From: Mesorhizobium sp. BR1-1-16 | GTDB taxonomy: Bacteria > Pseudomonadota > Alphaproteobacteria > Rhizobiales > Kaistiaceae | Length of the DNA: 63,092 bases | Direction: 5' to 3' | Assembly: GCF_020165495.1 (NCBI RefSeq) | Contig: NZ_JAIUIE010000017.1 | Location: forward strand, 1-63,092 | Shown: piece by piece, positions 1 to 63,092 of the stretch | How positions within the stretch are numbered: position 1 is the first letter of the stretch | Layout of the letters: each line of letters opens with the position of its first letter | Notes under the pieces: generated by a model | Seen by the model: the letters and a program-made list of their open reading frames with translations, nothing else | What the model was told of the DNA's origin: nothing | Databases searched by the model: none | Position numbers and translations under genes: made by a program

Positions 1-75
1 CTTGCCGTGGTCAACATGGCCAATCGTGCCAATGTTGCAGTGCGGCTTGTTACGCTCGAATTTCTCTTTACCCAT
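1..75 (-). CDS. tuf: Elongation factor Tu, N-terminal 25 codons (gene runs off the left edge)
   Basis: The minus strand reads [20 protein letters not shown] then VDHGK, the invariant start of EF-Tu leading into the P-loop (GHVDHGKT). EF-Tu delivers aminoacyl-tRNA to the ribosome. The gene lies downstream of tRNA-Tyr and tRNA-Gly on the same strand, an arrangement common in Alphaproteobacteria where these tRNAs are co-transcribed with tuf. Only the first 25 codons are in the window. Confidence 0.97.
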
Positions 76-185
76 CGACGTGCTTTCCTGTCGTCTCGTT
101 CCGTTGAGCCTCAGGCCGGCCCAGCTTTCACCGCGACCTCGCCGCGAGAAGGATCCGCCTCGCCGGCGGCGCGATGATCAATAGA

Positions 186-259
186 TGGAGCGGGTGAAGG
201 GAATCGAACCCTCGTATTCAGCTTGGAAGGCTGCTGCTCTACCATTGAGCTACACCCGC
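186..259 (-). tRNA. tRNA-Gly (anticodon UCC)
   Basis: The minus strand folds as a 74-nt tRNA including an encoded CCA. The acceptor stem GCGGGTG pairs with CACCCGC, the D-arm is AGCTCAATGGTAGAGC and the T-arm holds GGTTCGATTCC. The anticodon loop CTTCCAA gives UCC, glycine. It sits 20 nt downstream of tRNA-Tyr and 110 nt upstream of tuf, probably in one transcript. Confidence 0.96.
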
Positions 260-279
260 ACGCTAACGTTCCGTCGAGA

Positions 280-364
280 TGGTGGAGGGGGTTGGATTTG
301 AACCAACGTAGGCATAGCCAACGGATTTACAGTCCGTCCCCTTTAACCACTCGGGCACCCCTCC
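280..364 (-). tRNA. tRNA-Tyr (anticodon GUA)
   Basis: An 85-nt class II tRNA with a long variable arm and encoded CCA on the minus strand. The acceptor stem GGAGGGG pairs with CCCCTCC. The anticodon loop CTGTAAA gives GUA, tyrosine. It is the first gene of the tRNA-Tyr/tRNA-Gly/tuf unit. Confidence 0.96.
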
Positions 365-438
365 GTCATATCGGCAGAGCGTCACGCGTTCAGGATCGTC
401 TACGGAACCGGACCGGAGCCCGGTTTTCCGTGGCGCGT

Positions 439-467
439 GTTATGGAGAGCTTGCCCCGCGCTGTCAA
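439..467 (-). promoter_or_regulatory. Promoter of the tRNA-Tyr/tRNA-Gly/tuf unit
   Basis: On the minus strand TTGACA (462-467), a 17-bp spacer and CATAAC (439-444) form a near-consensus sigma-70-type promoter. Its predicted start is about 70 nt upstream of tRNA-Tyr. No transcript evidence is available. Confidence 0.7.
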
Positions 468-550
468 CGCCCTATCCGGCGCTTTGCACGGCCGTGTTTT
501 TGCGCGATCGGTCCGGTTGCCGGGTCTCGCCGCCGCTCCTATAAAGCCGC

Positions 551-1393
551 ATGAGCACCAACGACAAATCGAAGTATTTCAAGGGCGGAAAGCCTGGCCC
601 GAAGCGTGACGACGGGCGGCCGCGGAGCGGTGGCGAGCGCCGCTTCGCGCCGCGCGGCCCGGCCGAGCGCCGGCCAGACCAGCTGTGGATATATGGCATT
701 CACGCCGTCGCCGCAGCACTCGGCAATCCGAACCGCGTCGTGTTGCGCTTCCTCGCAACCCAGAACGCCGCCGCCCGCTTGCGCGAGGAAGGCGCGACAC
801 TGCCCGAGACCATCGAGGAAGCCGACGCCAAGGCGCTCGACCGCCTGCTCGGCGAGAGCGCGGTGCATCAAGGCGCGGCTGTCCTCGTCGAGCCGCTCGA
901 CCCGCTGCCGCTCTCGATGCTCGGCGACGCACGCCTCGTCGTGGTGCTCGACCAGGTCACCGATCCCCACAATGTCGGGGCGATCCTGAGATCCGCCGTC
1001 GCCTTCGGCGCCGATGCGCTCCTGACGACCGGTCGCCATGCGCCGGCAGAAACAGGCGTGCTCGCCAAGGTCGCGTCCGGCGCGCTCGAATGGATCAAGG
1101 TCGTCGAAGTCCCGAATCTCGCCCGCGCGCTCGACGAACTCGGTGAGCTCGGCTTCCACCGGGTCGGCCTCGACAGCGAAGGCACGGCGACCCTTGAAGG
1201 TGCGATGTCCGGCGAGCGCCTCGCGCTTGTGCTCGGCGCCGAGGGCAAGGGCCTCCGCCGGCTGTCGCGCGAGAAGTGCGACACCGTCGCGCGGCTCGAC
1301 ATGCCAGGCGTGATCAAGAGCCTCAATGTATCGAATGCCGCGGCCCTCGCGCTCTATGTCGCGCGCCGCCATCTTGGCATGCCGACCACCTGA
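551..1393 (+). CDS. rlmB: 23S rRNA (guanosine(2251)-2'-O)-methyltransferase RlmB / TrmH-family SPOUT methyltransferase
   Basis: 280 aa. An Arg/Gly-rich N-terminus is followed by a substrate-binding segment beginning WIYGIHAVAAAL, then the SPOUT domain. The knotted-fold motifs are visible: DPHNVGAILRSA near residue 140, LGAEGKGLRRL near 228 and LNVSNAAALALY near 257. The family 2'-O-methylates G2251 in the 23S rRNA P-loop using SAM. The gene is divergent from the tRNA/tuf unit and lies 87 bp upstream of the tRNA-Thr 5' half. A long antisense frame opposite it is a codon-bias shadow. Confidence 0.93.
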   Translation: MSTNDKSKYFKGGKPGPKRDDGRPRSGGERRFAPRGPAERRPDQLWIYGIHAVAAALGNPNRVVLRFLATQNAAARLREEGATLPETIEEADAKALDRLLGESAVHQGAAVLVEPLDPLPLSMLGDARLVVVLDQVTDPHNVGAILRSAVAFGADALLTTGRHAPAETGVLAKVASGALEWIKVVEVPNLARALDELGELGFHRVGLDSEGTATLEGAMSGERLALVLGAEGKGLRRLSREKCDTVARLDMPGVIKSLNVSNAAALALYVARRHLGMPTT

Positions 1394-1441
1394 ATTGATG
1401 GCAGGGGCACAAAAAGGCAGGCGGGCAAGCGACGGTCGCTC

Positions 1442-1470
1442 TTGACCCGCGCCCCCGCCTCTCACTAAAC
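1442..1470 (+). promoter_or_regulatory. Likely native promoter of tRNA-Thr, now reading into the prophage
   Basis: TTGACC (1442-1447), a 17-bp spacer and CTAAAC (1465-1470) lie just upstream of the tRNA-Thr 5' half at 1481. The -35 is good and the -10 is poor. Spacing to the tRNA 5' end fits a stable-RNA promoter. After prophage insertion only the first 40 nt of the tRNA remain here, so any transcript would run on toward the phage gene at 1602. Confidence 0.5.
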
Positions 1471-1480
1471 GAAAGCCGTC

Positions 1481-1520
1481 GCCGGATTAGCTCAGCGGTA
1501 GAGCAGCGGTTTTGTAAACC
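1481..1520 (+). repeat. attL: truncated 5' half of tRNA-Thr
   Basis: These 40 bases are identical to the first 40 of the intact tRNA-Thr at 57769. They cover the acceptor 5' strand, the D-arm and the anticodon arm through base 40 or so, and end at GTAAACC. Identity stops sharply on both sides (preceding base c here, t at the right copy; following base a here, g there). The copy has no T-arm or 3' acceptor strand and cannot be a functional tRNA. Confidence 0.95.
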
Positions 1521-1601
1521 AGCCGTCTAACCCGCCCGCGGCGCCTCAAATGGCAAATTTCGCCTGATGTTCCAACGCCCTACCTATCAGAGGAGGGGCG
1601 C

Positions 1602-1973
1602 ATGGAACGCGCGACGCGAATTGTACATCGGTTCGACCCGGCACGAACGGCGGCACAGCCCAATAGGAGGCGGTTCCGCGAATGTTCCGCTCCTCGACCG
1701 TGTGTGGATTTCGCCCTTCGGCGGTTCGTCCCGTTTGAGGAATCCGTCCGCTATCAGATGCTCCGGGTAGGCCTCAATCGCAGAGAGCCATTCAGGGCCA
1801 TTTGCGAACGAGCCGGGCAATCCCTCCGCAAGATGCGAGAGTTCTTCTTCCGGGGGAGCGATCTGGATCTCCGCACGATATCGGACTGGGCTTACGCCTG
1901 CGAGGTCGAATTCGATGTGAGGTTCGAGCCTCTCCCCTCTCCCCGCGGTTCGTTCACGGGGGTGGCGGGATGA
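1602..1973 (+). CDS. Small phage protein with HTH-like C-terminal half, unknown function
   Basis: 123 aa. Start chosen because AGGAGG lies 6 nt upstream of ATG. The first 60 residues are Arg-rich. The C-terminal part (ICERAGQSLRKMREFFFRGS, then DLDLRTISDWAYACEVEFDV) resembles short phage proteins with a Cro-like helix-turn-helix, but I cannot name the family. It is the first gene inside attL and overlaps the next gene by 4 nt. An opposing minus-strand frame (1587-1820) has no ribosome site and was not kept. Confidence 0.6.
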   Translation: MERATRIVHRFDPARTAAQPNRRRFRECSAPRPCVDFALRRFVPFEESVRYQMLRVGLNRREPFRAICERAGQSLRKMREFFFRGSDLDLRTISDWAYACEVEFDVRFEPLPSPRGSFTGVAG

Positions 1974-2446
1974 AGCTGTACTTAGACCTCGACGGCGTGA
2001 TCGCTGACTTCGATGCGCACTTCCCGGCGATGTTCGGCCTCGATCACAAGGGGCTGGCCGACGACGCGATGTGGCAGATCATCAACGCGCATCCGAGTTA
2101 TTTCCGCGACATGCCGCCGTGCCCTGGCGCGATCGATTTCTTTCGTTCTATCGAGCATCTGGACCCGATCGTCCTGACGGCGTGCCCGAAGTCGAACTAT
2201 GTCAACGCGGCAACGCAGAAGCGCGAATGGGTGCGTGAGCACCTGTCGCGGGACATCATGGTCCTGCCCGTCATGGGCGGTCGCCATAAGCCGCTGTTCA
2301 TGCACGCGCCCGGTGACGTCCTGATCGACGACTTCGAGAAGAACATTGACGCATGGCGCGCGGCCGGCGGCGTCGGTGTTCTCCACGAGAATTTCATCGT
2401 GACCGCCGCTGCTCTCTCCCCTCTCACAGGAGCCCATCATGACTGA
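1970..2446 (+). CDS. HAD-superfamily 5'(3')-deoxyribonucleotidase-like phosphatase
   Basis: 158 aa, starting at the ATG that overlaps the previous stop (ATGA). The N-terminus LYLDLDGVIADFDAHF carries HAD motif I DxDG. ILTAxP-like VLTACPKSNY is motif II, and VLIDDFEKNIDAW is the motif III/IV region with the acidic DD. Such phage enzymes dephosphorylate (deoxy)nucleoside monophosphates and may adjust the nucleotide pool during infection. Size matches the family. The cap domain is small, so substrate is uncertain. Confidence 0.8.
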   Translation: MKLYLDLDGVIADFDAHFPAMFGLDHKGLADDAMWQIINAHPSYFRDMPPCPGAIDFFRSIEHLDPIVLTACPKSNYVNAATQKREWVREHLSRDIMVLPVMGGRHKPLFMHAPGDVLIDDFEKNIDAWRAAGGVGVLHENFIVTAAALSPLTGAHHD

Positions 2447-2807
2447 CGCAAGCGAACTGCTGAGCGATGAGGAGTGGGAAGCGGCGATTGGGTTCATTGG
2501 CCCCAACGGGTCCGGCTATGCAGACGCCCTCTCCGCCGAGCGCGCGGCACGAAAGGCGGCTGAGAAGGAGCGGGATGAGGCACGCCGCCAGATCGAAGCT
2601 TCAGGCCGCGTCTATGGCATGGTCCAGCAAGCTAGCTCGCAGGTAGCCGCCGCGAACGTCAAGCTGCGCGAGGTGCTGATCGAGGCCAAGGCCGCCGTCA
2701 ACTTGCTCGAAAACCTGTGCGCGTGCGGAGCCGACGACGATTACGTCTGGGATCTGCAAGACAAGATCGACGCCGCTCTCTCCCCCACTACGGACCCCAC
2801 GATATGA
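2439..2807 (+). CDS. Hypothetical coiled-coil phage protein
   Basis: 122 aa with GGAG upstream of ATG and an 8-nt overlap with the nucleotidase gene. An acidic start (MTDASELLSDEEWEAAIG) is followed by an Ala/Glu/Arg-rich stretch at about residues 30-85 that should form a coiled coil, ending in LQDKIDAALSP. The opening SELLSDEEW resembles SELLSDEDF of the protein at 53531, and the whole layout (acidic start, coiled coil, short tail) is alike, suggesting a small paralogous set. Function unknown. Confidence 0.6.
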   Translation: MTDASELLSDEEWEAAIGFIGPNGSGYADALSAERAARKAAEKERDEARRQIEASGRVYGMVQQASSQVAAANVKLREVLIEAKAAVNLLENLCACGADDDYVWDLQDKIDAALSPTTDPTI

Positions 2808-2959
2808 CCCCTCCCACACTCCCCGAAGTCCGCGGCGTCCTTGCCTATGCGGAGGAACAGTTGAAGCACCTGAAGCCCGGCACGGCAGACCATAGGTTCT
2901 GGACCGTCATAGCCTGGATGGCGAGCAAGGAGATGGTCATGCAGGAGGCACGGGGATGA
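2804..2959 (+). CDS. Hypothetical small phage protein
   Basis: 51 aa, ATG overlapping the previous stop (ATGA) and itself overlapped by the next gene. Sequence MTPPTLPEVRGVLAYAEEQL and so on, predicted helical, no recognised domain. Supported mainly by tight translational coupling and high third-position GC. Confidence 0.55.
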   Translation: MTPPTLPEVRGVLAYAEEQLKHLKPGTADHRFWTVIAWMASKEMVMQEARG

Positions 2960-3306
2960 TAACAGCACGGCCTGGAACCGCACTCGCATATTGGTGCAGA
3001 CAAGTCGCGTCGATGAAACCAGGGGAGCATCTTATCATCGATAGGCATGACCTGACGGATATAATTAGTTTTGAGCACAATGATGCGACCTTCACCGCGC
3101 CTGACCGCATTCTCGGCAACATCATGGGTTCACGCTACACGCATTCGTTCTCATGGCGAAATGACGGGAACGTAGAGTTCTGCCGGTATGAAGAGAGCGA
3201 CACGGTTAGGTATCGTGAGCCTGATGAGAAGTTTAGGGTTGCGAGATCGAGGTCTCGCCACGCCATCGTCCGTGCGGCTGGCATCAAGACGGAGGCGGGG
3301 GAATAG
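2956..3306 (+). CDS. Hypothetical phage protein
   Basis: 116 aa, coupled by ATGA to the gene before. Soluble, with mixed charge and several aromatic residues (HSFSWRNDGNVEFCRYEES). No family recognised. Its codons are less GC-rich than its neighbours (for example ATA, TTA-like and AGG choices around 3060-3200), hinting at a more recent acquisition. Confidence 0.55.
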   Translation: MITARPGTALAYWCRQVASMKPGEHLIIDRHDLTDIISFEHNDATFTAPDRILGNIMGSRYTHSFSWRNDGNVEFCRYEESDTVRYREPDEKFRVARSRSRHAIVRAAGIKTEAGE

Positions 3307-3669
3307 ATGGAGAAGCAGATGGGAATGGTCGAGCGGGTGGCGCGGGCCATCTATCGGGCTCAAAACCCTTACGGAGACCCGGACGACCCCAACATGGGTG
3401 GCGGCTTCGTGCCGTGGCGGCAATGCTTGCCGGCGGCCCGCGCGGCTCTGGAGGCGATGCGCGGCGCAGCCCCGTTCATGATTGCGGCAGTGTTGCCGAT
3501 CACTCATGGCGCCAGCAAGGAACAGAAGGCTGCTGCAAAGGAGGCCGTCGCATTGCTGCCGCCAGTCCCGGAGCAACGCCGCTTCCAAGGCGTCACGGCG
3601 GCTGAAGATGTAGCGAGAGATTGGGATAGGATGATCGACGCGGCGCTAGCGGAAGGAGAGGAAGGATGA
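3307..3669 (+). CDS. Hypothetical phage protein
   Basis: 120 aa starting at the ATG directly after the previous stop. The opening MVERVARAIYRAQNPYGDPD, after a short MEKQMG leader, resembles small accessory proteins seen in rhizobial phages, and the sequence ends DRMIDAALAEGEEG. No catalytic motif. Overlaps the next gene by 4 nt. Confidence 0.55.
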   Translation: MEKQMGMVERVARAIYRAQNPYGDPDDPNMGGGFVPWRQCLPAARAALEAMRGAAPFMIAAVLPITHGASKEQKAAAKEAVALLPPVPEQRRFQGVTAAEDVARDWDRMIDAALAEGEEG

Positions 3670-3869
3670 ACACAAGACCTAATGTAGAGATCAATATGGA
3701 TAGCGACCTTCAGCCTGGGCTTGCCGTCTGCTATCTGGCGGACGGAACGGCGGTGCGAATCGTCGTGCCCAATCAGAGGCCGCCGATCGGGACAAAGAGC
3801 ATCAGTCTGTCGATAGAGGACTATGGGAGCATCCTTCGGGCCTCATCTGCTTCACCCTATATCGTCTAA
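3666..3869 (+). CDS. Hypothetical small phage protein
   Basis: 67 aa, last gene of the left rightward operon, ATGA-coupled. Predicted mostly beta (GLAVCYLADGTAVRIVVPNQ). Not recognised. The gene ends 82 nt before the convergent leftward late operon. Confidence 0.5.
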   Translation: MNTRPNVEINMDSDLQPGLAVCYLADGTAVRIVVPNQRPPIGTKSISLSIEDYGSILRASSASPYIV

Positions 3870-3900
3870 GCCTTCGTCATATCCGCCTTGAGGTTGAGGG

Positions 3901-3948
3901 CGCGAGCTACCCGCATTCGCGTATATTCCCGCTATATGCGCGCTCGCG
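3901..3948. terminator. Nested stem-loop between convergent operons, possible bidirectional terminator
   Basis: Outer arms CGCGAGC (3901-3907) and GCTCGCG (3942-3948) enclose a second stem, GCGTATA (3919-3925) with TATATGC (3933-3939), which has one G-T pair. It lies between the ends of the rightward operon (3869) and the leftward operon (3951). There is no U-tract, so termination by this element is inferred from position only. Confidence 0.4.
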
Positions 3949-3950
3949 TA

Positions 3951-4142
3951 TCACCCGCCTTCCGCCTCCCCCTCTTCCCAATACCGCGTTGCCGGCGGGT
4001 ACTTCTCAAACAGCATCTTGCCTTGCAACGCCGACATGGCCTGCCGCACCAGCTCGGCGACCTCATACGCTGCCAGCTCTTCCCATGGGCCGTCGCTGTG
4101 GAGCCGGATCGTGCCATGCTCGTGCGTGATCCGCGCCCTCAT
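3951..4142 (-). CDS. Hypothetical small phage protein, last gene of the late operon
   Basis: 63 aa. The ATG overlaps the stop of the gene before it (ATGA). MRARITHEHGTIRLHSDGPW then a helical part (YEVAELVRQAMSALQGK). No known domain. A longer in-frame reading upstream only extends into the neighbouring gene. Confidence 0.55.
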   Translation of the reverse strand: MRARITHEHGTIRLHSDGPWEELAAYEVAELVRQAMSALQGKMLFEKYPPATRYWEEGEAEGG

Positions 4143-4558
4143 GGTCCGAGCGCCTTGTCCAGCCCTATCTCTGCCGGGCTCACATAGATGATCGGCTTGC
4201 CCATCTCGAGCGCGGCCGCAATTTCCGAGCCGACGCCCAGGCTTCTGTCGTAGCCACGAATGCGCACGACGACGAGCCATGCGGACATCGCGAATATTGC
4301 CCGGTCATTGCGCATCCACATTTCGGCGTCGGTCGGGTCCAGTCTGCCGGCTTTGGCAATAGCGTGACCGTGCGCGATCGGGGAATAGACGTGGATGCCC
4401 ATTCCAATGAGCGCCGCTGCCGCCTGCCCTGCGACGCGCGCGGCCGGATCAAGCCCCGCTTCATAGCGCGTGTACGGCGTCGACAGGAAGGCGATACCCG
4501 GCTTGCCGGCGATGTCTTGTAGGGTGATCCCCATGCCCGCTTCTGCCGCGTTGCTCAT
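4139..4558 (-). CDS. DUF1937-like protein, nucleoside 2-deoxyribosyltransferase-like fold
   Basis: 139 aa. Characteristic pattern: IAFLSTPYTRYEAG near residue 22, GIHVYSPIAHGHAIA near 53, WMRNDRAIFAMSAWLVVVRI near 80, then GVGSEIAAALEMGKPIIYVS near 108. This matches the fold of nucleoside deoxyribosyltransferases and DUF1937 proteins: a sugar-nucleotide-binding Rossmann-like fold with a conserved S-Glu pair. In phages the role may be nucleotide salvage; the reaction here is not established. Coupled on both sides by 4-nt overlaps. Confidence 0.7.
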   Translation of the reverse strand: MSNAAEAGMGITLQDIAGKPGIAFLSTPYTRYEAGLDPAARVAGQAAAALIGMGIHVYSPIAHGHAIAKAGRLDPTDAEMWMRNDRAIFAMSAWLVVVRIRGYDRSLGVGSEIAAALEMGKPIIYVSPAEIGLDKALGP

Positions 4559-5787
4559 CGCACCACCGCCACAGTCAACCGATCCATCTCGCCTTTGTCC
4601 TTGTGGTAGGTGACGGAAATCATGTTGCGCGGCGCCGTGTAGCCCATCTGGGCGTGCCAGGCGTCCTTCGCGGCGGGCGAGTTCAAGCTTTCGACGGTAA
4701 TGCCGGGGCTGGTGATCGCGGTCTTGTTGTGGATGTGCCCGGTCCAGCCGTAGCGGAATCGCGTGTCGCCCCATGGCTTCGGATGCGTCGCCGCAACCCA
4801 GCCCGCGAGGCCGTCCATGCGCAGCATGTCGCCATGGGTGCCGGCCAGCAGAACCGACCCGAACTGATGCACGAACATGCGAGAGGGAGAGATATCGATC
4901 TCAACGCGCGGGTTGCTGCGGAAATAGGCCCACAGGCCGAGCGCGAAAGTCCCGGAAGTTTCCTCGTCGTGGTTGCCGGACAGCTTGCGATAGATCACGC
5001 GGCTGTGCTTTTGCAGCGCCAGTTCGATGATCCACACCATCGCCAGGAAGCCGGTCTTGACCACCTTGGAGTGTCGGCTATCGACGTCCAGTGCGTTGCC
5101 GGATTTGGCCGTCCTCGCCATGCTATTGTCAGCGTGCAGGAAGTCGCCAAGATCGAGGATCAAAGCAGTTTCCGCTGGCGCTGATCGGGAGATCAGTTCG
5201 CCGATCGACGTCTTGAGGATGGATTCGGCGATCTTCAAATCGTAGTCGTCGCCGGCTTCGTCGTGATGCGCGAGCGCGCCGAGATGGATGTCGGCAATCG
5301 GGAAGAACGCCAGAAGGTCAGCATTGACCGCGGTAGGAGCCGGCGGCAGCGTGGCGAATGATGCCGCGCCTTCCAGCACCTCGCGGATGGCTGCGAGTGT
5401 GTCTTCCGGGCTTTGCCCTTCCCGCGTCTTGACCCAGCGTGCCAGCGTGCGGCCTTCGGGGTCCAGCAACGCGCTTTCGCCCTTGATGACGTGTCCGGCG
5501 CGGGGCTGGAATACCCCGCCCGGCTCTGGCTTGCTCGAGACAGATTGAGCAACCAGATTGCCGGCCTTGTCGTACCGTGCCGAGCGGCGATGGATCTCAA
5601 AGCCTTCCGCTACCGCGCCGGCTGGAACGTTGCCGTCCAGGCCGCGCGCTGCGGCTTGTTTCAGTCTGGATTGGAGGGTTTGCCGGGGAATGCCGGACTT
5701 TGAAGCGGCGCTGCGGATCGAGCCGTGATAATTGCGGAGCGCAACGGCTTCACGCAATAGCTCGTCCGGCGAAGATGGGCTTGCCAT
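4555..5787 (-). CDS. Phage protein with N-terminal HTH and calcineurin-like metallophosphoesterase domain
   Basis: 410 aa. Residues about 10-50 (YHGSIRSAASKSGIPRQTLQ) form a Fis/Psq-like helix-turn-helix. A linker follows, then a phosphoesterase with the expected metal ligands: ADIHLG (D-H), LDLGDFLH (GD), KLSGNHDE (GNHD), AGTHGD and GWTGHIHNK (GHxH). These bind a dinuclear metal centre. The combination is frequent near the lysis or late end of alphaproteobacterial phages; substrate unknown (nucleic acid or cyclic nucleotide are possibilities). It follows a 21-codon ORF by a few bases. Confidence 0.8.
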   Translation of the reverse strand: MASPSSPDELLREAVALRNYHGSIRSAASKSGIPRQTLQSRLKQAAARGLDGNVPAGAVAEGFEIHRRSARYDKAGNLVAQSVSSKPEPGGVFQPRAGHVIKGESALLDPEGRTLARWVKTREGQSPEDTLAAIREVLEGAASFATLPPAPTAVNADLLAFFPIADIHLGALAHHDEAGDDYDLKIAESILKTSIGELISRSAPAETALILDLGDFLHADNSMARTAKSGNALDVDSRHSKVVKTGFLAMVWIIELALQKHSRVIYRKLSGNHDEETSGTFALGLWAYFRSNPRVEIDISPSRMFVHQFGSVLLAGTHGDMLRMDGLAGWVAATHPKPWGDTRFRYGWTGHIHNKTAITSPGITVESLNSPAAKDAWHAQMGYTAPRNMISVTYHKDKGEMDRLTVAVVR

Positions 5788-5790
5788 CTG

Positions 5791-5856
5791 TCACCCTGTC
5801 GTTGGCGAAGCAAGGCACAGAACGGCGATGACCGCCGCGACAAGAGCACGGATCAT
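5791..5856 (-). CDS. Possible 21-aa hydrophobic peptide upstream of the phosphoesterase
   Basis: Codes MIRALVAAVIAVLCLASPTTG, preceded by GGAG about 10 nt before ATG and ending 3 nt before the phosphoesterase ATG. It looks like a bare signal sequence with a Leu-Cys that weakly recalls a lipobox. It could be a membrane micropeptide or a leader that couples translation. Support is limited to the ribosome site and the spacing. Confidence 0.3.
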   Translation of the reverse strand: MIRALVAAVIAVLCLASPTTG

Positions 5857-5885
5857 GAAAGATCTCCGGTGGGGGAAGCGAGGGA

Positions 5886-6143
5886 ATGTCGAGACAATCT
5901 GACGACGCGCTCTGGGCAATCTGCCTCGCGTGCCGTCACTTCGCCGAGGTCAAGAGCGCTGGGAGCATCCGGCTACGGTGCTCGCAATGCGGCAGTCGTG
6001 AATACGATCTGTCGATGAATGACCCGGCAAAGCCGAGGAGAACGGGGCCCGCGCCAACTCCGCGCGATGGCCAGCATGTGCGGCTAGAGCCGGCGACAGC
6101 GGTGGATGCGGCCGATGCGCTGCGCCGTGGCAGCTATCCCTGA
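5886..6143 (+). CDS. Small zinc-ribbon-like protein on the opposite strand to the late operon
   Basis: 85 aa. Two CxxC-type knuckles, CLAC near residue 13 and CSQC near 33, form a zinc ribbon. The C-terminal half is Pro/Arg-rich and probably disordered. A GGGGGAAGCGAGGGA purine run precedes the ATG. It is divergent from the phosphoesterase gene and its end overlaps the 3' end of the gene at 6134. Possibly a nucleic-acid-binding accessory protein. Confidence 0.5.
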   Translation: MSRQSDDALWAICLACRHFAEVKSAGSIRLRCSQCGSREYDLSMNDPAKPRRTGPAPTPRDGQHVRLEPATAVDAADALRRGSYP

Positions 6144-6475
6144 CCGCGCGGCGTGGAGCGACGTGGCGGGGGCGGCGTGGCGTTGATGACGCCGTCGATG
6201 CGCTCGTTGAGGTGGTTCATGCTGTCCTTGATGTCGCGGACGCCCGACATGACCTCATCGCGAAATTCACGGAGGCCCTGTTTCGAGACGTAGGTCTCGG
6301 CGACATGTGTTCGATACGCGGCAAAATCGACGGCGAGGGAATCCGCTTTTGACTGGGCAGCGGCCGCGGCCCTCTGGATCTTGCCGTCGATCATGAACCA
6401 CACCGTGAAGGCTACGGACAGGCAGGCGACAACCGTGCCGACCAGCCAGAGGGTTACTGGCGCATCACCGGTCAT
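6134..6475 (-). CDS. Membrane-anchored coiled-coil protein of the lysis cluster
   Basis: 113 aa. One N-terminal membrane segment (VTLWLVGTVVACLSVAFTVW, residues 7-26) is followed by a long helical/coiled-coil part and a Pro/Arg tail. It overlaps the o-spanin gene by 4 nt. Position and shape suggest an accessory lysis or holin-associated protein. No family assigned. Confidence 0.6.
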   Translation of the reverse strand: MTGDAPVTLWLVGTVVACLSVAFTVWFMIDGKIQRAAAAAQSKADSLAVDFAAYRTHVAETYVSKQGLREFRDEVMSGVRDIKDSMNHLNERIDGVINATPPPPRRSTPRGQG

Positions 6476-6750
6476 TTGAGGCCGGCGCGCAGGTCGCCAT
6501 AAAATGCGACCGCATCGGCTCGCTTACCGTCGCAGACCTTCAACGCACCGATGTAACGGGCGAGCGGCACGCGTGGGTCTTGGCCGGCGGTTATCGCAGG
6601 GTGCTTACAGGCTTGCTGAACGCCGGCCGGCATGGGCGGCAGGTCAACGCGCGGAGCCGCCTTGTAGCTTGCGCAGCCGGTCAACATCGTGATCGCTGAG
6701 AACGCAGCGAGGATCGGCGGGACGTGCCGCCAGTTCATTTTCGTATGCAT
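6472..6750 (-). CDS. Rz1-like outer-membrane lipoprotein (o-spanin)
   Basis: 92 aa from ATG at 6750, chosen because AGGA lies 8 nt upstream; MNWRHV 12 nt further in is an alternative. A signal peptide ends in the lipobox LTGC (near residue 26), followed by a Pro-rich mature part. The 5' 107 nt overlap the Rz-like gene out of frame, the classic overlapping spanin arrangement. With the i-spanin it should bridge and fuse inner and outer membranes at lysis. Confidence 0.78.
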   Translation of the reverse strand: MHTKMNWRHVPPILAAFSAITMLTGCASYKAAPRVDLPPMPAGVQQACKHPAITAGQDPRVPLARYIGALKVCDGKRADAVAFYGDLRAGLK

Positions 6751-7006
6751 CGATTTGATCCTGGAGGGCTGCGTTGTCTTTGGCGCGGGCCAGCTCGCGC
6801 GACACGGCGGCGTCAAGGGCCTTGGCGCGAACGGCGGCCTGCCGGGTCTGTTCGGCGGCCATAGCGGCTTGCCAGCGGGTATCAGCGGCGGCAGCGCCGT
6901 TGCGGTGCCCGAGGCCGTAAAGGCCGCCCAAGGCGCCGATGACGAGAACGGCGACGATGAGCCACCGGCCGAGCGGGGAGCAGAAGAAGGTGAGAGCTGA
7001 CATCAA
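6644..7006 (-). CDS. Rz-like inner-membrane spanin (i-spanin)
   Basis: 120 aa. An N-terminal transmembrane segment (WLIVAVLVIGALGGLYGLG, residues 15-33) precedes a long Ala/Arg/Glu helical periplasmic part (residues 40-100), ending with CVLSDHDVDRLRKLQ, typical of Rz proteins. It partly contains the o-spanin gene in another frame and is ATGA-coupled to the gene upstream. Confidence 0.8.
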   Translation of the reverse strand: MMSALTFFCSPLGRWLIVAVLVIGALGGLYGLGHRNGAAAADTRWQAAMAAEQTRQAAVRAKALDAAVSRELARAKDNAALQDQIDAYENELAARPADPRCVLSDHDVDRLRKLQGGSAR

Positions 7007-7278
7007 GCGCAGACCGTCTTGTTATTGCAGCAGGTGACATGCGCCACGCAGTTGGGGTTGCCACACACAGGGCACCGCCAAATGCTCGACGCGCTATCAC
7101 GTGGGTCGAACATTGGGCGCTGGACCTGGCGCGAGATGTCCTTGAACAGGTCGCTAAGCGGGCCGCGAGGTGGACCGACGTATGAGTGCTCCTGCCCGGT
7201 CTTCTTGAACTGCTTCACCCGAACCCGAATGCGAGCGCAGCCATCGCCGCCAAATTCACGAGACACGATCTGCAACAT
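7003..7278 (-). CDS. Hypothetical small protein with C-terminal zinc-binding cysteines
   Basis: 91 aa, start shared with the endolysin stop (TGATG). The C-terminus has CPVCGNPNC followed by HVTCCNNKTVC, likely a zinc knuckle. The N-terminal half is basic (ARIRVRVKQFKKTGQEHSYV). It sits between endolysin and spanins but does not look like a lysis protein. Function unknown. Confidence 0.55.
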   Translation of the reverse strand: MLQIVSREFGGDGCARIRVRVKQFKKTGQEHSYVGPPRGPLSDLFKDISRQVQRPMFDPRDSASSIWRCPVCGNPNCVAHVTCCNNKTVCA

Positions 7279-7922
7279 CACAGCCCCGACAGGCAAAGCT
7301 CTGCCTCTCCAATGCGCTGCGCATCGCCCATCTCGCGGCGCTTGACGAGCCCGTTGATGATCTTGCCACCCGCCTTGTTGAAGGCGGTCAGCGCCGCGCA
7401 CGCCTCGCGATATCGGGATTCCGAGATCCGCTTTGCGGCTGTTGAGTTCTTCGCCGCGCTGAGCCCGAAATTATAGGCGCCATCGATCATCGCCGCCTGG
7501 ACGCTATCCGGCGCCTGCACGAAGTTCTTCACGCTCCAGACCATGGGCAGGTAATAGTCGTGCGTCATGCGACGCTCGAGGCGCTCCTTGCAGCCGGCGA
7601 GCGTGTCGCGCATTCCGGCTGTGACGCCTTTGGTCTCGCCATAGCAGAAGGTCCACACGGGCGGCTTCGCGATCTTGTCGAGATAGGCGACAAGCGAGAC
7701 GCCCTCCCAATCCTTGGTCAGATAGTCGACCGCCAGCCGCACCGCCGGCGGCGTCAGGCCCTTGTCGACGGCCGCCTGCACGATGGCCGGCGTCATGTTC
7801 GGCTGCGCAGGGGTCAGGCGCGCGCTGGTGAACGCAGTCCATCCGCTGACGGCCGCGAAGACCACAGCAGCGGCTACAGCCGCCTTGCCGCGCTTGGTGG
7901 CGGCGATTTTACCGACCGGCAT
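7278..7922 (-). CDS. Endolysin, GH24 lysozyme with N-terminal signal-anchor
   Basis: 214 aa. Residues 12-33 form a weakly hydrophobic Ala/Val-rich segment suited to a SAR (signal-arrest-release) or cleavable signal. The lysozyme domain has E73 (KDWEGVSLVAYLD), D82 and T91 (VWTFCYGETKGV), matching the Glu-Asp-Thr triad of T4/P22-type muramidases. AMIDGAYNFG and the C-terminal NGLVKRREM are also typical. It overlaps the holin gene by 14 nt. It degrades peptidoglycan for lysis. Confidence 0.9.
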   Translation of the reverse strand: MPVGKIAATKRGKAAVAAAVVFAAVSGWTAFTSARLTPAQPNMTPAIVQAAVDKGLTPPAVRLAVDYLTKDWEGVSLVAYLDKIAKPPVWTFCYGETKGVTAGMRDTLAGCKERLERRMTHDYYLPMVWSVKNFVQAPDSVQAAMIDGAYNFGLSAAKNSTAAKRISESRYREACAALTAFNKAGGKIINGLVKRREMGDAQRIGEAELCLSGL

Positions 7923-8160
7923 GGCTGCGCCTCCGCATCTTGGGCTGATCGACGACGCGGGCGTATCCCGCGAGCGCGGGGAAGATCACAGCGCCCACCT
8001 GAGCGGCGAACAGAATGCCGGCGAAAACCCGCTGATCGGCGAACTGGTCCGCGACGAAAGGCAATGCGAGCGCAGCGGCGCCGCAGAACGCGCCGGCATA
8101 GATGAACCGCATGGACCATGCGCGCGCGAGAATGCTGCGCCAGTCATCGACGAGCTTCAT
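7909..8160 (-). CDS. Phage holin, two membrane segments
   Basis: 83 aa. Starts MKLVDDWRSILARAWSMRF, an opening common to a holin family in proteobacterial phages, then two hydrophobic helices (about residues 19-37 and 47-66), and a basic tail MRRRSHAGR. It should form the inner-membrane hole or release the SAR endolysin. First gene of the lysis cassette, overlapping endolysin. Confidence 0.8.
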   Translation of the reverse strand: MKLVDDWRSILARAWSMRFIYAGAFCGAAALALPFVADQFADQRVFAGILFAAQVGAVIFPALAGYARVVDQPKMRRRSHAGR

Positions 8161-8242
8161 GGGGAACTCCGGGGATGTGATGAGATTAGATCGTCAGCAG
8201 AGCGAGGTTCGCGTTGCTGAGGCGCGTGATTACAGCGGAGCG

Positions 8243-10888
8243 CTAACTTAGCGCCGTCGAGGTAATGACTGTGGTGTTGCCAGTGCGGGCCGTTGTGCTT
8301 GACCGATCGCGACAGTCTTCTGCAATGACACGATCATAGCCGGCTGTAGTCGCACCTATCGTCAGACATTGGCGCGCGATGCCGACGACATTGGATGTGT
8401 TGTCGGCGCCGAAGCCGACCGCATCCTCGACGCTCGCGCACCTGTCCCATGCGGCCATAGTGCCTGTTCCGTCACCCACCGGAGACCCATCTGCCGGAAC
8501 GCCCGTCGTGAGGAACGCGGCCGCCTTCCGTCCGGGGTTTTGCTGGTTCTTATAGGAACGGATGCGGCTGCACGAAGCACGGGCGCCGACCGCAATCGCG
8601 ACGGCGGAGCCGCCACAATATTCGATCAGAGCGCCGTCAATCCCGCCCAGGCAGTCCTCATGCCAAGACCCCCCATCATCGCGAGCATAGGCAAGATAGA
8701 CATCGCCGCCGCCATCGATCCGCGAGCCGCCGTGCCCACTGAGAATATCCCCTTGGTCGCCGCTCGTCTCTCCGCAACCTACCGCCCAAAGGCGTCCGAG
8801 TTTCAGCGTAGAGAAACGAATGAGGTCGGACGGCGACCCCAATGCTTCGAAGTCGTCCAGTTCGGCCGATGAGAAGCCGCGCAGATTGATGATGCCGTAG
8901 CGGGTTTCCAGCCCCCGGATGATAAGCCTGCCGCCGGAGCGAACAGTGCGGGACGTGACAAGACCCTGATCCGACGACGTGTAGATTTTGGCCGTCGGCG
9001 CATCCACACCGGCAGGCACCGTGAAATAGAGATAGCCGCCGGAGACGTAGCACTGTGGCGTGCCACTGCCCTTCATCGTCGCGATTGCTGACGTCAGATC
9101 GGCGGCCGCAGTAAGGCCGATGATCTGCGTTGATTTCAGCCGGTATGTCCGTCCGCGATGCTGGGGCTGCCGCTCGCCTCCGATGATCGAGTTCGCATCC
9201 GGGACACTATCCAGCCAGACGAAGTTCGGCGTTGCCGCAAGGGCGGTGACGCACCGATAGACGGGGCTATCATACAACGTGGCCGCGGCATGAGGGGGGG
9301 CCAGCATGATCAACGGCCAGTTTTTCAGCCCGGAACTAGTGCCGTCGAGCCCCGCCTCGCCGCGGATTTCGATGGTTCCGGTGACTTCAGCCGGGTCGAT
9401 CTGCATTTCCGCGCCGTAGCTGGTCCGGTCATACACGACCCGTATGACGCCGTGTCCGAAAAGGCGTTTTGCCGCATAGTTAAGCGTTCGGAAGGGGCGG
9501 CCGAATGACCCATCTCGCGCAGCGCTATCAACACCAGTCGGCGCCACCCACCCGACGCGCGGCCCAATAACCCGCTGGACCTCCGATGCGATGGGGGGGC
9601 GGTAGACGCTGATGGAACTCTTTGCGAGCAAGAGGCTGTCGACGGTCAGAGAAACCGTCGTGCTCGCTGAACTGATCCAGATGGCGATCCTGTCGGTGCC
9701 GGCCTCAAGCGTTGCCGTTACCGACTTCAATCCGGTGAACCCAGCGGCGATCTGTTGTTCAGACCGCGCGATTTCAGCGCCCGCGGCATCGTACCGGAAG
9801 AGCAGGAGACGCGTGGCGGCCGCGCCCGTCGACCCGGTTCGGGCGGAGATGTTGACGGAGACGGTAATAGTGTCGCCGACCGCGAGGCCGAGTTTCGCGA
9901 TGTACTGCCGCCAAAACATCCGGGCTTCGGATGCGTTGGTAGAAACGATCGTCGCAGACCACACCCCGTTCGAAGAGGACCTGGATACGGTCGCATTCGT
10001 CGATAGGAAGAAATAGCCAAGTGGATCAGAGTTCGACTGTCCGTTCGCGAGCATCTGCGACCAATCCGGGTCAGGCCAGCGGTTCGGCTCCAGCGCCATC
10101 AGGTTCCGGGCTGTGTCGGCTGTATCGGCCCGCGTTGAAAGCCCGGTTGTTGTTGCGCTTGACATCTTGGTCAAAGATGTGTCGCCAGACGCGGCCTTAT
10201 ACCAGCTTCCGTTATTGGTGCCGTCGCTGAATATTTCAACGGATTGGTTTGCGGAGAAGCCGGCGATATCGGCATTGGCGAGCGCGAGCGTCGTGTAGCG
10301 CTTGGCGAGGGTCGATGCGACGGATGCGTAAGTCGCTGCCGCCACCTCACTGGCAGACGCATTGCTCGCGCTGGCTTCAGAGTTTGTCTCCGAAGACAAG
10401 GCATTCCCGGCCGACGTCGCGGCCTCGGTTGCCTTGCTGGTGGTGGTCGCGGCGTCGGTTCCGGTCTGGACGCGATCGGCAGCGGTTGCTGTGCGATCCT
10501 GACCCGTGGCAACCCGGTCGCCGGCCGTGCTCGTCTTGTCTTGCCCGGTGGCGACGCGGTCGAGACCAGTCTGTGTCCGATCCGAAGCGGTCGCGGCGGC
10601 ATCCTCGGCCGTCGCCTCGGCCGCAGCAACGGCGGCGGCCGAAGCGGCAAGACCCTCGGCCGAAAGCTGCGCCGAGACGAGAAGTTGCCATTTCCCGGCA
10701 GCCAGGTCGGCGGCGAAGTCGTCGCTCGACGTGTGCGCGACCTTGCACTCGTAGAGCGAGCCGTCGAAATAGACCGCGCTCGCCGAAGGTGCCGCGAAAT
10801 AGGCCGTGTCGTCCGCCCAATCGACGGTCGATCGCAGCCATGGCGGCCCGATCGAAAGGCCCTGCAGAAAGGTGACGGCATCAGTCAT
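8243..10888 (-). CDS. Large tailspike/tail fibre with repeat stalk and beta-helix-like C-terminal domain
   Basis: 881 aa, start MTDAVTFLQG chosen because it overlaps the preceding gene's stop and longer starts only enter that gene. Residues 1-75 are a virion-attachment head. Residues 80-200 are Ala/Thr-rich with repeats of DRVATGQDRTxTA type, a trimeric stalk. The rest contains VGWVAPTGVDSAARDGSFGR followed by PFRTLNYAAKRL, the usual opening of right-handed beta-helix tailspikes, then many Gly/Asp turns. It likely binds or degrades a surface polysaccharide. No catalytic residue can be assigned. Confidence 0.78.
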   Translation of the reverse strand: MTDAVTFLQGLSIGPPWLRSTVDWADDTAYFAAPSASAVYFDGSLYECKVAHTSSDDFAADLAAGKWQLLVSAQLSAEGLAASAAAVAAAEATAEDAAATASDRTQTGLDRVATGQDKTSTAGDRVATGQDRTATAADRVQTGTDAATTTSKATEAATSAGNALSSETNSEASASNASASEVAAATYASVASTLAKRYTTLALANADIAGFSANQSVEIFSDGTNNGSWYKAASGDTSLTKMSSATTTGLSTRADTADTARNLMALEPNRWPDPDWSQMLANGQSNSDPLGYFFLSTNATVSRSSSNGVWSATIVSTNASEARMFWRQYIAKLGLAVGDTITVSVNISARTGSTGAAATRLLLFRYDAAGAEIARSEQQIAAGFTGLKSVTATLEAGTDRIAIWISSASTTVSLTVDSLLLAKSSISVYRPPIASEVQRVIGPRVGWVAPTGVDSAARDGSFGRPFRTLNYAAKRLFGHGVIRVVYDRTSYGAEMQIDPAEVTGTIEIRGEAGLDGTSSGLKNWPLIMLAPPHAAATLYDSPVYRCVTALAATPNFVWLDSVPDANSIIGGERQPQHRGRTYRLKSTQIIGLTAAADLTSAIATMKGSGTPQCYVSGGYLYFTVPAGVDAPTAKIYTSSDQGLVTSRTVRSGGRLIIRGLETRYGIINLRGFSSAELDDFEALGSPSDLIRFSTLKLGRLWAVGCGETSGDQGDILSGHGGSRIDGGGDVYLAYARDDGGSWHEDCLGGIDGALIEYCGGSAVAIAVGARASCSRIRSYKNQQNPGRKAAAFLTTGVPADGSPVGDGTGTMAAWDRCASVEDAVGFGADNTSNVVGIARQCLTIGATTAGYDRVIAEDCRDRSSTTARTGNTTVITSTALS

Positions 10889-11222
10889 CGAGATTCGCGC
10901 CTCCAAGGCCGACGATGCAGCCGTATGCGAGGGTTTCCTGATCGCCGAGATAGCGGCGCTCGAGTTCGTACCGGGCGATCCGGCCGAACGGGCACAGCCG
11001 GCTCTGCGCCAGCGACGGCTTCCACGCGATGAAATGCCCACTGTCGTCGATCGTCAGGCCGCTCGCCCCGTCATCGCTGGCCGCGCTCAGCAGGAGATCG
11101 CCGCCGACATAGACGGTGAGCACCACGACGGAGCCGACGAGCGGGAAATCGTCCGGCGTCTGCCAGACGCGCGGCGGGGCATCATTCCCCCGCCAGAGGT
11201 CGATATCGGCCAGAACGGGCAT
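10881..11222 (-). CDS. Hypothetical tail-associated protein
   Basis: 113 aa beginning MPVLADIDLWRGNDAPPRVW. A beta-rich first half (VGSVVVLTVYVGGDLLLS) follows, ending YGCIVGLGGANLDD. The gene lies between the DUF4376 protein and the tailspike and overlaps the latter by 8 nt. Similar small proteins accompany tail fibres; no family named. Confidence 0.6.
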   Translation of the reverse strand: MPVLADIDLWRGNDAPPRVWQTPDDFPLVGSVVVLTVYVGGDLLLSAASDDGASGLTIDDSGHFIAWKPSLAQSRLCPFGRIARYELERRYLGDQETLAYGCIVGLGGANLDD

Positions 11223-11224
11223 GA

Positions 11225-11755
11225 TCAGGCCGGCCAAGCTGCAGCGTCGATCGCGGCGAAGCTCGTGATCGTACCGGCGTCGATGGCGGCGTCGACCGCA
11301 CAGGAAATGCGAAAACAGGTCTGCACATGGACGCCGGCCGCTTGCCCGATCGCGATCATCTCGGCCGACGTCAGATTCACCCACCCCGACGCCGACAGGA
11401 AGTCGATCGGCTCGGAGGGGTTGTCCTTGGCGAATGCGTAGGCACCCGTAATCCGGGCCTGGCTTTCCTGCGTGGTCTTGATCTCCGCACCAGCGACCGT
11501 GATGCCGCCATTCTCGATCTGCCAGCGCTTGGCTGCGGCATAGGCGGCGAGACTGGCCTTGTCCGGGGCCGGCGGTGCCGGAGGCGGCCCGAACGCCTCG
11601 CCGTCATAGGTCATGCCGACCTCGACGCCTTCGCCGGCCACGATGAGGCCCGCCGCGAAATCCGCCGTGTAGATGTCGACGCCGATCACGAGTTCATCGG
11701 GAACGGTGATGATCTCGACAACGACGGCGTCGCGCACAAGAGCGAAATTCTGCAT
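11225..11755 (-). CDS. Tail fibre assembly-type protein with DUF4376-like domain
   Basis: 176 aa. ATG at 11755 is preferred over an upstream TTG because AGGTTGG sits just before it. A beta-rich N-terminus is followed by a Pro linker (GPPPAPPAPDK) and a helical C-terminus starting AAKRWQIENGGITVAGAEI, then TTQESQARITGAYAFAKDN, which is the DUF4376 signature. The final part WVNLTSAEMIAIGQAAGVHV also fits. Such proteins sit beside phage fibres and may act as chaperones or tips. Confidence 0.78.
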   Translation of the reverse strand: MQNFALVRDAVVVEIITVPDELVIGVDIYTADFAAGLIVAGEGVEVGMTYDGEAFGPPPAPPAPDKASLAAYAAAKRWQIENGGITVAGAEIKTTQESQARITGAYAFAKDNPSEPIDFLSASGWVNLTSAEMIAIGQAAGVHVQTCFRISCAVDAAIDAGTITSFAAIDAAAWPA

Positions 11756-11763
11756 GTCCAACC

Positions 11764-12927
11764 TCAATATTCGATGATGACGCAGCCGACTGCGCCGATG
11801 CCGCCGCCGCCGCCGTAAGCCCCGCCATTGGCGCCTCCACCGGGGAAAGCGCCGCCGGAACCCGGCGCCTGGACGTTCAGGCTGGGGCCCGAGCCGCCGA
11901 ACGGGGAAGATCCGCCGATGCCGCCCACAGGACTACCGCCTGATCCGAGCGTGAAGCCGCTGCCGCCGTTCGTGCCCGCCACGTTGATCAGATTGCCGCC
12001 GGTCGGTGACGATCCCGCGCCGCCGGATGTGCCGACAATATTGTTGGCGCCAGTTCCACCGCCGCCGCCTGGAATACTGATGAGCGATCCAACCGACGTG
12101 GTGCCGCCCGCGCCGCCGGCGGTAGGCGTGCCGGTGCCAGCCAATCCGCCGGCGCCGACGACGATCGAGATGGACTGCCCAGGAGAGACCGCGACGCCGA
12201 CAGACTCGGCGTAACCCGCGCCACCACCACCTGCACCAGCGCCGCCGGTATTGAACGAGCCGCCGCCACCACCGCCCGCGCCCCACACTCGGATTCGCTT
12301 CAGTCGATAAATGCCGGTCGGGACGACGAAGGAGGTTGTTCCCGACGAAGTGTAGACCGCGACAGACGAAGACGGGGCGAACGACGACTGGAGGGAAATT
12401 GCCTGCACACTCGTGCCGTCATAGACGCACTCGACGACTGACCCCGCCGCAAGATCGCCAGCAGATAGAGCCGCTCCACCGGCGCGGACGATGGTCTTGG
12501 TGCCAAGCGAATTGGGATTGAGCGTCGCGGCGCCGGTGTTCGTGGTGGCGATCTTGAGCCGAAGCGGGACACCTACCAAATCGGTCCATGCGGCCGGGGC
12601 TGGCGACAGAGTTGCCGTGAGCGCATTGGCCGTGCCGCCGACGGCGGAGACGTAGTTGGGGATCTGGGCGCGCAGAGCGGCCTGTACGGCAGCGAACAGC
12701 GCCGCGGTATCGGCGTTGTCGAGGGCGTCGAGACCCGCGGCCACAATAACGGACCCGATAGCAGCCGCCATGTTGGCACCCTGCCGCCACGCCTTATTGG
12801 CGAGCATCGGGTCAGCGGTGCCGGCAACAACGCCGCCGGTTCGAGCGCCAGAGGCCGCATAGTCGGATTGCGTCGTGACGTTCGGGCTTACGCCGCTCGC
12901 ATACGACAGAAACTCATTCGTCGGCAT
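11764..12927 (-). CDS. Tail fibre/adhesin with glycine-rich C-terminal domain
   Basis: 387 aa. Residues 1-90 hold a phage attachment module (VTTQSDYAASGARTGGVVAG). A beta-rich middle follows, then from about residue 215 a long Gly-rich region with runs such as GAGGGGGGS, GGAGAGGGGAG and GGGANGGAYGGGGG, ending VGCVIIEY. Gly-rich lattices of this kind form the receptor-binding tips of some T-even-like adhesins and many siphovirus fibres. Likely the host-range determinant with the neighbouring tailspike. Confidence 0.78.
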   Translation of the reverse strand: MPTNEFLSYASGVSPNVTTQSDYAASGARTGGVVAGTADPMLANKAWRQGANMAAAIGSVIVAAGLDALDNADTAALFAAVQAALRAQIPNYVSAVGGTANALTATLSPAPAAWTDLVGVPLRLKIATTNTGAATLNPNSLGTKTIVRAGGAALSAGDLAAGSVVECVYDGTSVQAISLQSSFAPSSSVAVYTSSGTTSFVVPTGIYRLKRIRVWGAGGGGGGSFNTGGAGAGGGGAGYAESVGVAVSPGQSISIVVGAGGLAGTGTPTAGGAGGTTSVGSLISIPGGGGGTGANNIVGTSGGAGSSPTGGNLINVAGTNGGSGFTLGSGGSPVGGIGGSSPFGGSGPSLNVQAPGSGGAFPGGGANGGAYGGGGGIGAVGCVIIEY

Positions 12928-12984
12928 GGTTGCTCCGATCGATCGGGAATGCTGAAATTGTGAAAGGTGAAGTCGGCCGCGAGG

Positions 12985-13686
12985 TCAGGCGGCGAGGTCG
13001 TGTGTCAGGGCGTATTCAGGCGAAACCGCCCAACTGCCTTCGCCCCATCCGGCCAGCGGCTTGCCATCGGCCTCGGCAACGCCCCACCCGAAAATCGGCG
13101 TATCATTCTTCGACGTGACGACATATTCGACGGCGACGCCGCCGGGCTTGAGCGGGATATAGCCGCCGGCAAAGAGGGTCAGGATCAGGGCGTTCGGGAT
13201 AGCGCCCGCCATTCCCATGATCATGTGCATGTCTTGCCGGTCCTCGACGTAGAGGATCGTCGCCGTCCCGCCAAAGACGATATCGAGCGCTGCCGCAGCG
13301 CCGCCCACGGTCCCGTCCCACTGGTTCGCCGCGATCTTGGCGCGCAGCAAAAGCCGGTAGGTATCGTCGTCGAGGCGGGTTAGGCCGGTGTCGCTGGCAT
13401 AAGGGTCGCGCCAGACGCCCTGCCCCCAGCCGAGACCTTCCGTGTCCCATGAGAACCAGGCGTTGCCGATCGGGGTCACGATATACCGCGATCGTCCGAC
13501 CCATTCGCCGCCGACGTCGAGCTGAGCGCCGATCGCCGTATCGAGATCGAACGCTGCTGGCAGCGCCTGGGCCGCATTGATCAGGTTGGCATAGGATTCA
13601 CCCGAGATCGCAACGGTTGCCGTGAAGTTGGGTTTTCCGCGATGGTAGGACGTGATCCTGCCAACGTAGTCCTCTGCATTTGCCAT
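12985..13686 (-). CDS. DUF2612-like baseplate/tail protein
   Basis: 233 aa. Contains LLLRAKIAANQWDGTVGGAA near residue 115 and LTLFAGGYIPLKPGGVAVEY near 170, the pattern of DUF2612 proteins encoded directly after the J protein in simple contractile tails. Trp/Gly-rich stretches near 80 and at the C-terminus suggest a fibre-linking role. It shares one base with the J gene. Confidence 0.75.
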   Translation of the reverse strand: MANAEDYVGRITSYHRGKPNFTATVAISGESYANLINAAQALPAAFDLDTAIGAQLDVGGEWVGRSRYIVTPIGNAWFSWDTEGLGWGQGVWRDPYASDTGLTRLDDDTYRLLLRAKIAANQWDGTVGGAAAALDIVFGGTATILYVEDRQDMHMIMGMAGAIPNALILTLFAGGYIPLKPGGVAVEYVVTSKNDTPIFGWGVAEADGKPLAGWGEGSWAVSPEYALTHDLAA

Positions 13687-14855
13687 CAGGTCACCACGAG
13701 AGTGACGTCCGCGACGTCGGAGAACGCGGCCTCATTGAAGGCCGTCACGAGATCTGCCGTGCCGAGGCTGTCGCCGTCGAACGCGATCTGGATCGCCGTG
13801 ATGTTGTAGGTGAGGCTGTCTGCTGCCCCGCCGAGATTGGCCGGGGTGTAAATCCGGTGCAGATAGACGTCGCCGCCGATCGCGAGCGCTGTATTGTAGG
13901 CAGCCACCGACGCCTTGATCGAATTGCCAATGCCGGTCGTGTAGCCAGCCAGCGCGGTCAGAGCGATCGAGACCTTCACGCGCTTGACGGTCGGGCGGAA
14001 GAACTCGATCACGTGTGGGATGCCATAGGCGTCCGTGACCGTCTCCGTTGTCGTGCCGTAAGTTCCCGTCCCCGGCGCCTTCTTCTGCGCGATCACCCCG
14101 GCAATCGCCGCAGCGTCGCCGCCCTCGACAACCAGCGCGATCGAATGCGATGGCACGCCGTTCCCATCCGTGGAATCGGTGTCGTTCTCGTAGGGCGCAT
14201 AGCGAGTGACGCCAGCGAGGTTGGCGATGGCGCCGACGATGCCCTCCAGAACGGTGAGGGAGGGGATCATGGTCGATGTCGCCTGTCTGCGGCGCAACGC
14301 AGCGTCGCTCTCGACAGGGGCGCCCGCGGTGGCCGCCTGTGCGTTCGTGACGCTCTGCCAGCCCAGCGTGGGGGTTGTGATCGTCGTGACTGTTCCGGAC
14401 AGCGCCGTAATGGCTCCCGCGTTCTGAGCGGTCGCCGTGACGGTAATCGAGCCGCCACCGGGAACAACGACGCTGGCCGGCAGGAGCCACCGGTTGACGC
14501 CGTCCGAAGCGATGCCATTGGTGATCGTCGTTCCGGCCTGTCCGACAATGGTCAGGTCGACAGTTGAATTGGTCGGGACCGCGCGGGCGATGCCATTGAT
14601 CTTGACGACGCTGGACAGGCCGCCGCCCTGCGCCGTGGCCGGCGAGAACGCGTTGTAGGCGGCAACTCGAGCAGCGCAACTGTCATAGTGCGCCGTTGCG
14701 ATGATGCCGACCCACTGGCCGTCCTGGCTGTCGTTGCCAAGATAGACGTCCTGCCCGTAGATGTTGCGGAACTGGTCCTGAAAATAGGAGAGCACGGCAT
14801 CGAAGGTCGGCATCGTGATGCCGTTCTCATCGATCGTGTCGATCGGAACGCTCAT
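13686..14855 (-). CDS. Baseplate J/gp47-like wedge protein
   Basis: 389 aa. N-terminus begins ITMPTFDAVLSYFQDQFRNI. The middle has VTNAQAATAGAPVESDAALR then RRRQATSTM, where the ESDAxLRRR motif is diagnostic of the J/gp47 family. The C-terminus has YTGIGNSIKASVAAYNTAL. J proteins build the baseplate wedge ring. Overlaps the upstream gp46-like gene by 4 nt and ends at the DUF2612 start. Confidence 0.9.
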   Translation of the reverse strand: MSVPIDTIDENGITMPTFDAVLSYFQDQFRNIYGQDVYLGNDSQDGQWVGIIATAHYDSCAARVAAYNAFSPATAQGGGLSSVVKINGIARAVPTNSTVDLTIVGQAGTTITNGIASDGVNRWLLPASVVVPGGGSITVTATAQNAGAITALSGTVTTITTPTLGWQSVTNAQAATAGAPVESDAALRRRQATSTMIPSLTVLEGIVGAIANLAGVTRYAPYENDTDSTDGNGVPSHSIALVVEGGDAAAIAGVIAQKKAPGTGTYGTTTETVTDAYGIPHVIEFFRPTVKRVKVSIALTALAGYTTGIGNSIKASVAAYNTALAIGGDVYLHRIYTPANLGGAADSLTYNITAIQIAFDGDSLGTADLVTAFNEAAFSDVADVTLVVT

Positions 14856-15208
14856 TGCGGCTGGCCTGTGATGGTGGTCTGACCATAGGCGGTCGAGATC
14901 GTCGCCTGGACGGAGAACTTGCGGTCGTCACGGGTGAGGTTCGACGTGTAGTCGTCGATCGACGTCACGCCTTCGGTGTCGAGGATACGGGCCCGGATTT
15001 CAGGATCGCGCGTGTCGACCGTGTTCTTGCCCAGCACGCGAGTGTTCCAAGCCGTGCCGTCAGTGATGTCGAGGAACCATTCCCCGAGAAAGAGATAGAG
15101 CCTGGAGAGCACGGCCTGCGCCGGGGCCTCCGGGATGTCGCGCCAGTAGGCCCGCTGATCGTCACCGAAGATCATGTCCCCGGAAGCGTCGACCTTGCGG
15201 TATCTCAC
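14852..15208 (-). CDS. Baseplate wedge protein, Mu gp46 / T4 gp25-like
   Basis: 118 aa. Begins MRYRKVDASGDMIFG and carries LYLFLGEWFLDITDGTAWNT near residue 40 and DPEIRARILDTEGVTSIDDY near 68. These are typical of the gp25/gp46 wedge family that interacts with the sheath and J. Located between spike and J genes as expected. Confidence 0.85.
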   Translation of the reverse strand: MRYRKVDASGDMIFGDDQRAYWRDIPEAPAQAVLSRLYLFLGEWFLDITDGTAWNTRVLGKNTVDTRDPEIRARILDTEGVTSIDDYTSNLTRDDRKFSVQATISTAYGQTTITGQPQ

Positions 15209-15867
15209 GCTGTCGGCCCTCCTGTCGTACCGCCGCCTGGGGTGACGTCGGTGTGCTTGTGCGTCGATAGCGGGATACCGTTCAGGACGACGTCGCCGGT
15301 GACGTTGAACGTCCCGGTGAAGTTGATCGAGCCGGCAGCCGAGATCGAAAGGGCGTTGGGGGTCGAGATCGCCACCCCGTCGGTCGGGTGCAGCGAGATC
15401 GTCGATGTCCCGTCTGTTGATCGGATATGAACCGCGTCAGGCGACACATTCGGCAGCGCGTTGGGCTGCGATCGGAAACCGACCATGACCATCGCATCGC
15501 TGAGATCGTGCATGCGCATTGTCGTCTGCTGCTGTTCGCCGCCGGACTGGTGCCAAGCATCGATCGAGCGCGCGGAAATCATCGCCAGCGCCTCATCGCC
15601 AGCCTTGACCGGGAATGTCATTGCGACGCCGCCCCCGCCGGGGAAATGCAAGGGCGCGTCAGGGATCACCGGCAGCGCTTGCCACTCCTGCGAGCCGTCC
15701 GCCTTGCGGACCTGGGTTTTCACGGTGGGCTGAACGGTGCAGGTCTGCTTGGCGAAGTCGACTGAAACGATCGTGCACGGGACGGTTGTCCAGATCTTCG
15801 CCTGCGCCGCCCGCATTGCCGTATCTATGGTTTCCGTTGGGTCGTCGTAGCGTTGGCGGGCGTCCAT
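15205..15867 (-). CDS. Gp138-type membrane-piercing baseplate spike
   Basis: 220 aa from ATG 15867, preferred to an upstream TTG because GGAG lies 7 nt before it. The N-terminal OB-fold has PCTIVSVDFAKQTCTVQPTV near residue 30, followed by LPVIPDAPLHFPGGGGVAMT, the Gp138 N-terminal signature. Then a triple-beta-helix needle (SISLHPTDG-like and NALSISAAGSINFTG repeats). The end HKHTDVTPGGGTTGGP resembles the metal-binding His tip of spikes. It punctures the outer membrane. Confidence 0.85.
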   Translation of the reverse strand: MDARQRYDDPTETIDTAMRAAQAKIWTTVPCTIVSVDFAKQTCTVQPTVKTQVRKADGSQEWQALPVIPDAPLHFPGGGGVAMTFPVKAGDEALAMISARSIDAWHQSGGEQQQTTMRMHDLSDAMVMVGFRSQPNALPNVSPDAVHIRSTDGTSTISLHPTDGVAISTPNALSISAAGSINFTGTFNVTGDVVLNGIPLSTHKHTDVTPGGGTTGGPTA

Positions 15868-15991
15868 GGATGTCTCCAAACGGCAGCGCGCCGCTAAGTG
15901 GGCGGCGTGTGCGGGGATGCGGACAGGGGCTTATTGCTGGACGAAAGATGCAATCGGTGAGAGCATGGCATCCCTCGCAAACAGGTGGCGA

Positions 15992-16363
15992 ATGACCATT
16001 ACCCGCGCATCAATGGTGGCTGTCGCATTGATTTGCGCGGCGAGTACGGCAAATTCCGCGCCGCCTGCGAAGATTGGATCCTGCGTCAAGACCAGAATTT
16101 CGGAACTGGGCTCTCGCCTTGAAGGTGACCCTGACAGTGGGTCTTCGGTTGCCTTCGCGAACGGGGCATATCAAGTGTCCTACAACACCATTCCGGCGAT
16201 CCGCCGTTCGAAGGTTGGAGACCCGGTCATGCTGTGTCTCGTGGACCTGCCGTCAAACTGCCCCGCTGGCGATGACCGCGGGAAGGTCTATTCAGTCACC
16301 AATCTGCGCGTCGCCCTTGGGTGGGTACTTCCGGATGCCAGCCATTCTTGCGGAGGGGCATAG
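15992..16363 (+). CDS. Exported protein of unknown function (moron gene 1)
   Basis: 123 aa starting at ATG 15992, with AGGTGG 6 nt upstream; longer in-frame starts would bury the signal peptide. Residues 1-22 form a Sec signal (ASMVAVALICAASTANSA), leaving a mature protein of about 100 aa with four Cys suited to two disulfides. VAFANGAYQVSY and VGDPVMLCLVDLPSNCP are distinctive, and similar short exported proteins occur in Hyphomicrobiales genomes. It lies antisense to the late operon, followed 1 nt later by a second exported protein. Confidence 0.65.
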   Translation: MTITRASMVAVALICAASTANSAPPAKIGSCVKTRISELGSRLEGDPDSGSSVAFANGAYQVSYNTIPAIRRSKVGDPVMLCLVDLPSNCPAGDDRGKVYSVTNLRVALGWVLPDASHSCGGA

Positions 16364-16364
16364 C

Positions 16365-16784
16365 ATGATTGTCGCCCTGCTCGTTTTGATTCTTCTAGCC
16401 CTGCTCTTCCCCGGCTTTATGCGGATGGTCGCACTAGGGCTGTTGTTGATCATCGGGTTTGCGGCGGCACAGACAGCGAGAGCAGACGAGGCGCCGTTCC
16501 CGCTATTCGACCCGAACCAGGCATGCGAGCGCATTTTTGGTCAGAGCCGACTTGCGTTCAACCATTGCATCGATATCGAGCAAACCACCTATAAACTGCT
16601 GAAAGCATCATGGGGTGATCTTTCGGCGGCGACGAAGATTCAATGCGCTTCGATGATCACGCGCTTGCACGAACAAGGGAACCCATACGTGTACCAGAAC
16701 ACTTACGAGCTTTCTCAGGTTCTGACTTATCAGGATGACGTCCGGAGATCGATGGCCGCTCCCAAGAGGCACTTCACCCCCTAG
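16365..16784 (+). CDS. Exported or membrane-anchored protein of unknown function (moron gene 2)
   Basis: 139 aa with a GGAGGGG ribosome site upstream. A long hydrophobic N-terminus (residues 2-36, two stretches: IVALLVLILLALLFPGFM and MVALGLLLIIGFAAAQTA) ends in ARADE, a plausible signal peptidase site. The mature part has three Cys (NQACERIFG, AFNHCIDIEQ, KIQCASM). Together with moron 1 it forms a two-gene plus-strand island. A role in the cell envelope (exclusion or host conversion) is inference. Confidence 0.65.
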   Translation: MIVALLVLILLALLFPGFMRMVALGLLLIIGFAAAQTARADEAPFPLFDPNQACERIFGQSRLAFNHCIDIEQTTYKLLKASWGDLSAATKIQCASMITRLHEQGNPYVYQNTYELSQVLTYQDDVRRSMAAPKRHFTP

Positions 16785-17725
16785 TGATCCGGGTAGTCCA
16801 GCGTGAGCCCGATCTGCGAAATGTTCAGCGGAATCGGGCCCTGCCCATCGGCGCGGATGCATACGATGTCGCTGTAATACGGGTTGCCGCGCGTGTCGCC
16901 CGAATGGCTGACCACCAGCACCTTGTAAATCCCATCATCAGCGATTGACGGGATCATACTGTTGCTGACCTCGGCCGTGTATTGCGGGGAGAACGCCGCC
17001 TGCTGGATCGACGACTGATCGATCTTGATGCGACGCCCCGGCTGGATTTGCGGGTTGAGCAGCGTCTTGACTTCGATGCCGCCGATCGTCTGGACCGGCA
17101 TTCCGATCATGCCAGTGCGGCTGTTGACCACGATCGCCTCGCCAGGGTGATAGCTGTCGTTCTTGACGACGTTCAACTTGCCGCTCTGGATAGCCCAGCT
17201 CGTATTCGTCGCCGCAGCGATGTCGCGCATCTTGTCCCGGACCATTCCGAACAGCACGGCGCCGCGGGGCATGGTCACTGACGGCAGATCGGCAATAAAC
17301 CCCGCGGTCACGCCGAAGGGCTTCAGAGCCTCTAGGCATGCGTCGACCTGGTCCTTGAACGTGTGGCCGGCAGCGAGCGTCTTGTTGACCGTCGCGTAAT
17401 TGTGGGCTTGACCGTTATCGGTTGCGAGGATCGCCAGATAGGTATCGGTCGGGGTCTCCCGGCCGTAGCGCATCTGGATGATCTTCCCTTCGAAGATCGT
17501 CCCGAAATTCTGTTCGTAGCCGGCCTGCAGCACGACCTTCGTGTATTCCTCCCTCGCCTTGGCAGCGGTCTGCGGCGACGGGTTCGTCACGATGATATTC
17601 GCCGTGCCGGGCGTCTGGATGTCTTGCTGCCGCACATCGAACCGGATGCGCAGTGCTGACAGATCGAGTTCCTCGCTGTCATCGCCGACAGTCAGCTTGA
17701 CTGAGCGGATCCACTGTTCCGACAT
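16781..17725 (-). CDS. Baseplate hub protein (gp44/gp27-like)
   Basis: 314 aa. MSEQWIRSVKLTVGDDSEEL then RIRFDVRQQDIQTPGTANI. The middle contains IYEGKIIQM-like TIFEGKIIQMRYGRETPTDT and VNKTLAAGHTF, and the C-terminus has YKVLVVSHSGDTRGNPYYS. These are typical of hub proteins in compact contractile tails that bridge tube and spike. It is placed just before the spike in the late operon, now separated from it by the moron pair. Confidence 0.8.
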   Translation of the reverse strand: MSEQWIRSVKLTVGDDSEELDLSALRIRFDVRQQDIQTPGTANIIVTNPSPQTAAKAREEYTKVVLQAGYEQNFGTIFEGKIIQMRYGRETPTDTYLAILATDNGQAHNYATVNKTLAAGHTFKDQVDACLEALKPFGVTAGFIADLPSVTMPRGAVLFGMVRDKMRDIAAATNTSWAIQSGKLNVVKNDSYHPGEAIVVNSRTGMIGMPVQTIGGIEVKTLLNPQIQPGRRIKIDQSSIQQAAFSPQYTAEVSNSMIPSIADDGIYKVLVVSHSGDTRGNPYYSDIVCIRADGQGPIPLNISQIGLTLDYPDH

Positions 17726-18039
17726 CAGGGCACCACGAAATAAAGGTGACCGGTCGAGCCGAGATTGTCGAAGGTCGGCACCGCATCGACGTCTGTGTCG
17801 GTCTCCACGTAGAGCGCGCCCCCCAGGCCGAGATAGGCGTATTGCTCGAGCAGGTCGTGGCCGGTGACGAGCGGGATTCCCGACAGGATCACATTGCCCG
17901 AGGTGTCTGCGATGTTGAGCATCCAGCCGCCCTCTTCCGTGTCGAGATATTGCAGCGACAGACGGTATTCGGTCGTCCCGAGCGCGATCGTGAAGCTCTG
18001 CGGCTCAGCCGAGAGCGGGATTTCGTAGGTGGTGGCCAT
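17725..18039 (-). CDS. Baseplate plug-like protein (Pam3 gp18 type)
   Basis: 104 aa. MATTYEIPLSAEPQSFTIAL followed by EYRLSLQYLDTEEGGWMLNI, then SGIPLVTGHDLLEQYAYLGL, matches the small family found next to the hub that seals or plugs the baseplate. Mostly beta. One-base overlap with the hub gene. Confidence 0.75.
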   Translation of the reverse strand: MATTYEIPLSAEPQSFTIALGTTEYRLSLQYLDTEEGGWMLNIADTSGNVILSGIPLVTGHDLLEQYAYLGLGGALYVETDTDVDAVPTFDNLGSTGHLYFVVP

Positions 18040-18046
18040 ATTGCTC

Positions 18047-18099
18047 GATCGCTACTGGCTAACTTTTCCCTTGCGGGATCGTTCGCTATTTGCTAATTT
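18047..18099 (+). promoter_or_regulatory. Imperfect direct repeats upstream of the toxin-antitoxin pair
   Basis: Two related sequences, GATCGCTACTGGCTAACTTT (18047-18066) and GATCGTTCGCTATTTGCTAA (18077-18096), share GATCG, CGCTA and GCTAA blocks. TTGCGG (18071-18076), 17 bp, TAATTT (18094-18099) could be a weak promoter with a start at the toxin ATG. Autorepression by the XRE antitoxin is a usual property of such pairs; the operator role here is inferred. Confidence 0.4.
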
Positions 18100-18105
18100 G
18101 TGGTC

Positions 18106-18360
18106 ATGAAACAGATCGCCTTCAGCAAAGACGCCCTGCGCACCCTCCGGAAAATCCCGGCGAATGTCGCTAAGACGATCCGCGCCAAGATCGATCTTTA
18201 CGCAACCAACCCCACCGCTCTCTCGAACAACGTCACCGAATTGAAGGGCGAACCCGGCATCCAGCGCCTTCGCGTTGGTGACTGGCGCGTGGTCTTCAGC
18301 GAAGATGGCGACGTGATTGCCATCATTCGCATCGCCCCGAGAGGCGCTGTATACGACTAG
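18106..18360 (+). CDS. RelE/ParE-superfamily toxin
   Basis: 84 aa. MKQIAFSKDALRTLRKIPAN, then VAKTIRAKIDLYATNP and ELKGEPGIQRLRVGDWRVVF followed by IIRIAPRGAVYD. The LKG...RLRVGDWRVVF core and terminal RGxVY identify the RelE/ParE fold (mRNA interferase or gyrase poison). ATG is preferred over a GTG two codons earlier. It is followed 17 nt later by its XRE partner, toxin first as in HigBA-type units. Confidence 0.88.
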   Translation: MKQIAFSKDALRTLRKIPANVAKTIRAKIDLYATNPTALSNNVTELKGEPGIQRLRVGDWRVVFSEDGDVIAIIRIAPRGAVYD

Positions 18361-18377
18361 GCCAAGGAGGGCCGACC

Positions 18378-18749
18378 ATGAACCATCAGATCATCACTAC
18401 GCCCGCTGGCGAGCGCTTGGCGGTGCTCCCTGAGGCTGACTATTTGGCGCTGATGGCTGCGCATGACGATGCCGCCGATATCGCCGCCGTTCACCGTTTC
18501 CGCGGGCGTCTCGCATCTGGCGAAGAAGAGCTTATCCCGTCCGATGTTGTTGACCGCCTGCTGTCCGGGGAAAGCCCCGTCCGCGTCTGGCGCGAGTTTC
18601 GCGGCATGTCCGCGCGTGCCCTCGCCGCGGCCGCATCGATCAGCGCTCCGTATGTCTCGGAGATCGAGGCCGGCAAGAAAGACGGTAGCATCACTGCGAT
18701 GAAGTCGATTGCTGCCGCGCTGCGGGTATCGCTGGACGATCTAGTTTAG
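18378..18749 (+). CDS. XRE-family antitoxin
   Basis: 123 aa with AAGGAGG upstream. The N-terminal half (LAVLPEADYLALMAAHDDAA) resembles the toxin-binding arm of such antitoxins. The C-terminal half is an XRE helix-turn-helix: VWREFRGMSARALAAAASIS then APYVSEIEAGKKDGSI and LAxAL-like IAAALRVSLDDLV. It neutralises the ParE/RelE toxin and probably represses the pair. Its 3' end overlaps the late operon gene on the other strand by 4 nt. Confidence 0.88.
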   Translation: MNHQIITTPAGERLAVLPEADYLALMAAHDDAADIAAVHRFRGRLASGEEELIPSDVVDRLLSGESPVRVWREFRGMSARALAAAASISAPYVSEIEAGKKDGSITAMKSIAAALRVSLDDLV

Positions 18750-19282
18750 GCCCCGTTCCCGGCGTACCCGTTCGACGGCTTCAACTGCTTCGTCCCGAGG
18801 TTCGCGGTCGGCGCGGTCTTCTGCGGCGAGGCTTGTGTTGCGGCCGATCCGGTCGACGTAACCTGGGTCGACACGATGAGGACTTGTTGCAGGATGACCC
18901 GGACGATCAAGCTGTCTGCGATCTGCGCGTTGGTCCGCTTTTCGACGGTGCGGATCAGCATGTTCTGGTAGGACCGACCCGGTGTGTAGACCGTGAACGG
19001 CCGGCGCGTCTTCTGTAGCGCCAGCATCTCCTGGTAGACGATGTAGGTGAACCCGAAAATGCCGGCCGTCGCGTTCGACCAGCCGACCGTCATCTCAAGT
19101 TCGACCGGCATTGCGAAGGCGTGATCAGAGATCGACGCGCCCTGCTCTACTGGGTGCTGGGTGATGAACAGGTTGTCGCGCGCCGTTTCCTCGATCGTGA
19201 CATCGGGGATCAGGAAGCCGATGAGCCGTGCCGGCCGGATAATGACCGCCACAGCCGCCGCGGTGTCGAGGATGCCAGCCAT
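18746..19282 (-). CDS. Dit-like baseplate protein
   Basis: 178 aa. IIRPARLIGFLIPDVTIEET followed by HPVEQGASISDHAFAMPVEL and TVGWSNATAG is the typical N-terminal Dit-like domain that forms the ring under the tail tube. The C-terminus is Ser/Thr/Ala-rich. Coupled directly to the tape-measure gene (one-base overlap). Confidence 0.82.
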   Translation of the reverse strand: MAGILDTAAAVAVIIRPARLIGFLIPDVTIEETARDNLFITQHPVEQGASISDHAFAMPVELEMTVGWSNATAGIFGFTYIVYQEMLALQKTRRPFTVYTPGRSYQNMLIRTVEKRTNAQIADSLIVRVILQQVLIVSTQVTSTGSAATQASPQKTAPTANLGTKQLKPSNGYAGNGA

Positions 19283-21249
19283 TATTGCATTGCGCCCTTG
19301 ACGTTTCCGAGAAGCTCACCGTTGAGCCCGCGTTGACGACGTTCAATCTCGTCGGCCGTCGCCTTCGGATCGCTCGCCCCGTGAACCACGATCGAGTTGG
19401 TCTGGCTGAAGCCCTGCGAATGAACCCCAGGCAACGGCATGCCCAATGGCAGAAGCGGTGTGCTGGCGCCGGTCAGGTCAGGCGAGAGCATATTGTTGCG
19501 CTGGAGGATGTCGGCGCGCTTCTTAGCCCATTGCTCTTGCGGGCTGTCGGCTTTGGAGCCTCCGTCTGCAGGCGCAGCTGTCGGCGGCGGGGTGGCTATC
19601 GCGGGAGCGGCGAGTATGCCGGCCAGAAACTTCTCCGCAGTTGCGCCTCGGTTATTTGCCTCTGCATCGCGTGCCAGAGGCCGCTCATAGAACATGGATA
19701 CTGCCGCGCCCGCTTCAGCGGCCGTTTTGGCGGCCTTGATCTTTTCGAGAGCCGCGGCCTCCGGCCCGTTCAACTCCCACCACGCGCCCTCAAGCTGTTG
19801 CGCGTGGGTGGCGTTCGCCATATCGATTCCCGTACCGGCCTGAATATTGGCGCGCCGATCCGGATGATGCTGGAAGATGCCTTTGGCCTGCCCGCCATCG
19901 CCGACTGCATTCGGGTTGGTGCGTGATTCATGGATCTCGTTTGCAACAAGCCCCGCCGCCTGCTCATCCGTGAGTCCCTTCGACTTCCAGAAGTCGAAGC
20001 TCTCTTTAGCATTGGCCTTCTGCTGTTCAGTTGTGAGGCTTTGAGCTTGGCCACTGCCGCCGAGGCCGAACCACCGACCAAGGGCAGTCTTTCCAGCCGC
20101 TCGCTTGAACCGATCCCAATAGCCTGTCTGGAACCCTTCGTTATTGGGATAGATCATGCCGGGGCCGGAATACCCGCGGGACCATTTGCCAGTGACGGGG
20201 CTCCGAACGGGTTGATCACTGACCCATGAATTGAATGCCGACCCGCCTGCGATCAGACCAACGACCGGGATAAGCCAGCTAAACGCGCCAGCAGCAGACG
20301 CCCCGGCGGCGAGCATGCCTGGCACCCACCTTGTCGTCATGTACAGCAGCACCGCGGCCAGCGCGACCTCGAGCCCATCCTTGCCGGTGATGGCGAGAGA
20401 CATGGCATTGAATTTGTCGACGATCGGGCCAGCGGCCTTTGCCATATCGGCCAGTGTCGTCGCGATGTCAGCAAGCGCCTTGGAGAGTTCGCCAACGAAT
20501 TTGACGATCTCAGCCTGATGCGCCGTGATCCAATCGCCGAAGTCCTTCACATACTTCAGGATCGTCGGCCCGAGATCCTGGGCAATGCGCAGCACGAGCA
20601 GATCGATGGTCGCCTGAAACGACCGGACCTGCGTCATCAACTGATTGGCTTCGGCCGCCGCCTTGTTCGGGTCGACGCCCATGGCCGCCGCCTTCTGGCG
20701 GTAGTCGTCCATTTCCTTCTGGATCGCACCCCACTTGCCGCGGAGCGCGTTGAAGGTTCCTTCGTCGAGGCCGAGCGCGGCGGCATACTGCGTGCCGACA
20801 TACTGCGGCTTCTTCGACAATTGCTTGTCGAGGTCGACCATGATGTCGACCGTGTCGCGCAGGCCGCCGTTGGCATCGCGGGTCTGGACGCCGAGCGCAT
20901 GCAAAAGGCTCTCGTTACCCGGATTGGTCCGGATCGCTCTGGCAATGCCCTCGATCGTCGAGCCGGCCGCGCTGGCGGAGACGCCAAGCTGGCTCAGCGC
21001 ATAGGTGTAGGCCTTGACATTCGCGACACTGGTATTGGCGCGCTGGGCAGCGAAGTACATGCTGTCGAGCGAAGAGGCGACCTTGACCACGGCCGCGGCG
21101 ATAGCCGTCTCGGCGGCTGCCCATGCCGCAGCGAGGCCGGCCGCAGCCTTGAATGCGCCGTCGACTGTATCCTTGAACCGAGCCTGCGATTGCGCGTCGA
21201 CCTTGAAGCCGAGCGCGATCAAATAGCTGTCGATGACGTTGTCAGCCAT
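19282..21249 (-). CDS. Tape measure protein with C-terminal tail-lysozyme domain
   Basis: 655 aa. The N-terminus LGFKVDAQSQARFKDTVDGA resembles phage tape measures. Residues 50-330 are helical with hydrophobic stretches near 300-345. From about 415, FDFWKSKGLTDEQAAGLVAN then EIHESRTNPNAVGDGGQAKG and FQHHPDRRANI form a phage tail lysozyme domain (glutamate in NEIHES). It sets tail length and locally cuts peptidoglycan during DNA entry. At 655 aa it predicts a short to medium tail of roughly 100 nm, if the usual 1.5 angstrom per residue holds. Confidence 0.88.
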   Translation of the reverse strand: MADNVIDSYLIALGFKVDAQSQARFKDTVDGAFKAAAGLAAAWAAAETAIAAAVVKVASSLDSMYFAAQRANTSVANVKAYTYALSQLGVSASAAGSTIEGIARAIRTNPGNESLLHALGVQTRDANGGLRDTVDIMVDLDKQLSKKPQYVGTQYAAALGLDEGTFNALRGKWGAIQKEMDDYRQKAAAMGVDPNKAAAEANQLMTQVRSFQATIDLLVLRIAQDLGPTILKYVKDFGDWITAHQAEIVKFVGELSKALADIATTLADMAKAAGPIVDKFNAMSLAITGKDGLEVALAAVLLYMTTRWVPGMLAAGASAAGAFSWLIPVVGLIAGGSAFNSWVSDQPVRSPVTGKWSRGYSGPGMIYPNNEGFQTGYWDRFKRAAGKTALGRWFGLGGSGQAQSLTTEQQKANAKESFDFWKSKGLTDEQAAGLVANEIHESRTNPNAVGDGGQAKGIFQHHPDRRANIQAGTGIDMANATHAQQLEGAWWELNGPEAAALEKIKAAKTAAEAGAAVSMFYERPLARDAEANNRGATAEKFLAGILAAPAIATPPPTAAPADGGSKADSPQEQWAKKRADILQRNNMLSPDLTGASTPLLPLGMPLPGVHSQGFSQTNSIVVHGASDPKATADEIERRQRGLNGELLGNVKGAMQ

Positions 21250-21415
21250 TCGGTTTCATCGCTTCCCGGATACGCGCTTCATTTTCTTCGGTGACATCGA
21301 GCGCGTCGTTCATCCGCCCGAGATCGGCAAGGGACACCGTCCCATCCAAAAGGGATTCGTAGCCACAGAGCCCTTTGATCACCGGGCGCATCAACCATTC
21401 TTCTCCGTTCGGCAT
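21242..21415 (-). CDS. Small tail chaperone-like protein (DUF6889-type), possibly made by frameshift
   Basis: 57 aa if started at ATG 21415. The core EEWLMRPVIKGLCGYESLLD followed by GTVSLADLGRMNDALDV recalls small proteins encoded right after tail assembly chaperones. No good ribosome site precedes the ATG. The frame is open upstream to 21592, overlapping the chaperone gene in the -1 frame, so a fusion made by ribosomal frameshifting is possible. Overlaps tape measure by 8 nt. Confidence 0.6.
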   Translation of the reverse strand: MPNGEEWLMRPVIKGLCGYESLLDGTVSLADLGRMNDALDVTEENEARIREAMKPNG

Positions 21416-21438
21416 CCCGACGTAGTCGACGCTCGGCC

Positions 21439-21894
21439 CTACCGATCGCCGCCGTTCGAAGCTGACGGTAGGGCGGTCATAAAAGGCACGATGTCGGCCT
21501 TGATGACGTTCACGGCGATCGCGACCATGCTCATCATATCGATGTCGTCGAACATCAGGCGGTCGGCCGCCTTGTTCCAGACTAGGGACCAACCGCCGCC
21601 GTTCGGGGCGGCACGGGACACGACGCCGAGGCAGGTTTTCAGGACGAAATCGACATCTTCGGCCGGGAGGTCGGCGAGAACCCGTGCAAGCGGCTCAAGC
21701 GCCGCCATGGTGTCGGTCATGCCGGCGACGTTTGCGGTCCCCGCCTTCATAGTTGCGAGCGTTGCAGCCGCCGGGCCAATCGCCCGGACGAACGGAGCGA
21801 CGGCCGGGGCGAGTTTGCGCGCGACATGGAACGCCGTGAAGGCGTCCAGCTTGCGCGATGAGTATTTGCTCCCGCCGACTTCAAACTCAGCCAT
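21439..21894 (-). CDS. Tail assembly chaperone
   Basis: 151 aa, helical: YSSRKLDAFTAFHVARKLAP followed by AVAPFVRAIG and, later, ADRLMFDDIDMMSMVAIAVN. Position between tube and tape measure, size and composition match G-type chaperones that coat the tape measure during tail assembly. The stop at 21439 is followed by the small -1-frame ORF. Confidence 0.78.
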   Translation of the reverse strand: MAEFEVGGSKYSSRKLDAFTAFHVARKLAPAVAPFVRAIGPAAATLATMKAGTANVAGMTDTMAALEPLARVLADLPAEDVDFVLKTCLGVVSRAAPNGGGWSLVWNKAADRLMFDDIDMMSMVAIAVNVIKADIVPFMTALPSASNGGDR

Positions 21895-21907
21895 GCGTCA
21901 CCTCTCT

Positions 21908-22360
21908 TTAGAGTTCGGGGGCACCCGAGCCGAGCGCGCCGTCTATCTGGACCGCGTTGAAGACCCACGTCAGCGTGTCGCCATCCTTCGCATAAGCGAT
22001 GTCCGGCACCTTCTCGAATGCCACCTGCGTGCAGGTCCACCAGTCGCCACGAGCCGGATCGCGCACAGAGATTGAGTTACGGCCCCAGTTAGCGCTGGAC
22101 GAACGTTGGAAGTTGTAAGCCGCAGACAGGATCTGATTGAGCGGAGCGGTCTTCAGCAGTTCGATCGAGATCGACCCGTGGTTCCCGGCGTGCAACGAGT
22201 GCATGCCGGTGCCATCGGCGCCGACGGTCATGGTGTTCTTGGGCTCGGCGCGCGGGATCTTGATGCCGCCCTCGGCGTTGCCCGAGCCGGCGCCAATGGA
22301 CTGGGAAATACCGGGCCCGATCAGCGAGCCCACAATGTCGATGAACGAATAGGCTGCCAT
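21908..22360 (-). CDS. Tail tube protein (DUF3277-like)
   Basis: 150 aa. MAAYSFIDIVGSLIGPG, later GADGTGMHSLHAGNHGSISI and ELLKTAPLNQILSAAYN. This combination characterises the DUF3277 tube family found directly after DUF3383 sheaths. It forms the inner tube of the contractile tail. Confidence 0.85.
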   Translation of the reverse strand: MAAYSFIDIVGSLIGPGISQSIGAGSGNAEGGIKIPRAEPKNTMTVGADGTGMHSLHAGNHGSISIELLKTAPLNQILSAAYNFQRSSSANWGRNSISVRDPARGDWWTCTQVAFEKVPDIAYAKDGDTLTWVFNAVQIDGALGSGAPEL

Positions 22361-22368
22361 GGTGGGCC

Positions 22369-23850
22369 TCAGCGGTTGACGTTGATGATGACGGGGACGC
22401 TGTGGATCGCGCCCGCGAGCTTGGCCGCGACCTGGAAGACCACAGACTTGCGAGCCTCACGGTCGGCCTGCGACTGCGATGCGATTGGCGGGGCGTAGAC
22501 GTAATAGCCGCGCGGGAGCGTGTCGCCCTGCGCGATCTGGCCGAAGCCGCCCGCGTTCCAGACGCCGGGGGCGATCAAGCCATTCGTGACGCCCTGTTCG
22601 CAGGACGCCTCGATCGTGGCGAGGATCAGGTGATTGCCGGCATCGGTCTGCGGGATCTTGGTGGTGCTCGTGTAGAGCAGGTTCCAGACATCGGTCTGGA
22701 CGCGGTTCTGCAGCCAGTCGAGGCCGTGCACTTCATCGAAGAAGCTGCCGTCGGCCATGACGCCCTGCTGGATGATCGCGGTGCCATTGTCGTAGTTGAC
22801 GAAGACGTTTCCGTGCTTGCCGTCGAGTGCCGATGCCTGGCTTTCGGTGAGCGTCTCGGCGATGATGCCCGGCTCGATCTTGAACTTCATCGTCAGCGTG
22901 GTGCGGCTGCCTTCGAAATTCACGGTAGCCGCGCGGCCGAAGAAGGATGCCACGGCATAGGCGTCAAACGTGCTGTACTGCCAGAACGTCTTCCGATAGG
23001 CCGCCGCGGAGAGCAGATACCCGAGATCGGTCGTGTTCGTTGCATCGATCGCCGTCGTCGCCTGAATGGTCAGGCCGAGCATGCGGGACTTGCCGGACGC
23101 CTCGATATAATCCGCAGCCGCCAGCACGTCGGAATTAGCCGGCAGGGTCGCTGCGATGATCGCCGCGTACCAGTCACCGCTCTTGTTGGCGAAGGCCTGT
23201 AGCGCCGTCACCAGCGTCTCGGCGATGATGCCTGCAACTGGGGCCGATGCCGTCGCGCTGTCCAGCTTGAGCTGCGCGGAGATGTCCGTTCCGGAACCGG
23301 CCGTCGTGGCATAGGTCAGCGTCGACGACGCGCCCGTGGTCGGGCTGGTCACTTCGAACCGGCCATAGACCGCGTTCCAGACGACCGTGGCGCCGCTGAG
23401 AGCCGTGGTGATCACGGTCGCAACGCCGTTGAGGTTGGTCTGCGCCGAGAAATCGAGGCCCGTGAGCGTCTTCAGCGTGCCGTTGACGGTGATCTTGAGC
23501 GAGCCGGCGGTGATCGCCGTCCAGTTCGAGATCACCTGCTGGGCAGCGCTCAGAACGCCGCCGTGCAGCGTCGCAGCGGTGGCAGCGGCGGCCCACTTGC
23601 CGACATAGACGAGATCGGGCTGCGGGCTCTGCGCGAAGAACCGGGCCGCAGCGTAATATTCGGGCGCGGTGGTTCCGAAGTCGTTGGCGACGCTCGCGAT
23701 CGAACCGTAGGAGCGGATGCGCTCTACAGTGTCGATCACGTTGCTCGACCCGACGATCAGGCCCGCGCCGAAATTGCGGTACGGGGTCGCCAGCGGCGAA
23801 AGGACGATATCGACGTTGACGATATCGGAAATGGGCAATCCGGCGGCCAT
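22369..23850 (-). CDS. Contractile tail sheath protein (DUF3383-like)
   Basis: 493 aa. Opens [20 protein letters not shown], then [14 protein letters not shown] and [16 protein letters not shown], as in DUF3383 sheath-like proteins. The C-terminal part has [20 protein letters not shown] and [20 protein letters not shown], the conserved sheath C-terminal fold used for subunit interlocking. Its presence shows that the phage is a myovirus. Confidence 0.9.
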
Positions 23851-23853
23851 GGG

Positions 23854-24435
23854 TTACTCCGTGGTCCAAGGGGTGGTGGATGCCGGGTCGCTGGCGATGT
23901 CGCCGCCGGCCGAAAGAAGATTGAGAACCGGGTAGGTGCGCGTGACCTGCCGGCGGAATGTCATCCGGACGTCGACATGACGACGCCATTGCTGGTTGAC
24001 GAGACTGGGCGCCAGCACGGCCCGCTCGATCTCGACAAAGGCGATACCCTGCGCACGGATCGCCTCGCGGTTCTGCGGCAGCGCCAGGCCGTCGCGGAGC
24101 AACGCGGCGTTCTGCGAGGCTGCAGGGCCATAGAACGAAGCGATCACGAACAGCGTCTCGTGCCGCTGCATTTCGTCAGACCCGTCGCCAGCCGAGTGAT
24201 GCAGGATCGCGGCGCCATCGTCGGGCTCACTATCGGTGACGCCAATGGCGCACCAACTCGTATCGATGCTCGGCTCAGGAGGCGGAAGCTTTTGCCAGCG
24301 CGGTCTGACGAGATCCCCGACGATGCCGGTCACGCCACCCACGAGCCCTTGAAAGATCACCTGCAGGGCTTCGTCATCAGCCGGCGCAGGCGTTGACGGG
24401 ACGAGATAGCCCCCGGTCGCGCTGGTGTTGGTCAT
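23854..24435 (-). CDS. Neck/tail terminator protein (LIC_12616-like)
   Basis: 193 aa. IFQGLVGGVTGIVGDLVRPR followed by WQKLPPPEPSIDTSWCAIGV, then HETLFVIASFYGPAASQNAA and GLALPQNREAIRAQGIAFVE. This matches the phage neck terminator family that caps the tail. Lies just upstream of the sheath gene in the operon. Confidence 0.83.
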   Translation of the reverse strand: MTNTSATGGYLVPSTPAPADDEALQVIFQGLVGGVTGIVGDLVRPRWQKLPPPEPSIDTSWCAIGVTDSEPDDGAAILHHSAGDGSDEMQRHETLFVIASFYGPAASQNAALLRDGLALPQNREAIRAQGIAFVEIERAVLAPSLVNQQWRRHVDVRMTFRRQVTRTYPVLNLLSAGGDIASDPASTTPWTTE

Positions 24436-24800
24436 GTGATGGCCTGAAGCTCACATTCGGCAGCGATGAACCCAGCGCCGTAGCGGGCATAGCTGTTGAC
24501 GTTCGTCACGGTGTAGTGCTGGCCGTCATAGACGACGACGTCGGCCTCCGTGGCACCCTGACCAGCAACAAGACGGGTGCGGGTATGCACCGTGATTGAC
24601 CCGTGCCGCTGGCGCCCTTCAGCGAGCCGCGCGAGGATATCGCCAGAACTCGATGTGACGACGGCGTAGAATGCGACGGGCGCCGCGGGCGTTCTGACCG
24701 CCATGCCGTTCGACCCGGTGACAACCGTGCTGCGCTCCAGCGTGAGCGTGTCGGCGAAGTCGGGATCGAACAGAATTTCGGAGACGTCGAGCAGGGGCAT
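24432..24800 (-). CDS. Head-tail connector-region protein, probable stopper
   Basis: 122 aa: MPLLDVSEILFDPDFADTLT, then TVHTRTRLVAGQGATEADVV and VYDGQHYTVTNVNSYARYGA. The beta-rich DGQHYTVTNV pattern recalls head-completion or stopper proteins, and gene order (between the gpG-like protein and the terminator) agrees. Four-base overlap on one side, one-base on the other. Confidence 0.65.
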   Translation of the reverse strand: MPLLDVSEILFDPDFADTLTLERSTVVTGSNGMAVRTPAAPVAFYAVVTSSSGDILARLAEGRQRHGSITVHTRTRLVAGQGATEADVVVYDGQHYTVTNVNSYARYGAGFIAAECELQAIT

Positions 24801-25300
24801 CAGCCGCCTCCCCTCTTGCGGATCACGTAGGCGATCGAATTTCTGAGCTGCCCTGTGTCGATGAGCGGGCGCTCTCCGAATCGTCCGCGCCTGAGGCGAG
24901 CAGCGAGTGTCTCGGGCGCCAGGGGCACGAAAGGACCGTCCTGTATTCGCTTGCGGACAGCGACCTGTGCCATCAGGCCAACGGCTTCGAAGGTCGCCTC
25001 TACCGCGTCCTTTTCGCCCTTGAACGCCTTGATGGCCCCGGACTTAAACCGCTTTGCGATCCGGCTTTCAGCATCGGCGATGCCGGGCCGCATGAACGGT
25101 CTGGCAGGGATGTTCACTTCCGGCGCGCCGTTGTCATGGATGTAAGCGAGCGCCGCGTTGTTGATGTCGCCGTCTTCCTCGCCTTCTTCCGGGTCGCGGC
25201 CAGCATCCTCGGCCGGCACCCCGACCAAGACGCGGGACTTCGTGAGATCGGCCACCCTCTTCAGGAGTTCCGGCGAGCCGCGTTTTGCAATCAGGGCCAT
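24800..25300 (-). CDS. Virion morphogenesis / tail-completion-like protein
   Basis: 166 aa from ATG 25300 (TGGAGGACA-type context on the opposite strand argues for nothing longer). VADLTKSRVLVGVPAEDAGR, NIPARPFMRPGIADAESRIA and PLIDTGQLRNSIAYVIRKRG. The combination ARPFMRPG...PLIDTGQLRNSI is typical of phage morphogenesis proteins of the gpG/HK97-gp10-like group, which act at the head-tail joint. Confidence 0.75.
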   Translation of the reverse strand: MALIAKRGSPELLKRVADLTKSRVLVGVPAEDAGRDPEEGEEDGDINNAALAYIHDNGAPEVNIPARPFMRPGIADAESRIAKRFKSGAIKAFKGEKDAVEATFEAVGLMAQVAVRKRIQDGPFVPLAPETLAARLRRGRFGERPLIDTGQLRNSIAYVIRKRGGG

Positions 25301-25313
25301 TGGAGGACATGCA

Positions 25314-25709
25314 TCAAAGCTGGATGCCTCCAGCCCCGAACATCCGGGCGAGCCGCTGAAACTGAACGCCATAGACAGTGAGGTTCCAGTCACCGGCGCC
25401 CTCGATCGCCACAGCGCCGGTGTCATAGGACATCGACACCTTGTCGACCGTCTTGGACGCCAGCGGGCCTTGGACTTGGCCGGGGATGCCGCCCAATCGA
25501 CCCACCGCCGCACCTTTCATCTGCAACGCGATATGATGCGCCACATAGAGTTCGATGCCGCGGTCAAGAGCCGCTCCCCATCGATCGGCAGGGAGCATGA
25601 TGGCGGCGAAGTCGATCCAGCCCTGAACGATACTGGACGCGGGCTGCGGGTCCGGCCCGTCATAGAATTCGGGGTAGTCCGCGATGAACTTCGCCACCGT
25701 CACGGTCAT
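25314..25709 (-). CDS. DUF4054-like head-tail adaptor
   Basis: 131 aa. VAKFIADYPEFYDGPDPQPA, then LYVAHHIALQMKGAAVGRLG and GDWNLTVYGVQFQRLARMFG. This is the DUF4054 pattern: a small helical adaptor binding the portal, with the LTxYGxQFxxLxR end. Lies between the capsid and connector genes. Confidence 0.83.
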   Translation of the reverse strand: MTVTVAKFIADYPEFYDGPDPQPASSIVQGWIDFAAIMLPADRWGAALDRGIELYVAHHIALQMKGAAVGRLGGIPGQVQGPLASKTVDKVSMSYDTGAVAIEGAGDWNLTVYGVQFQRLARMFGAGGIQL

Positions 25710-26002
25710 TTGCCGTCCGCCTTGATGCCGGCAATGGCCGACTTGATGCGGTCGATGCCCCAACGGCCATCGACAGTGATGCCGAGCGACGTCGCCTCCA
25801 CAATGAGCGCGGTGCGATCATCTTCCGGAGGAGCCGACTCTGCCGTCGGGGCGGCGTCATCCGGCTCCGGCTTGACGACATGCGCCTGGACGTACCAGTG
25901 ATCCGCATGCTCGTCTGGCACCTCTTGCTCTCCGGCAGCGAACGAAAGACGCTGGTTGCCGGAGAGGAGGAGCGTGAACGGCCTTGCGATCGTGAGCCGC
26001 AT
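25706..26002 (-). CDS. Small head-region protein of unknown function
   Basis: 98 aa: RLTIARPFTLLLSGNQRLSF, then HADHWYVQAHVVKPEPDDAA and a helical end SLGITVDGRWGIDRIKSAIA. An F-FI/STAR-like small protein often follows capsid genes and shares the DHWYVQAH pattern. Precise role unknown. Confidence 0.65.
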   Translation of the reverse strand: MRLTIARPFTLLLSGNQRLSFAAGEQEVPDEHADHWYVQAHVVKPEPDDAAPTAESAPPEDDRTALIVEATSLGITVDGRWGIDRIKSAIAGIKADGK

Positions 26003-27055
26003 TTAGCCGATACCGTCGCGATAGCCGATCGTCTCCGGATAGACGGTCTCGATCACGCCGAGCTTGCCGAAATACGGAACCTTGATCCAGATGCCGGCAT
26101 ACTGCGGCGCGACGGGCTGGAGCGGAACCATCGGGAAGCGGACGAATTCGGGCCGCTGGCTGTAGGCCATCATCCGGTCATAGGTCGCGCCGGGGAGATT
26201 GGCCTTGTCGAGCCACTTCACGGACACGATGTCGAGCGGGATGTTCTTCTCGGCCGTGAGGATGTTGTTCTCACGGATATAGGTCAGGATCGACTTGTCG
26301 CCGGCCGCCGAGACGTTGGTGGTGCTCAGATAGCCGAATGCCTGGGGGGCAATGGCGATCTTCGTCGGCGGCGTGGAATAGCCGGTGGCGGCCCACACCG
26401 AAACCAGCAGTTCGTTGACGTCGGCCTTGATCTCGTCCGGCGTCTTCGTGGTGAACTGCGGCGTGCCGGCGGCGCCGTTGGCGACGTTGCTCGAATTGGT
26501 GACCGCGGCGCTATTGGCAAGGCCCGTGGTGCCGATCGTGGCATCGCCGACATACACGACCTGGTCGGCATCCATCTGATGCTTGCGGTTGAGCGCGGAC
26601 AGCATCTGGACATCGATCGGGCGACCGGTGATCTGCGCCGAGGCGAGTTCCGGCACCGTGTAGGCGACTTCCATCGACCAGATGTTGAGCGGGGCGACCA
26701 CCTTGCCGATATCGAGCTGGATACGGGGGATGGTCGTGGTCTCGACGCCGGCCCATGCGATGCCGGCCGGCGAAGCGCCACCGGCGCCCGCAAAGGTCGA
26801 GATCGTGTAGCTGGTCGACGTATCACCCATCTGCACGTCGGTGCGCAGATCGATGTCACGGGTCCATGTGGTGGCGATGAGCGGCTCATGGATCATCGGA
26901 TCCAGACGCTCGAGTTCGCCGACGAGGAACGCGCCGGCACTGTCGATCGTCGCCTGGTCGAACGTCGCCATGGCATCGCGGGTGTAGTGGCGCAGGATCG
27001 CGGGAGCCGTGATGAGCGCCGTCGACCCGACGAAGTCGCGGGAATGGATGGTCAT
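26003..27055 (-). CDS. Major capsid protein (DUF2184-like)
   Basis: 350 aa from ATG 27055. IPRIQLDIGKVVAPLNIWSM, later GRPIDVQMLSALNRKHQMDA, IAPQAFGYLSTTNVSAAGDK and IPLDIVSVKWLDKANLPGAT are characteristic of DUF2184 capsids with the HK97 fold. The end IWIKVPYFGKLGVIETVYPE also fits. A long frame antisense to it (25880-27253) is an artefact of codon bias. Confidence 0.9.
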   Translation of the reverse strand: MTIHSRDFVGSTALITAPAILRHYTRDAMATFDQATIDSAGAFLVGELERLDPMIHEPLIATTWTRDIDLRTDVQMGDTSTSYTISTFAGAGGASPAGIAWAGVETTTIPRIQLDIGKVVAPLNIWSMEVAYTVPELASAQITGRPIDVQMLSALNRKHQMDADQVVYVGDATIGTTGLANSAAVTNSSNVANGAAGTPQFTTKTPDEIKADVNELLVSVWAATGYSTPPTKIAIAPQAFGYLSTTNVSAAGDKSILTYIRENNILTAEKNIPLDIVSVKWLDKANLPGATYDRMMAYSQRPEFVRFPMVPLQPVAPQYAGIWIKVPYFGKLGVIETVYPETIGYRDGIG

Positions 27056-27096
27056 GTGATTCTCCGAAGGGAGGACGGGCGCGCCGTCACGTTGGA

Positions 27097-27588
27097 TCAG
27101 ATGTTGTGGGCGATCTCGACGACGCCATTGGCATCGGCCGGGCCGGTGAAGAAGCTCCCGGTCACCGCGACGCCAGTGCCACCGCCGGCCGGCGAGGCTG
27201 CCGTCACGACGTCCCCGACGACAACCGTGCCGCCAGCCGTGGTCACGACATAGACCTGACCGTTCTTGGCGGCCGTGCCGAGCGTGAGGGCAGCGGCGAT
27301 ATAGCCACGACGCAGAACGTCGAGGATGCCCGAGGTCGGCGGAGTGGCGCCGCCCAGCGTGTTGGTCGAGGACTGCGCCGGGAAAGGCTTGACTGCCCAT
27401 CCGTAGGTGACACTGCCCGCATCGCCGGAAGCAACAGGCTGGACCTTGCCCGAAACCATCTTGACCGGCTTGCCAAAGGCAGTGGGCGGCGTGCCGGAGT
27501 CGATGATCTCCTGCGTGATGGTGAGGCTGTCGGAACGCGAGACGGTACCGGGGAAACCCGCCGGCACCCGCGTGGCATAAGCGACCAT
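27097..27588 (-). CDS. Capsid cement/decoration protein
   Basis: 163 aa: MVAYATRVPAGFPGTVSRSD, later GILDVLRRGYIAAALTLGTA and KNGQVYVVTTAGGTVVVGDV. The LRRGYI plus GxVYV pattern identifies the structural cement family encoded next to DUF2184 capsids. Probably binds the shell exterior. Confidence 0.83.
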   Translation of the reverse strand: MVAYATRVPAGFPGTVSRSDSLTITQEIIDSGTPPTAFGKPVKMVSGKVQPVASGDAGSVTYGWAVKPFPAQSSTNTLGGATPPTSGILDVLRRGYIAAALTLGTAAKNGQVYVVTTAGGTVVVGDVVTAASPAGGGTGVAVTGSFFTGPADANGVVEIAHNI

Positions 27589-27615
27589 GAGTTCTCTCCT
27601 ATGGTGCGGTGGGAA

Positions 27616-28896
27616 TCAGCCGGCGCGGCGCTGCTTGTGCAGCTCGGCAAGCTTGGCGGCCGTCATCGGCCCCTGGGGGAATGACCGGTGATCGATATTG
27701 ACCACCGGCTGCTTGTTGGCGCCGGCCGCGACCGCCGAGGCTGCGTTGAAGACGACCGCGATGGAGTCGAACGTCATGCCGGAGAGCTTCGGAACGCTGC
27801 CGCTGAAAACGCTCTCGACGATTGCCTTGCGCTTCGGATCGGCAAGCGCAGCGCTGAGAGACCGGACGCGCAGGCCATGCATCGCCTCGCCTCGCGCTTT
27901 GGGGGCGGCCTTGGCGTCGAGGGTCGGGAGCGCGATGCCGGGCGACAGGATCTCGGCCTTGGCGCGGATATCGGCCTCGGCGGCGGCATCCATTGCCGGG
28001 GCGTCTTCCTTCTTCTCTTCGACCTTGGCCGGGTCTTCGTCTTCGACAGACGTCTCGGCCTTCGGCAGCGCGGCAACCAGCGCAGCGATCGATGCTTCGA
28101 TCTTGGTCAGGCGCTCGTCGAGCGATTCCGCAAAGGACGGCTTCACTTCGTCTTCGTCCCCGACCGCGACGGGCTCTGCCGGCTCGGCCGACTTGATCTC
28201 GATCACGACACGCGTGGGGTCTTCGCCATCCGGCTCGCCCTGCGCCGCGGCGAGTTCTTCCTCGAATGCGGCCTCATCCTTCGCCTTGAAGGCCGTCCGC
28301 AGACGATCCCAGGCGGATCTCTTCACAACAGCCATCTCAGGCTCCTCTACAGGTTCATGGTCTTGGATCGCGCATGCCGGGCCTGCTCGGCCTCGATCGA
28401 CAAGGGCGACGTGGTTTCCGGTCATGCTGATTGAGCGGCCGAGGCCGGGCTTGACTTCCTCGCGCGGCGAATTGTGCCCGCACGAGACTTCGCACTTGCC
28501 AGCGAGAACATCATCGATGGCCCCCTCATCGGTGATCAGAAGATCCGCGATGAGGTAATTGTCTTCGACGCCTTCGCCGCGGCGGGTGTTCATCACGGAG
28601 CCGACCGCATGGCGCTGCCACGTCGCGGGGGTCAGCAGGTCCGGAGGATGGCCGTTAGTGACCGGTTTGCCGTTAAAACTGGCGATCGTGTCCGCGCTGA
28701 ACAGCACATCAGCGGAACGCTCGATAACCACTGCGGCCCCGGCTGGCCGAATGTCTGGAACCTCATCGGCGCGATACAGCATGGGGCCGGTGCGGGCGAT
28801 GCGGACCCCGTCACAGAAGAGGAAGCCTTCTGGCGTCCGGTACCTGGTGCGGCCGATTTGCTGGTCGACGAGGACCATCTCCCGATCCATTGTCAT
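27616..28896 (-). CDS. DUF2213 prohead protein, probable protease/scaffold fusion
   Basis: 426 aa. The ATG at 28896 overlaps the previous stop (ATGA) and is preferred to one 7 codons earlier that lacks a ribosome site. N-terminal domain: YRTPEGFLFCDGVRIARTG, FNGKPVTNGHPPDLLTPATW, CEVSCGHNSPRE and HVALVDRGRAGPACAI, the DUF2213 pattern with candidate His/Ser residues (NGHPP, GHN, NHVALVDRGR). From residue 200 on it is acidic and coiled-coil rich, as in scaffolds. Confidence 0.83.
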   Translation of the reverse strand: MTMDREMVLVDQQIGRTRYRTPEGFLFCDGVRIARTGPMLYRADEVPDIRPAGAAVVIERSADVLFSADTIASFNGKPVTNGHPPDLLTPATWQRHAVGSVMNTRRGEGVEDNYLIADLLITDEGAIDDVLAGKCEVSCGHNSPREEVKPGLGRSISMTGNHVALVDRGRAGPACAIQDHEPVEEPEMAVVKRSAWDRLRTAFKAKDEAAFEEELAAAQGEPDGEDPTRVVIEIKSAEPAEPVAVGDEDEVKPSFAESLDERLTKIEASIAALVAALPKAETSVEDEDPAKVEEKKEDAPAMDAAAEADIRAKAEILSPGIALPTLDAKAAPKARGEAMHGLRVRSLSAALADPKRKAIVESVFSGSVPKLSGMTFDSIAVVFNAASAVAAGANKQPVVNIDHRSFPQGPMTAAKLAELHKQRRAG

Positions 28897-29273
28897 GCCG
28901 AGAGGTTGCGGTACCATTTTCCAGCCACCGGGCAGGAGTAGATTGCCGACTTGCCAGCGGCCTGCGCAACGCCGGTTGCCGTCGCAACATCATTGATCGT
29001 GTCGGTCCCGGCGCCGAAAACCTGCATGGAATTCGAAGCGGCGCCGTTCGTGATGACGATGACGAGACCGACGACACTGGCGGGCAGCTTGACGCTGTCC
29101 GCGGCCGTGGCAACGGTCGTGACGTGGTTCACCGAGGCGACGAGCTGGCGCGCATTGGTCTGGCCGCCACCGGCATAGGCCGTGATACCCGTTTCAGCGG
29201 CGAGAGAGAGCTTGTTGAAATCGCCGACCGCAGCCGACAGTTTGCCCTTGCGGGGATATGCAGGGAGGACCAT
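28893..29273 (-). CDS. Hypothetical head-associated structural protein
   Basis: 126 aa with AGGAG upstream of ATG. MVLPAYPRKGKLSAAVGDFN, then a beta/Gly/Val-rich body (SVVGLVIVITNGAASNSMQV) and SCPVAGKWYRNLSA. Similar in flavour to the small protein at 31785 (both short, Ala/Thr/Val-rich beta proteins in the head module), perhaps head fibres or decoration. No family assigned. Confidence 0.62.
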   Translation of the reverse strand: MVLPAYPRKGKLSAAVGDFNKLSLAAETGITAYAGGGQTNARQLVASVNHVTTVATAADSVKLPASVVGLVIVITNGAASNSMQVFGAGTDTINDVATATGVAQAAGKSAIYSCPVAGKWYRNLSA

Positions 29274-29311
29274 GGCTGGCTCCTGTTCGAGGATCGTGTT
29301 AGGTGACGACG

Positions 29312-29632
29312 ATGCGGCGCACCGAAGAGATCGAAGACCTGATCGATGATCTGAATGAGCTTGCCCTGGCGTCTGCCGGGGCGATGAATGACGGGATTTC
29401 GATCGGCGGAATGGACCGACACTTCCTGAGCCGCATTGCAGGGATCGGGATAGCAACAGCCGCGGAGACCACGGAGGCCGAGGCCGCCGAGATCATCAGA
29501 TGCTATTTCGATGCCTTGGTGCGCATCGCAGATGGGACGTCCGAAGCGTCGGCTATTGCTGAGGCGGCTTTGTCGTTCGAGCCGACCGCCGCAACAACCG
29601 TGAATGGACAACCGCTGAAATCAGCCGACTAG
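29312..29632 (+). CDS. Hypothetical small acidic protein on the plus strand inside the head module
   Basis: 106 aa from ATG with AGGTGA upstream. Acidic, helical: EEIEDLIDDLNELALASAGA, then AAETTEAEAAEIIRCYFDAL. It is divergent from the gene at 28893 and its 3' end overlaps the MuF-like gene by 4 nt. Another plus-strand insertion in the late operon. No known domain. Confidence 0.5.
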   Translation: MRRTEEIEDLIDDLNELALASAGAMNDGISIGGMDRHFLSRIAGIGIATAAETTEAEAAEIIRCYFDALVRIADGTSEASAIAEAALSFEPTAATTVNGQPLKSAD

Positions 29633-30429
29633 TCTCCCTCCGGGATCACCGGTTCAGCCCAGCATCGACAATTCCATATGCCGCCGGGCAGGGCGTGATG
29701 CCCTGGATCACATTCCGGCGGTTGATCCCACCGGAACGTCTTGCCGTTCAGCGACTTGTGGCTCGGCCTCACATCGCTATCGCCGGCCGTGTGCCAGATG
29801 AAATGGGTTGAGCCGATGCTCTCGGCGCGAGCTTTTGTCAGTTCGGTTGCCGTCCGGCTGGTTTCGGTTCGGGCGATGGTGTTCGCCCGACCTTCCGTCA
29901 CCTCTCCGGTCTTCATGATCTCGGCCGCGACCTCTGAGGCCCGCGTGCCCTTGATGATCCCCTCGCGGGTCAAGTCTCGCACCCGCTGCGCCGCTTCGCG
30001 CGGCAGGCTGGTGATCAGCGCCGTCTGCCGGTCAAGCGCCTCTCGCATCGCTCGGCCAGTCGGCGCATCTGCAATTTCCTCACGGAGCAACCGCCCCATC
30101 TCGCTCGATCGAGCTTCCCATGCCGCTTTATCGCGACGGGCAACCTCGGCGACCATGCTGCGGCCAGTCGCCTTGGCCCATCCCTCGATCACGCTGGAAT
30201 ATCGCTCCAGCACCGAAGCAATGGTCTCTGCCGACCCCGGCGACTCGGGGTCATGCGCCCCTACGATCTCCCCGACATGCCGCGCGATCTTGCGTAGCTG
30301 CCGGGCATAGCCACTTTCAGCCTTGCGCGCCCTGGTCCACTCAGACTTCGACGAGCGCTTCCTTCGGCTCGAGTTCGTCGCTTCGTCCTTCGTCATCGTC
30401 AGGGACAATGGGCGCAAGCTCAGGGGCAT
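29629..30429 (-). CDS. MuF/SPP1 gp7-like head morphogenesis protein
   Basis: 266 aa from ATG 30429, selected because AGGAG lies 6-7 nt upstream; an ATG 33 nt further in has none. The C-terminal domain reads RANTIARTETSRTATELTKA, then HFIWHTAGDSDVRPSHKSLN, then PGHHALPGGIWNCRCWAEPV. The ARTE and TxxDxRVRPxHxxxxG-like plus NCRC signatures are diagnostic of minor capsid MuF proteins. Overlaps the portal gene by 89 nt. Confidence 0.86.
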   Translation of the reverse strand: MPLSLRPLSLTMTKDEATNSSRRKRSSKSEWTRARKAESGYARQLRKIARHVGEIVGAHDPESPGSAETIASVLERYSSVIEGWAKATGRSMVAEVARRDKAAWEARSSEMGRLLREEIADAPTGRAMREALDRQTALITSLPREAAQRVRDLTREGIIKGTRASEVAAEIMKTGEVTEGRANTIARTETSRTATELTKARAESIGSTHFIWHTAGDSDVRPSHKSLNGKTFRWDQPPECDPGHHALPGGIWNCRCWAEPVIPEGD

Positions 30430-31780
30430 CGAGTTCTCCTGGCGCCGGCGGCTCATTGGCGGCAGCGTCGATGTCGACCGCCGCAATGTTCGACCACACC
30501 CCGGTCACGTCAGCGGATTGGCGCAGTTCACGCATCGCAGTGGGCAGGTCAACGATGCCGGCCTCGAAGGCTTGGGTGACGGCACCGGTCACGCCCACGG
30601 CGATGGTGGCCCTCTCCGTCTCCGACATCTGCCAGAGCGAGTTGAACGTGAAGTCGAGATCCTTCGGCACATCGGGCGAAATGTCCGACCGATGCACCAT
30701 CTCGATCACGCTACCGATGCCGCGACGCAGACGGCTTTCCTGCTGTTGCCCGATCAGGTCGTAATAGGTCCGGATGTCCGATTCCCCGGTGGCGTTGAGA
30801 CCGGATGGGCTCTGGCCGAACAGCCGCACGAGCGGTATTTGCAACGCGCCGGACAATTGCTGTGCGAACTGCAACAGCACGTCCGACATGCCTGCGAACG
30901 TGTAGCTGTGCGCCTCGAACTCGTCATCGCCGTCCAGCAGGGTCAGCCCTTCGTTAGACTGCATCTGCCGGATCATCGAGAACATCTTGATCAGGGCTTC
31001 TTCGGCCGGGCCGCCCTGGGCCAATATCTCGCGAAGCCCTTTGACCTTCACCGTCCGAAGATGTGCCTTGTATACGAGTTGTGCCGCGCCCTGCGTCGTG
31101 CTGTCGAACGCGACAAGCCGGTCATAGAGCCGCTCGACGATCGACAGCCCCCAGCCATATTCAGCGACGCGCTGCCAGTAGGGCAGGCTTACGCCATCAT
31201 AGCGGATCACACGGCTGTGGTGGACGCGCTGCCCGCGCAATGCCTGCGCCGATACCATCACGTCGTAATAGGCTGGCTGGCCGATATCCGGGCCGAACTC
31301 CTGGACCAATTCGTTGAAACTCGGCGTGACGTTCCACCGGTCCAGCGTGATCAGGCCTTTGTATTGTCCTTTCCCGACCGTCTCCATGCGGAGCGGTGTC
31401 GATAGATCCTGGCCTTCAACGAGATGAACCGCGATGGCCCCGCCATAGAGGCGCCCCCACTTGATGCAGTCCTCGATCGTCGACCAGATGCCTCGACGGT
31501 CAATGCCCTTCTGAAGCTTGCCGAGATCGTCGGGCTCGATCGACGAAGAGATGTCGATGCCGGCGCGGACCATGTCCTCGGCGACGCAATCCACGGCCTG
31601 GCCAACCAACCACGACCCGCGATACATCCATTCGAGTTGCGAGCGCTGCCGCGTGATCGGGTTGAGCGCGTAAGTGGCGCCAGAAGAGACGTTGTCGGTT
31701 CCGATGCCGAGACGGGCCGCGACGTTCTGAAACCCGTCATTGGTCCGCGCTGGCACCCGCACGCGGGGCTTTTCTGCCAT
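30341..31780 (-). CDS. Portal protein (DUF1073 family)
   Basis: 479 aa from ATG 31780. YRGSWLVGQAVDCVAEDMVR, IKWGRLYGGAIAVHLVEGQD, FNELVQEFGPDIGQPAYYDV and SGALQIPLVRLFGQSPSGLN followed by TGESDIRTYYDLIGQQQ are hallmarks of DUF1073 portals. It forms the dodecameric DNA gate. The acidic tail (VPDDDEGRSDELEPKEALVE) is encoded in the overlap with MuF. Some database entries label this family Acb1-like; nothing here shows the catalytic anti-CBASS domain. Confidence 0.88.
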   Translation of the reverse strand: MAEKPRVRVPARTNDGFQNVAARLGIGTDNVSSGATYALNPITRQRSQLEWMYRGSWLVGQAVDCVAEDMVRAGIDISSSIEPDDLGKLQKGIDRRGIWSTIEDCIKWGRLYGGAIAVHLVEGQDLSTPLRMETVGKGQYKGLITLDRWNVTPSFNELVQEFGPDIGQPAYYDVMVSAQALRGQRVHHSRVIRYDGVSLPYWQRVAEYGWGLSIVERLYDRLVAFDSTTQGAAQLVYKAHLRTVKVKGLREILAQGGPAEEALIKMFSMIRQMQSNEGLTLLDGDDEFEAHSYTFAGMSDVLLQFAQQLSGALQIPLVRLFGQSPSGLNATGESDIRTYYDLIGQQQESRLRRGIGSVIEMVHRSDISPDVPKDLDFTFNSLWQMSETERATIAVGVTGAVTQAFEAGIVDLPTAMRELRQSADVTGVWSNIAAVDIDAAANEPPAPGELDAPELAPIVPDDDEGRSDELEPKEALVEV

Positions 31781-31784
31781 GCTG

Positions 31785-32123
31785 CTACGGCGCCGAAAGG
31801 ACGGCGACCTTCTGGCCGGCGAACAGAGCAAGCTCGATCGAGGTATTCGCCAGCATGATACGCCGCGCGCCCGATGCCGCCGTTGCCGTCGAGATCGACG
31901 TGTCAGGCGTCGACCCCACGGCAACCCAGCACAGGGTATCCGTGGTCACGCGTGCATAGTTGATCCCCGCGGCGCCGACTGCGGTCCCGGTCGCCTGCGA
32001 TCCGGAGATGGTCAAGACCTCCGTCTTGGCGCAGCGACCGTGGATTGCCGCGCCGTTGGGCGCAGAAACGCCCGAGGATGCCGGCTGGGCTCGCTGGCCG
32101 TATTCAACATATGCACTAGCCAT
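31785..32123 (-). CDS. Hypothetical small structural protein
   Basis: 112 aa: MASAYVEYGQRAQPASSGVS, then VLTISGSQATGTAVGAAGIN and a hydrophobic beta-rich end. Encoded between terminase and portal with an 8-nt overlap with terminase. Resembles head-decoration or beta-sandwich proteins in composition. Unassigned. Confidence 0.6.
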   Translation of the reverse strand: MASAYVEYGQRAQPASSGVSAPNGAAIHGRCAKTEVLTISGSQATGTAVGAAGINYARVTTDTLCWVAVGSTPDTSISTATAASGARRIMLANTSIELALFAGQKVAVLSAP

Positions 32124-33426
32124 CGGCGAAAGCCCCTATCCATGTTGCCGGGTTGTACCCGTCGCCCAGCATCAATTCCGTCACTGCCCAGACCAGCGCG
32201 TCGGCTCGATCGGGGGAGCCGTCACCGATGAAGCCGTCGGGCGTCATGGCACACATCTGGTCTTCGAGATCGGCCAGCCCCGCCACATGCTTGACGCGGC
32301 CTTGTTCGTAGAGAGCAGCAACCGGCTCAGCACGAGCGACCTTGCCGCGCGATGCCGTGACTTCCTTGTATGAGACACTGCGATCGACCGTCCTGATGAC
32401 GTGCTCGACCATTGCGCCGCCAAAATTCCGCTCTGCGACAATGCGGTCCGCGTCGAACTCGCTGTAGGCTTCGACCGCCCTTCGTCCCCAGCCGTCCGGC
32501 GAGAGCTTGCAGGTGCGATCGGCCATGACATACGCAGTACCGTCGATGCCCTTGCCCGCCACGACGATGCCGATTGAATCTCCGCCGTCTGTGGCGCCTT
32601 TGGTGCCGGATGGGTCAACTGCGACCACAACCCGCTGCATGGGAGGGAGGCTGCGGACCAAAGCTGCATCGATCATCGCGCGGGACCAGAGCGCGCCCGG
32701 CACGTCGTCGAGGATCTCGGCGTTCAGCTCCTGCCGGCCAAGGCGAGTTCCCTCGTATCGGGTCTTGAGCTTCGCTAGGAATTGCGCCGGCAGGTTCTCG
32801 GCGTTGTCGAACGTAGAGCCGCGTGTCACGACCGTCATTGGATCGACGAGAATCTCTCGAATGACAGGGATCGGCCGCGGTGTCGTGGTGACGAAAGCTC
32901 GCGGGTCGTTTCCGCTGCGCATCGTGAACTGCAGCATGTCCCATGTGTCGCGGGCGTACCGATACTTCGCTAGCTCGTCGACCCATGCCGTATCGAACTC
33001 GGGTCCGCGCAGCTGGTCAGGCTCATTGCCGTTGTAGCCCAGCGCTACGGCGCCATTCGGCCAGAGCAGGCGGACCGGCTTGAACCGAACCGCCGGGGCT
33101 TCCTCGGGAGGGTGGATCGCGACCAACCGCGCCACCATGACCTCCTCAAGGTCCTTCTGCGTCTCGGCGACGAGGGCGATGCTGCGGGCACCGGCGGCAA
33201 CCCGCTCCCTCACCCATTGTGCACCGGCTTCCGTCTTGCCGAAGCCGCGGCCGGCGAGTGCCAGCCAGGTATTCCATATGCCCTCTGGCGCGATCTGGTT
33301 CGGTCGAGCCCAGAAGCGCCAGTCCCAGAGCAGTTCTTTCGCCTGGTCTTCAGTCAGACCTGCCAGTATCGCCTGTCGTTCCGCCTCGTCCAGCGAGGCG
33401 AGCGAGCTTGCCAGCGAGGATGTCAC
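32116..33426 (-). CDS. terL: Terminase large subunit
   Basis: 436 aa. ATPase Walker A LAGRGFGKTEAGAQW (residues 57-71), Walker B FDTAWVDELAKY near 143, and the TTTPRPIPVIREI segment near 185. The C-terminal nuclease has VVVAVDPSGTKGATDGGDSI (catalytic Asp near 270), AERNFGGAMVEHVIRTVD and SPDRADALVWAVTELML. It translocates and cuts phage DNA. Its 5' end overlaps the small-subunit gene by 77 nt. Confidence 0.95.
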   Translation of the reverse strand: MTSSLASSLASLDEAERQAILAGLTEDQAKELLWDWRFWARPNQIAPEGIWNTWLALAGRGFGKTEAGAQWVRERVAAGARSIALVAETQKDLEEVMVARLVAIHPPEEAPAVRFKPVRLLWPNGAVALGYNGNEPDQLRGPEFDTAWVDELAKYRYARDTWDMLQFTMRSGNDPRAFVTTTPRPIPVIREILVDPMTVVTRGSTFDNAENLPAQFLAKLKTRYEGTRLGRQELNAEILDDVPGALWSRAMIDAALVRSLPPMQRVVVAVDPSGTKGATDGGDSIGIVVAGKGIDGTAYVMADRTCKLSPDGWGRRAVEAYSEFDADRIVAERNFGGAMVEHVIRTVDRSVSYKEVTASRGKVARAEPVAALYEQGRVKHVAGLADLEDQMCAMTPDGFIGDGSPDRADALVWAVTELMLGDGYNPATWIGAFADG

Positions 33427-33940
33427 GCGCGCTCACCTCAGATTGGATCGGGCCGCCATTGGGGCCGGACACCTCGACGCGGTCTTTGAACATGCCCAGA
33501 TGCTTGCCGAGGTCGACGAGAGCAGCGCGCTTGTCATGTAGCTTGAACTTGACCCGGCGGACATCGCGAGCGTCATCGCCGCGGCCGTCCTTAAAGTCTT
33601 CGACTGTCACCTCAGCCAAAGCCGCGGCCTGGCCTTCTGTCAGCCGCGAAAAGTCCAGATACGGGTCGCCATCGGGACCGGCCCGCATGTAGTCGAGCAT
33701 GTTGGCAAAGCCGATCTTGGCCAGCTCCGTCACGACGCGCTCAATGGTCACCCCGACCTTGGTCGCCGCCTTCTCCTGGATATCGGCAACTCGTGCCACA
33801 ACGTTCACATTTGTTGACAGGCGCGAGGCCGCTGAACGGCTCTCTGCGTATCCGGCGGTCTGGTAGGCTTCTGTGGCGCTCTGCCCTTTGGCGAGCGCCT
33901 GCGCGAACGCCTCATGCCTTGGGTTTTTGAGGACGGACAT
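33350..33940 (-). CDS. terS: Terminase small subunit (Terminase_2-like)
   Basis: 196 aa. NPRHEAFAQALAKGQSATEA followed by YQTAGYAESRSAASRLSTN is the typical N-terminal HTH of this family. Central IERVVTELAKIGFANMLDYM and C-terminal FKLHDKRAALVDLGKHLGMF also fit. It recognises the packaging site and recruits TerL. Confidence 0.9.
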   Translation of the reverse strand: MSVLKNPRHEAFAQALAKGQSATEAYQTAGYAESRSAASRLSTNVNVVARVADIQEKAATKVGVTIERVVTELAKIGFANMLDYMRAGPDGDPYLDFSRLTEGQAAALAEVTVEDFKDGRGDDARDVRRVKFKLHDKRAALVDLGKHLGMFKDRVEVSGPNGGPIQSEVSARDILAGKLARLAGRGGTTGDTGRSD

Positions 33941-34055
33941 CGACCCGCTTGGGAAAGGCGATGACGCGCGTCACGGCCTGGTTGATGGTGTTGCCGGCCT
34001 TGGAGGCTGCGGCCTTGATGGCTTCACGGCGGCGGAGGCAGGCGGCGCAGGGCAT
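33912..34055 (-). CDS. 47-aa phage protein with N-terminal CxxC
   Basis: MPCAACLRRREAIKAAASKA, then a helical basic part (ITRVIAFPKR-like VTRVIAFPKRVDVRP). The ATG follows the stop of the preceding gene directly (TAGATG), and the end overlaps terS by 29 nt out of frame. The size, coupling and conserved-looking MPCxxCxxRREAIK start support a real gene. Function unknown; possibly a transcription or packaging cofactor. Confidence 0.55.
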   Translation of the reverse strand: MPCAACLRRREAIKAAASKAGNTINQAVTRVIAFPKRVDVRPQKPKA

Positions 34056-34358
34056 CTAGTCCTTCGGCAGCGGAGGCGATGGCCTCGTCCTACCGCCTGT
34101 CTCTTCTCGCAGCAGATCGCCAGCGCTTTTGCCGTCATGCTCAACGGCTCCGCCACCGCCCGCACCCGACCCGACCCGGTGACTCTCAGCGAGCCATGCC
34201 AGAAGTTCGTCGAACGTTGAGAAAGCAGCTTCTGCGCTGATGAAGCCTGGCCCGTTGTCGATTGAAACCACCCATCCGCAGAATTGCCCAGGGCGAACCT
34301 TGAACCCGCCATGCAGAAGTGCGGTGCGGACGATGGGTACGGGTCCGGACAGGAGCAT
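34056..34358 (-). CDS. Hypothetical phage protein
   Basis: 100 aa from ATG 34358. LLHGGFKVRPGQFCGWVVSI, then AAFSTFDELLAWLAESHRVG and a Gly/Arg-rich tail. It resembles nothing I can name. Tight spacing with the next small gene argues that it is translated. Confidence 0.5.
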   Translation of the reverse strand: MLLSGPVPIVRTALLHGGFKVRPGQFCGWVVSIDNGPGFISAEAAFSTFDELLAWLAESHRVGSGAGGGGAVEHDGKSAGDLLREETGGRTRPSPPLPKD

Positions 34359-34390
34359 GCTCGTCTCGCTGGTTGAGGCTGTGGTGGAGG

Positions 34391-34579
34391 CTAGCCGCGG
34401 ATGATCTCGACATCTTGCGGCCGAGCGCAGCGCTGGAATGACCGGACCCGCTCTTCTTTGGCCGAGGCGCAGTCGAAGCAACGCACAGCCTGCGGGTTTA
34501 CTCGGATCCTGGCTTGCTCGATCTGCTCGCCGCACTCACGGCAAGGCTTGCCGAACACGGGGCGAATGATCTTTGCCAT
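34391..34579 (-). CDS. TraR/DksA-like zinc-finger protein
   Basis: 62 aa. FGKPCRECGEQIEQARIRVN then PQAVRCFDCASAKEERVR. Spacing CxxC-x(17)-CxxC is that of the TraR/DksA C4 zinc finger. Phage TraR proteins bind the RNA polymerase secondary channel; at 62 aa this one keeps mainly the zinc domain. Located at the start of the late block, so a role in late transcription is possible but inferred. Confidence 0.72.
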   Translation of the reverse strand: MAKIIRPVFGKPCRECGEQIEQARIRVNPQAVRCFDCASAKEERVRSFQRCARPQDVEIIRG

Positions 34580-34591
34580 GCTTCTGGCGCC

Positions 34592-34765
34592 TCAGTTGAT
34601 CCGCCGGGAATAACGCCGCTTCGAATTGTAGAGCAACTGTTCCAGCCGCAGGTCATCCACAAAGCCTATCGAGCCGTTGGGCCTCTTGCCCTTGCATTTG
34701 AGCTGCGATGCCCGGGAGGCCCTGAGCTTCGCAACCCTTCGCTTGGCTTCATGACACGCTTGCAT
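34592..34765 (-). CDS. Small basic phage protein
   Basis: 57 aa: MQACHEAKRRVAKLRASRAS, then NGSIGFVDDLRLEQLLYNSK and a basic end RRYSRRIN. Very Lys/Arg-rich and probably nucleic-acid binding. Starts 5 nt after the stop of the upstream ORF and ends 12 nt before the TraR-like gene. No database family recognised. Confidence 0.5.
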   Translation of the reverse strand: MQACHEAKRRVAKLRASRASQLKCKGKRPNGSIGFVDDLRLEQLLYNSKRRYSRRIN

Positions 34766-34770
34766 GGCGC

Positions 34771-35016
34771 TCAGTGCTGTTTGTCGCCGGCCTCTATTGC
34801 CGGCATTATGAGGTATCGACGCGGGCCGGGCGCTACGCCGGCTTTCCGCCTCACCGGGCGCATACCCCCAGCTGTGTTGGCGGATTTCTCACGACCCGCT
34901 TTCGCGTTGGAGGCCGCCTCAGTCGTGTCTGCTTTCCACACCGCCGCGTCGAATAGTGACCAGCCGGGGTGCGCATCGTTGAGAGGCGTGGCCGGTGCTG
35001 TTCTCGTCTGCCCCAT
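34771..35016 (-). CDS. Doubtful small ORF, possible first gene of the late block
   Basis: 81 aa if started at ATG 35016. Basic, Pro/Gly/Ala-rich, with no motif. A ribosome site is weak (GGAG 14 nt upstream). It is kept because its stop lies 5 nt before a plausible start and nothing else occupies the stretch. The start codon overlaps one copy of a 13-bp repeat. Confidence 0.3.
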   Translation of the reverse strand: MGQTRTAPATPLNDAHPGWSLFDAAVWKADTTEAASNAKAGREKSANTAGGMRPVRRKAGVAPGPRRYLIMPAIEAGDKQH

Positions 35017-35138
35017 CGGGCTAAATTGATGGCTCCATCATCGGGTTTCGTGCACGTCCGCCGATGACACCGTGTGACACGCGTTGGGTTGGCGGAAGCC
35101 AGAGCCCGGAGCCGACCTACATTGCCCCATCGGGCAAT
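35009..35138. repeat. Two copies of a 13-bp GC-rich palindromic repeat; second copy forms a hairpin
   Basis: TGCCCCATCGGGC occurs at 35010-35021 (plus flanking t) and 35123-35135, about 114 bp apart, both followed by AAATT-like or AATTT sequence. The second copy is part of a perfect 7-bp hairpin, ATTGCCC-CATC-GGGCAAT (35121-35138). The stretch 35017-35218 otherwise has no gene. It separates the replication block from the late block, so it could hold a terminator, late-promoter control or packaging signal; the choice is open. Confidence 0.5.
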
Positions 35139-35218
35139 TTCAGTTCTTACCGCGTGGCATTTCGTGGAACTGTTTTCCACAACCACCGGGTTTTTGGCCC
35201 GCACCGCGCAATTTCATT

Positions 35219-35869
35219 CTACGCCGCCAGACCATCCTCAACCCGCTGCATCTTGGCGCGGCGGCGGCGCTCCTGCTCCTTGCGGCGCTCGGCGTTCGTC
35301 TTGGCCAGCCAGCGTTCGAATGCTTCGGGATCGTCGGGAAGGCCGGCATCCGGTCTGGCATCCTCGGTCATGAAAGACCTCGGCGACGCGACTTCGGGCA
35401 GGCTATCAATTTGCATCCCGTTTATGCCCTCATGTGTGGACACGCGTCCATAGTCCGGATATCGCAAGTTTATGCAGGCCTTACAAAGACTTGCGGAAAT
35501 CCGTTCGTAAATGAGTTGTAGCAACCGATCGGCTGACCTGCGGACAATCCGGTTTTTCTTGCACCAGGATGCAAAACTCTGCTTCCGCGCCTCGCATACG
35601 GCACGAGCCCAGACGATTTGTCGAGACCGATCATCATCGACCAGGGCCGACAACCATGCCTGCGCTTCATTGGCGCGTGAGATGTGGGCCGCGGTCGGGA
35701 CGTAGCGGGTCTTGACGGCCGTGTAGCCGTAGGCGTCGCTCTTCTCCTGAGCGAAGACGGGCCAGCAGCTCTTGAGAGCGCCGGGGCCGATCCGTCCGGC
35801 AACGATGTGGTCCATGGTGTCGGCCGCCTCAACGAGACGCTCGCGGACCAGCATTGCATTCCAGTTCAT
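35219..35869 (-). CDS. DUF6362-like phage protein
   Basis: 216 aa, start shared with the previous stop (TGATG). LVEAADTMDHIVAGRIGPGA, then PVFAQEKSDAYGYTAVKTRY, IVWARAVCEARKQSFASWCK and DRLLQLIYERISASLC. This DNA-binding-like helical protein is common in alphaproteobacterial phages. The C-terminal 70 residues are charged and Arg-rich. Last gene of the replication block; function unknown. Confidence 0.65.
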   Translation of the reverse strand: MNWNAMLVRERLVEAADTMDHIVAGRIGPGALKSCWPVFAQEKSDAYGYTAVKTRYVPTAAHISRANEAQAWLSALVDDDRSRQIVWARAVCEARKQSFASWCKKNRIVRRSADRLLQLIYERISASLCKACINLRYPDYGRVSTHEGINGMQIDSLPEVASPRSFMTEDARPDAGLPDDPEAFERWLAKTNAERRKEQERRRRAKMQRVEDGLAA

Positions 35870-36282
35870 CACAGAAGCTCTCCTTGAGGCGCAGAGTTGA
35901 GGAGGGATCGAAGGGCGATGACGAGGATCATGTAGATCCGACACCGCTTGGAGAACCGGCGGCCGGCCATGGCATCCCGGCGCACCGCAGCGAGGTCGAT
36001 GGTATCGAAGGCGGTCATGAATTCCCCGGCCCTGACCTCGGCCCATTCGGGGAAGTCGATCACCACGTCGGACACGGCGAGGATTGTTTCGGACCAGAGC
36101 TCGGCGGTGTTGTTGCGCGACCAGAGGATGGCCTTCAGCACGAACAGGAGATGGCCGTCGCCGTGCTTCGCAGCGATGCGCCGCATGACCTGCCTGGCAT
36201 GGGTCTGACGCGGCCGCCGACGGCGCCGGTAGGGCACGATCTTGATGCCGAGTTGGTCGCAGAGGCGATCGATCTTGGACAC
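35869..36282 (-). CDS. Hypothetical phage protein of the replication block
   Basis: 137 aa. MSKIDRLCDQLGIKIVPYRR followed by RRRPRQTHARQVMRRIAAKH, then GDGHLLFVLKAILWSRNN. A basic N-terminus and helical core; similar genes sit beside replication helicases in rhizobial phages. No catalytic motif. Confidence 0.6.
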   Translation of the reverse strand: MSKIDRLCDQLGIKIVPYRRRRRPRQTHARQVMRRIAAKHGDGHLLFVLKAILWSRNNTAELWSETILAVSDVVIDFPEWAEVRAGEFMTAFDTIDLAAVRRDAMAGRRFSKRCRIYMILVIALRSLLNSAPQGELL

Positions 36283-36283
36283 G

Positions 36284-36574
36284 TCAGGCCGGGACCTTCA
36301 GATACCAGCCCTTGGCGCGGATGTTGATGATCTCTGCGCCGAGAGGGCGGACCATGTTGCGCGCCCGGCTGATATGCACCCTGAGGGTTACCGCCTCCAT
36401 CGGCTCGTGCCAGCCAGAGAGCTTCGCGATGAGCCGTTCGAGGGTAACCGGCCGCGGTGCGACCTCGGCGAGACAATGGATCAGTTCGGCGACAGTGGGC
36501 GTCGTCTGAACGGACATTACCCCGAGCTGAACCGTGTTCGTGGGCAGATCGACTGCCATGCGTGATGTGCTCAT
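36284..36574 (-). CDS. Small winged-helix (OmpR-type) DNA-binding protein
   Basis: 96 aa, ATGA-coupled to the helicase gene. VAPRPVTLERLIAKLSGWHE then EAVTLRVHISRARNMVRPLG and EIINIRAKGWYLKVPA. This is the Trans_reg_C winged helix (recognition helix VTLRVHISRAR, wing GWYL). It lacks a receiver domain. Probably a phage transcription or replication regulator. Confidence 0.75.
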   Translation of the reverse strand: MSTSRMAVDLPTNTVQLGVMSVQTTPTVAELIHCLAEVAPRPVTLERLIAKLSGWHEPMEAVTLRVHISRARNMVRPLGAEIINIRAKGWYLKVPA

Positions 36575-37998
36575 AGCTCGAGCCCCTGTTGTCCGCCGCG
36601 CCATTCGTCGACCAAGCTGCCGAACCTGGTGTATTTCGCCTCCCGCTTGAGGATCTCCCGTCCGCCCTGGGCAAACCGAGCCTTGAGGCAGATGATCTCC
36701 GCCTTGCCCCGGACCATCTCGCGACGATCCTCGATCTCGATCTTCTTCTTGTCGGTGCGGGCCATCGCAAGCATGTGGTCGATCCACTGCTCCTCGATGT
36801 AGAGGGCGAGAAGGCCGTCAAGGTTCTCCAGTGCGCCGGCGCCGCCGTAGCAGTCGCCCCGAACCGGACGGGGATTGTCGCGCCCGCCGCCGTCGCTGTT
36901 GCGCTGCATCAGCAGGATGCCGGCATTCTCCGTCTCGACCATGAGGGCCTTCAGGTCGCCATAGACCTGATTGACGCCCTCGGCGAGCATGGTCCGGCGA
37001 TCGGTGAAGCTGAGGCGCTTGGCGTGGTCGATGATGACGAGCCCGCGCCCGAACTGCCGGTTGAAGGCTCTGACCCACATGCCGATCTCGGCCGTGGTCG
37101 GACGGCCCATCTTGCGGACCAGCAGCGGCAGCTTCGCGAGCTCGTTGATAACCGAAATGCTGGCCGCGACTTCCTTCTCGCTCGCCCTGCCCTTGCGGAG
37201 ATCCGATGACTGGACCGATGCGCGCTGCGAGGCTATCTGGCGATAGACGTCAGAGGGCTTCTGATCGCCGGAGAGAAAGAGGACCGGCACACCATTGCGC
37301 AGCGCATACTCGGCCGCCTGAAGCGCGAAGCTGGTCTTGCCGCCGCCGCTGTCGGCGAGGAGCCCGATGAGCCAACCATATTCGAGGTCGTCGCCGAGGA
37401 CGTTGGCGATCTCGGGCAAAAACCATGGCACCGCCTCGCTCGCCTGGCGCTGATAGGCGAGGCTGATCTCCTCGATGGCCTGCTTTGCCGGATCGGTATC
37501 CTCGACCGGCTTATGGCGGCCTGCGGCCTCGGCAAAGGCCTCCTCGCAATCCTTGAGGATGTCCTCGATCTTCGCGATCGGGTTCGCCGACATCGCCATG
37601 TCGCGAATGTCTTCGGCTGCTCGAATCATCGCGCGCCGGATCGCCAGAGCTCGGATGCCCTGCGCATAGTCGACCGCATTCATCGGCAGTCCGGCTTCGG
37701 ACATCAGGTGGATCAGGTATTCGATGAGCGTCCAATGCTCGACGCGGATCGACGGATCAAAGGCGCCCTTGAGCGTCACCGGGTTCGCCGGCCGGCCCTG
37801 CGAGATCAGCGCGGCCGACGCGCGCCAGATGTCCTTGTGGATCTGCAGGAAGAAGTCGTCGGCATCGACGAAGCCGGACACCCGGTCGAATATCGCCTGA
37901 TCCCGCATGAGGCAGCCGATGAGCCCGATTTCGAGCTCGAGGTTCTGCGGCAAGGGAAGCGGCTCGTCATAGGGCTGGAAGGGATGGACGTTGCTCAT
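36571..37998 (-). CDS. DnaB-like replicative helicase
   Basis: 475 aa. N-terminal DnaB domain: NLELEIGLIGCLMRDQAIFD with FVDADDFFLQIHKDIWRASA. RecA-like C-terminal domain: Walker A LLADSGGGKTSFALQ (K221), QKPSDVYRQIASQRASV, Walker B-like RGLVIIDHAKRLSF, and LLMQRNSDGGGRDNPRPVRG with an arginine finger candidate. It loads on the phage origin and unwinds DNA 5' to 3'. No primase or DNA polymerase gene is seen, so host enzymes must be used. Confidence 0.88.
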   Translation of the reverse strand: MSNVHPFQPYDEPLPLPQNLELEIGLIGCLMRDQAIFDRVSGFVDADDFFLQIHKDIWRASAALISQGRPANPVTLKGAFDPSIRVEHWTLIEYLIHLMSEAGLPMNAVDYAQGIRALAIRRAMIRAAEDIRDMAMSANPIAKIEDILKDCEEAFAEAAGRHKPVEDTDPAKQAIEEISLAYQRQASEAVPWFLPEIANVLGDDLEYGWLIGLLADSGGGKTSFALQAAEYALRNGVPVLFLSGDQKPSDVYRQIASQRASVQSSDLRKGRASEKEVAASISVINELAKLPLLVRKMGRPTTAEIGMWVRAFNRQFGRGLVIIDHAKRLSFTDRRTMLAEGVNQVYGDLKALMVETENAGILLMQRNSDGGGRDNPRPVRGDCYGGAGALENLDGLLALYIEEQWIDHMLAMARTDKKKIEIEDRREMVRGKAEIICLKARFAQGGREILKREAKYTRFGSLVDEWRGGQQGLEL

Positions 37999-38639
37999 GC
38001 TGCTCTCCGTTGCCCGGCGATCAGTGCGCGGACGTCCATTGAATTGCCCTCGACGGCGACATGACAGGCGATGCCGAAGGCGTCCGACTGGTCCATGTTC
38101 TTGATGGCGAAGCCGGCCCGAAGCCCGATCGAGCTCGCCCACATCTTCGTCTCGCGTTTCGCCCAGCCGGCGCGCTCCTTCTCAGGGGTGCCGACCGGGG
38201 CTCTGGTTGCGACGCCGCAGGTCTTGCGCCATGTCGCCGGCAGCATCCGCTTCGGTGGAACGGTGCGGATATGGTAGCGGCGGCACATGGTGTAGGCGGC
38301 GCCCTGCAGAGCCGGCAGGATGAGCATCGTATGAGGGTTCGAGGCCAGTTCCTCGACCGTCCGGCTGGCGAAGAACTCGTCAGTGATGACCCGCTTCTTC
38401 TTCGGAAGGGCGCGGAGCGGCGCCTCGATGCCAGCGAGGTCGACCCTCAGCCCCGCCTTGCGCCATTCCTTCAGCAGCGTGTCGAGCTCGTCGGAAAGCA
38501 CGCCGCAGTTCTCGTGAAAGTCATCCCCGCGGCAGGCGAACGAGCCGAGCGTGACGCGCGGGAAGCGCGCCTCGCCCATTTCCTCGATGAGGCAAAATCC
38601 CGTCGATGCGGATGACAAGTCCAGCCCGAGGAAGTTCAT
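37995..38639 (-). CDS. RuvC-like Holliday junction resolvase
   Basis: 214 aa. RNase H fold motifs: FLGLDLSSASTGFCLIEE (first catalytic Asp in D-L-S-S), LAGIEAPLRALPKKK (Glu), HTMLILPALQGAAYTMCRRY and a final MDQSDAFGIACHVAV (Asp pair). Phage RuvC-like enzymes cut branched DNA before packaging. Coupled to the helicase gene by ATGA. Confidence 0.83.
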   Translation of the reverse strand: MNFLGLDLSSASTGFCLIEEMGEARFPRVTLGSFACRGDDFHENCGVLSDELDTLLKEWRKAGLRVDLAGIEAPLRALPKKKRVITDEFFASRTVEELASNPHTMLILPALQGAAYTMCRRYHIRTVPPKRMLPATWRKTCGVATRAPVGTPEKERAGWAKRETKMWASSIGLRAGFAIKNMDQSDAFGIACHVAVEGNSMDVRALIAGQRRAA

Positions 38640-39529
38640 GCTGGCCGCGCCTCCGATCTTGGGATCAGCGTGAGGGAGGCTTGCCCACGGGAACGGCCGG
38701 CCTTGGCGCGCTGGCGCTGAATATGGTTGCGGATGATCTCGCTGCCGAGCGTGGGGCCATTGAGCCAGGAGAGAGCCGCTTCGCGCGGGAATCGCCAGCG
38801 CCGGTCGGCATCGATGCTTTCAGGTGTCCGAGCCGCGGCATAGCCCCCCTGGAGGCAGAAATCCTTCATTGCCCTTGTGATGACGCCGCCCGTCGTCCCG
38901 CGAACGCGCCCGTCTTTCGGGATGCCAGCGAGATCCATGATATCGCGGGCGGTCACGGTTCCGGCGAGATCGAATGCCGCGACCGGCTTTGCCAGCTTCA
39001 TCACTTCGAGGTCGCGCCGAAGCGCCGTCGCCTCCTCCATCATGAGTTCCATTCCGGCGCGAAGATCTTCCGTCTGTTTGACCACCACGCCCTTCAGGAT
39101 ACCGCCGAGGATAGCCTTCGACCGTTCGTCGAACTCGATCGTGCCGTGAGCGCCGCGCGCCGCAAAGCCGTCTGACCAATAGGCGGCGAGCGCGTCGTAG
39201 CATTCGCGCTGGTACGCGATGACCGTCTCCCGGATTTCAGGGCGGACGCGACCGGCGTCGATGCCGAAAAGGAACCCGTTGAGCATCTTCAGGGGGATTA
39301 CTGCCGCCTGTTGTGCCCCGCCTCGTGAAGGCATTGCCGTCATGGCAACACCTTCTGACAAGACAGCGTCACGCTCCACACGGCGCCATTGTGCGGACCA
39401 ATCGAGTCCCATACCTTCGACGATCGGCCTCAGCGCGACATGGGGCTGTCCTTCGACATCCACGGTGTCGATCTTGACGCCGCGAAATTCCACCACTCGA
39501 ACTGCCCCGCCATGCGTGCTACCCGACAT
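38636..39529 (-). CDS. Phage antirepressor with P22-AR/BRO-like N-terminal domain
   Basis: 297 aa. VEFRGVKIDTVDVEGQPHVA then LRPIVEGMGLDWSAQWRRVE, PLKMLNGFLFGIDAGRVRPE and YQRECYDALAAYWSDGF. This is the P22 antirepressor N-terminal domain. Residues 110-190 are coiled coil, then a second DNA-binding-like part (TVTARDIMDLAGIPKDGRVR). Likely counters CI or controls the lytic switch. Four-base overlap with the resolvase gene. Confidence 0.83.
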   Translation of the reverse strand: MSGSTHGGAVRVVEFRGVKIDTVDVEGQPHVALRPIVEGMGLDWSAQWRRVERDAVLSEGVAMTAMPSRGGAQQAAVIPLKMLNGFLFGIDAGRVRPEIRETVIAYQRECYDALAAYWSDGFAARGAHGTIEFDERSKAILGGILKGVVVKQTEDLRAGMELMMEEATALRRDLEVMKLAKPVAAFDLAGTVTARDIMDLAGIPKDGRVRGTTGGVITRAMKDFCLQGGYAAARTPESIDADRRWRFPREAALSWLNGPTLGSEIIRNHIQRQRAKAGRSRGQASLTLIPRSEARPA

Positions 39530-39833
39530 TGTCTCGTTTCCAGGTTGGTTTCGGGATGGGGCCGGGGCGGTCTCGGTCGCCAAACTTGCGACCGCCTCGG
39601 CTTTCTTTTGCTCGTGAGCACGGATTTGCCCGTCGGACGCGAGCTCGGCCGTTCCGCCATGCACGGATATCGCCGGACGAACTGGGGAAGACGAAGGTCT
39701 GCTCTTCGCCTCCGAAATCGGCAACGACGCGCGGGTGCTTGCCGCCATTCTCGACCCGGTAGGGGATGGCTACCCGGTCAAGCTCGGCGATGATTGCCCT
39801 CGCCTCTTCCGAATGAGTTGGCGTCGCGCACAT
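39519..39833 (-). CDS. HicA-like small protein, unknown function
   Basis: 104 aa. EEARAIIAELDRVAIPYRVE then NGGKHPRVVADFGGEEQTFV and FPSSSGDIRAWRNGRARVRR. The NGGKHxRV core is shared with HicA-type double-stranded-RNA-binding folds (catalytic His in GGKH). No HicB partner is seen. The C-terminal 45 residues are basic and low-complexity. It overlaps the antirepressor start by 11 nt. Confidence 0.55.
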   Translation of the reverse strand: MCATPTHSEEARAIIAELDRVAIPYRVENGGKHPRVVADFGGEEQTFVFPSSSGDIRAWRNGRARVRRANPCSRAKESRGGRKFGDRDRPGPIPKPTWKRDNVG

Positions 39834-39838
39834 GCGGG

Positions 39839-40540
39839 TTACTCCGCTGCGTGTGCCGCGACCTGGGCATCGTCCGGCCAAGGACCGCCGAACGGCTCCT
39901 CATCCTCGACGTCGGTCTGACCATCATCAGCTTCGTCGCCTTCGATGACCTCGGTCTCCGATTCCTCGGCCGCCTGCAGCGCGAACACGAGCTTGCGTTC
40001 CTCGGTGCCGCGGTAGTGACCCTCCAGCCAGCGCTGGCCGGCATCGGTGCTGAGATCGTGGGGATTGTGGTCGGCAGGCTCGCCAAAGCGGCCGGCGCGA
40101 AGCCCGTCGAGCTCGGCCTTCTCGTCGATCGGCGCCAGCGTCGGGGCAACCTCGAACAGATCGAGCTGCGACTTCTGCACGCCGATGCCGAGGATGTTGA
40201 GATATTGGAGGAGCTTCGTCATTTCATCGACGAATTCCTCGGCCTTCCCCGACTTCTGGATCTTCAGTGCCCGCTTGGCAGCGGCGAGGTTGACGCCCTT
40301 CGCCTCGGCCTTGGCATAGGTTGATCGCATAGAACCGTTCGTACTGGCGGCCTCATCCTGAGAGCGCCGCATCTCCGACAGGAGCACCGTGATCATGGCC
40401 TCCGGCGGCGGCACCGGCAGATTGTGTTCCTTGGGGGTCTCGGCTGCGATGTTCATGGATTTGATCTCCTTGATCTGAGCGAGGCGGGTTTCGATGCGGC
40501 GGGAGTCCTGGAGGTAGGCTTGGGTGCGGTTCGCGATCAT
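39839..40540 (-). CDS. Hypothetical phage protein with Rmf/CrpP-like C-terminal motif
   Basis: 233 aa from ATG 40540, which overlaps the previous stop (ATGA). An internal ATG at 40456 with a perfect AAGGAG is an alternative start giving 205 aa. The helical N-terminal part contains MRSTYAKAEAKGVNLAAAKR. A motif HNPHDLSTDAGQRWLEGHYR near residue 162 recalls the short ribosome-modulation-factor/CrpP-like segment found in alphaproteobacterial phages. The C-terminus is acidic. Confidence 0.6.
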   Translation of the reverse strand: MIANRTQAYLQDSRRIETRLAQIKEIKSMNIAAETPKEHNLPVPPPEAMITVLLSEMRRSQDEAASTNGSMRSTYAKAEAKGVNLAAAKRALKIQKSGKAEEFVDEMTKLLQYLNILGIGVQKSQLDLFEVAPTLAPIDEKAELDGLRAGRFGEPADHNPHDLSTDAGQRWLEGHYRGTEERKLVFALQAAEESETEVIEGDEADDGQTDVEDEEPFGGPWPDDAQVAAHAAE

Positions 40541-40707
40541 CCGTCACCCCTCGCGGTATCGAGGTCACGGACACAGACGGCGCCTTCACGAGCCCAGCGC
40601 TGCTCGCGGGCATCGTCAGGCCGGGGCTGGATCTGCCCGGAGCGGATGCCGATCTCTCTCTGGCATGCGCGGGCGAGGGTGTAGGACTTGTGGCCGTCGT
40701 CGAGCAT
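40537..40707 (-). CDS. Small basic phage protein
   Basis: 56 aa: MLDDGHKSYTLARACQREIG, then a charged tail ending VRDLDTARGDG. It is coupled on both sides: its ATG shares bases with the methyltransferase stop (TGATG) and its stop overlaps the next ATG. Function unknown. Confidence 0.55.
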   Translation of the reverse strand: MLDDGHKSYTLARACQREIGIRSGQIQPRPDDAREQRWAREGAVCVRDLDTARGDG

Positions 40708-41447
40708 CAGGCGGACCTCGCTTCCAGTATTGATCGACCGATCAGCTCTGGGATTTGCGGGACGACGGCGTTGCCGATTGACTTATTTCGGTGTGTCCCA
40801 TGGGGAACCCCATGACCTGTTCCGCGGTCTCTGGCACTGGATACCGTTGGCCAAGAACCAGGCTGCACCAGTCCTGCCAGTTGTTCCGCTCTGGATTTTT
40901 GACCCCACGACGTGGCGAGGTACGGCCACCCTTGAATGCTGTCGCATTCGGGGTTGGCCACAATCCAAATTCGATCCCGAAGCTGTCTGAGACCAACGTA
41001 GGAAGCTGGTATGCAATGCCACTCCGCATCATACCCGAGCGAGGCCAAGTCCCCGAGAACGCGCCCCAATCCTCGCCCAAGGAGCGCTGCAACGTTTTCC
41101 ACGAGAACGAGTTTTGGTCGTAGCTCGCCAATGAGACGGGCGTATTCAGACCATAGGCCGCTGCGCCCCCCTTCAATTCCAGCGCCAGCGCCCGCAAGAC
41201 TGATGTCTTGGCAAGGGAACCCTCCGCAGATGACATCGACGGCAATTCCATCGGCAGCAAGCCGGTCTGCGGTAAGTGTCCGGACGTCTTCATAAATTGG
41301 GACATTGGGCCAATGCTTCGCCAATACGTTTCGGGGAAATGCCTCGATCTCGCAGAACGCGACCGTCTCGAAGCCGCCTGTGCGTTCAAGGCCAAGCGAG
41401 AACCCGCCTATCCCTGAGAACAGATCGAGGACACGAAGCTTGCTCAA
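40707..41447 (-). CDS. DNA (cytosine-5) methyltransferase
   Basis: 246 aa from a TTG start with GGGGAGGGG just upstream; no ATG fits before motif I. Motif I VLDLFSGIGGFSLGLERT, motif IV VICGGFPCQDISLAG (catalytic Cys), motif VI VLVENVAALL, motif VIII QLRDRIWIVA, and motifs IX-X NKSIGNAVVPQIPELIGRSI. The target-recognition region between VIII and X is short (about 55 aa). Codon third positions are clearly less GC-rich than in neighbours. A second open frame runs through the gene. Confidence 0.88.
   Translation of the reverse strand: MSKLRVLDLFSGIGGFSLGLERTGGFETVAFCEIEAFPRNVLAKHWPNVPIYEDVRTLTADRLAADGIAVDVICGGFPCQDISLAGAGAGIEGGRSGLWSEYARLIGELRPKLVLVENVAALLGRGLGRVLGDLASLGYDAEWHCIPASYVGLRQLRDRIWIVANPECDSIQGWPYLATSWGQKSRAEQLAGLVQPGSWPTVSSARDRGTGHGVPHGTHRNKSIGNAVVPQIPELIGRSILEARSA
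40742..41236 (-). CDS. Overprinted frame inside the methyltransferase gene, candidate second protein
   Basis: Alternative frame, 164 aa from ATG 41236 (open back to 41395). It reads MSSAEGSLAKTSVLRALALE, later SFSWKTLQRSLGEDW, FSGTWPRSGMMRSGIAYQLP, GLWPTPNATAFKGG and QVMGFPMGHTEISQSATPSS. From memory, the patterns SWKTxQxxL, TWPRSGMMxxGxAYQLP, LWPTPxA and MGFPxGxT recur in proteins annotated beside or within phage cytosine methyltransferases. It may be a true overlapping gene or a by-product of conservation in the main frame. Confidence 0.35.
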   Translation of the reverse strand: MSSAEGSLAKTSVLRALALELKGGAAAYGLNTPVSLASYDQNSFSWKTLQRSLGEDWGAFSGTWPRSGMMRSGIAYQLPTLVSDSFGIEFGLWPTPNATAFKGGRTSPRRGVKNPERNNWQDWCSLVLGQRYPVPETAEQVMGFPMGHTEISQSATPSSRKSQS

Positions 41448-41583
41448 CCACCCCTCCCCGCACACCGGCCGCAGCAAAACCCGCCGCGATCCGAGGACCA
41501 GCCAAAGGCCGAGATGAACCGCGCGAGCCGGCGAATGCGGCCACGGAATGAAAGTTGAGAGGGGCAGCGGTAGCAGGTGAGGA

Positions 41584-41919
41584 TCATGTGCGCCCCGCGA
41601 TCTCGCCGCCGCATGCCGCGTAGCCGGCGATGTCAATCCAGCTGTCCATGTGGCCGGGCTGGTTCTCGAGACGAGCGACCTTCATCAGGGCCATCATCAT
41701 CGCGACGTCCTGCGGATCGAGCTTCGGCAGCATTACGACGGTATCGCCGCCATAGCCGTCGGCGTACCGGTTGATCAGATGCGCATTCCAGAGATTGGCG
41801 ATCCGCTGGAAATTGTCCTCTGGTCGCCCGTAGTTCAGGCCGCGGCCGGCAACGGTTTCGATCGCCGTCTCAAGCAGCTTCCGTTTGGTCATGGTCGCGG
41901 GATTGCTGGTGTCGGTCAC
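41584..41919 (-). CDS. DUF6378-like phage protein
   Basis: 111 aa from a GTG overlapping the previous stop (GTGA). TAIETVAGRGLNYGRPEDNF, then IANLWNAHLINRYADGYGGD, LDPQDVAMMMALMKVARLEN and SWIDIAGYAACGGEIAG. This is the DUF6378 pattern (RxxxYGxPxxNFxRIAxLW...DVAxMMxLxKxARL...DSWxDxAGYAA). Biochemical role unknown; often located among phage nucleotide and DNA metabolism genes. Confidence 0.82.
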   Translation of the reverse strand: MTDTSNPATMTKRKLLETAIETVAGRGLNYGRPEDNFQRIANLWNAHLINRYADGYGGDTVVMLPKLDPQDVAMMMALMKVARLENQPGHMDSWIDIAGYAACGGEIAGRT

Positions 41920-42656
41920 GCCGCCGCCCTCCGCTTGCCGAGCGTCACGAAGGTGCTGCGCTTCGGCTCCTTGGCCTTGACGATCATCCGCTCGCCGCAT
42001 GCGCCGCAGAACCGGAACGCCCTCCCCTCCGGCACGGGATTGCCACAGACGAGCCCGGCGTGGGTGATCGGCTCGCCGGGCAGGAACGCCTTGCAGACGA
42101 ACTCCCCGGCTGCCAGGAAAGTGACGGGCGTCCGGCCGGTCGGCACATATTCCCGCACCAGCGGCAGCGGCGGCAGGAATGGCGGGTCGATGAGAGAGAT
42201 CGACGGCACCTTGACCTTTGCCGGCTTGCGGGGCTTGGAAGGTGCTTTCACGGCTTTGGGCTTCGGCTCGGCTTTTGGCTTCGGCGGCGCCTTCGGTCGG
42301 ACATACCGGCCGAGAGCAAGGCCATTGCGAATTGCATATTGGCGCACTGCATCCGTCGCGACCGTGAGGCCGAGCTGAGCCTTAATCGCGTCCCGGATTT
42401 CCGTCGCCGACGCACCCGCCCGGCTCATTTCCGTGGCGAGGCCACCGGCCTGAGCCCAGACATCGCCGAAGCCGCCCGGCCGCCGATGCAGTTCGATCCC
42501 GTAGCATTCAACCCGGCCCGTCACGGCATCGCGGCTGATCACCTTGCCGGTCATGATAGAGAGGCCGTCGGCGATCTGCGAAGCTGACTTGCCCTCCGCC
42601 GCCATCGTGCGGGCAGCATCAACCATTTCAGCAGTCCATGTGCGGGGTCTACCCAT
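41916..42656 (-). CDS. GcrA-like cell-cycle regulator
   Basis: 246 aa. MGRPRTWTAEMVDAARTMAA then EGKSASQIADGLSIMTGKVI and SRDAVTGRVECYGIELHRRP, the N-terminal GcrA helix-turn-helix. A second, similar HTH follows (ASATEIRDAIKAQLGLTVAT). A Lys/Pro-rich linker leads to a zinc-like end, CGNPVPEGRAFRFCGACGER. Host GcrA works with CcrM methylation at GANTC-containing promoters. A phage version could retune host cell-cycle transcription. The duplicated HTH makes it longer than typical GcrA (about 170 aa). Confidence 0.78.
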   Translation of the reverse strand: MGRPRTWTAEMVDAARTMAAEGKSASQIADGLSIMTGKVISRDAVTGRVECYGIELHRRPGGFGDVWAQAGGLATEMSRAGASATEIRDAIKAQLGLTVATDAVRQYAIRNGLALGRYVRPKAPPKPKAEPKPKAVKAPSKPRKPAKVKVPSISLIDPPFLPPLPLVREYVPTGRTPVTFLAAGEFVCKAFLPGEPITHAGLVCGNPVPEGRAFRFCGACGERMIVKAKEPKRSTFVTLGKRRAAA

Positions 42657-42658
42657 GA

Positions 42659-42961
42659 TCAGGCGCCTTGCTGTTGTTTTTTGAAGAGGCTGGATCTTTG
42701 AACGGGCGGATCGCCCATCAGCAGCGCCGTGAAGGACATGCCCTCGTAATTCGGCAGGCGGGACGGATGGACAAACCGATCGGGCCTGTCCGGCTCCGTC
42801 TCGGCCACCACGTCGATATCGTGCTTGCGGCAGAACATCCGGATGCCCCTGATCGTGCGTTCCGGGAACTCGCTCGCCATCTGCGGTATGGTCATCCCTG
42901 CCGCCGCAAAGCGCTCGAGCTTGGCTATCTCGGCCTTTGACCAGGCGCTGGTGCTGCTCAT
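42659..42961 (-). CDS. Small HTH/SANT-like protein
   Basis: 100 aa: SSTSAWSKAEIAKLERFAAA followed by GMTIPQMASEFPERTIRGIR and MFCRKHDIDVVAE. The N-terminal W...EIAKLxxFAAAGMTIPQMA...R...I...C is a Myb/SANT-like helix-turn-helix close to the GcrA style. Probably DNA-binding; placed 2 nt from the GcrA-like gene. Confidence 0.65.
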   Translation of the reverse strand: MSSTSAWSKAEIAKLERFAAAGMTIPQMASEFPERTIRGIRMFCRKHDIDVVAETEPDRPDRFVHPSRLPNYEGMSFTALLMGDPPVQRSSLFKKQQQGA

Positions 42962-42966
42962 GTGCT

Positions 42967-43542
42967 TCAGGCCCCGGCCTTTGCCGTGGTCTGGCCTGTC
43001 CGTGTCAGCCCGAGGCGCTGCATGGCGCGTGATGCCGCCATATAGCCAACGCCAGTGCGGCGGGCGATTTCCGAGAGAGCGAAGCCCCGCTCATGGAGAT
43101 CGACGATCATACCGTCGTTAGACGCATCCCATTGTTTCGGGTTGCGGTCGCTGCGGATGCCTTCGTCCTTGATCGCATCGAGCGCTTCCGGGTCAGCAAA
43201 GGTGATGCTGTAGCCCACTCCCCAATGCGTCGAGATGATCAGGCCGAGCGGGGCAAGCTTCGGGCGCATCTTGCAGATCATCACGTCGATGATCTTAGGC
43301 TCTGGCCAGTCACATTCCGGCCTCGCGCCATAGACTTTGTCGAACATTGCTTCCTTGGAAAGGACGCGCGGATAACTCTGCCGAAGAGCTTCGAAGAAGC
43401 AGAATTCAAGGCTGGGAAGCCGAACGGACTGCCCGCCGAACGCCACCAGCCCTTGCGCCGGATCGGTCAGAACGCGAAGCGGGTCGACCGCAGCGCCACA
43501 GCATGGGCAGGACGGGTTGTTGCTGATTTCTGGCATATCCAT
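42967..43542 (-). CDS. Regulator with OmpR-type winged helix and C-terminal HTH
   Basis: 191 aa. N-terminal zinc-like CPCC near residue 12. Then a winged helix: LPSLEFCFFEALRQSYPRVL, SKEAMFDKVYGARPECDWPE, KIIDVMICKMRPKLAPLGLI and HWGVGYSITF (Trans_reg_C fold). The C-terminal part, LHERGFALSEIARRTGVGYM followed by ASRAMQRLGL, is a resolvase-like HTH. Domain order suggests a phage transcription factor. Confidence 0.75.
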   Translation of the reverse strand: MDMPEISNNPSCPCCGAAVDPLRVLTDPAQGLVAFGGQSVRLPSLEFCFFEALRQSYPRVLSKEAMFDKVYGARPECDWPEPKIIDVMICKMRPKLAPLGLIISTHWGVGYSITFADPEALDAIKDEGIRSDRNPKQWDASNDGMIVDLHERGFALSEIARRTGVGYMAASRAMQRLGLTRTGQTTAKAGA

Positions 43543-43545
43543 TCC

Positions 43546-43722
43546 TCACGCTGCCTGTTTGCTGTTGCGGGATTGCTCGGCCTCGCGCCGGGCCTTGGCG
43601 ACCTCGCCGCGGGCGGTGGCCTCGGCGATCTTGCGAGGCAGCCCGCCGTCATATTCGGCGATGGCGGCGCGCTCGTCGTAGAGGGCCTGCTCGTCAGCGG
43701 TCCATGTCGGGGCTGGGCTCAT
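43546..43722 (-). CDS. Small charged phage protein
   Basis: 58 aa from ATG 43722, which overlaps the previous stop (ATGA). SPAPTWTADEQALYDERAAI followed by AEYDGGLPRKIAEATARGEV. Helical and charged, no domain known. Confidence 0.5.
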   Translation of the reverse strand: MSPAPTWTADEQALYDERAAIAEYDGGLPRKIAEATARGEVAKARREAEQSRNSKQAA

Positions 43723-44117
43723 CGCCGTCCTCCGACCACGGGGCAACGATCAGCACGAGCCGCCACGCGGACCTCATCAGCCACCGCGCGATCTTGTTCC
43801 TCGCCCTGAAGAAAACGGGCCTCGAGGCGATCGAGCCGCGCTTTGAGAAGTGCGAATTCATTGGTTGTTTCCCGTTGGTCCCGTGCGTCTGCGGCACGGC
43901 GGATGGCGTCGATCTCTTCTGCCCGGATGATCCGCGCTTCACCGCGCCAGATATCCTCGGCCCTGCCCGGCCGCATTGGCTCTTGGAGGAATGCCGACAC
44001 ACGCCGTGCTGCCCGGTTGATGGCAGACTTGACGGTGTCCCCGACGGGGCGGGGCTCGGCGATGGAACGAAGCAGGGACGCTGCTTCAACGCAGGGGGAC
44101 ATTCTGTCGATCTCCAT
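43719..44117 (-). CDS. Hypothetical charged helical protein
   Basis: 132 aa from ATG 44117; longer in-frame readings enter the gene-free control stretch. MEIDRMSPCVEAASLLRSIA, then a long Arg/Glu/Ala helix (ARIIRAEEIDAIRRAADARD). No known family. First gene of the leftward run that contains the GcrA-like and methyltransferase genes. Confidence 0.5.
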   Translation of the reverse strand: MEIDRMSPCVEAASLLRSIAEPRPVGDTVKSAINRAARRVSAFLQEPMRPGRAEDIWRGEARIIRAEEIDAIRRAADARDQRETTNEFALLKARLDRLEARFLQGEEQDRAVADEVRVAARADRCPVVGGRR

Positions 44118-44228
44118 TCGCGAAGTGACAAAAACCGAGTGCTCGGTGGGAAATACCGACAACAAAGTGCTCCGATCTGGGACTGTGGATTTGCGAGATG
44201 CACAGCCGAAACAGGTCGGAGAACTGAG

Positions 44229-44312
44229 ATGACGGAGAAGAGCGGCGCCGCCCCGTGGAGGAGATCGGAGCGGCGCCATCACACCGGGACGCGGGGACAT
44301 CAACCGGCATGA
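44229..44312 (+). CDS. Possible 27-aa leader peptide
   Basis: ATG 44229 with GGAG upstream. It reads MTEKSGAAPWRRSERRHHTG and ends by overlapping the next ATG (ATGA), so it may couple translation of the following gene. Highly basic. Support is only the ribosome site and overlap. Confidence 0.3.
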   Translation: MTEKSGAAPWRRSERRHHTGTRGHQPA

Positions 44313-44584
44313 ATGCGAGAGAATTGACCGCAAGGGTCGAAGTCTTGGAGGCGATCGTCGTCGAACTGGCGGCGGCGCTTTCGCCCATGGCGGCGGAGGA
44401 CATCGCGGGGCGCTTGACCGGCATCGCCGGGGCCGGCGACATCGATTTCGAACTGGCCGAATGGCTGGCCGAGGATCTGGTCCGCGAGGATGACGACCTC
44501 GGACAGGCCGCGATCATCCGCGTCGATTTCCGCGCAAAGCGACGGAGAGCCATGTTTGGCCCTGTCGATGCGAGCATGGATTGA
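44309..44584 (+). CDS. Hypothetical acidic protein
   Basis: 91 aa on the plus strand, convergent with the gene at 44592. MNARELTARVEVLEAIVVEL then AAALSPMAAEDIAGRLTGIA, acidic middle (DFELAEWLAEDLVREDDDLG). Coiled-coil start, no known domain. It interrupts the leftward early block. The stretch 44118-44228 upstream holds a CCGA-N4-TCGG palindrome but no clear promoter. Confidence 0.5.
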   Translation: MNARELTARVEVLEAIVVELAAALSPMAAEDIAGRLTGIAGAGDIDFELAEWLAEDLVREDDDLGQAAIIRVDFRAKRRRAMFGPVDASMD

Positions 44585-44591
44585 GCGACGG

Positions 44592-44747
44592 TCATTTCAG
44601 CGACGCCAGAAACGGCGACAGGATCAACAGAGCGGCAGCGATGCTTGCCAGGAACGTGAACCCGACGATGCAGAGTTCGTCGAAGGTCAGCCCACCATCC
44701 ATGTCGGCGCGGCGCTGCGGGGTCTGGTCAGGGTCGAAGTTGTTCAT
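44592..44747 (-). CDS. Small membrane protein
   Basis: 51 aa with one C-terminal membrane helix (LCIVGFTFLASIAAALLILS, then PFLASLK). The N-terminal half is polar. ATGA overlap with the gene before it. Possibly an early membrane protein (exclusion or inhibitor type); function inferred only from shape. Confidence 0.5.
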   Translation of the reverse strand: MNNFDPDQTPQRRADMDGGLTFDELCIVGFTFLASIAAALLILSPFLASLK

Positions 44748-45490
44748 GCCGCGGCTCCGACGTGTTGTGCCGCAGGCTCGGCCTTGCGCATCGCGGTCCA
44801 ATCGCGGGCGCCGGTGCCGCGTTTCCAATGCCCGACAAAGACATTCCCGACAGAGAAGGGACCGGAGTCACGATGTCTCAGAAGGCCGTAGCGGCCCCGT
44901 CCGCGCTCTTCCCACTTGCCGGAAGCCTGCCAGACCGCCCACCATTCGCCGAGCGTCAGTTCCCAGCGGATACCGCGGCCGTTGGCGGCGTTGCGCTGGC
45001 GAACGTAGGCGTGCGTCGGGCCGGCGAAATCGCCCCGGCCTTGCTCGCGCATCTGCCGGTTCATCTGCAGCAGGTATTGGCGCTCGCTCTTGGTGAGGCC
45101 GAACTTCTGCATCAACCGCTCGTCCTCGGCCTTGGCTTCGGCGCGGCGCTTAGCCTCTCTTGCCGCCGCAGCTTCCTTCAGTCCGCCACGGTCAGTTTTC
45201 ATGACGCCGGCCGGCCTGATGATCTGCCGAACGCGCTCTCGCGTCAGACCGTAATGCCCCCCGATTTCCTGGAGGGTCAGGCCGTCGCGATACATGGCCG
45301 CCATTGTGGTGGCCCGATCGGTGTAGCCCGCCGCAATGGCCGGGTCCTTGGCCTTCCTGCTGCCCGGCTTGCGGCCCCTCTTGAGTTCGCCTTGCACGAC
45401 ATCGAACACGGTCGACAATTGCTGCATCCGGCGCTCGCCGAGAAGTCGGGCAAGCGTTGGCGGAACGACGAAAACCTCGCGGGTCATCAT
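44744..45490 (-). CDS. Hypothetical protein with sigma-70 region 4-like HTH
   Basis: 248 aa starting at the ATG overlapping the Cro-like stop (ATGA). AAMYRDGLTLQEIGGHYGLT followed by RERVRQIIRPAGVMKTDRGG is a region-4-like helix-turn-helix (LxEIGxxxGLTRERVRQI). The remainder is Arg-rich and ends in a basic/Ala tail; LTLGEWWAVWQASGKWEERG may be a separate small fold. Second gene of the leftward early transcript. Confidence 0.65.
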   Translation of the reverse strand: MMTREVFVVPPTLARLLGERRMQQLSTVFDVVQGELKRGRKPGSRKAKDPAIAAGYTDRATTMAAMYRDGLTLQEIGGHYGLTRERVRQIIRPAGVMKTDRGGLKEAAAAREAKRRAEAKAEDERLMQKFGLTKSERQYLLQMNRQMREQGRGDFAGPTHAYVRQRNAANGRGIRWELTLGEWWAVWQASGKWEERGRGRYGLLRHRDSGPFSVGNVFVGHWKRGTGARDWTAMRKAEPAAQHVGAAA

Positions 45491-45690
45491 GCTGCTGCCT
45501 CTGACGCGGTGTAAAAATCCTGAGCCCGCACATCTCCGTTCGTCTCCGCAGTGATGCGGGCCATTTGCTCGGGACGGGGGATTCGTTCGCCGTAGCGCCA
45601 CTTTCGGACGGCTGCGGCCGATGCACCGATTTTCAGCCCGAACTCTTCGTTCGAGATGCGGTTTGAGCGGAGATAGTCGATGAGCTTCAT
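45487..45690 (-). CDS. Cro/YdaS-like repressor, probably leaderless
   Basis: 67 aa. MKLIDYLRSNRISNEEFGLK followed by IGASAAAVRKWRYGERIPRP, then EQMARITAETNGDV, matches the YdaS/Cro HTH family. In-frame ATG 45696 lies directly against the -10 box, so the ATG at 45690, where transcription should start, is preferred; the message would be leaderless. It is divergent from CI and should compete at the same operators. Confidence 0.78.
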   Translation of the reverse strand: MKLIDYLRSNRISNEEFGLKIGASAAAVRKWRYGERIPRPEQMARITAETNGDVRAQDFYTASEAAA

Positions 45691-45696
45691 ATCCAT

Positions 45697-45738
45697 CAAC
45701 TACCCCATAGCGGGGTATACGTCAACCCCAAATCGGGG
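45697..45738 (-). promoter_or_regulatory. Leftward early promoter with paired CI/Cro operators
   Basis: On the minus strand: -35 TTGACG (45720-45725), 17-bp spacer, -10 TAGTTG (45697-45702). Operator 1, CCCCATAGCGGGG (45703-45715, within the palindrome TACCCC-N5-GGGGTA at 45701-45717), fills the spacer and abuts the -10. Operator 2, CCCCAAATCGGGG (45726-45738), abuts the -35. Centres are 23 bp apart, about two helical turns. A TATACG at 45716-45721 on the plus strand may be the -10 for CI. Confidence 0.72.
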
Positions 45739-45775
45739 CGCGCGGGCCTGGGGCAGTTTGGGGCACAGTCCGCTC

Positions 45776-46348
45776 ATGAAAAAGAACGGGTTAGCCTCTC
45801 TCCGCGCCGTGCGAGACTGGACGCAAGAGCACACGGCGATGCTCGCCGGGCTTTCGCTTGGCGGGTATCGGAAGCTCGAATACGGCGAGCGTGAGTTGAA
45901 GGCCGCCCAGATCGAAAAGTTCGCCAGGCTATTCGATGCGAGCGAAGCCGAGGTCATGGGGCGCGAGGGCCGGGCTACCGTCCCGCTTGTCGGCTATGTT
46001 GGGGCTGGAGCCGAAGCGCATTTCTATGCCTCGGCGGATGATCCCCGCGAGACGGTCGACGCACCTGACGGCGCAACGGATGACACCGTCGCGGTCGAAA
46101 TCCATGGCGAAAGCTTGGGACCGCTATTCGATAGATGGATCGTTTTCTATGACGAAGTGCGAAGCCCGGTCACGCCAGACCTGATCGGCAGGCTTTGCGT
46201 CGTCGGCCTCATCGATGACCGGGTCCTGGTCAAGAAGATCCAGCGATCGCGGTCCGGCGCCTACATCCTGCTGTCGAATACCGAAGCCCCGATGGTCGAT
46301 GTCGAAATCGCGTGGGCGGCGCGTGTTCGCAACATGGTCCCGAGGTAG
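45776..46348 (+). CDS. CI/LexA-like prophage repressor, XRE plus S24 peptidase
   Basis: 190 aa from ATG 45776; an upstream in-frame ATG would place coding sequence over the operators. N-terminal HTH: LRAVRDWTQEHTAMLAGLSL, GGYRKLEYGERELKAAQIEK. The autocleavage site is A77-G78 (VGYVGAGAEA). The S24 dyad is S113 (IHGESLGPLF) and K153 or K154 (RVLVKKIQRS). It should bind the CCCC-N5-GGGG operators, hold lysogeny, and self-cleave with RecA after DNA damage. Confidence 0.88.
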   Translation: MKKNGLASLRAVRDWTQEHTAMLAGLSLGGYRKLEYGERELKAAQIEKFARLFDASEAEVMGREGRATVPLVGYVGAGAEAHFYASADDPRETVDAPDGATDDTVAVEIHGESLGPLFDRWIVFYDEVRSPVTPDLIGRLCVVGLIDDRVLVKKIQRSRSGAYILLSNTEAPMVDVEIAWAARVRNMVPR

Positions 46349-46796
46349 CGGCAGGACGAACCTTCCGCCAATTGACGGAATGTTGACCGCGTGCTCGCTC
46401 GCGTGTGTCACGTGCATACATAGTCCTGAGATGATGGGGAAGGTTTCGGCCTGAGCCAGGTTTCAGATGCGCTTCGCTTACGCTGCTGAGCAGCACTGCT
46501 TCGGCCGTTGGCCTCGCGACTTCAACCTTCCGAATCTTCTTCCCGACAAACTTTCTTTGCAGCGGCAGGGAAGAAAAGAACGTCTGAGGTTGTGCACCTT
46601 TGCCCTGTGCCCGCGCGGGGGACGTTGGTTTGTCGTTCCAAAAATCGGCCCCGTCAAGGAATGAAATTCTATCGCGCGTCCGTACGCACGGAGAATAGAG
46701 CACGTGCGCGAGCGCGCAGAATGACCGTGTCCGATCGGTAGCAGGATTTTTCAGCCGCCGCCCGAAATACCGCCTCCAACAAAAAGTTCACGCATG
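46349..46796. other. Gene-free stretch between CI and the rightward promoter
   Basis: About 450 bp (540 to the next gene) with no supported ORF; frames on both strands lack ribosome sites and family-like sequence. Base composition is mixed, with AT-rich pieces (near 46525-46580 and 46650-46700) unlike flanking genes. TTGACG/TTGACC occur near 46372-46391 without a convincing -10. It might hold a small RNA or further regulatory sites. Confidence 0.5.
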
Positions 46797-46838
46797 CCCC
46801 ATTGCGGGGTTGCATTGTTCCCCATTGCGGGGTACAAC
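46797..46838 (+). promoter_or_regulatory. Rightward early promoter with paired CI/Cro operators
   Basis: -35 TTGCAT (46810-46815), 17-bp spacer, -10 TACAAC (46833-46838). Operator 3, CCCCATTGCGGGG (46797-46809), abuts the -35; operator 4, the same 13 bp (46820-46832), lies in the spacer and abuts the -10. Centre spacing is 23 bp. Every spacing is identical to the leftward module at 45697-45738. The predicted start near 46845 precedes the gene at 46888. Confidence 0.78.
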
Positions 46839-46887
46839 GTCCCCATCAACCGCAGCCGCCACGGCGCAGCGATGAGGGGAACCGCAA

Positions 46888-47220
46888 ATGACCACGCTTC
46901 CGTTCGATGCCGAGCTCCCGCTCTGGTTCAACACCGAATGTGCTGTCGCAGGATGCGTCTCGACAGACGACGGTACCTCGGCCCCGTATTTCCGCATCGA
47001 GACTGTCAGCGTTGCCGGCGAAGACATCCGTCCGTCTATGCAGCACCGGCCTGCGGATGAATTGCGCGCGCTGTTCAACGTTGTCACCGCATCGCTGATT
47101 GCGCAGCAAGTGAACGACCCGAGCAACAGGTATGGCCGAGATCTTCTCGATGACGCCAAGCGCATCGAGAAGGACTGGCGCGCTGATGCCATGCGCGATT
47201 TCCGCGAAGCCGCCGAGTAG
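46888..47220 (+). CDS. Hypothetical phage protein, first gene of the rightward operon
   Basis: 110 aa with GAGGGGAAC upstream. MTTLPFDAELPLWFNTECAV, then EDIRPSMQHRPADELRALFN and a helical C-terminus (LLDDAKRIEKDWRADAMRDF). No family known. Its place right after the CI-controlled promoter makes it an immediate-early product. Confidence 0.58.
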   Translation: MTTLPFDAELPLWFNTECAVAGCVSTDDGTSAPYFRIETVSVAGEDIRPSMQHRPADELRALFNVVTASLIAQQVNDPSNRYGRDLLDDAKRIEKDWRADAMRDFREAAE

Positions 47221-47271
47221 TCCGCCGCGTCCGGTCAACCGCCGCACAGCGGCTCACAGCGAGGCAATCAG

Positions 47272-47451
47272 ATGCTCACCTTCGCCTTTCTCATCCTCTC
47301 GGTCTCATCGGGCTTCTACGCCTTGCTGATCGCGCTGCGCATCCCGGTCAACGCGCCCGACGACTATCGCGAGACCGTCGGCATCATCACGCTGGTGATG
47401 GTCGCCATCGCGCTCTGTGCCGCCTTTGCCGGCGGGTATGGGGTGCAGTGA
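47272..47451 (+). CDS. Small two-helix membrane protein
   Basis: 59 aa. Two hydrophobic helices: residues 3-22 (TFAFLILSVSSGFYALLIAL) and 38-56 (IITLVMVAIALCAAFAGGY), joined by a polar loop (RIPVNAPDDYRETVG). Its stop shares bases with the next start (TGATG). Function unknown; early expression suggests an envelope or exclusion role. Confidence 0.55.
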   Translation: MLTFAFLILSVSSGFYALLIALRIPVNAPDDYRETVGIITLVMVAIALCAAFAGGYGVQ

Positions 47452-47747
47452 TGGGGACGTTTCCCATCATCAGCACCGGCGACGCGACCGCCGACGACAT
47501 TCTCCGGGCTCACGATGCGGTGTTGCGTGCAATGCCGAGTGCCGCCGACCGGGCAATGGAACTGGCCGCCGTGATCCAGCGCCAAGAGAGCACGATCGAC
47601 GCCCTCATGGTGGCAGGTCAACACGAGGCGCGCCGGACGCACGAGCTGGTTGCCGGTCGCCTTCGCCTCTGGCTGCGACACGCCCGGTCGGCGGACCTCG
47701 ACGCTCTCGGCCAGGACATCATCGAAGGGCGGAGGCAATCAGCGTAG
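47451..47747 (+). CDS. Hypothetical helical protein
   Basis: 98 aa: FPIISTGDATADDILRAHDA, then LAAVIQRQESTIDALMVAGQ and RLRLWLRHARSADLDALGQD. All-helical, no known domain. Followed 2 nt later by the HNH gene. Confidence 0.52.
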   Translation: MGTFPIISTGDATADDILRAHDAVLRAMPSAADRAMELAAVIQRQESTIDALMVAGQHEARRTHELVAGRLRLWLRHARSADLDALGQDIIEGRRQSA

Positions 47748-47749
47748 CC

Positions 47750-48250
47750 ATGAAACCATTGCCGTCAGCAGAGACTATTCGAGAGCGCCTAGAATATGAC
47801 CCGAACACAGGGTTGTTAACTTGGAAGACTGACAGAAATAACGTCATCCCCGCCGGTTCAGTTGCTGGTCATCTTCGAAAGAATGGTTACGTCGGGGTCA
47901 AGTTTTCGGGGCGCTGGTTCAGTGCCCATCGGCTGGCGTGGCTAATTTATTACGGCTCGTGGCCGACGCTCGACATAGACCACAAAAACTGCGTGCCCTC
48001 TGATAACCGCATTGCCAATCTTCGTCAGGCGACGAAACGCCAGAATATTCAAAACCAGAGACTATGCTCGCGTAATACGAGCGGTTTTAAGGGAGTCACT
48101 TGGCATAGGAAGTGCAAAAAGTGGCAAGCCCAAATAAAAACCGGGGGCAAGACTATTCATCTTGGGATTTATAGTGACATTGTGGCCGCAAAGGCAGCCT
48201 ACGACGCCGCCTGCGCTATTTATCACGGCGAATTTGCGAGGTCGGCATGA
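47750..48250 (+). CDS. HNH homing-type endonuclease with AP2 DNA-binding domain
   Basis: 166 aa. HNH region: AHRLAWLIYYGSWPTLDIDH followed by KNCVPSDNRIANLRQATKRQ and NIQNQ. C-terminal AP2 domain: SGFKGVTWHRKCKKWQAQIK, then GKTIHLGIYSDIVAAKAAYD. The gene is distinctly AT-rich for this genome (TTA, AAA, ATT, TAT codons frequent), as expected for a mobile endonuclease gene. It overlaps the next gene by 4 nt. Confidence 0.9.
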   Translation: MKPLPSAETIRERLEYDPNTGLLTWKTDRNNVIPAGSVAGHLRKNGYVGVKFSGRWFSAHRLAWLIYYGSWPTLDIDHKNCVPSDNRIANLRQATKRQNIQNQRLCSRNTSGFKGVTWHRKCKKWQAQIKTGGKTIHLGIYSDIVAAKAAYDAACAIYHGEFARSA

Positions 48251-48399
48251 CCCACGGCGACGCCCTTCTCTGGCTCTGCATCGGCCTGAGCGCTCTGGCG
48301 GTCCTCTCATGCATCGTTGTCGCGGCGCATCGGAGCTTCGGCAGCCGGTCGGCGGATCGCACGGAATACGACGCCTATTGGCGCGACGGCGAGCGCTGA
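48247..48399 (+). CDS. Small single-pass membrane protein
   Basis: 50 aa: MTHGDALLWLCIGLSALAVL, then SCIVVAAHRS, one N-terminal membrane helix and a polar, acidic/basic tail (TEYDAYWRDGER). ATGA-coupled to the HNH gene. Unknown function. Confidence 0.5.
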   Translation: MTHGDALLWLCIGLSALAVLSCIVVAAHRSFGSRSADRTEYDAYWRDGER

Positions 48400-48421
48400 A
48401 CACCCTTCAAGGACCACCGAC

Positions 48422-49354
48422 ATGATCACCGCCATCAACGCGCCGTCTGGCCTCATCGATACCGCCGGCTGCTATGCCGATCTCGACATCGATCGTTATC
48501 ACGGCCAGTGCACCGAAGGCCCGAGCATTTCCTCGAGCGGCCTCCGCACGATCTTCACCGACAGCCCGGCCCATTATTGGGTCGGCTCGTCGCTCAACCC
48601 GAACCGCGTCGGCGAAGACCAGAGCGAAGCGCTCATCCTTGGTCGCGCTGCACATCATCTTCTGCTCGGCGAGAAGGACTTCGGCCGCCTGTTCTCCGTC
48701 CGGCCCGATAAATGGGATTCGTGGCGCAGCGATGCGGCCAAGGCATGGAGGGCGGACGAGGAAGAGGCCGGTCGCACCGTGCTCCTGCCGGGCCAGTTGC
48801 AGACCATCAAGGGAATGCATGCCGCGCTCAAGGAGCACCCGCTCATCGGCGGCGCTCAGGGACGCATTCTCGACGGCGCGATCGAGCAAAGCCTGATCTG
48901 GCAAGACCCGATGACGGGCATCTGGCTCAAGGCCCGCCCCGATGCGATCCCGACGGCCTCAGGCGATTTCGCCGACCTCAAGACCGCAGCCAGCGTCGCG
49001 CCGGAAGACCTGTCCCGCGCCGTCTCCGATCGCCGGTACGACATGCAGGCCGCACTGGTGAAGTGGGCCGCGAAGGCTGTGCTCGACATCGACATGACCG
49101 ATTTCGCACTGGTTTTCGTCGAAAAATGCCCCCCGCATTGCGTCGAGATCCGCGTGATCCGACCGGACGATATCGCCGAGGCCGAGAACGATCTCCGCGC
49201 CGCGCTCCAGCTCTTCGCCAAGTGCCTAAAGAGCGGTCGGTGGCCGGGCCCTGGCGGCTCCCTTTCCGATCTCGCCCCGGTCGGACTTTCAGAATTCGCG
49301 CGCCGCCGTGCTGCGGATCGCCGTGCCTTCATTCAGCAGGAGATTGCAGCGTGA
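48422..49354 (+). CDS. RecE-like exonuclease (PD-(D/E)XK, exonuclease VIII type)
   Basis: 310 aa. SSSGLRTIFTDSPAHYWVGS then SEALILGRAAHHLLLGEKDF are the N-terminal signatures. The catalytic core is IWLKARPDAIPTASGDFADL followed by KTAASVAPEDLSRAVSDRRY (D...DxK: RPDAI and ADLKT) and YDMQAALVKWAAK. It resects DNA ends to give 3' tails for the RecT annealase encoded next. The two genes overlap (GTGA). Confidence 0.86.
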   Translation: MITAINAPSGLIDTAGCYADLDIDRYHGQCTEGPSISSSGLRTIFTDSPAHYWVGSSLNPNRVGEDQSEALILGRAAHHLLLGEKDFGRLFSVRPDKWDSWRSDAAKAWRADEEEAGRTVLLPGQLQTIKGMHAALKEHPLIGGAQGRILDGAIEQSLIWQDPMTGIWLKARPDAIPTASGDFADLKTAASVAPEDLSRAVSDRRYDMQAALVKWAAKAVLDIDMTDFALVFVEKCPPHCVEIRVIRPDDIAEAENDLRAALQLFAKCLKSGRWPGPGGSLSDLAPVGLSEFARRRAADRRAFIQQEIAA

Positions 49355-50592
49355 CCCAGGTCGCCACCATCACTGAGCAGCCCCGTCCGTCGCGCCAATT
49401 CCTCGAGGTCTCCGACGCGATCCCAGTCCTCGACACGGCGAGGTTCGAGCACATGCACCGCATAGCGACCGTGATGGCCAAGTCGAGCCTCCTGCCGAAG
49501 ACGTTGACGTCAATCGGCAAGAAGGACGAGGAAGAGCCGCTGCCCTACGAGCAGGTTCTGGCCAACGCCTTCCTCGTGGTGAACCAAGCCGTCCGTTGGG
49601 GCCTAGATCCCTTCAGCGTGGCGCAGTGCGTATCCGTCGTTCACGGCAAGCTCTGCTACGAGGGCAAGCTCGTCGCCGCAGTGATCGAGGCGAAGGCGGG
49701 CATTCGCCTGCACCACCATCTGGACGGGAACGGCGAGGCCCGGCGCATCTATTTGTCCGATGTCGCCTTCACGGCCGAGATCATTGCCATCCTATCGCCC
49801 GGCATTCGGCTTCCCGGCATGCGCCTGTTCGACGGCTCGGTCTCGGAATGGAAGACGACCGGCCTCGGCTCTCCGTGGAAAGCGACGAACTTCGACCGGA
49901 TGCTGATCTATCGCGGCACCCGCGACTGGACGCGCATTTACGAGCCGGCCCTCATGCTCGGCGTCTACACCGAAGACGAAATGATGGATCTCGCCGACAA
50001 CGCCCGCGCAGCTCGCGCTAAGCCGATTGGGGGCATGGCCGAGCGCCTTGCCGCGTCCAAGGGCGATGGCGGCTTCTCAACCGCGCGCGTCGAGACCGAG
50101 ATCGCGGCCGCAGTAATCAGCAGCAACAGCAAGGAGGAGCCGCACCAGCACCATGCAAGCGCCCCGGCGGCAGAAGCCGAGACCCCAGACCAGAGCCACA
50201 ATGCCCCGGAGAGCCGCGAGGACCGCGAGACTGTCGCGACCGAAGCCACGCCAACTACAGGCGAAACAGCGGCAACCTCATCGAACCTGTCCGAGCCGGT
50301 AGAAGGCGAAGACGGAAGAGCGGAGAGGGGGACGGTCGCACCCCGTCTTTCCCTCTCCGCTGATGACCGCGCGTTCCTCGGCCGGTTCGCCACTGCGCTT
50401 CGACCCGGCACGGACAGTAAGGAGCTGTTCGATCTTCGCCAGAAGTTCGGCAAGGCGGCCGGGATGTGGCCGTCACCCGGCACCGACCTGCGCAAGGGCA
50501 TCGAGAAGATCTACGCGATCGAGACCAGCCGCGCCGTCGGCGAGTTCGGCCCCGAGGATGCCGACGCTCGGGTCGAGGACTTGCTGTCATGA
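49351..50592 (+). CDS. RecT-family single-strand annealing protein with extended C-terminus
   Basis: 413 aa from GTG 49351 with AGGAG 8 nt upstream. RecT core: YEQVLANAFLVVNQAVRWGL followed by DPFSVAQCVSVVHGKLCYEG and KLVAAVIEAKAGIRL, then IYRGTRDWTRIYEPALMLGV. Residues about 235-340 are low-complexity (Ala/Glu/Ser/Thr) linker. A small C-terminal domain follows (LSADDRAFLGRFATALRPGT). With the RecE-like nuclease it forms a Red-type recombination pair. No single-strand-binding protein gene was recognised nearby. Confidence 0.86.
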   Translation: MTQVATITEQPRPSRQFLEVSDAIPVLDTARFEHMHRIATVMAKSSLLPKTLTSIGKKDEEEPLPYEQVLANAFLVVNQAVRWGLDPFSVAQCVSVVHGKLCYEGKLVAAVIEAKAGIRLHHHLDGNGEARRIYLSDVAFTAEIIAILSPGIRLPGMRLFDGSVSEWKTTGLGSPWKATNFDRMLIYRGTRDWTRIYEPALMLGVYTEDEMMDLADNARAARAKPIGGMAERLAASKGDGGFSTARVETEIAAAVISSNSKEEPHQHHASAPAAEAETPDQSHNAPESREDRETVATEATPTTGETAATSSNLSEPVEGEDGRAERGTVAPRLSLSADDRAFLGRFATALRPGTDSKELFDLRQKFGKAAGMWPSPGTDLRKGIEKIYAIETSRAVGEFGPEDADARVEDLLS

Positions 50593-50930
50593 GCAGACGG
50601 GAATTCCCCGCCAAGATCCGCCAGCAGGCATTCGCCAGGTCTCAGGGGAATTGCGAGAGCTGCGGCGCGCATCTCTACCCCGGCAAGTTCGCCTACGACC
50701 ACGTCATTCCTGATGCGCTTGGCGGCGAGCCAGTTCTGACCAACTGCGAAGTGCTTTGCGACAACTGCCATGGCGCAAAGACGACCGGCACGGACGTTCC
50801 GCGCATCGCCAAGGCCCGGAACCAGCAGCGGTCATACATCGACGCCAAGACCCGGAAAGGCCGCCCCATGCCAGGGACGAAAGCTTCCGGACTCCGCAAG
50901 AAGATGAACGGAACCGTCGAGCGCTGGTAG
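50589..50930 (+). CDS. HNH endonuclease, small
   Basis: 113 aa. REFPAKIRQQAFARSQGNCE then SCGAHLYPGKFAYDHVIPDA and TNCEVLCDNCHGAKTTGTDV. The C-C...YDHVIP...N..VLCDNCHxxKT pattern is a zinc-stabilised HNH nuclease. The basic C-terminal tail (ASGLRKKMNGTVERW) is typical of phage and prophage versions. ATGA-coupled to RecT. Confidence 0.88.
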   Translation: MSRREFPAKIRQQAFARSQGNCESCGAHLYPGKFAYDHVIPDALGGEPVLTNCEVLCDNCHGAKTTGTDVPRIAKARNQQRSYIDAKTRKGRPMPGTKASGLRKKMNGTVERW

Positions 50931-50985
50931 CGCCCCCACCAGTATCAACCGCAGCCGATACGGCCAGTGAAGATGGAGATGTGAG

Positions 50986-51321
50986 ATGGGTGAGATCGCG
51001 GAGATGATGCTTGACGGTACGCTTTGCGAGGGTTGCGGAGCGTATCTCGATGGCGAGGGGGATGGCATCCCCCGCTATTGCTCGCGCGAGTGCGCGTCCG
51101 ACCGCGGTGCCCAAGACCGTCTCCCGCTGACCCGAAAGCAGCGGGCCGACCGCTCGATAGACCTCGGTGAAATTGTCATGAAAAAGGCCGGCGGGCTGCC
51201 GGAGCAAGCGCACAAGCCTTGGCTTTGCGAGTGCGGCCAACGCTTCCGGCTCGAAAGTGGCGCTCGTCAGCACTGGCGAGACAGTCATGGCCGCCATGCC
51301 GGCACGTCGGGCATGAAGTAA
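50986..51321 (+). CDS. Zinc-finger protein
   Basis: 111 aa. Two zinc modules: CEGCGAYLDGEGDGIPRYCS followed by RECASDRG (C-C...C-C) and, near the end, WLCECGQRFRLESGARQHWR then DSHGRH (C2H2-like C-C...H-H). Found in several rhizobial phages beside recombination genes. Probably nucleic-acid binding. Confidence 0.65.
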   Translation: MGEIAEMMLDGTLCEGCGAYLDGEGDGIPRYCSRECASDRGAQDRLPLTRKQRADRSIDLGEIVMKKAGGLPEQAHKPWLCECGQRFRLESGARQHWRDSHGRHAGTSGMK

Positions 51322-51345
51322 TCAGCACAATTGAGGGGAATGATG

Positions 51346-51849
51346 ATGCGGATTTGGTTCGACACCGAGTTCATCGAAGACGGCAAGACCATCGATCTCG
51401 TCTCGATCGGCATGGCCCGTGAGGACGGCGCTACCTACTATGCCGAGTGCGCCGAGGCCGACTTGTCGCGCTGTGACGACTGGTTCACCGAGAACGTCAT
51501 TCCGCATCTGACGGGCATCAGGGCGCCCCGCAGGCAGATCGCCGCCGACATCGTGGCGTTCGCTGGCACCAAGCCGGAGTTCTGGGCCTACTATTCAGAC
51601 TACGATTGGGTGTGTCTCTGCCAGCTCTATGGTCGGATGATCGACCTGCCCGACGGCTGGCCCATGTTCTGCCTCGATCTCAAGCAGATGGCCGTGGCGT
51701 TCGGCAGCCCGAAGCTGCCAGAGCAAGCCAGCGTGGAGCACAACGCCCTGACGGACGCCGTCTGGACCCGCGAGGCGTGGGACTTCCTCCACGCGAAGAC
51801 TGCAGGCCCGGCTATCGCCGCCGCCATCACCAAGGCCACCACCCCATGA
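51346..51849 (+). CDS. DEDD-family 3'-5' exonuclease (DUF5051/Rv2179c-like)
   Basis: 167 aa from the third of three tandem ATGs, best spaced from GAGGGGA. Exonuclease motifs: RIWFDTEFIEDGKTIDLVSI (D-E), WAYYSDYDWVCLCQLYG (D) and VEHNALTDAVWTREAW (H-D). This family trims 3' overhangs of RNA or DNA. Overlaps the next gene by 4 nt. Confidence 0.83.
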   Translation: MRIWFDTEFIEDGKTIDLVSIGMAREDGATYYAECAEADLSRCDDWFTENVIPHLTGIRAPRRQIAADIVAFAGTKPEFWAYYSDYDWVCLCQLYGRMIDLPDGWPMFCLDLKQMAVAFGSPKLPEQASVEHNALTDAVWTREAWDFLHAKTAGPAIAAAITKATTP

Positions 51850-52016
51850 TCGCCACCCTGATCATCACCAACCGCCACACCGGCGCTGTGTCGCGCAAGT
51901 CCTACGACCGTAACTGCGCTGTGGAGCATGCATTCATGCAGATGGACATGGCAAGGGCAAGAGCAGCCGGGCACCGGGTTGATCTCGTCATGACGAATGC
52001 GAAGGAGAAGGCGTGA
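51846..52016 (+). CDS. Hypothetical small protein
   Basis: 56 aa: MIATLIITNRHTGAVSRKSY, then NCAVEHAFMQMDMARARAAG. ATGA-coupled before, TGATG after. No domain recognised. Confidence 0.5.
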   Translation: MIATLIITNRHTGAVSRKSYDRNCAVEHAFMQMDMARARAAGHRVDLVMTNAKEKA

Positions 52017-52588
52017 TGGCAGGCGTGTTTATCGTGACCTACGAGCTTTCCGGCGACTCTGCCGAGATAGCCGAAGCCCACTATGCGAAGATCAAGTCAT
52101 CCCTGAAAGGTCAGGCCGAGGTCGTCGCTAAATTTGGCGCAACGAAGTTCCGCCCTGATCATATCGGAGGGATCGGGTCCCTCTTTCTGTCGGGGAACAA
52201 AGCCCCGATAGGATGGAAGACCGTTCGCCGGCACGCGGATGGGATCGAGGCTGCCCCGAACTACGCTACCAAATCTGGCAGAGAAGCGTTGCAGGAGCTT
52301 GCCGAGGCGCCGCGCGCTCCAACGAGCGTTGACCTCGCGCGCTCCCTCGGCTGGGCGAATGGAATGGTCGTCGACGAGGACCGCGCTTGCGTCTGCTTTG
52401 CTACGGATACGCGCGTCGAAAAGCCGGAACGCCGCATTTTTGTCAGGCTCCCGCGCAAAGCCGACGACGGGTGGGCGCCGCCCTCATCGATGACAGAAGT
52501 ATCAGAAGGCGAGTTCATGCGCGCGCTGGCTGATCACAATGCAGCAGTCGCTTTGGCCCGCGCCGCCCTCTCCACCGAGGCGGAGTAA
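52016..52588 (+). CDS. Hypothetical phage protein
   Basis: 190 aa. FIVTYELSGDSAEIAEAHYA, RFEKPERR-like VEKPERRIFVRLPRKADDGW and a helical end. A mid-region LARSLGWANGMVVDEDRACV might be a degenerate HTH. No family assigned. Confidence 0.52.
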   Translation: MAGVFIVTYELSGDSAEIAEAHYAKIKSSLKGQAEVVAKFGATKFRPDHIGGIGSLFLSGNKAPIGWKTVRRHADGIEAAPNYATKSGREALQELAEAPRAPTSVDLARSLGWANGMVVDEDRACVCFATDTRVEKPERRIFVRLPRKADDGWAPPSSMTEVSEGEFMRALADHNAAVALARAALSTEAE

Positions 52589-52594
52589 CCAGCC

Positions 52595-52786
52595 ATGGCG
52601 AAGAAGATCGAGGACGCGATCCGGGAGGCGGAGGCCGCGAGCTGTCGAATATTGCTCGACGGGATCGCCGCCCTAGACATGCCTACCGACCAAGCTGCTG
52701 AGAGATACGAGGCATCGCTCGAACGGATCGAAACCCTCCGCGCCGCCCAGGCCCGAGGCGAGACAACGGTTGAGGATGGCGAGTGA
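52595..52786 (+). CDS. Hypothetical small helical protein
   Basis: 63 aa: KKIEDAIREAEAASCRILLD, then AAERYEASLERIETLRAAQA. Coiled-coil-like. Its stop shares a base with the next start (TGATG). Confidence 0.5.
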   Translation: MAKKIEDAIREAEAASCRILLDGIAALDMPTDQAAERYEASLERIETLRAAQARGETTVEDGE

Positions 52787-53415
52787 TGCGCGTCCTTGTC
52801 GCCTGTGAACGAAGCGGGGTTGTGCGGAGAGCGTTCCGGGCGGGCGGTCACGATGCATGGTCAAACGACTTGGAGCCGGCCGATGACGGAAGCCAGTTCC
52901 ACATTCGGGGCGATGCTGTCGCGGCAGCCTATCGAGGCGGGTGGCATCTGATAATCGCGCATCCTGAATGTACCTACCTCGCCAATTCGAGCTCGAAGCA
53001 CCTTTATGAGGGCTTTCGAAAAGAGAATGGTCCGGCGCCTGATCGTTGGGCGAATATGGGGAGCGCGGCGCTGTTCTTCCGTCTGATGCTGGGAGCGCCT
53101 GCCCCGATGGTGGCTGTCGAGAACCCGATCATGCTGGGGCATCCCCGCCGCCTGTTCGGGATACCAGATCCGACGCAGATCATTCAGCCGTGGCAGTTCG
53201 GGCATGGCGAGACCAAGGCAACATGTCTCTGGCTGCGAGGCCTGCCGCCGCTTGTCCCGGCCGATGTCGTGGCAGGGCGAGAGCAGCGGGTGTTCCGCAT
53301 GGTGCCAGGCCCCGACCGCAAGAGGCTGCGAAGCCAAACCTACGCAGGCATAGCTGACGCCATGGCCCAGCAGTGGGGTGGCCGCTCTGTGGAGATCGCA
53401 GAGGCCGCGGAATGA
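52786..53415 (+). CDS. Methyltransferase-like phage protein (C5-cytosine MTase relative)
   Basis: 209 aa. RVLVACERSGVVRRAFRAGG and HDAWSNDLEPADDGSQFHIR give a SAM-site-like start. LIIAHPECTYLANSSSKHL replaces the usual HPPCTYL motif with HPEC, VAVENPIMLGHPRRLFG is the ENP motif, and IIQPWQFGHGETKATCLWLR follows. The P-to-E change beside the would-be catalytic Cys is unusual, so activity is uncertain. Widespread in phages and annotated there as DNA methyltransferase. Confidence 0.75.
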   Translation: MRVLVACERSGVVRRAFRAGGHDAWSNDLEPADDGSQFHIRGDAVAAAYRGGWHLIIAHPECTYLANSSSKHLYEGFRKENGPAPDRWANMGSAALFFRLMLGAPAPMVAVENPIMLGHPRRLFGIPDPTQIIQPWQFGHGETKATCLWLRGLPPLVPADVVAGREQRVFRMVPGPDRKRLRSQTYAGIADAMAQQWGGRSVEIAEAAE

Positions 53416-53534
53416 TCCCGGCCGACCGCATCAGGCAGATCCGCGACGCGCTCGAACATCAGGGCGCGACCGATGAACAGATTGCAGCGGCCTGCGCAGA
53501 AGCGCGGCGACAGGAAACAGGAGGCTCGCCATGA
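53412..53534 (+). CDS. Hypothetical 40-aa protein
   Basis: MIPADRIRQIRDALEHQGAT then DEQIAAACAEARRQETGGSP, a compact two-helix protein. Coupled at both ends by ATGA overlaps, which is the main support. Confidence 0.48.
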   Translation: MIPADRIRQIRDALEHQGATDEQIAAACAEARRQETGGSP

Positions 53535-53956
53535 GTGAGTTGCTGAGCGATGAGGATTTTGCCGAACTGTTGGACCGCCTCAATGACGGGCTGAAGAGCG
53601 ACGGCGAACAGGAGACGGACAACGGTGTCATCGAACTGTTCGACCTGGACGGCGCAAGAGAGGTCGTGGCTGAAACTGCCGACGCGATCCGCGACGAACG
53701 CACACGCCGCCAGGAGGCCGAAGCCAAGCTCGCGGCGGCCGAGGCGCTGAATGCCGAGATGCTGGCCGCGCTCAAGAGCCTCGGGCCAATCCTCGATGAG
53801 GTTCATGACCGCTGGGACAAAGATATGAAGGCGGGCAAGCTGCTGATCGCCTTGATCGACCCGACGCTTCGGTATCGCAGCGACATCACGGCCATTCACG
53901 ACGTCATCGCTAAGGCCGACGCCGCCCTCAACCCCTCCGAGAAGGCATCGTCATGA
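53531..53956 (+). CDS. Hypothetical coiled-coil protein, paralogue-like to the protein at 2439
   Basis: 141 aa with AGGAGG upstream. MSELLSDEDFAELLDRLNDG, then an Ala/Glu/Arg coiled coil (RRQEAEAKLAAAEALNAEML). The start SELLSDE is shared with the 2439 protein at the other end of the prophage, which in the circular phage would lie downstream in the same transcript. Function unknown. Confidence 0.55.
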   Translation: MSELLSDEDFAELLDRLNDGLKSDGEQETDNGVIELFDLDGAREVVAETADAIRDERTRRQEAEAKLAAAEALNAEMLAALKSLGPILDEVHDRWDKDMKAGKLLIALIDPTLRYRSDITAIHDVIAKADAALNPSEKASS

Positions 53957-54780
53957 GCACGAACGACAAGAGCGCGTGGAAGCTGGTGCCGGTCGTTCTG
54001 ACGCCGGAGATGAAAGACGCCGTGCTTGAAGCCGGTGGCCAGACCGCGCTCGCATGGGGCGTAGCTGCATGGGGCACGTTCCTTGAAACCGCGCCCGAGC
54101 CGCCCGCCTCTCCCGCTGAGGGGGTGATGGCGAAGCCGCTGGAGTGGCAAGAACCCCATCCGTCGCACACGTTTCCAATGTGGGTGTGCAACCGGAGGGG
54201 CGTGGGCGCTTTCTACGTGATCCGCACGGATGGGGCGAAGGCAGATGGCGACTTTGCGCTGTACTGCAATGAGCGCCACATCGCTGCCTGCTCAAGCCTC
54301 GAAGCCGCCAAGGCCGCCGCTCAGGCCGACTTCGAACAGCGTGTCCGCTCCTGCCTGACCGCCTCCCCCATCTCCGCCGCCGAGCATGCTGCGGTTGTGG
54401 CGGGGTTGGAGACGGAGCGATACTCCCGGCAACAAGCCGAGAGCTATATCGACGGTTTGGTTGGCGAAAAGCACGACGCCATCGCCCGCGCCGAGACCGC
54501 AGAAGCCGCGCTGGCGAAGGCGAAGTTTGACACGGCCCGAACGGACGTCGCTATCGACATGCTGACCGATGGCGAAGGCGATAGCGTTTCTTTCCATTCG
54601 AAGAATGCCGACTTCAACGGCCTCCCCAACGAGTGCATCACGATCTCCGCCTCTTGGACCGATTGGCAGGACCGTGACTTCCGCGCTGATACCAGAGCCG
54701 AGTGCTTGGATTTGGCAATTGCTGCGATGCGAGCCACTGCCCTCATCCCCGCCCCGTCAGGCGAAGGAGAAAGCCGGTGA
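53953..54780 (+). CDS. Hypothetical modular accessory protein
   Basis: 275 aa. It looks like several small phage modules joined: an N-terminal WKLVPVVLTPEMKDAVLEAG segment, a middle PLEWQEPHPSHTFPMWVCNR region, EAAKAAAQADFEQRVRSCLT and a helical ETERYSRQQAESYIDGLVGE stretch. Such mix-and-match proteins are common in the right arms of rhizobial phages. No enzymatic motif. Confidence 0.55.
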   Translation: MSTNDKSAWKLVPVVLTPEMKDAVLEAGGQTALAWGVAAWGTFLETAPEPPASPAEGVMAKPLEWQEPHPSHTFPMWVCNRRGVGAFYVIRTDGAKADGDFALYCNERHIAACSSLEAAKAAAQADFEQRVRSCLTASPISAAEHAAVVAGLETERYSRQQAESYIDGLVGEKHDAIARAETAEAALAKAKFDTARTDVAIDMLTDGEGDSVSFHSKNADFNGLPNECITISASWTDWQDRDFRADTRAECLDLAIAAMRATALIPAPSGEGESR

Positions 54781-55025
54781 GCACGCAATCATGTGGCGCT
54801 TGCAGGTGGCTGTTCGTCGGCAGCGGTGAACCTATCGCAGGCAATTTTTACCGATGCAAAGCGCCGGTTCCTGACAGCTTTAGCCCTTTTTCCGTTGAAG
54901 GGCTGCGCATGTCGCCGGCCTATGGCACCACCTGCCCCTGTTACGCCCCGCGCGCCACATCTCCTGCATCGGAGCTTGCGCATGCCGGCAGCGAAGGCTG
55001 GAAGCAAGGAATAGATCATGACTAG
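54777..55025 (+). CDS. Small cysteine-rich protein
   Basis: 82 aa from GTG 54777 (GTGA overlap, GAAGGAG upstream). Cysteines at CGAC, YRC and CPC (residues 6-9, about 26 and 52-54) could bind zinc or an iron-sulfur cluster. The codons are less GC-rich than neighbours. Unknown function. Confidence 0.52.
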   Translation: MSTQSCGACRWLFVGSGEPIAGNFYRCKAPVPDSFSPFSVEGLRMSPAYGTTCPCYAPRATSPASELAHAGSEGWKQGIDHD

Positions 55026-55566
55026 CATGACCCCCACTCACACCCGCGCCGAAGTCGAGCAGTTGGCGGCGGAAGACGAGCGGACAGCGGAAATCACGCG
55101 GCAGCAGTACACTGGATCGAACGCTGTCCTCATCGCGAAATATGAACGCGTCGATCGAATTATGGGCATCCGCATCGCCGCGCTTCGTCACTACGCGGCA
55201 TCGATCGGGGCTGAGCCGGTGGCGTGGATGCATATCCTGCGCAAAGAGGTCTTCAACGATCCGGAAGTTCGGGTGACCACGAACCCGAGCCATCCGTTCG
55301 GCGTTAGCGGGAAGGACTTCGACCCGTCATTCGCGGTTGAGACGAGACCCCTCTACGCCGCCCCGGTTCACTCCCCCACCTATCGCGAAGGCGAACTGAG
55401 CGGGATCGAGAAGACTGACAGAGAAAGTATTGGCCGCGACATCTACTTGGCCTTGTACCAGCATAAGGACGGCCGCTGGGAAGCCAATGAAACACGGGAC
55501 GTTTGGTACGAGATAGCCGATCGGTTCGTCTCGCTTCGCGCCCGCGCCCTCGCAAAGGAAACCTGA
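55018..55566 (+). CDS. Hypothetical modular accessory protein
   Basis: 182 aa. TRAEVEQLAAEDERTAEITR, then GAEPVAWMHILRKEVFNDPE, FAVETRPLYAAPVHSP and a C-terminal DRESIGRDIYLALYQHKDGR. The EPVAWM...TRPLYAAP pattern is a recurrent phage module of unknown role. Confidence 0.58.
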   Translation: MTSMTPTHTRAEVEQLAAEDERTAEITRQQYTGSNAVLIAKYERVDRIMGIRIAALRHYAASIGAEPVAWMHILRKEVFNDPEVRVTTNPSHPFGVSGKDFDPSFAVETRPLYAAPVHSPTYREGELSGIEKTDRESIGRDIYLALYQHKDGRWEANETRDVWYEIADRFVSLRARALAKET

Positions 55567-55568
55567 CC

Positions 55569-55844
55569 ATGGCCACCACAGACGAGACGATGCGCCGGGC
55601 CGTTGAGGCGGGGGCGAGGGCGCTCGGACCAATTTGGTTCGAGGAAGATGGAACGCCACCTGGCAGCGTGACGATATCCGTGCAGAACGATCTTCGCTGG
55701 AAAGCCGAAGCCGTCATCCGCGCTGCGCTGCCGGGCATCGGGGAGGCGTTGGCGGAAGCCGTGCTGGGGTTCGGAGATTACAGCGACGATGCAGCCAACG
55801 CCCTCCGCGCCCGGCTCGCCGAGATGCTGGGAGAGAAGGGATGA
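55569..55844 (+). CDS. Hypothetical small phage protein
   Basis: 91 aa: TMRRAVEAGARALGPIWFEE, LRWKAEAVIRAALPGIGEAL, then a helical end. The MxRAVEAGARALG...AEAVIRAALPGI pattern occurs in many phage accessory genes, often as a module in longer proteins. No known activity. Confidence 0.55.
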   Translation: MATTDETMRRAVEAGARALGPIWFEEDGTPPGSVTISVQNDLRWKAEAVIRAALPGIGEALAEAVLGFGDYSDDAANALRARLAEMLGEKG

Positions 55845-56179
55845 GCGAAATCGAATGGTTTCCGATCTTGGTTTCATCCTATCGGATGGATGACGAAGTC
55901 CGTGAGCTGCGCAAAGCTGGCGGCACGGCTATCGTTGTGCAAATCCCTCTGGCCATGATCGCGCCGCACGAGAAGCAGGCGATGCGCAACCACTCGCAGA
56001 CCTTGAAGCGCTTGGCAGAGCGCGGCGGTTTGGGGGCTGATGAGGCGGTCGCCGTTCTTGAAGATCGAAGTTATGCGCGGATGCACCCGGCAACGGCAAA
56101 CGCGAGGCTCATGAACATGACCCGCAAGCATTTTGCGGCACTGCGCGCCGATCTCACCACGCCCGAGGCATCGTCATGA
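55841..56179 (+). CDS. Hypothetical phage protein
   Basis: 112 aa: WFPILVSSYRMDDEVRELRK, then GGTAIVVQIPLAMIAPHEKQ and a helical C-terminus with HPATANARLMNMTRKHF. GGAGAGAAGG upstream of the ATG. Overlaps the next gene by 4 nt. Unrecognised. Confidence 0.52.
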   Translation: MSEIEWFPILVSSYRMDDEVRELRKAGGTAIVVQIPLAMIAPHEKQAMRNHSQTLKRLAERGGLGADEAVAVLEDRSYARMHPATANARLMNMTRKHFAALRADLTTPEASS

Positions 56180-56388
56180 GCGAGTGGCAGGATATCAGTA
56201 CCGCGCCGCATGATGGGACCGACATCCTCGTCATCGAACCAGACACCCACATCATGCTGGTTGTCGGCTGGGACGATGAACCGCCGATCCCGTTCGCCAA
56301 TTGGGCGACGCTAGACGGCCCTAACTATCACGCGTGGATGTTTTCGCACTGGATGCCGCTTCCTCCCCCTCCCGAGACAGCGCCATGA
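56176..56388 (+). CDS. DUF551-like small protein
   Basis: 70 aa. MSEWQDISTAPHDGTDILVI and FSHWMPLPPPPETAP. The W-x-x-I-x-x-A-P-x-D-G start with a final HWMPLPxPP is the DUF551 signature, common near integrases and in phage accessory regions. Function unknown. Confidence 0.82.
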   Translation: MSEWQDISTAPHDGTDILVIEPDTHIMLVVGWDDEPPIPFANWATLDGPNYHAWMFSHWMPLPPPPETAP

Positions 56389-56720
56389 CCGGGGCGGCTG
56401 CACAGAGGCGGCCTGAGCGGGTTCGCGCGCCCGTCGCCGCAACCATCCTTGGAATCGAGGTTCGCACTGTGCAAGCTTTGGCGGCGCGCGGCGAACTGCC
56501 AGGGGCGGCCAAGGTCGGCAAGCTGTGGACGTTCGATGAGACCGCGCTGCGTCTCTGGATCAAGGAGCGTTCGGCATGTCCGAAAGACCAAGAGCACCAA
56601 AGCACACCTACTGGCGGGGCGATACGCTATGGGCGCGATTTACCGTTGCAGGTCGCGAATTCCGTGAAAGCCTCGGAACAGGCTCTCCGAAAACTGCGAC
56701 AAAGCGGGTCGCAGAGATGA
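56385..56720 (+). CDS. Excisionase-like HTH protein
   Basis: 111 aa. Residues 10-60: RVRAPVAATILGIEVRTVQA then LAARGELPGAAKVGKLWTFD and ETALRLWIKER form a winged-helix HTH of the MerR/Xis (HTH_17) type. It overlaps the integrase gene by 145 nt in another frame, so the region after residue 64 may be constrained by int. Position just before int supports excisionase or recombination directionality. Confidence 0.72.
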   Translation: MTGAAAQRRPERVRAPVAATILGIEVRTVQALAARGELPGAAKVGKLWTFDETALRLWIKERSACPKDQEHQSTPTGGAIRYGRDLPLQVANSVKASEQALRKLRQSGSQR

Positions 56721-57676
56721 GGGACAAGGTCATAGGCCGCGCGCGTTTTGGTGAGACCGCGCACCTATGGGACGACGCCATCGTCGCTTGGGCCGACTAT
56801 ATCAAGCAGCAAGTCGGCTCGGCTCGCACCGTGGCGCGCTATGCCAATTCCCTGTCGATCGCCGGCCGCACGTTCAGCACGCAGCCCATCGCAGATATCG
56901 GCAAGGACGAGATCAATCAGTTTGTGTCGGCCCGTCGCAAAAGCGGCGTGACCAATGCCACGATTCGCCGCGACCTGCAGGCGATATCGTCGCTGTTCGA
57001 TTTTGCGGAGGATGAAGGCTGGCGGGAGGGGAACCCGGCCTTGGACAAGATGCGGCGGCTCAAGGAGCACCGTGACCCGATCGCCCTGCCAGATGAGGCG
57101 GACTACGAGTTCGTCTTGTCGAGGCTGTCAGATGGTCACGCCGACATGCTGCGCGCGGCTCGCGCGACAGGCATGCGCCAGAATGAGCTGGCCACGATCA
57201 AGCGCAAGGACTTCAACGCCGCGAAGGCGAGCCTGCTGCTGATCGGCAAGGGGCGGAAGCAAAGGACCATCAGTTTGTCGCCCGAGGCCGTGGTGATTCT
57301 GGCCCGGCAACCGATCGCGCTTAAATGCGAGACGATCTTTCATCACGGCGGGAAGGCGATCACGCAAGCCGCGTTCATCTTCTCGCGTGCCAGGCGCGCG
57401 GCGCAGGCGGCGGCACAAAAGGCGGAGCGTCCGTTCAGGGGGTTCCGCTTCCACGACATGCGGCATCTCTATGCCGTCGAGTTCCTGCGTGCCGGCGGCG
57501 ACATCTATGCCCTCAAGGAGCATTTGCGCCATTCGTCCGTGAAGACGACGGAGATGTATCTGGAATTCCTGACGCCAGAAGAAGCCGAGATCGCGAAGCG
57601 CGGTGCCCGAAAGGCGCTTGACGCAGCGCGCGGCTTGGGTGAAGAAGCCGCGCCTGTTCGTTCCGGCCGCGGTTAG
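56576..57676 (+). CDS. int: Tyrosine recombinase integrase
   Basis: 366 aa. N-terminal arm-binding part (YWRGDTLWARFTVAGREFRE), core-binding SAM-like domain (residues 60-160), catalytic domain with R201 (GMRQNEL), H293 and R296 (FRFHDMRHLYA), H319 (LRHSSVKTTEMY) and nucleophile Y328. All five key residues are present. It ends 93 nt before the tRNA-Thr at attR, the expected place for a site-specific integrase using this tRNA. Confidence 0.95.
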   Translation: MSERPRAPKHTYWRGDTLWARFTVAGREFRESLGTGSPKTATKRVAEMRDKVIGRARFGETAHLWDDAIVAWADYIKQQVGSARTVARYANSLSIAGRTFSTQPIADIGKDEINQFVSARRKSGVTNATIRRDLQAISSLFDFAEDEGWREGNPALDKMRRLKEHRDPIALPDEADYEFVLSRLSDGHADMLRAARATGMRQNELATIKRKDFNAAKASLLLIGKGRKQRTISLSPEAVVILARQPIALKCETIFHHGGKAITQAAFIFSRARRAAQAAAQKAERPFRGFRFHDMRHLYAVEFLRAGGDIYALKEHLRHSSVKTTEMYLEFLTPEEAEIAKRGARKALDAARGLGEEAAPVRSGRG

Positions 57677-57699
57677 CTTCACGTCACAAAAGACGCATG

Positions 57700-57728
57700 G
57701 CGACAATCGGTTTGCCCTGTGCCATAAT
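57700..57728 (+). promoter_or_regulatory. Phage-borne promoter for the restored tRNA-Thr
   Basis: GCGACA (57700-57705), a 17-bp spacer and CATAAT (57723-57728) lie between int and the tRNA. The predicted start is about 35 nt before the tRNA 5' end. This DNA is inside the prophage, so after integration it would replace the native tRNA promoter left at 1442-1470. Confidence 0.55.
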
Positions 57729-57768
57729 GACTTAAGTAGTTGAAGTTGCGTTGGAATATCAGGCTTTT

Positions 57769-57808
57769 GCCGGATTAGCTCAGCGGTAGAGCAGCGGTTT
57801 TGTAAACC
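57769..57808 (+). repeat. attR: 40-bp att core, 5' half of the intact tRNA-Thr
   Basis: Perfect copy of 1481-1520. Because this side carries the full tRNA, the chromosome's 3' tRNA half joins here and the first half is the phage-supplied copy, assuming crossover within the repeat. Confidence 0.95.
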
Positions 57809-57843
57809 GAAGGTCGGGGGTTCAATCCCCTCATCCGGCACCA
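57769..57843 (+). tRNA. tRNA-Thr (anticodon UGU), restored at attR
   Basis: 75 nt with encoded CCA. The acceptor GCCGGAT pairs with ATCCGGC, D-arm GCTC/GAGC, anticodon loop TTTGTAA (UGU, threonine), T-arm GGGGG/CCCTC-type with TTCAATC. All standard features are present, so it should be functional. Its 5' half and upstream DNA belong to the prophage. Confidence 0.95.
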
Positions 57844-57884
57844 GAACTCTCGATAGTCAAGACTCATGGTCGCGAGCGGATTGT

Positions 57885-58076
57885 TCACGGCGGCCCCTCG
57901 GCCCTGATCCGCGCCCACTCTTCGGGCGACAGCGCCGCCTCAAGCACTGTGTCGACGTCGGGCAGATAGCACTGCCACATCGGCTGTCCTTCGAACTGTG
58001 AATTCTCTGTATGTCCGTCCAGGCTGCATAGAGCGCGGGCAGCGCGTTCGCGAGGAGGTCTCAGCTTGGTTGGCAT
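57885..58076 (-). CDS. Hypothetical small host protein
   Basis: 63 aa: MPTKLRPPRERAARALCSLD, then MWQCYLPDVDTVLEAALSPE and EWARIRAEGPP. No domain recognised. First host gene after attR, opposite strand to the tRNA. Confidence 0.5.
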   Translation of the reverse strand: MPTKLRPPRERAARALCSLDGHTENSQFEGQPMWQCYLPDVDTVLEAALSPEEWARIRAEGPP

Positions 58077-58184
58077 GGCGTCTCGTTATTGTGGCTGGCC
58101 GTCTTCCATCGGCCCCTCGTACCCTCAGTCATGTCTCGTTGCAGGTCGCGAAATCTGGAAGGTCGCAGCTGCAGCTGAGCAGCA

Positions 58185-58525
58185 TTATTGCTTCAGCTTT
58201 GCCGCCAGCCAACCAACAGCTGCGAGAATTACGCCGCCGCCGATCAATCCTGCGAGAGCACCCCAGATCGCGCCGGAGCTTCCATCGACCCAATTGCCCA
58301 CCAGCACGCCGATGACGCACAGGATAATCGGCGAAATGCACCCGATCCCGATCAATCCGCCCTCGCCCTTCTGCTCCAGTCCGGACCAGGCCGGCCTGTG
58401 ACCAATGCCGCTGCTTGGCCGCCGACATTGATCTGATCTTCGACGCGTCCGAGCGTCCAGTGATGCGCCCCGCCAGTATAGGCAAGGCGGCCACCAATCG
58501 CGCCGGCTGATCGAGGATCAGTCAA
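58185..58525 (-). pseudogene. Frameshifted small membrane protein
   Basis: Two consecutive frames look like one broken gene. Frame 1 (58525-58352), from a TTG overlapping the AraC stop, reads GAIGGRLAYTGGAHHWTLGR then VEDQINVGGQAAALVTGRPG. Frame 2 (to 58185) reads AWSGLEQKGEGGLIGIGCIS, then a membrane-type LCVIGVLVGNWVDGSSGAIW and GALAGLIGGGVILAAVGWLA. A one-base shift near 58390 would join them as ...TGRPAWSGLEQKGEGG.... It could be a true mutation, a sequencing error, or two TTG-initiated coupled ORFs. Confidence 0.45.
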
Positions 58526-59454
58526 TCTGCCACATCGACCGTGGTCCTGCTGGCTTCCGCCGATCGCCGGGGAGAATGCCCCATCACGCGCTTGAACGCT
58601 GTGCTGAAAGCTGCTTCGGAGCCGTAGCCGACCGCGTGAGCGACGTTAGCCACCGAGCTTCCCTGCTTGCGCAGGGCCCGTTCGGCCTGGCGCATCCGCC
58701 ATTCGGTCAGGTAGGTCAGCGGTGGCAAGCCCGCGACGGCGCGAAAGTGTTGGGCAAAAGCCGTTCGGGACATGGCCGAGGCGCGGGCAAGCTCCACCAA
58801 TGACCAATTGCGGGATGGTTCGCCATGCATCAACGCCAGAGCCGGCGCGAGCCGCTCGTCGCAGGCCGCTCTCAACCAGCCGGTCTCGACTGCCCCGCTC
58901 GACAGGTGGCGCCGCAGGATCTGAATCAACAGGAGATGGGCGAGGCTAGAGCACGCCATATCGGCCCCGGGTGTGCGGCTTGCCGCCTCTTCGACCAGTT
59001 CACGGATGAGCGCGCCGAGCCGGCCGGTTCCGCTTTCGGCCGCCGTCAGATGAAGATAATCCGGCAGGCTTTCCATCATCAGCCGTCCGCCTGCATGATC
59101 GGTGTCGAGATGGCCGCCCAGGAACAGGAAGTCATCGCCCTCTCCGACCGGAACAATAGGCGATCGGGCGCCTGTGAAGATTTCGTGGGCGGGTTGAGAG
59201 TCGAGCGACAGGTCGCTGGCGACTGTGAATCCAGCGTTGCGCGTCAGGAGGAAGACGTCGCCTTGCTCCAGGTCGAAAGGCTTTTCGGTGCCGTCCAGGG
59301 CAAGCCGGCATGCGCCGCGTCCTACGACGAAGAACTTGATCTTGCGCGGCGGCGGAAATCGGATGGACCAACCGCCCCCGCCGAAGAAACCACCGGCATA
59401 GATGGTTCGGGCATCGACCAGCTCGAGCGTCTGGGACAGTGCATCACGCGGCAT
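58522..59454 (-). CDS. AraC-family transcriptional regulator with cupin sensor domain
   Basis: 310 aa from ATG 59454; an ATG 13 codons earlier is possible, and neither has a strong ribosome site. N-terminal cupin: TLELVDARTIYAGGFFGGGG, FPPPRKIKFFVVGRGACRLA and EQGDVFLLTRN. C-terminal double HTH: SLVELARASAMSRTAFAQHF then YLTEWRMRQAERALRKQGSS and VAHAVGYGSEAAFSTAFKRV followed by MGHSPRR. Divergent from the SDR gene at 59554, its likely target. Confidence 0.88.
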   Translation of the reverse strand: MPRDALSQTLELVDARTIYAGGFFGGGGWSIRFPPPRKIKFFVVGRGACRLALDGTEKPFDLEQGDVFLLTRNAGFTVASDLSLDSQPAHEIFTGARSPIVPVGEGDDFLFLGGHLDTDHAGGRLMMESLPDYLHLTAAESGTGRLGALIRELVEEAASRTPGADMACSSLAHLLLIQILRRHLSSGAVETGWLRAACDERLAPALALMHGEPSRNWSLVELARASAMSRTAFAQHFRAVAGLPPLTYLTEWRMRQAERALRKQGSSVANVAHAVGYGSEAAFSTAFKRVMGHSPRRSAEASRTTVDVAD

Positions 59455-59553
59455 TTCTGAACTCTGGCGAACGAAGTCGGGACGCTGACGCATTCAACGT
59501 ACCGAACCCGAGGTGCATATCAAGGCTCGACCTTCTCAGCCGGAGTAACAGGA

Positions 59554-60558
59554 ATGAGCACCCCCCAGAACCCGCTCGGATCGGGCTTCACCGCCTACAG
59601 CACCACGCTCGACGTCATCCGTGGGATCGACCTTACCGGTCGATTGGCGATCGTCACCGGCGGCTATGCCGGGCTCGGGTTGGAGGCTGCGCGGACACTC
59701 GCCTCCGCTGGCGCGCGGGTGATCATTCCCGCGCGCGACGTGAACCGCGCCCAGAGGGCTATCGCCGAAATTGGAGGCGGGATCGAGGTCCAGCCCATGG
59801 ACCTGACCGACCCGGTATCAATCGACGGTTTTGCCCGCAGCATCGTCCGTTCCGGACTGCCGCTGCACATCCTCATCAACAGCGCCGGCATCATGGCGGT
59901 GCCCGAGTTGACCCGCGACGGGCGCGGCAACGAGATGCAGTTCTCGACGAACCATCTCGGACACTTCCAGCTGACATTGCATCTGTGGCCAGCGCTCGAG
60001 CGGGCACAGGGCGCCCGTGTCGTATCTGTCTCCTCGATGGGCCACCGATTCTCGGACATCGTCTGGGACGACATCAACTTCGAACGCCGCGCCTATGATG
60101 GTTGGGGCGCCTATGGCCAGTCCAAGACAGCGAATGTCCTGTTCGCGGTTGAACTCGACCGGCGAGGCCGGACGCATGGCATTCGCGCCTTTTCGCTCCA
60201 TCCTGGCGGCATCGTGACCGGCCTCGCCAAGCATATTTCCACGGATCGGCTCATTGAGATGGGCAATCTCGATGGCAACGGCGATCCGGTGATCGACCCC
60301 GACCGCGACATGAAATCGCTCCCGCAAGGCGCGGCCACGCATGTCTGGTGCGCCGTCAGTCCGCAGCTCGACGGGAAAGGCGGCGTCTTCTGTGCCAATT
60401 CCGATATCGCGGCGGTGCAGGAAGGAGAGATCACCATGTCGCTGGAAGGCCGCGACCGGCGGACGTCGGAGGTGGCGCCTTATGCGATCGACCCAAACTC
60501 GGCGGAACGGCTCTGGACGCTCAGCGAGACCATGTCGGGAGCCCGGCTGGCAACCTAG
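59554..60558 (+). CDS. Short-chain dehydrogenase/reductase
   Basis: 334 aa with GGAGTAACAGGA upstream. Rossmann motif AIVTGGYAGLGLEAAR (TGxxxGLG), NSAGIMAVPE (NxAG), SVSSMGHRFS (catalytic Ser) and YGQSKTANVLFAVEL (YxxxK). It is somewhat longer than the classical 250 aa, as in retinol-dehydrogenase-like or WWOX-like SDRs. NADP(H) preference is suggested by the Arg in IIPARDVNRA. Substrate unknown; probably induced via the adjacent AraC regulator. Confidence 0.9.
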   Translation: MSTPQNPLGSGFTAYSTTLDVIRGIDLTGRLAIVTGGYAGLGLEAARTLASAGARVIIPARDVNRAQRAIAEIGGGIEVQPMDLTDPVSIDGFARSIVRSGLPLHILINSAGIMAVPELTRDGRGNEMQFSTNHLGHFQLTLHLWPALERAQGARVVSVSSMGHRFSDIVWDDINFERRAYDGWGAYGQSKTANVLFAVELDRRGRTHGIRAFSLHPGGIVTGLAKHISTDRLIEMGNLDGNGDPVIDPDRDMKSLPQGAATHVWCAVSPQLDGKGGVFCANSDIAAVQEGEITMSLEGRDRRTSEVAPYAIDPNSAERLWTLSETMSGARLAT

Positions 60559-60965
60559 CACCGGCTCACGAAGAGGCGCCGGCAGGCCGTTCGACGTGAG
60601 GACGAGCGGATGCAAAGTGCCGCCGTATCCCTGCCGGCCCTTCGTGTTCTCGACGCCGCCCGGCCGGACACCTATTGAGGCCAGTTCTGATCCAAGGGAT
60701 TCTCTTCAAAAGCGTTGAGAATCCCGCAAACCTGCCTCGAAACGACGGCGCGGAAGACACGCATCCAACCGGAGCGCGACAACAGTCAACTGGCACAATC
60801 TGTATATTCCAGTGGAATTCGAACGCATTTTGGTGCATTGCAATAGCAAGGACGCGGCGCGGCATGACTGTCGGGCCGGGCGGGAAAATCCCCCGATCAA
60901 TTCTCGCCGTCCGAGGCGTCCCACGCGCTGAGGACCGTCCCCTCTTGTCTCAAGGCGAGGTTGAG
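60559..60965. other. Intergenic stretch without a supported gene
   Basis: About 400 bp after the SDR gene. Frames exist on both strands but lack ribosome sites or family-like sequence. A less GC-rich patch at 60790-60850 (CTGTATATTCCAG, TTTTGGTGCATTGC) may contain the promoter for the small gene at 60966. Confidence 0.5.
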
Positions 60966-61127
60966 ATGACGATTCACCAGATGTCGCCCTCCTTCCGCCG
61001 GGCGCGCCATGAGGCCCGCCAAGCGCGGCGTCAGGGCTATCGGCTGCCGCCTGGTCATCCCTATCGGATGCTGCCAACCTGGGTGCCCTTCGGCCTCGCC
61101 AAGGTGATCGCCCGAATACTTCGCTGA
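60966..61127 (+). CDS. Small basic protein
   Basis: 53 aa: MTIHQMSPSFRRARHEARQA, then RRQGYRLPPGHPYRMLPTWV and FGLAKVIARILR. GAGG lies about 10 nt upstream. Very Arg-rich; unrecognised. The following 250 bp (61128-61376) hold no confident gene, only a low-quality frame ending at 61380. Confidence 0.45.
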   Translation: MTIHQMSPSFRRARHEARQARRQGYRLPPGHPYRMLPTWVPFGLAKVIARILR

Positions 61128-61376
61128 GACGCAGCGAAGGCACTCCGTTTGCCCAAAGTTGCTGGAGAGATCGAGCTTCATCACGTCCGCCGCTCAAGCG
61201 CGGCGCGATGCTGACACCTCTGCCATGGTCTGCAGTTCTGGCCCTTGTGCGGAGCGAGCGCAGGTTTCCCGAAGATCACCGGACGCCTTTGCCAAAGGCC
61301 GAATCGACCCATGGTGGAACTTCGGTCCGGCGCTTTTCTTGGTCTCGCTCGACGGCCAGGAACGGGAGCCGGAGCA

Positions 61377-61652
61377 TTGACCGATATTGATCACGCCACA
61401 GACATCCGCGAGCACGAGCAGACCTACGATCTCTTCATACGAGTCGCGACGATGGGGTCGCTGCATGTCGCCGCCATCCTGCTTGCGCTGGTGATCGGAA
61501 CCATTGAAGGTCAGATGTGGATTGGCGCCATCGGCGCGGTGGCCGCAACGGCGGCGGCTGGCTATGGCATGATGCGGCCCGGCCGCGGCGATCCTGTCCC
61601 AGGAACCATCGTTGTCGCGCTTCTCGTCATCCTTATGGGCGTCTTTGCATAG
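61377..61652 (+). CDS. aa3-type cytochrome oxidase subunit IV-like membrane protein
   Basis: 91 aa from a TTG start preceded by GGAG. DIREHEQTYDLFIRVATMGS then LHVAAILLALVIGTIEG matches the short bacterial aa3 subunit IV pattern (D-x-x-E-x-E-x-T-Y-x-x-F followed by a helix). Two further helices (AIGAVAATAAAGYGMM and GTIVVALLVILMGVFA) extend it, so it is longer than the usual 45-60 aa. It stands apart from other oxidase genes; the role is uncertain. Confidence 0.62.
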   Translation: MTDIDHATDIREHEQTYDLFIRVATMGSLHVAAILLALVIGTIEGQMWIGAIGAVAATAAAGYGMMRPGRGDPVPGTIVVALLVILMGVFA

Positions 61653-61817
61653 GCAACTGAAGCGTCCAGAATGACGGCTGGGATGCCGCTCCGGTGCTCC
61701 TTCACGCGCCTGATTCGGCCATCGGGTACCGTTCGGGCAATTGATCGCGGATAGGCGTGATCGCGGCTTATACTGCGACCAGACAGGCAACGAGGCTGCC
61801 GAACGGCAGAAAACACG

Positions 61818-61847
61818 TTGCCGCAATTTGACTGAATCCCATATAAG
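61818..61847 (+). promoter_or_regulatory. Promoter of the Nudix gene
   Basis: TTGCCG (61818-61823), an 18-bp spacer and TATAAG (61842-61847), about 40 nt before the ATG at 61887. The -10 is good, the -35 partial. The rest of 61653-61817 shows no gene. Confidence 0.5.
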
Positions 61848-61886
61848 TTTAGGGAATCTGCAGACAAAAGGGGCCTTTGCGACTCG

Positions 61887-62519
61887 ATGACAACGCCAAA
61901 ACGCCAGAATGCCGGGCCGGCCGGAGCCGCCTTGCATCAGGTCGCGGCGCTACCATTTCGCAAAGGTGAGGAAGGCCCCCAGGTCTGCCTTGTCACGACG
62001 CGCGAGACGCGCCGTTGGACCATCCCGAAGGGTTGGCCGATGAAGGGCCGATCCGACAGCGATGCTGCGCGAATCGAGGCGATCGAAGAGGGTGGCCTCG
62101 TCGGCAAGGTGACGAAGCGGCCGATCGGATCATTTCTCTACTGGAAGCGCCGACCGACCGAGCTCGACCTGATCCGCGTCGAGGTCTATCGGCTTGATGT
62201 CGACGAGCAACTCGCGACCTGGAAAGAAGCCGGCGAGCGCTACTCGATGTGGTTTCCGCTCGATACGGCGGCAGACCTTGTCGACGAACCGGGCCTCAAG
62301 GCGATCTTCGAGAGCCTTATGGCTGAGCCTCCGCTACCCGGAGACGCGCGGCTCCTGTATCATGGCGATCCAGCGTCGATAAAGGAGACCGCGATGGCCA
62401 AGGGACAGATGCGCAGCAACAAGGAAACCCGTAAGCCGAAGGCTGAGAAGCCCAAGGCTGCTGCTGGGGCGCCGAAGCCGTTTGCGAGCACGACCGCCGC
62501 GGCAAAGGACAAGAAATAG
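61887..62519 (+). CDS. Nudix hydrolase fused in frame to a short basic protein
   Basis: 210 aa. Residues 17-150 form a Nudix domain: HQVAALPFRKGEEGPQVCLV, RRWTIPKGWPMKGRSDSDAA then RIEAIEEGGLVGKV. The Nudix box lacks its first Glu and the Arg of REUxEE (here IEAIEE), as in some alphaproteobacterial relatives, so substrate class is uncertain (diphosphoinositol/nucleotide-like). The last 41 residues begin with an internal ATG that has its own ribosome site and resemble a protein usually encoded alone. Confidence 0.83.
   Translation: MTTPKRQNAGPAGAALHQVAALPFRKGEEGPQVCLVTTRETRRWTIPKGWPMKGRSDSDAARIEAIEEGGLVGKVTKRPIGSFLYWKRRPTELDLIRVEVYRLDVDEQLATWKEAGERYSMWFPLDTAADLVDEPGLKAIFESLMAEPPLPGDARLLYHGDPASIKETAMAKGQMRSNKETRKPKAEKPKAAAGAPKPFASTTAAAKDKK
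62394..62519 (+). CDS. Internal start: small Lys/Ala-rich protein MAKGQMRSN-type
   Basis: 41 aa from ATG 62394 with GGAG 9 nt upstream, inside and in frame with the Nudix ORF. MAKGQMRSNKETRKPKAEKP followed by an Ala-rich end. From memory, very similar stand-alone proteins (MAKGQMRSNxExxKPK) are common in Hyphomicrobiales. Either both products are made, or a lost stop has fused two genes. Confidence 0.55.
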   Translation: MAKGQMRSNKETRKPKAEKPKAAAGAPKPFASTTAAAKDKK

Positions 62520-62549
62520 TCGGAGATTTCCGGCCGTCGGCCGCCGCGT

Positions 62550-63092
62550 TCAGCGGCGGTCGCGCCCGTCGCCAAGCGTCCCGCCTTGCTGGGAATTGGC
62601 AATGACCGCGAGCGCTTTCGCAGCGTCGCGCGAACCTGTCCCCGCCGCCGCCACGAACAGGCGCTTCGCCTCGCGCGGCTTGCCGAGGTGATAATAGGAC
62701 CACGCGCGGATGATCAGGAGGTCATTCTGCTCCGGCGCAATCTGCGAACGTTCATCGAGATAAAGCAGCGCTTCGGTCCAGCGGTTGTCGGCATAGGCCG
62801 CGATGGCGCGCTGGGTCAGGATTTCCGTCCGCATTTCCACGGCACGACGCGTATCCTGCGGCGCGGCCGCTGCGGAGATCGCTGCGGCGTCGGTCAGTCC
62901 GGCACGCAGATTGGCCAGCGTCTTGCCGTAAGCGGCATCCTGGCGTGCCTTGCCGTCATTGGTGTTGAGCGCGATATCGAAAGCGTCCACCGCCTCGATC
63001 GGGCGGTTGAGCGACAGAAGGCACCAGCCCCGCGTCAGCGCGCTCATGCCTCGCAGTTGTTCGGTCCGCGTCGTGCTGCGACAGCCACCGCC
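62550..63092 (-). CDS. TPR-repeat protein, C-terminal part (gene runs off the right edge)
   Basis: At least 180 codons on the minus strand. The frame stays open to the window edge, with coding-like residues before the first ATG (63047). TPR-like helices: ALTRGWCLLSLNRPIEAVDA, AIAAYADNRWTEALLYLDER and LIIRAWSYYHLGKPREAKRL. Its C-terminal end (DAAKALAVIANSQQG) is complete. TPR regions mediate protein-protein contact, as in envelope or polysaccharide export proteins; the full protein cannot be named from this piece. Confidence 0.72.
   Translation of the reverse strand, partial: GGGCRSTTRTEQLRGMSALTRGWCLLSLNRPIEAVDAFDIALNTNDGKARQDAAYGKTLANLRAGLTDAAAISAAAAPQDTRRAVEMRTEILTQRAIAAYADNRWTEALLYLDERSQIAPEQNDLLIIRAWSYYHLGKPREAKRLFVAAAGTGSRDAAKALAVIANSQQGGTLGDGRDRR

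Follow-up and report, generated by a model that had tools for sequence, protein, structure and literature searches.

Paired operator-like sites on both sides of a prophage cI gene and their likeness to the lambda immunity region

In phage lambda the pL promoter drives the recombination genes. Measured from centre to centre in the lambda record (NC_001416), OL1 and OL2 are 24 bp apart, OL2 and OL3 20 bp, OR1 and OR2 24 bp, and OR2 and OR3 23 bp. At pR, OR2 overlaps the TTGACT (locus 2589-2594) by three bases and OR1 overlaps the GATAAT (locus 2612-2617) by four, and the operator overlaps at pL are also three (-35) and four (-10) bases. According to the available excerpt of one report, PR is overlapped by OR1 and OR2, and CI stimulates expression of its own gene (PMC4488713). 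When it comes to function, the excerpt of a second one describes repression of PR and activation of PRM once OR1 and OR2 are occupied, and looping for which an octamer at OR12 and OL12 suffices (PMC3708714).

The window analysed here is a stretch of DNA of 63,092 bp. Four sites of the form CCCC-N5-GGGG flank a cI gene in this window, two on each side (Table 1). As judged from their sequence and surroundings, these sites and the flanking genes very probably represent the immunity region of an integrated prophage, with OL and OR of the lambda type.

Genes, sites and promoter-like sequences of the prophage

A direct repeat of 40 bp is found in two exact copies, one at 1481-1520 and one at 57769-57808, where it forms the 5' part of a tRNA-Thr(TGT) gene. 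Together with the adjoining integrase gene, the repeat probably marks attL and attR and hence the prophage ends, about 56 kb apart.

The cI product also matches PHROG 5823. Its S24 match reaches 21.0 bits against a cut-off of 23.3, and HTH_31 and HTH_3 likewise stay just below their Pfam cut-offs. The alignment to LexA is weak (E 0.6); in it Ala-Gly, Ser and Lys line up with LexA residues that we take to be the cleavage site and the catalytic pair. Relatives of this CI occur in phage records of Mesorhizobium and Ruegeria and, more weakly, of Microcystis, which makes an alphaproteobacterial host likely. The cI and cro-like genes are divergent with operator-like sites between them, and a putative second early promoter with such sites, assigned from sequence and position, is located beyond cI and directed away from it. 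The left module looks like a pR serving cro, and the right one like a pL serving exonuclease VIII, RecT and the integrase. An RNase H gene is also found to the right of cI, listed after RecT and before the integrase. The stretch between cI and pL is without an assigned gene and contains an ORF of 65 aa (46467-46664, + strand).

Table 1. Predicted features of the immunity region and of the genes to its right (window positions)
Feature	Position	Strand	Basis or remark
cro-like gene, 67 aa	45487..45690	-	PHROG 35, E 1.6e-07; HTH_3 and P22_Cro below Pfam cut-offs
pR -10, TAGTTG	45697..45702	-	position; placement of the cro ATG in relatives
OR1-like operator (predicted)	45703..45715	-	in pR-like spacer, touches -10; counterparts in relatives, some degenerate
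pR -35, TTGACG	45720..45725	-	position; GTCAA between both sites in many relatives
OR2-like operator (predicted)	45726..45738	-	touches pR -35; centre 45732, 44 bp from the A of the cI ATG
Putative pRM	45740..45768	+	-35 place 45740-45745, -10 place 45763-45768; weak, inferred
cI, predicted HTH and S24/LexA-like repressor, 190 aa	45776..46348 (with stop)	+	PHROG 4, E 1.4e-11
OL2-like operator (predicted)	46797..46809	+	touches pL -35
pL -35, TTGCAT	46810..46815	+	sequence and position
OL1-like operator (predicted)	46820..46832	+	in pL spacer, touches -10
pL -10, TACAAC	46833..46838	+	sequence and position
pL leader, can fold into a hairpin	46842..46879	+	ahead of ATG 46888; z -1.17
First gene of pL-like operon	46888..47220	+	no PHROG or Pfam match up to E 0.01
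Exonuclease VIII-like gene, pL-like operon	48317..49354	+	PHROG 412, E 2.7e-67; start uncertain
RecT-like annealing protein gene	49396..50592	+	PHROG 561, E 4.6e-28; start uncertain
Integrase gene	56576..57676	+	PHROG 1, E 1.5e-46

The original prediction had named four copies of CCCC-N5-GGGG in two pairs with equal spacing, and a scan of the window bears this out. The centres are at 45709 and 45732 on one side of cI and at 46803 and 46826 on the other, 23 bp apart in each pair. A scatter of many such sites over the prophage had been given as grounds for refuting the prediction; the scan for exact sites found none beyond the four in the whole window. With one mismatch allowed there are 24 positions, overlapping ones included. 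The sequence also agrees with the description of the two promoters. Read leftward the order is site, TTGACG, 4 bp, site, TAGTTG, and read rightward it is site, TTGCAT, 4 bp, site, TACAAC, so that at both promoters the site in the 17-bp spacer touches the -10 sequence and the other site touches the -35 sequence.

The number of sites is at the level of chance. Four matches were found against 1.81 expected, and 15 of 100 shuffled windows had at least four, which is not significant. In the 5.2 Mb genome the motif occurs in 40 places, compared to 37 for a reversed control pattern. Counting of the motif was therefore dropped as evidence by itself, and it is the pairing and not the number that carries weight. 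Among the 40 places in the genome, the only non-overlapping pairs less than 60 bp apart are the two that flank cI. Among 400 windows simulated with a first-order Markov model, a pair at 13-60 bp turned up in two windows and a set of two pairs in none, so the claim that the match in spacing is unlikely by chance stands.

A consensus promoter scan of 45400-47000 called neither pR nor pL at threshold; the assignment of the -35 and -10 sequences is based on their position and on the relatives. The -35 sequence of pL and both -10 sequences are weak. Position 45690 is the A of a cro ATG, and the predicted transcription starts near 45690 and 46845 fit the geometry. This ATG is found 12 nt beyond the edge of OR1 and cro is predicted to be leaderless; further in-frame starts are present at 45696 (ATG) and 45699 (TTG). 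The hairpin of the pL leader is not significant on its own. Several relatives have a small hairpin, for instance CATCGC-N-GCGATG, just past the -10 sequence of pL, followed immediately by GGAG and soon after by an ATG, and the leader in the window is a longer version of this.

No third site is recognisable in either module. Beyond the pair, no site with at most one mismatch was found at 45600-45800, and from cI to 46900 the only extra site with one mismatch is at 46609, 188 bp before OL2. Negative autoregulation of cI through OR3 is therefore predicted to be weak or absent. A candidate in the position of lambda OR3, GGGCAGTTTGGGG (centred at 45757 and, like its lambda counterpart, 19 bp from the ATG), was rejected as a mere half-site. 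The interval between OR2 and the cI ATG contains, at 45749-45764, the direct repeat TGGGGCA..TTGGGGCA, made up of half-operators, one of which is centred 19 bp from the cI ATG, the place of lambda OR3. A third operator is not taken as essential, since OR3 and OL3 mutants of lambda still loop according to the excerpt cited above (PMC3708714).

Recurrence of the layout in relatives

Viral contigs were scanned for the pattern site-TTG-gap-site, in which a -35-like TTG is placed between the sites, and the mis-oriented pattern site-CAA-gap-site served as control. The first pattern was found in 18 viral stretches. Twelve of these contain a CI-family ORF; they hold 13 matches, every one of which points outward from cI. 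The stretches with no such ORF are L039, L179, L180, L182, L183, and L185. The control pattern was found in 27 viral stretches, none with a CI-family ORF when the same three CI queries were used. As the control count is inflated by a few near-identical repeat families, the raw numbers of stretches (18 vs 27) were dropped as evidence and only the link to CI differs. A nearly identical CCCC-N5-GGGG-CAA pair with a spacing of 22 bp recurs without a CI-family ORF in L051, L194, L196, L199, L203, and others. The scan of related phages, proposed along with the original prediction, thus found the promoter pattern recurring beside CI-family ORFs.

Both flanking pairs are present in L184 (24 and 23 bp). 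For the genome relatives L221 and L224 the spacings read 24 and 24 bp. G238, the one genome taken further from a scan of 397 genomes of the same order, encodes a CI relative (33% identical), and past the end of its cI gene there is a TTGACC pair with a spacing of 24 bp. A four-site search with a loose palindrome cut-off gave a convincing set in 18 of 28 loci; L190 had a short flank, L219 had no set, and L002, L017, L218, L223, L225, L226, L228, and L229 scored near or below their own shuffles. A search for 15-mer families found nothing for the window, probably due to its stricter palindrome cut-off, and an open pair pattern run on the viral contigs showed, among the matches listed, no sharp spacing peak over gaps 0-30.

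Relatives with other operator words were picked by their CI protein. The scan with alignment A3 kept 80 of 99 CI relatives, and L230 and L238 were left out since their contigs had already been used. Two of the 78 remaining loci had short flanks and six had no qualifying pairs, which left 70. These were scored for palindromes that resemble one another and are arranged as two pairs with spacings of 14-60, using five shuffles per locus. A clear four-site set (score at least 103, the largest shuffle score being 95 or less) was found in 36 loci, six of which duplicate the four sites of another locus exactly. The words include AATGC..GCATT, TGCCC..GGGCA, AGCACA..TGTGCT, ATACC..GGTAT, and TTCTC..GAGAA, and the HTH regions of the aligned CI proteins differ from one operator-word class to another. 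The pair downstream of cI is spaced 23-26 bp in 27 loci and 30-36 bp in nine, among them L248 with a poor second site. A third downstream site is present in L258 and L233, which were counted by their 23- and 24-bp pairs; their top-scoring quadruples read 41 and 44. Between OR1 and OR2 the spacing is 22-25 bp in 21 loci and 32-34 bp in 11, while four gave no clear value. There was no clear set in 34 of the 70 scored loci, and the best spacings there scatter. This group includes L231 and L232, whose repressors are 69% and 68% identical to that of L184 and where degenerate versions can be seen by eye. L237 has three sites on the cro side, at -78, -44, and -1 of cI, and is without a downstream pair.

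The distances to the start codons were studied in 16 loci of the CCCC class, namely the window, ten picked by their operator pair, so that one flank was selected for there, and five picked by protein. L186 and L190, where cI or the flank is cut off, were left out, and the near-duplicates L044/L189 and L067/L191 are included. OR2 is 43-46 bp from the cI ATG in all 16, as placed by hand with at most one mismatch in 11 loci, two in three, and more in L017 and L222. GAC, as in TTGACA, starts at position +10 from the OR2 centre in 12 of the 16 and at +9 and +11 in one each, and is missing in L177 and in the window. The pRM of the window also has a poor -10 sequence, and the case for activation of pRM by CI is thus weakest in the present prophage.

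That OR2 is always about 44 bp from cI had to be narrowed. Among the 36 loci with clear sets the distance is 43-46 bp in 16, 40-42 bp in 11 (including L257, with no ATG at that place) and 31-32 bp in four, with five not placed; in the class with the ATGC word it depends on the choice between two in-frame ATGs. The cro ATG is found 11-13 nt past the edge of OR1 in 12 of the 16 CCCC-class loci and in 10 of 13 protein-selected loci, the latter being drawn from those of the 36 that have OR2 at 43-45; L280 shares its sites with L222. Such a distance leaves room for a -10 sequence and 5-7 nt, which suggests a leaderless mRNA.

In 11 of the 16 loci a third site with at most one mismatch has its centre at -1 relative to the cI ATG, against a null rate of 0.00154 per position; its right half consists partly of the conserved Met-Gly codons, so coding constraint may contribute. 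It is missing in L181, L187, L222, L226, and the window. A perfect CCCC-N5-GGGG covers the start codon in L067, L191, L223, L044, L178, and L189, and here the first cI codons (Met-Gly) would double as operator DNA.

The comparison with relatives supports both that the sites are CI/Cro operators and that the two promoters share one design, with two sites each about two helical turns apart, as originally predicted. A wider proposal, to which we give about even chances, is that these loci belong to a family of lysogeny switches where the lambda geometry is fixed and the operator word drifts freely. The pairs would be spaced about 24 bp or, with one helical turn more, about 34 bp. One large class would have leaderless mRNAs for both genes, with a distance of 43-46 bp between OR2 and the cI AUG and of 11-13 nt between OR1 and the cro AUG. 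In the CCCC class a third operator would overlie the start codon of cI, whose first codons would also serve as operator DNA, and the present prophage would have lost this third site.

The proposed switch and other explanations

CI dimers would bind as cooperating pairs to OR1/OR2 (45703-45738) and OL1/OL2 (46797-46832), and each pair would block RNA polymerase at an outward-facing early promoter. From pR, expression would run leftward into cro and further genes, and from pL it would run rightward into the genes for exonuclease VIII, RecT and, at a greater distance, the integrase. A CI octamer may bridge the two pairs, which are about 1.09 kb apart. At OR2, which is 44 bp away from the ATG of cI, bound CI probably activates the weak and putatively leaderless pRM, as it does in lambda at 42 bp, and Cro is predicted to compete for the same operator words. 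Cleavage of CI, stimulated by RecA after DNA damage, would open both promoters. The prophage would then resemble a natural OR3-minus, OL3-minus lambda, in which looping by an octamer is possible and negative autoregulation of cI is weak.

The sites could instead serve mainly Cro or another regulator of phage or host, with CI using different sites. CI and Cro of the window share a similar recognition-region pattern, RKxxYGER, and the sequence is thus silent on which of them binds better; moreover, the Cro of PY54 binds a single operator, as described in the excerpt of PMC4488713. We nevertheless find this explanation improbable, as the operator word changes along with the HTH region of CI across the relatives and the sites go together with CI-family ORFs (12 of 18 stretches, compared to 0 of 27 for the control). 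That the palindromes act as RNA hairpins, attenuators or terminators is very improbable even though GC-rich inverted repeats can form stems. All four are upstream of or inside the predicted promoters and so are not part of the predicted pR and pL transcripts, the sole terminator-like site in 45400-47000 is found away from them at 46717-46700, and AATGC-N5-GCATT and other AT-richer words show the same geometry. Low-complexity repeats in GC-rich DNA, or chance, would fit the unremarkable count and the pairs of the motif at gaps 0-30 in 50 of 397 genomes of the same order, many of those listed being simple repeats, but can hardly account for equally spaced pairs at outward promoters around cI, when no simulated window had two pairs of any kind, or for the repetition of the layout in relatives.

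The findings indicate that the lambda OL/OR layout, including its helical phasing and the distance from OR2 to cI, persists in distant temperate phages with repressors for widely differing operator words. Such phages would supply candidate orthogonal pairs of CI and operator, and prophage operators could be sought by geometry rather than by sequence. The present prophage is predicted to be a member without negative autoregulation of cI. What goes beyond routine is the constancy of the geometry across drifting operator words, and the prediction that the cI and cro mRNAs have no leader.

Comparison with vB_MseS-P1, PY54 and lambda

Among the matches listed, a literature search gave none on the present operator word or layout in alphaproteobacterial phages, and we do not claim that it is absent from print. 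Mesorhizobium phage vB_MseS-P1 (PP232116) encodes a CI that is 48.9% identical over 98%. It is similar to the present prophage in having a small divergent repressor gene and, past the end of cI as well as ahead of cro, outward promoters with related words. It differs in that OR1 and OR2 are about 33 bp apart, the second sites are degenerate, and a site with one mismatch covers the cI ATG; its set scores 96 against a shuffle maximum of 93. In the telomere phage PY54 the cI and cro mRNAs are both leaderless by RACE, like the prediction made here, while the excerpt describes a single Cro operator (OR3) and not a design with two pairs (PMC4488713).

The original prediction contrasted the present sites, which occlude the promoter spacer, with the three-operator layout of lambda. 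This contrast fails, since OR1 and OL1 of lambda also fill the spacer and overlap the -10 sequence, while OR2 and OL2 overlap the -35 sequence. What does set the present modules apart is the lack of a recognisable third site, compared to three sites per module in lambda. The operator word, a 13-bp GC palindrome, is also unlike that of lambda, the modules are about 1.09 kb apart instead of about 2.4 kb, and the cro ATG is placed as in a leaderless mRNA while lambda cro is preceded by AAGGAGG. In both the prophage and lambda, cI is located between outward-facing pL and pR in mirror-image modules of identical geometry, with a spacing within the pairs of 23 bp in the window and 24 bp in lambda, and OR2 is 44 and 42 bp, respectively, from the cI ATG. 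Cro is under pR in both, and the gene order, with divergent cI and cro on one side and exonuclease, RecT and integrase on the other, is as in lambda. The layout itself is thus of the already known lambda type, and the present prophage is one more case of it.
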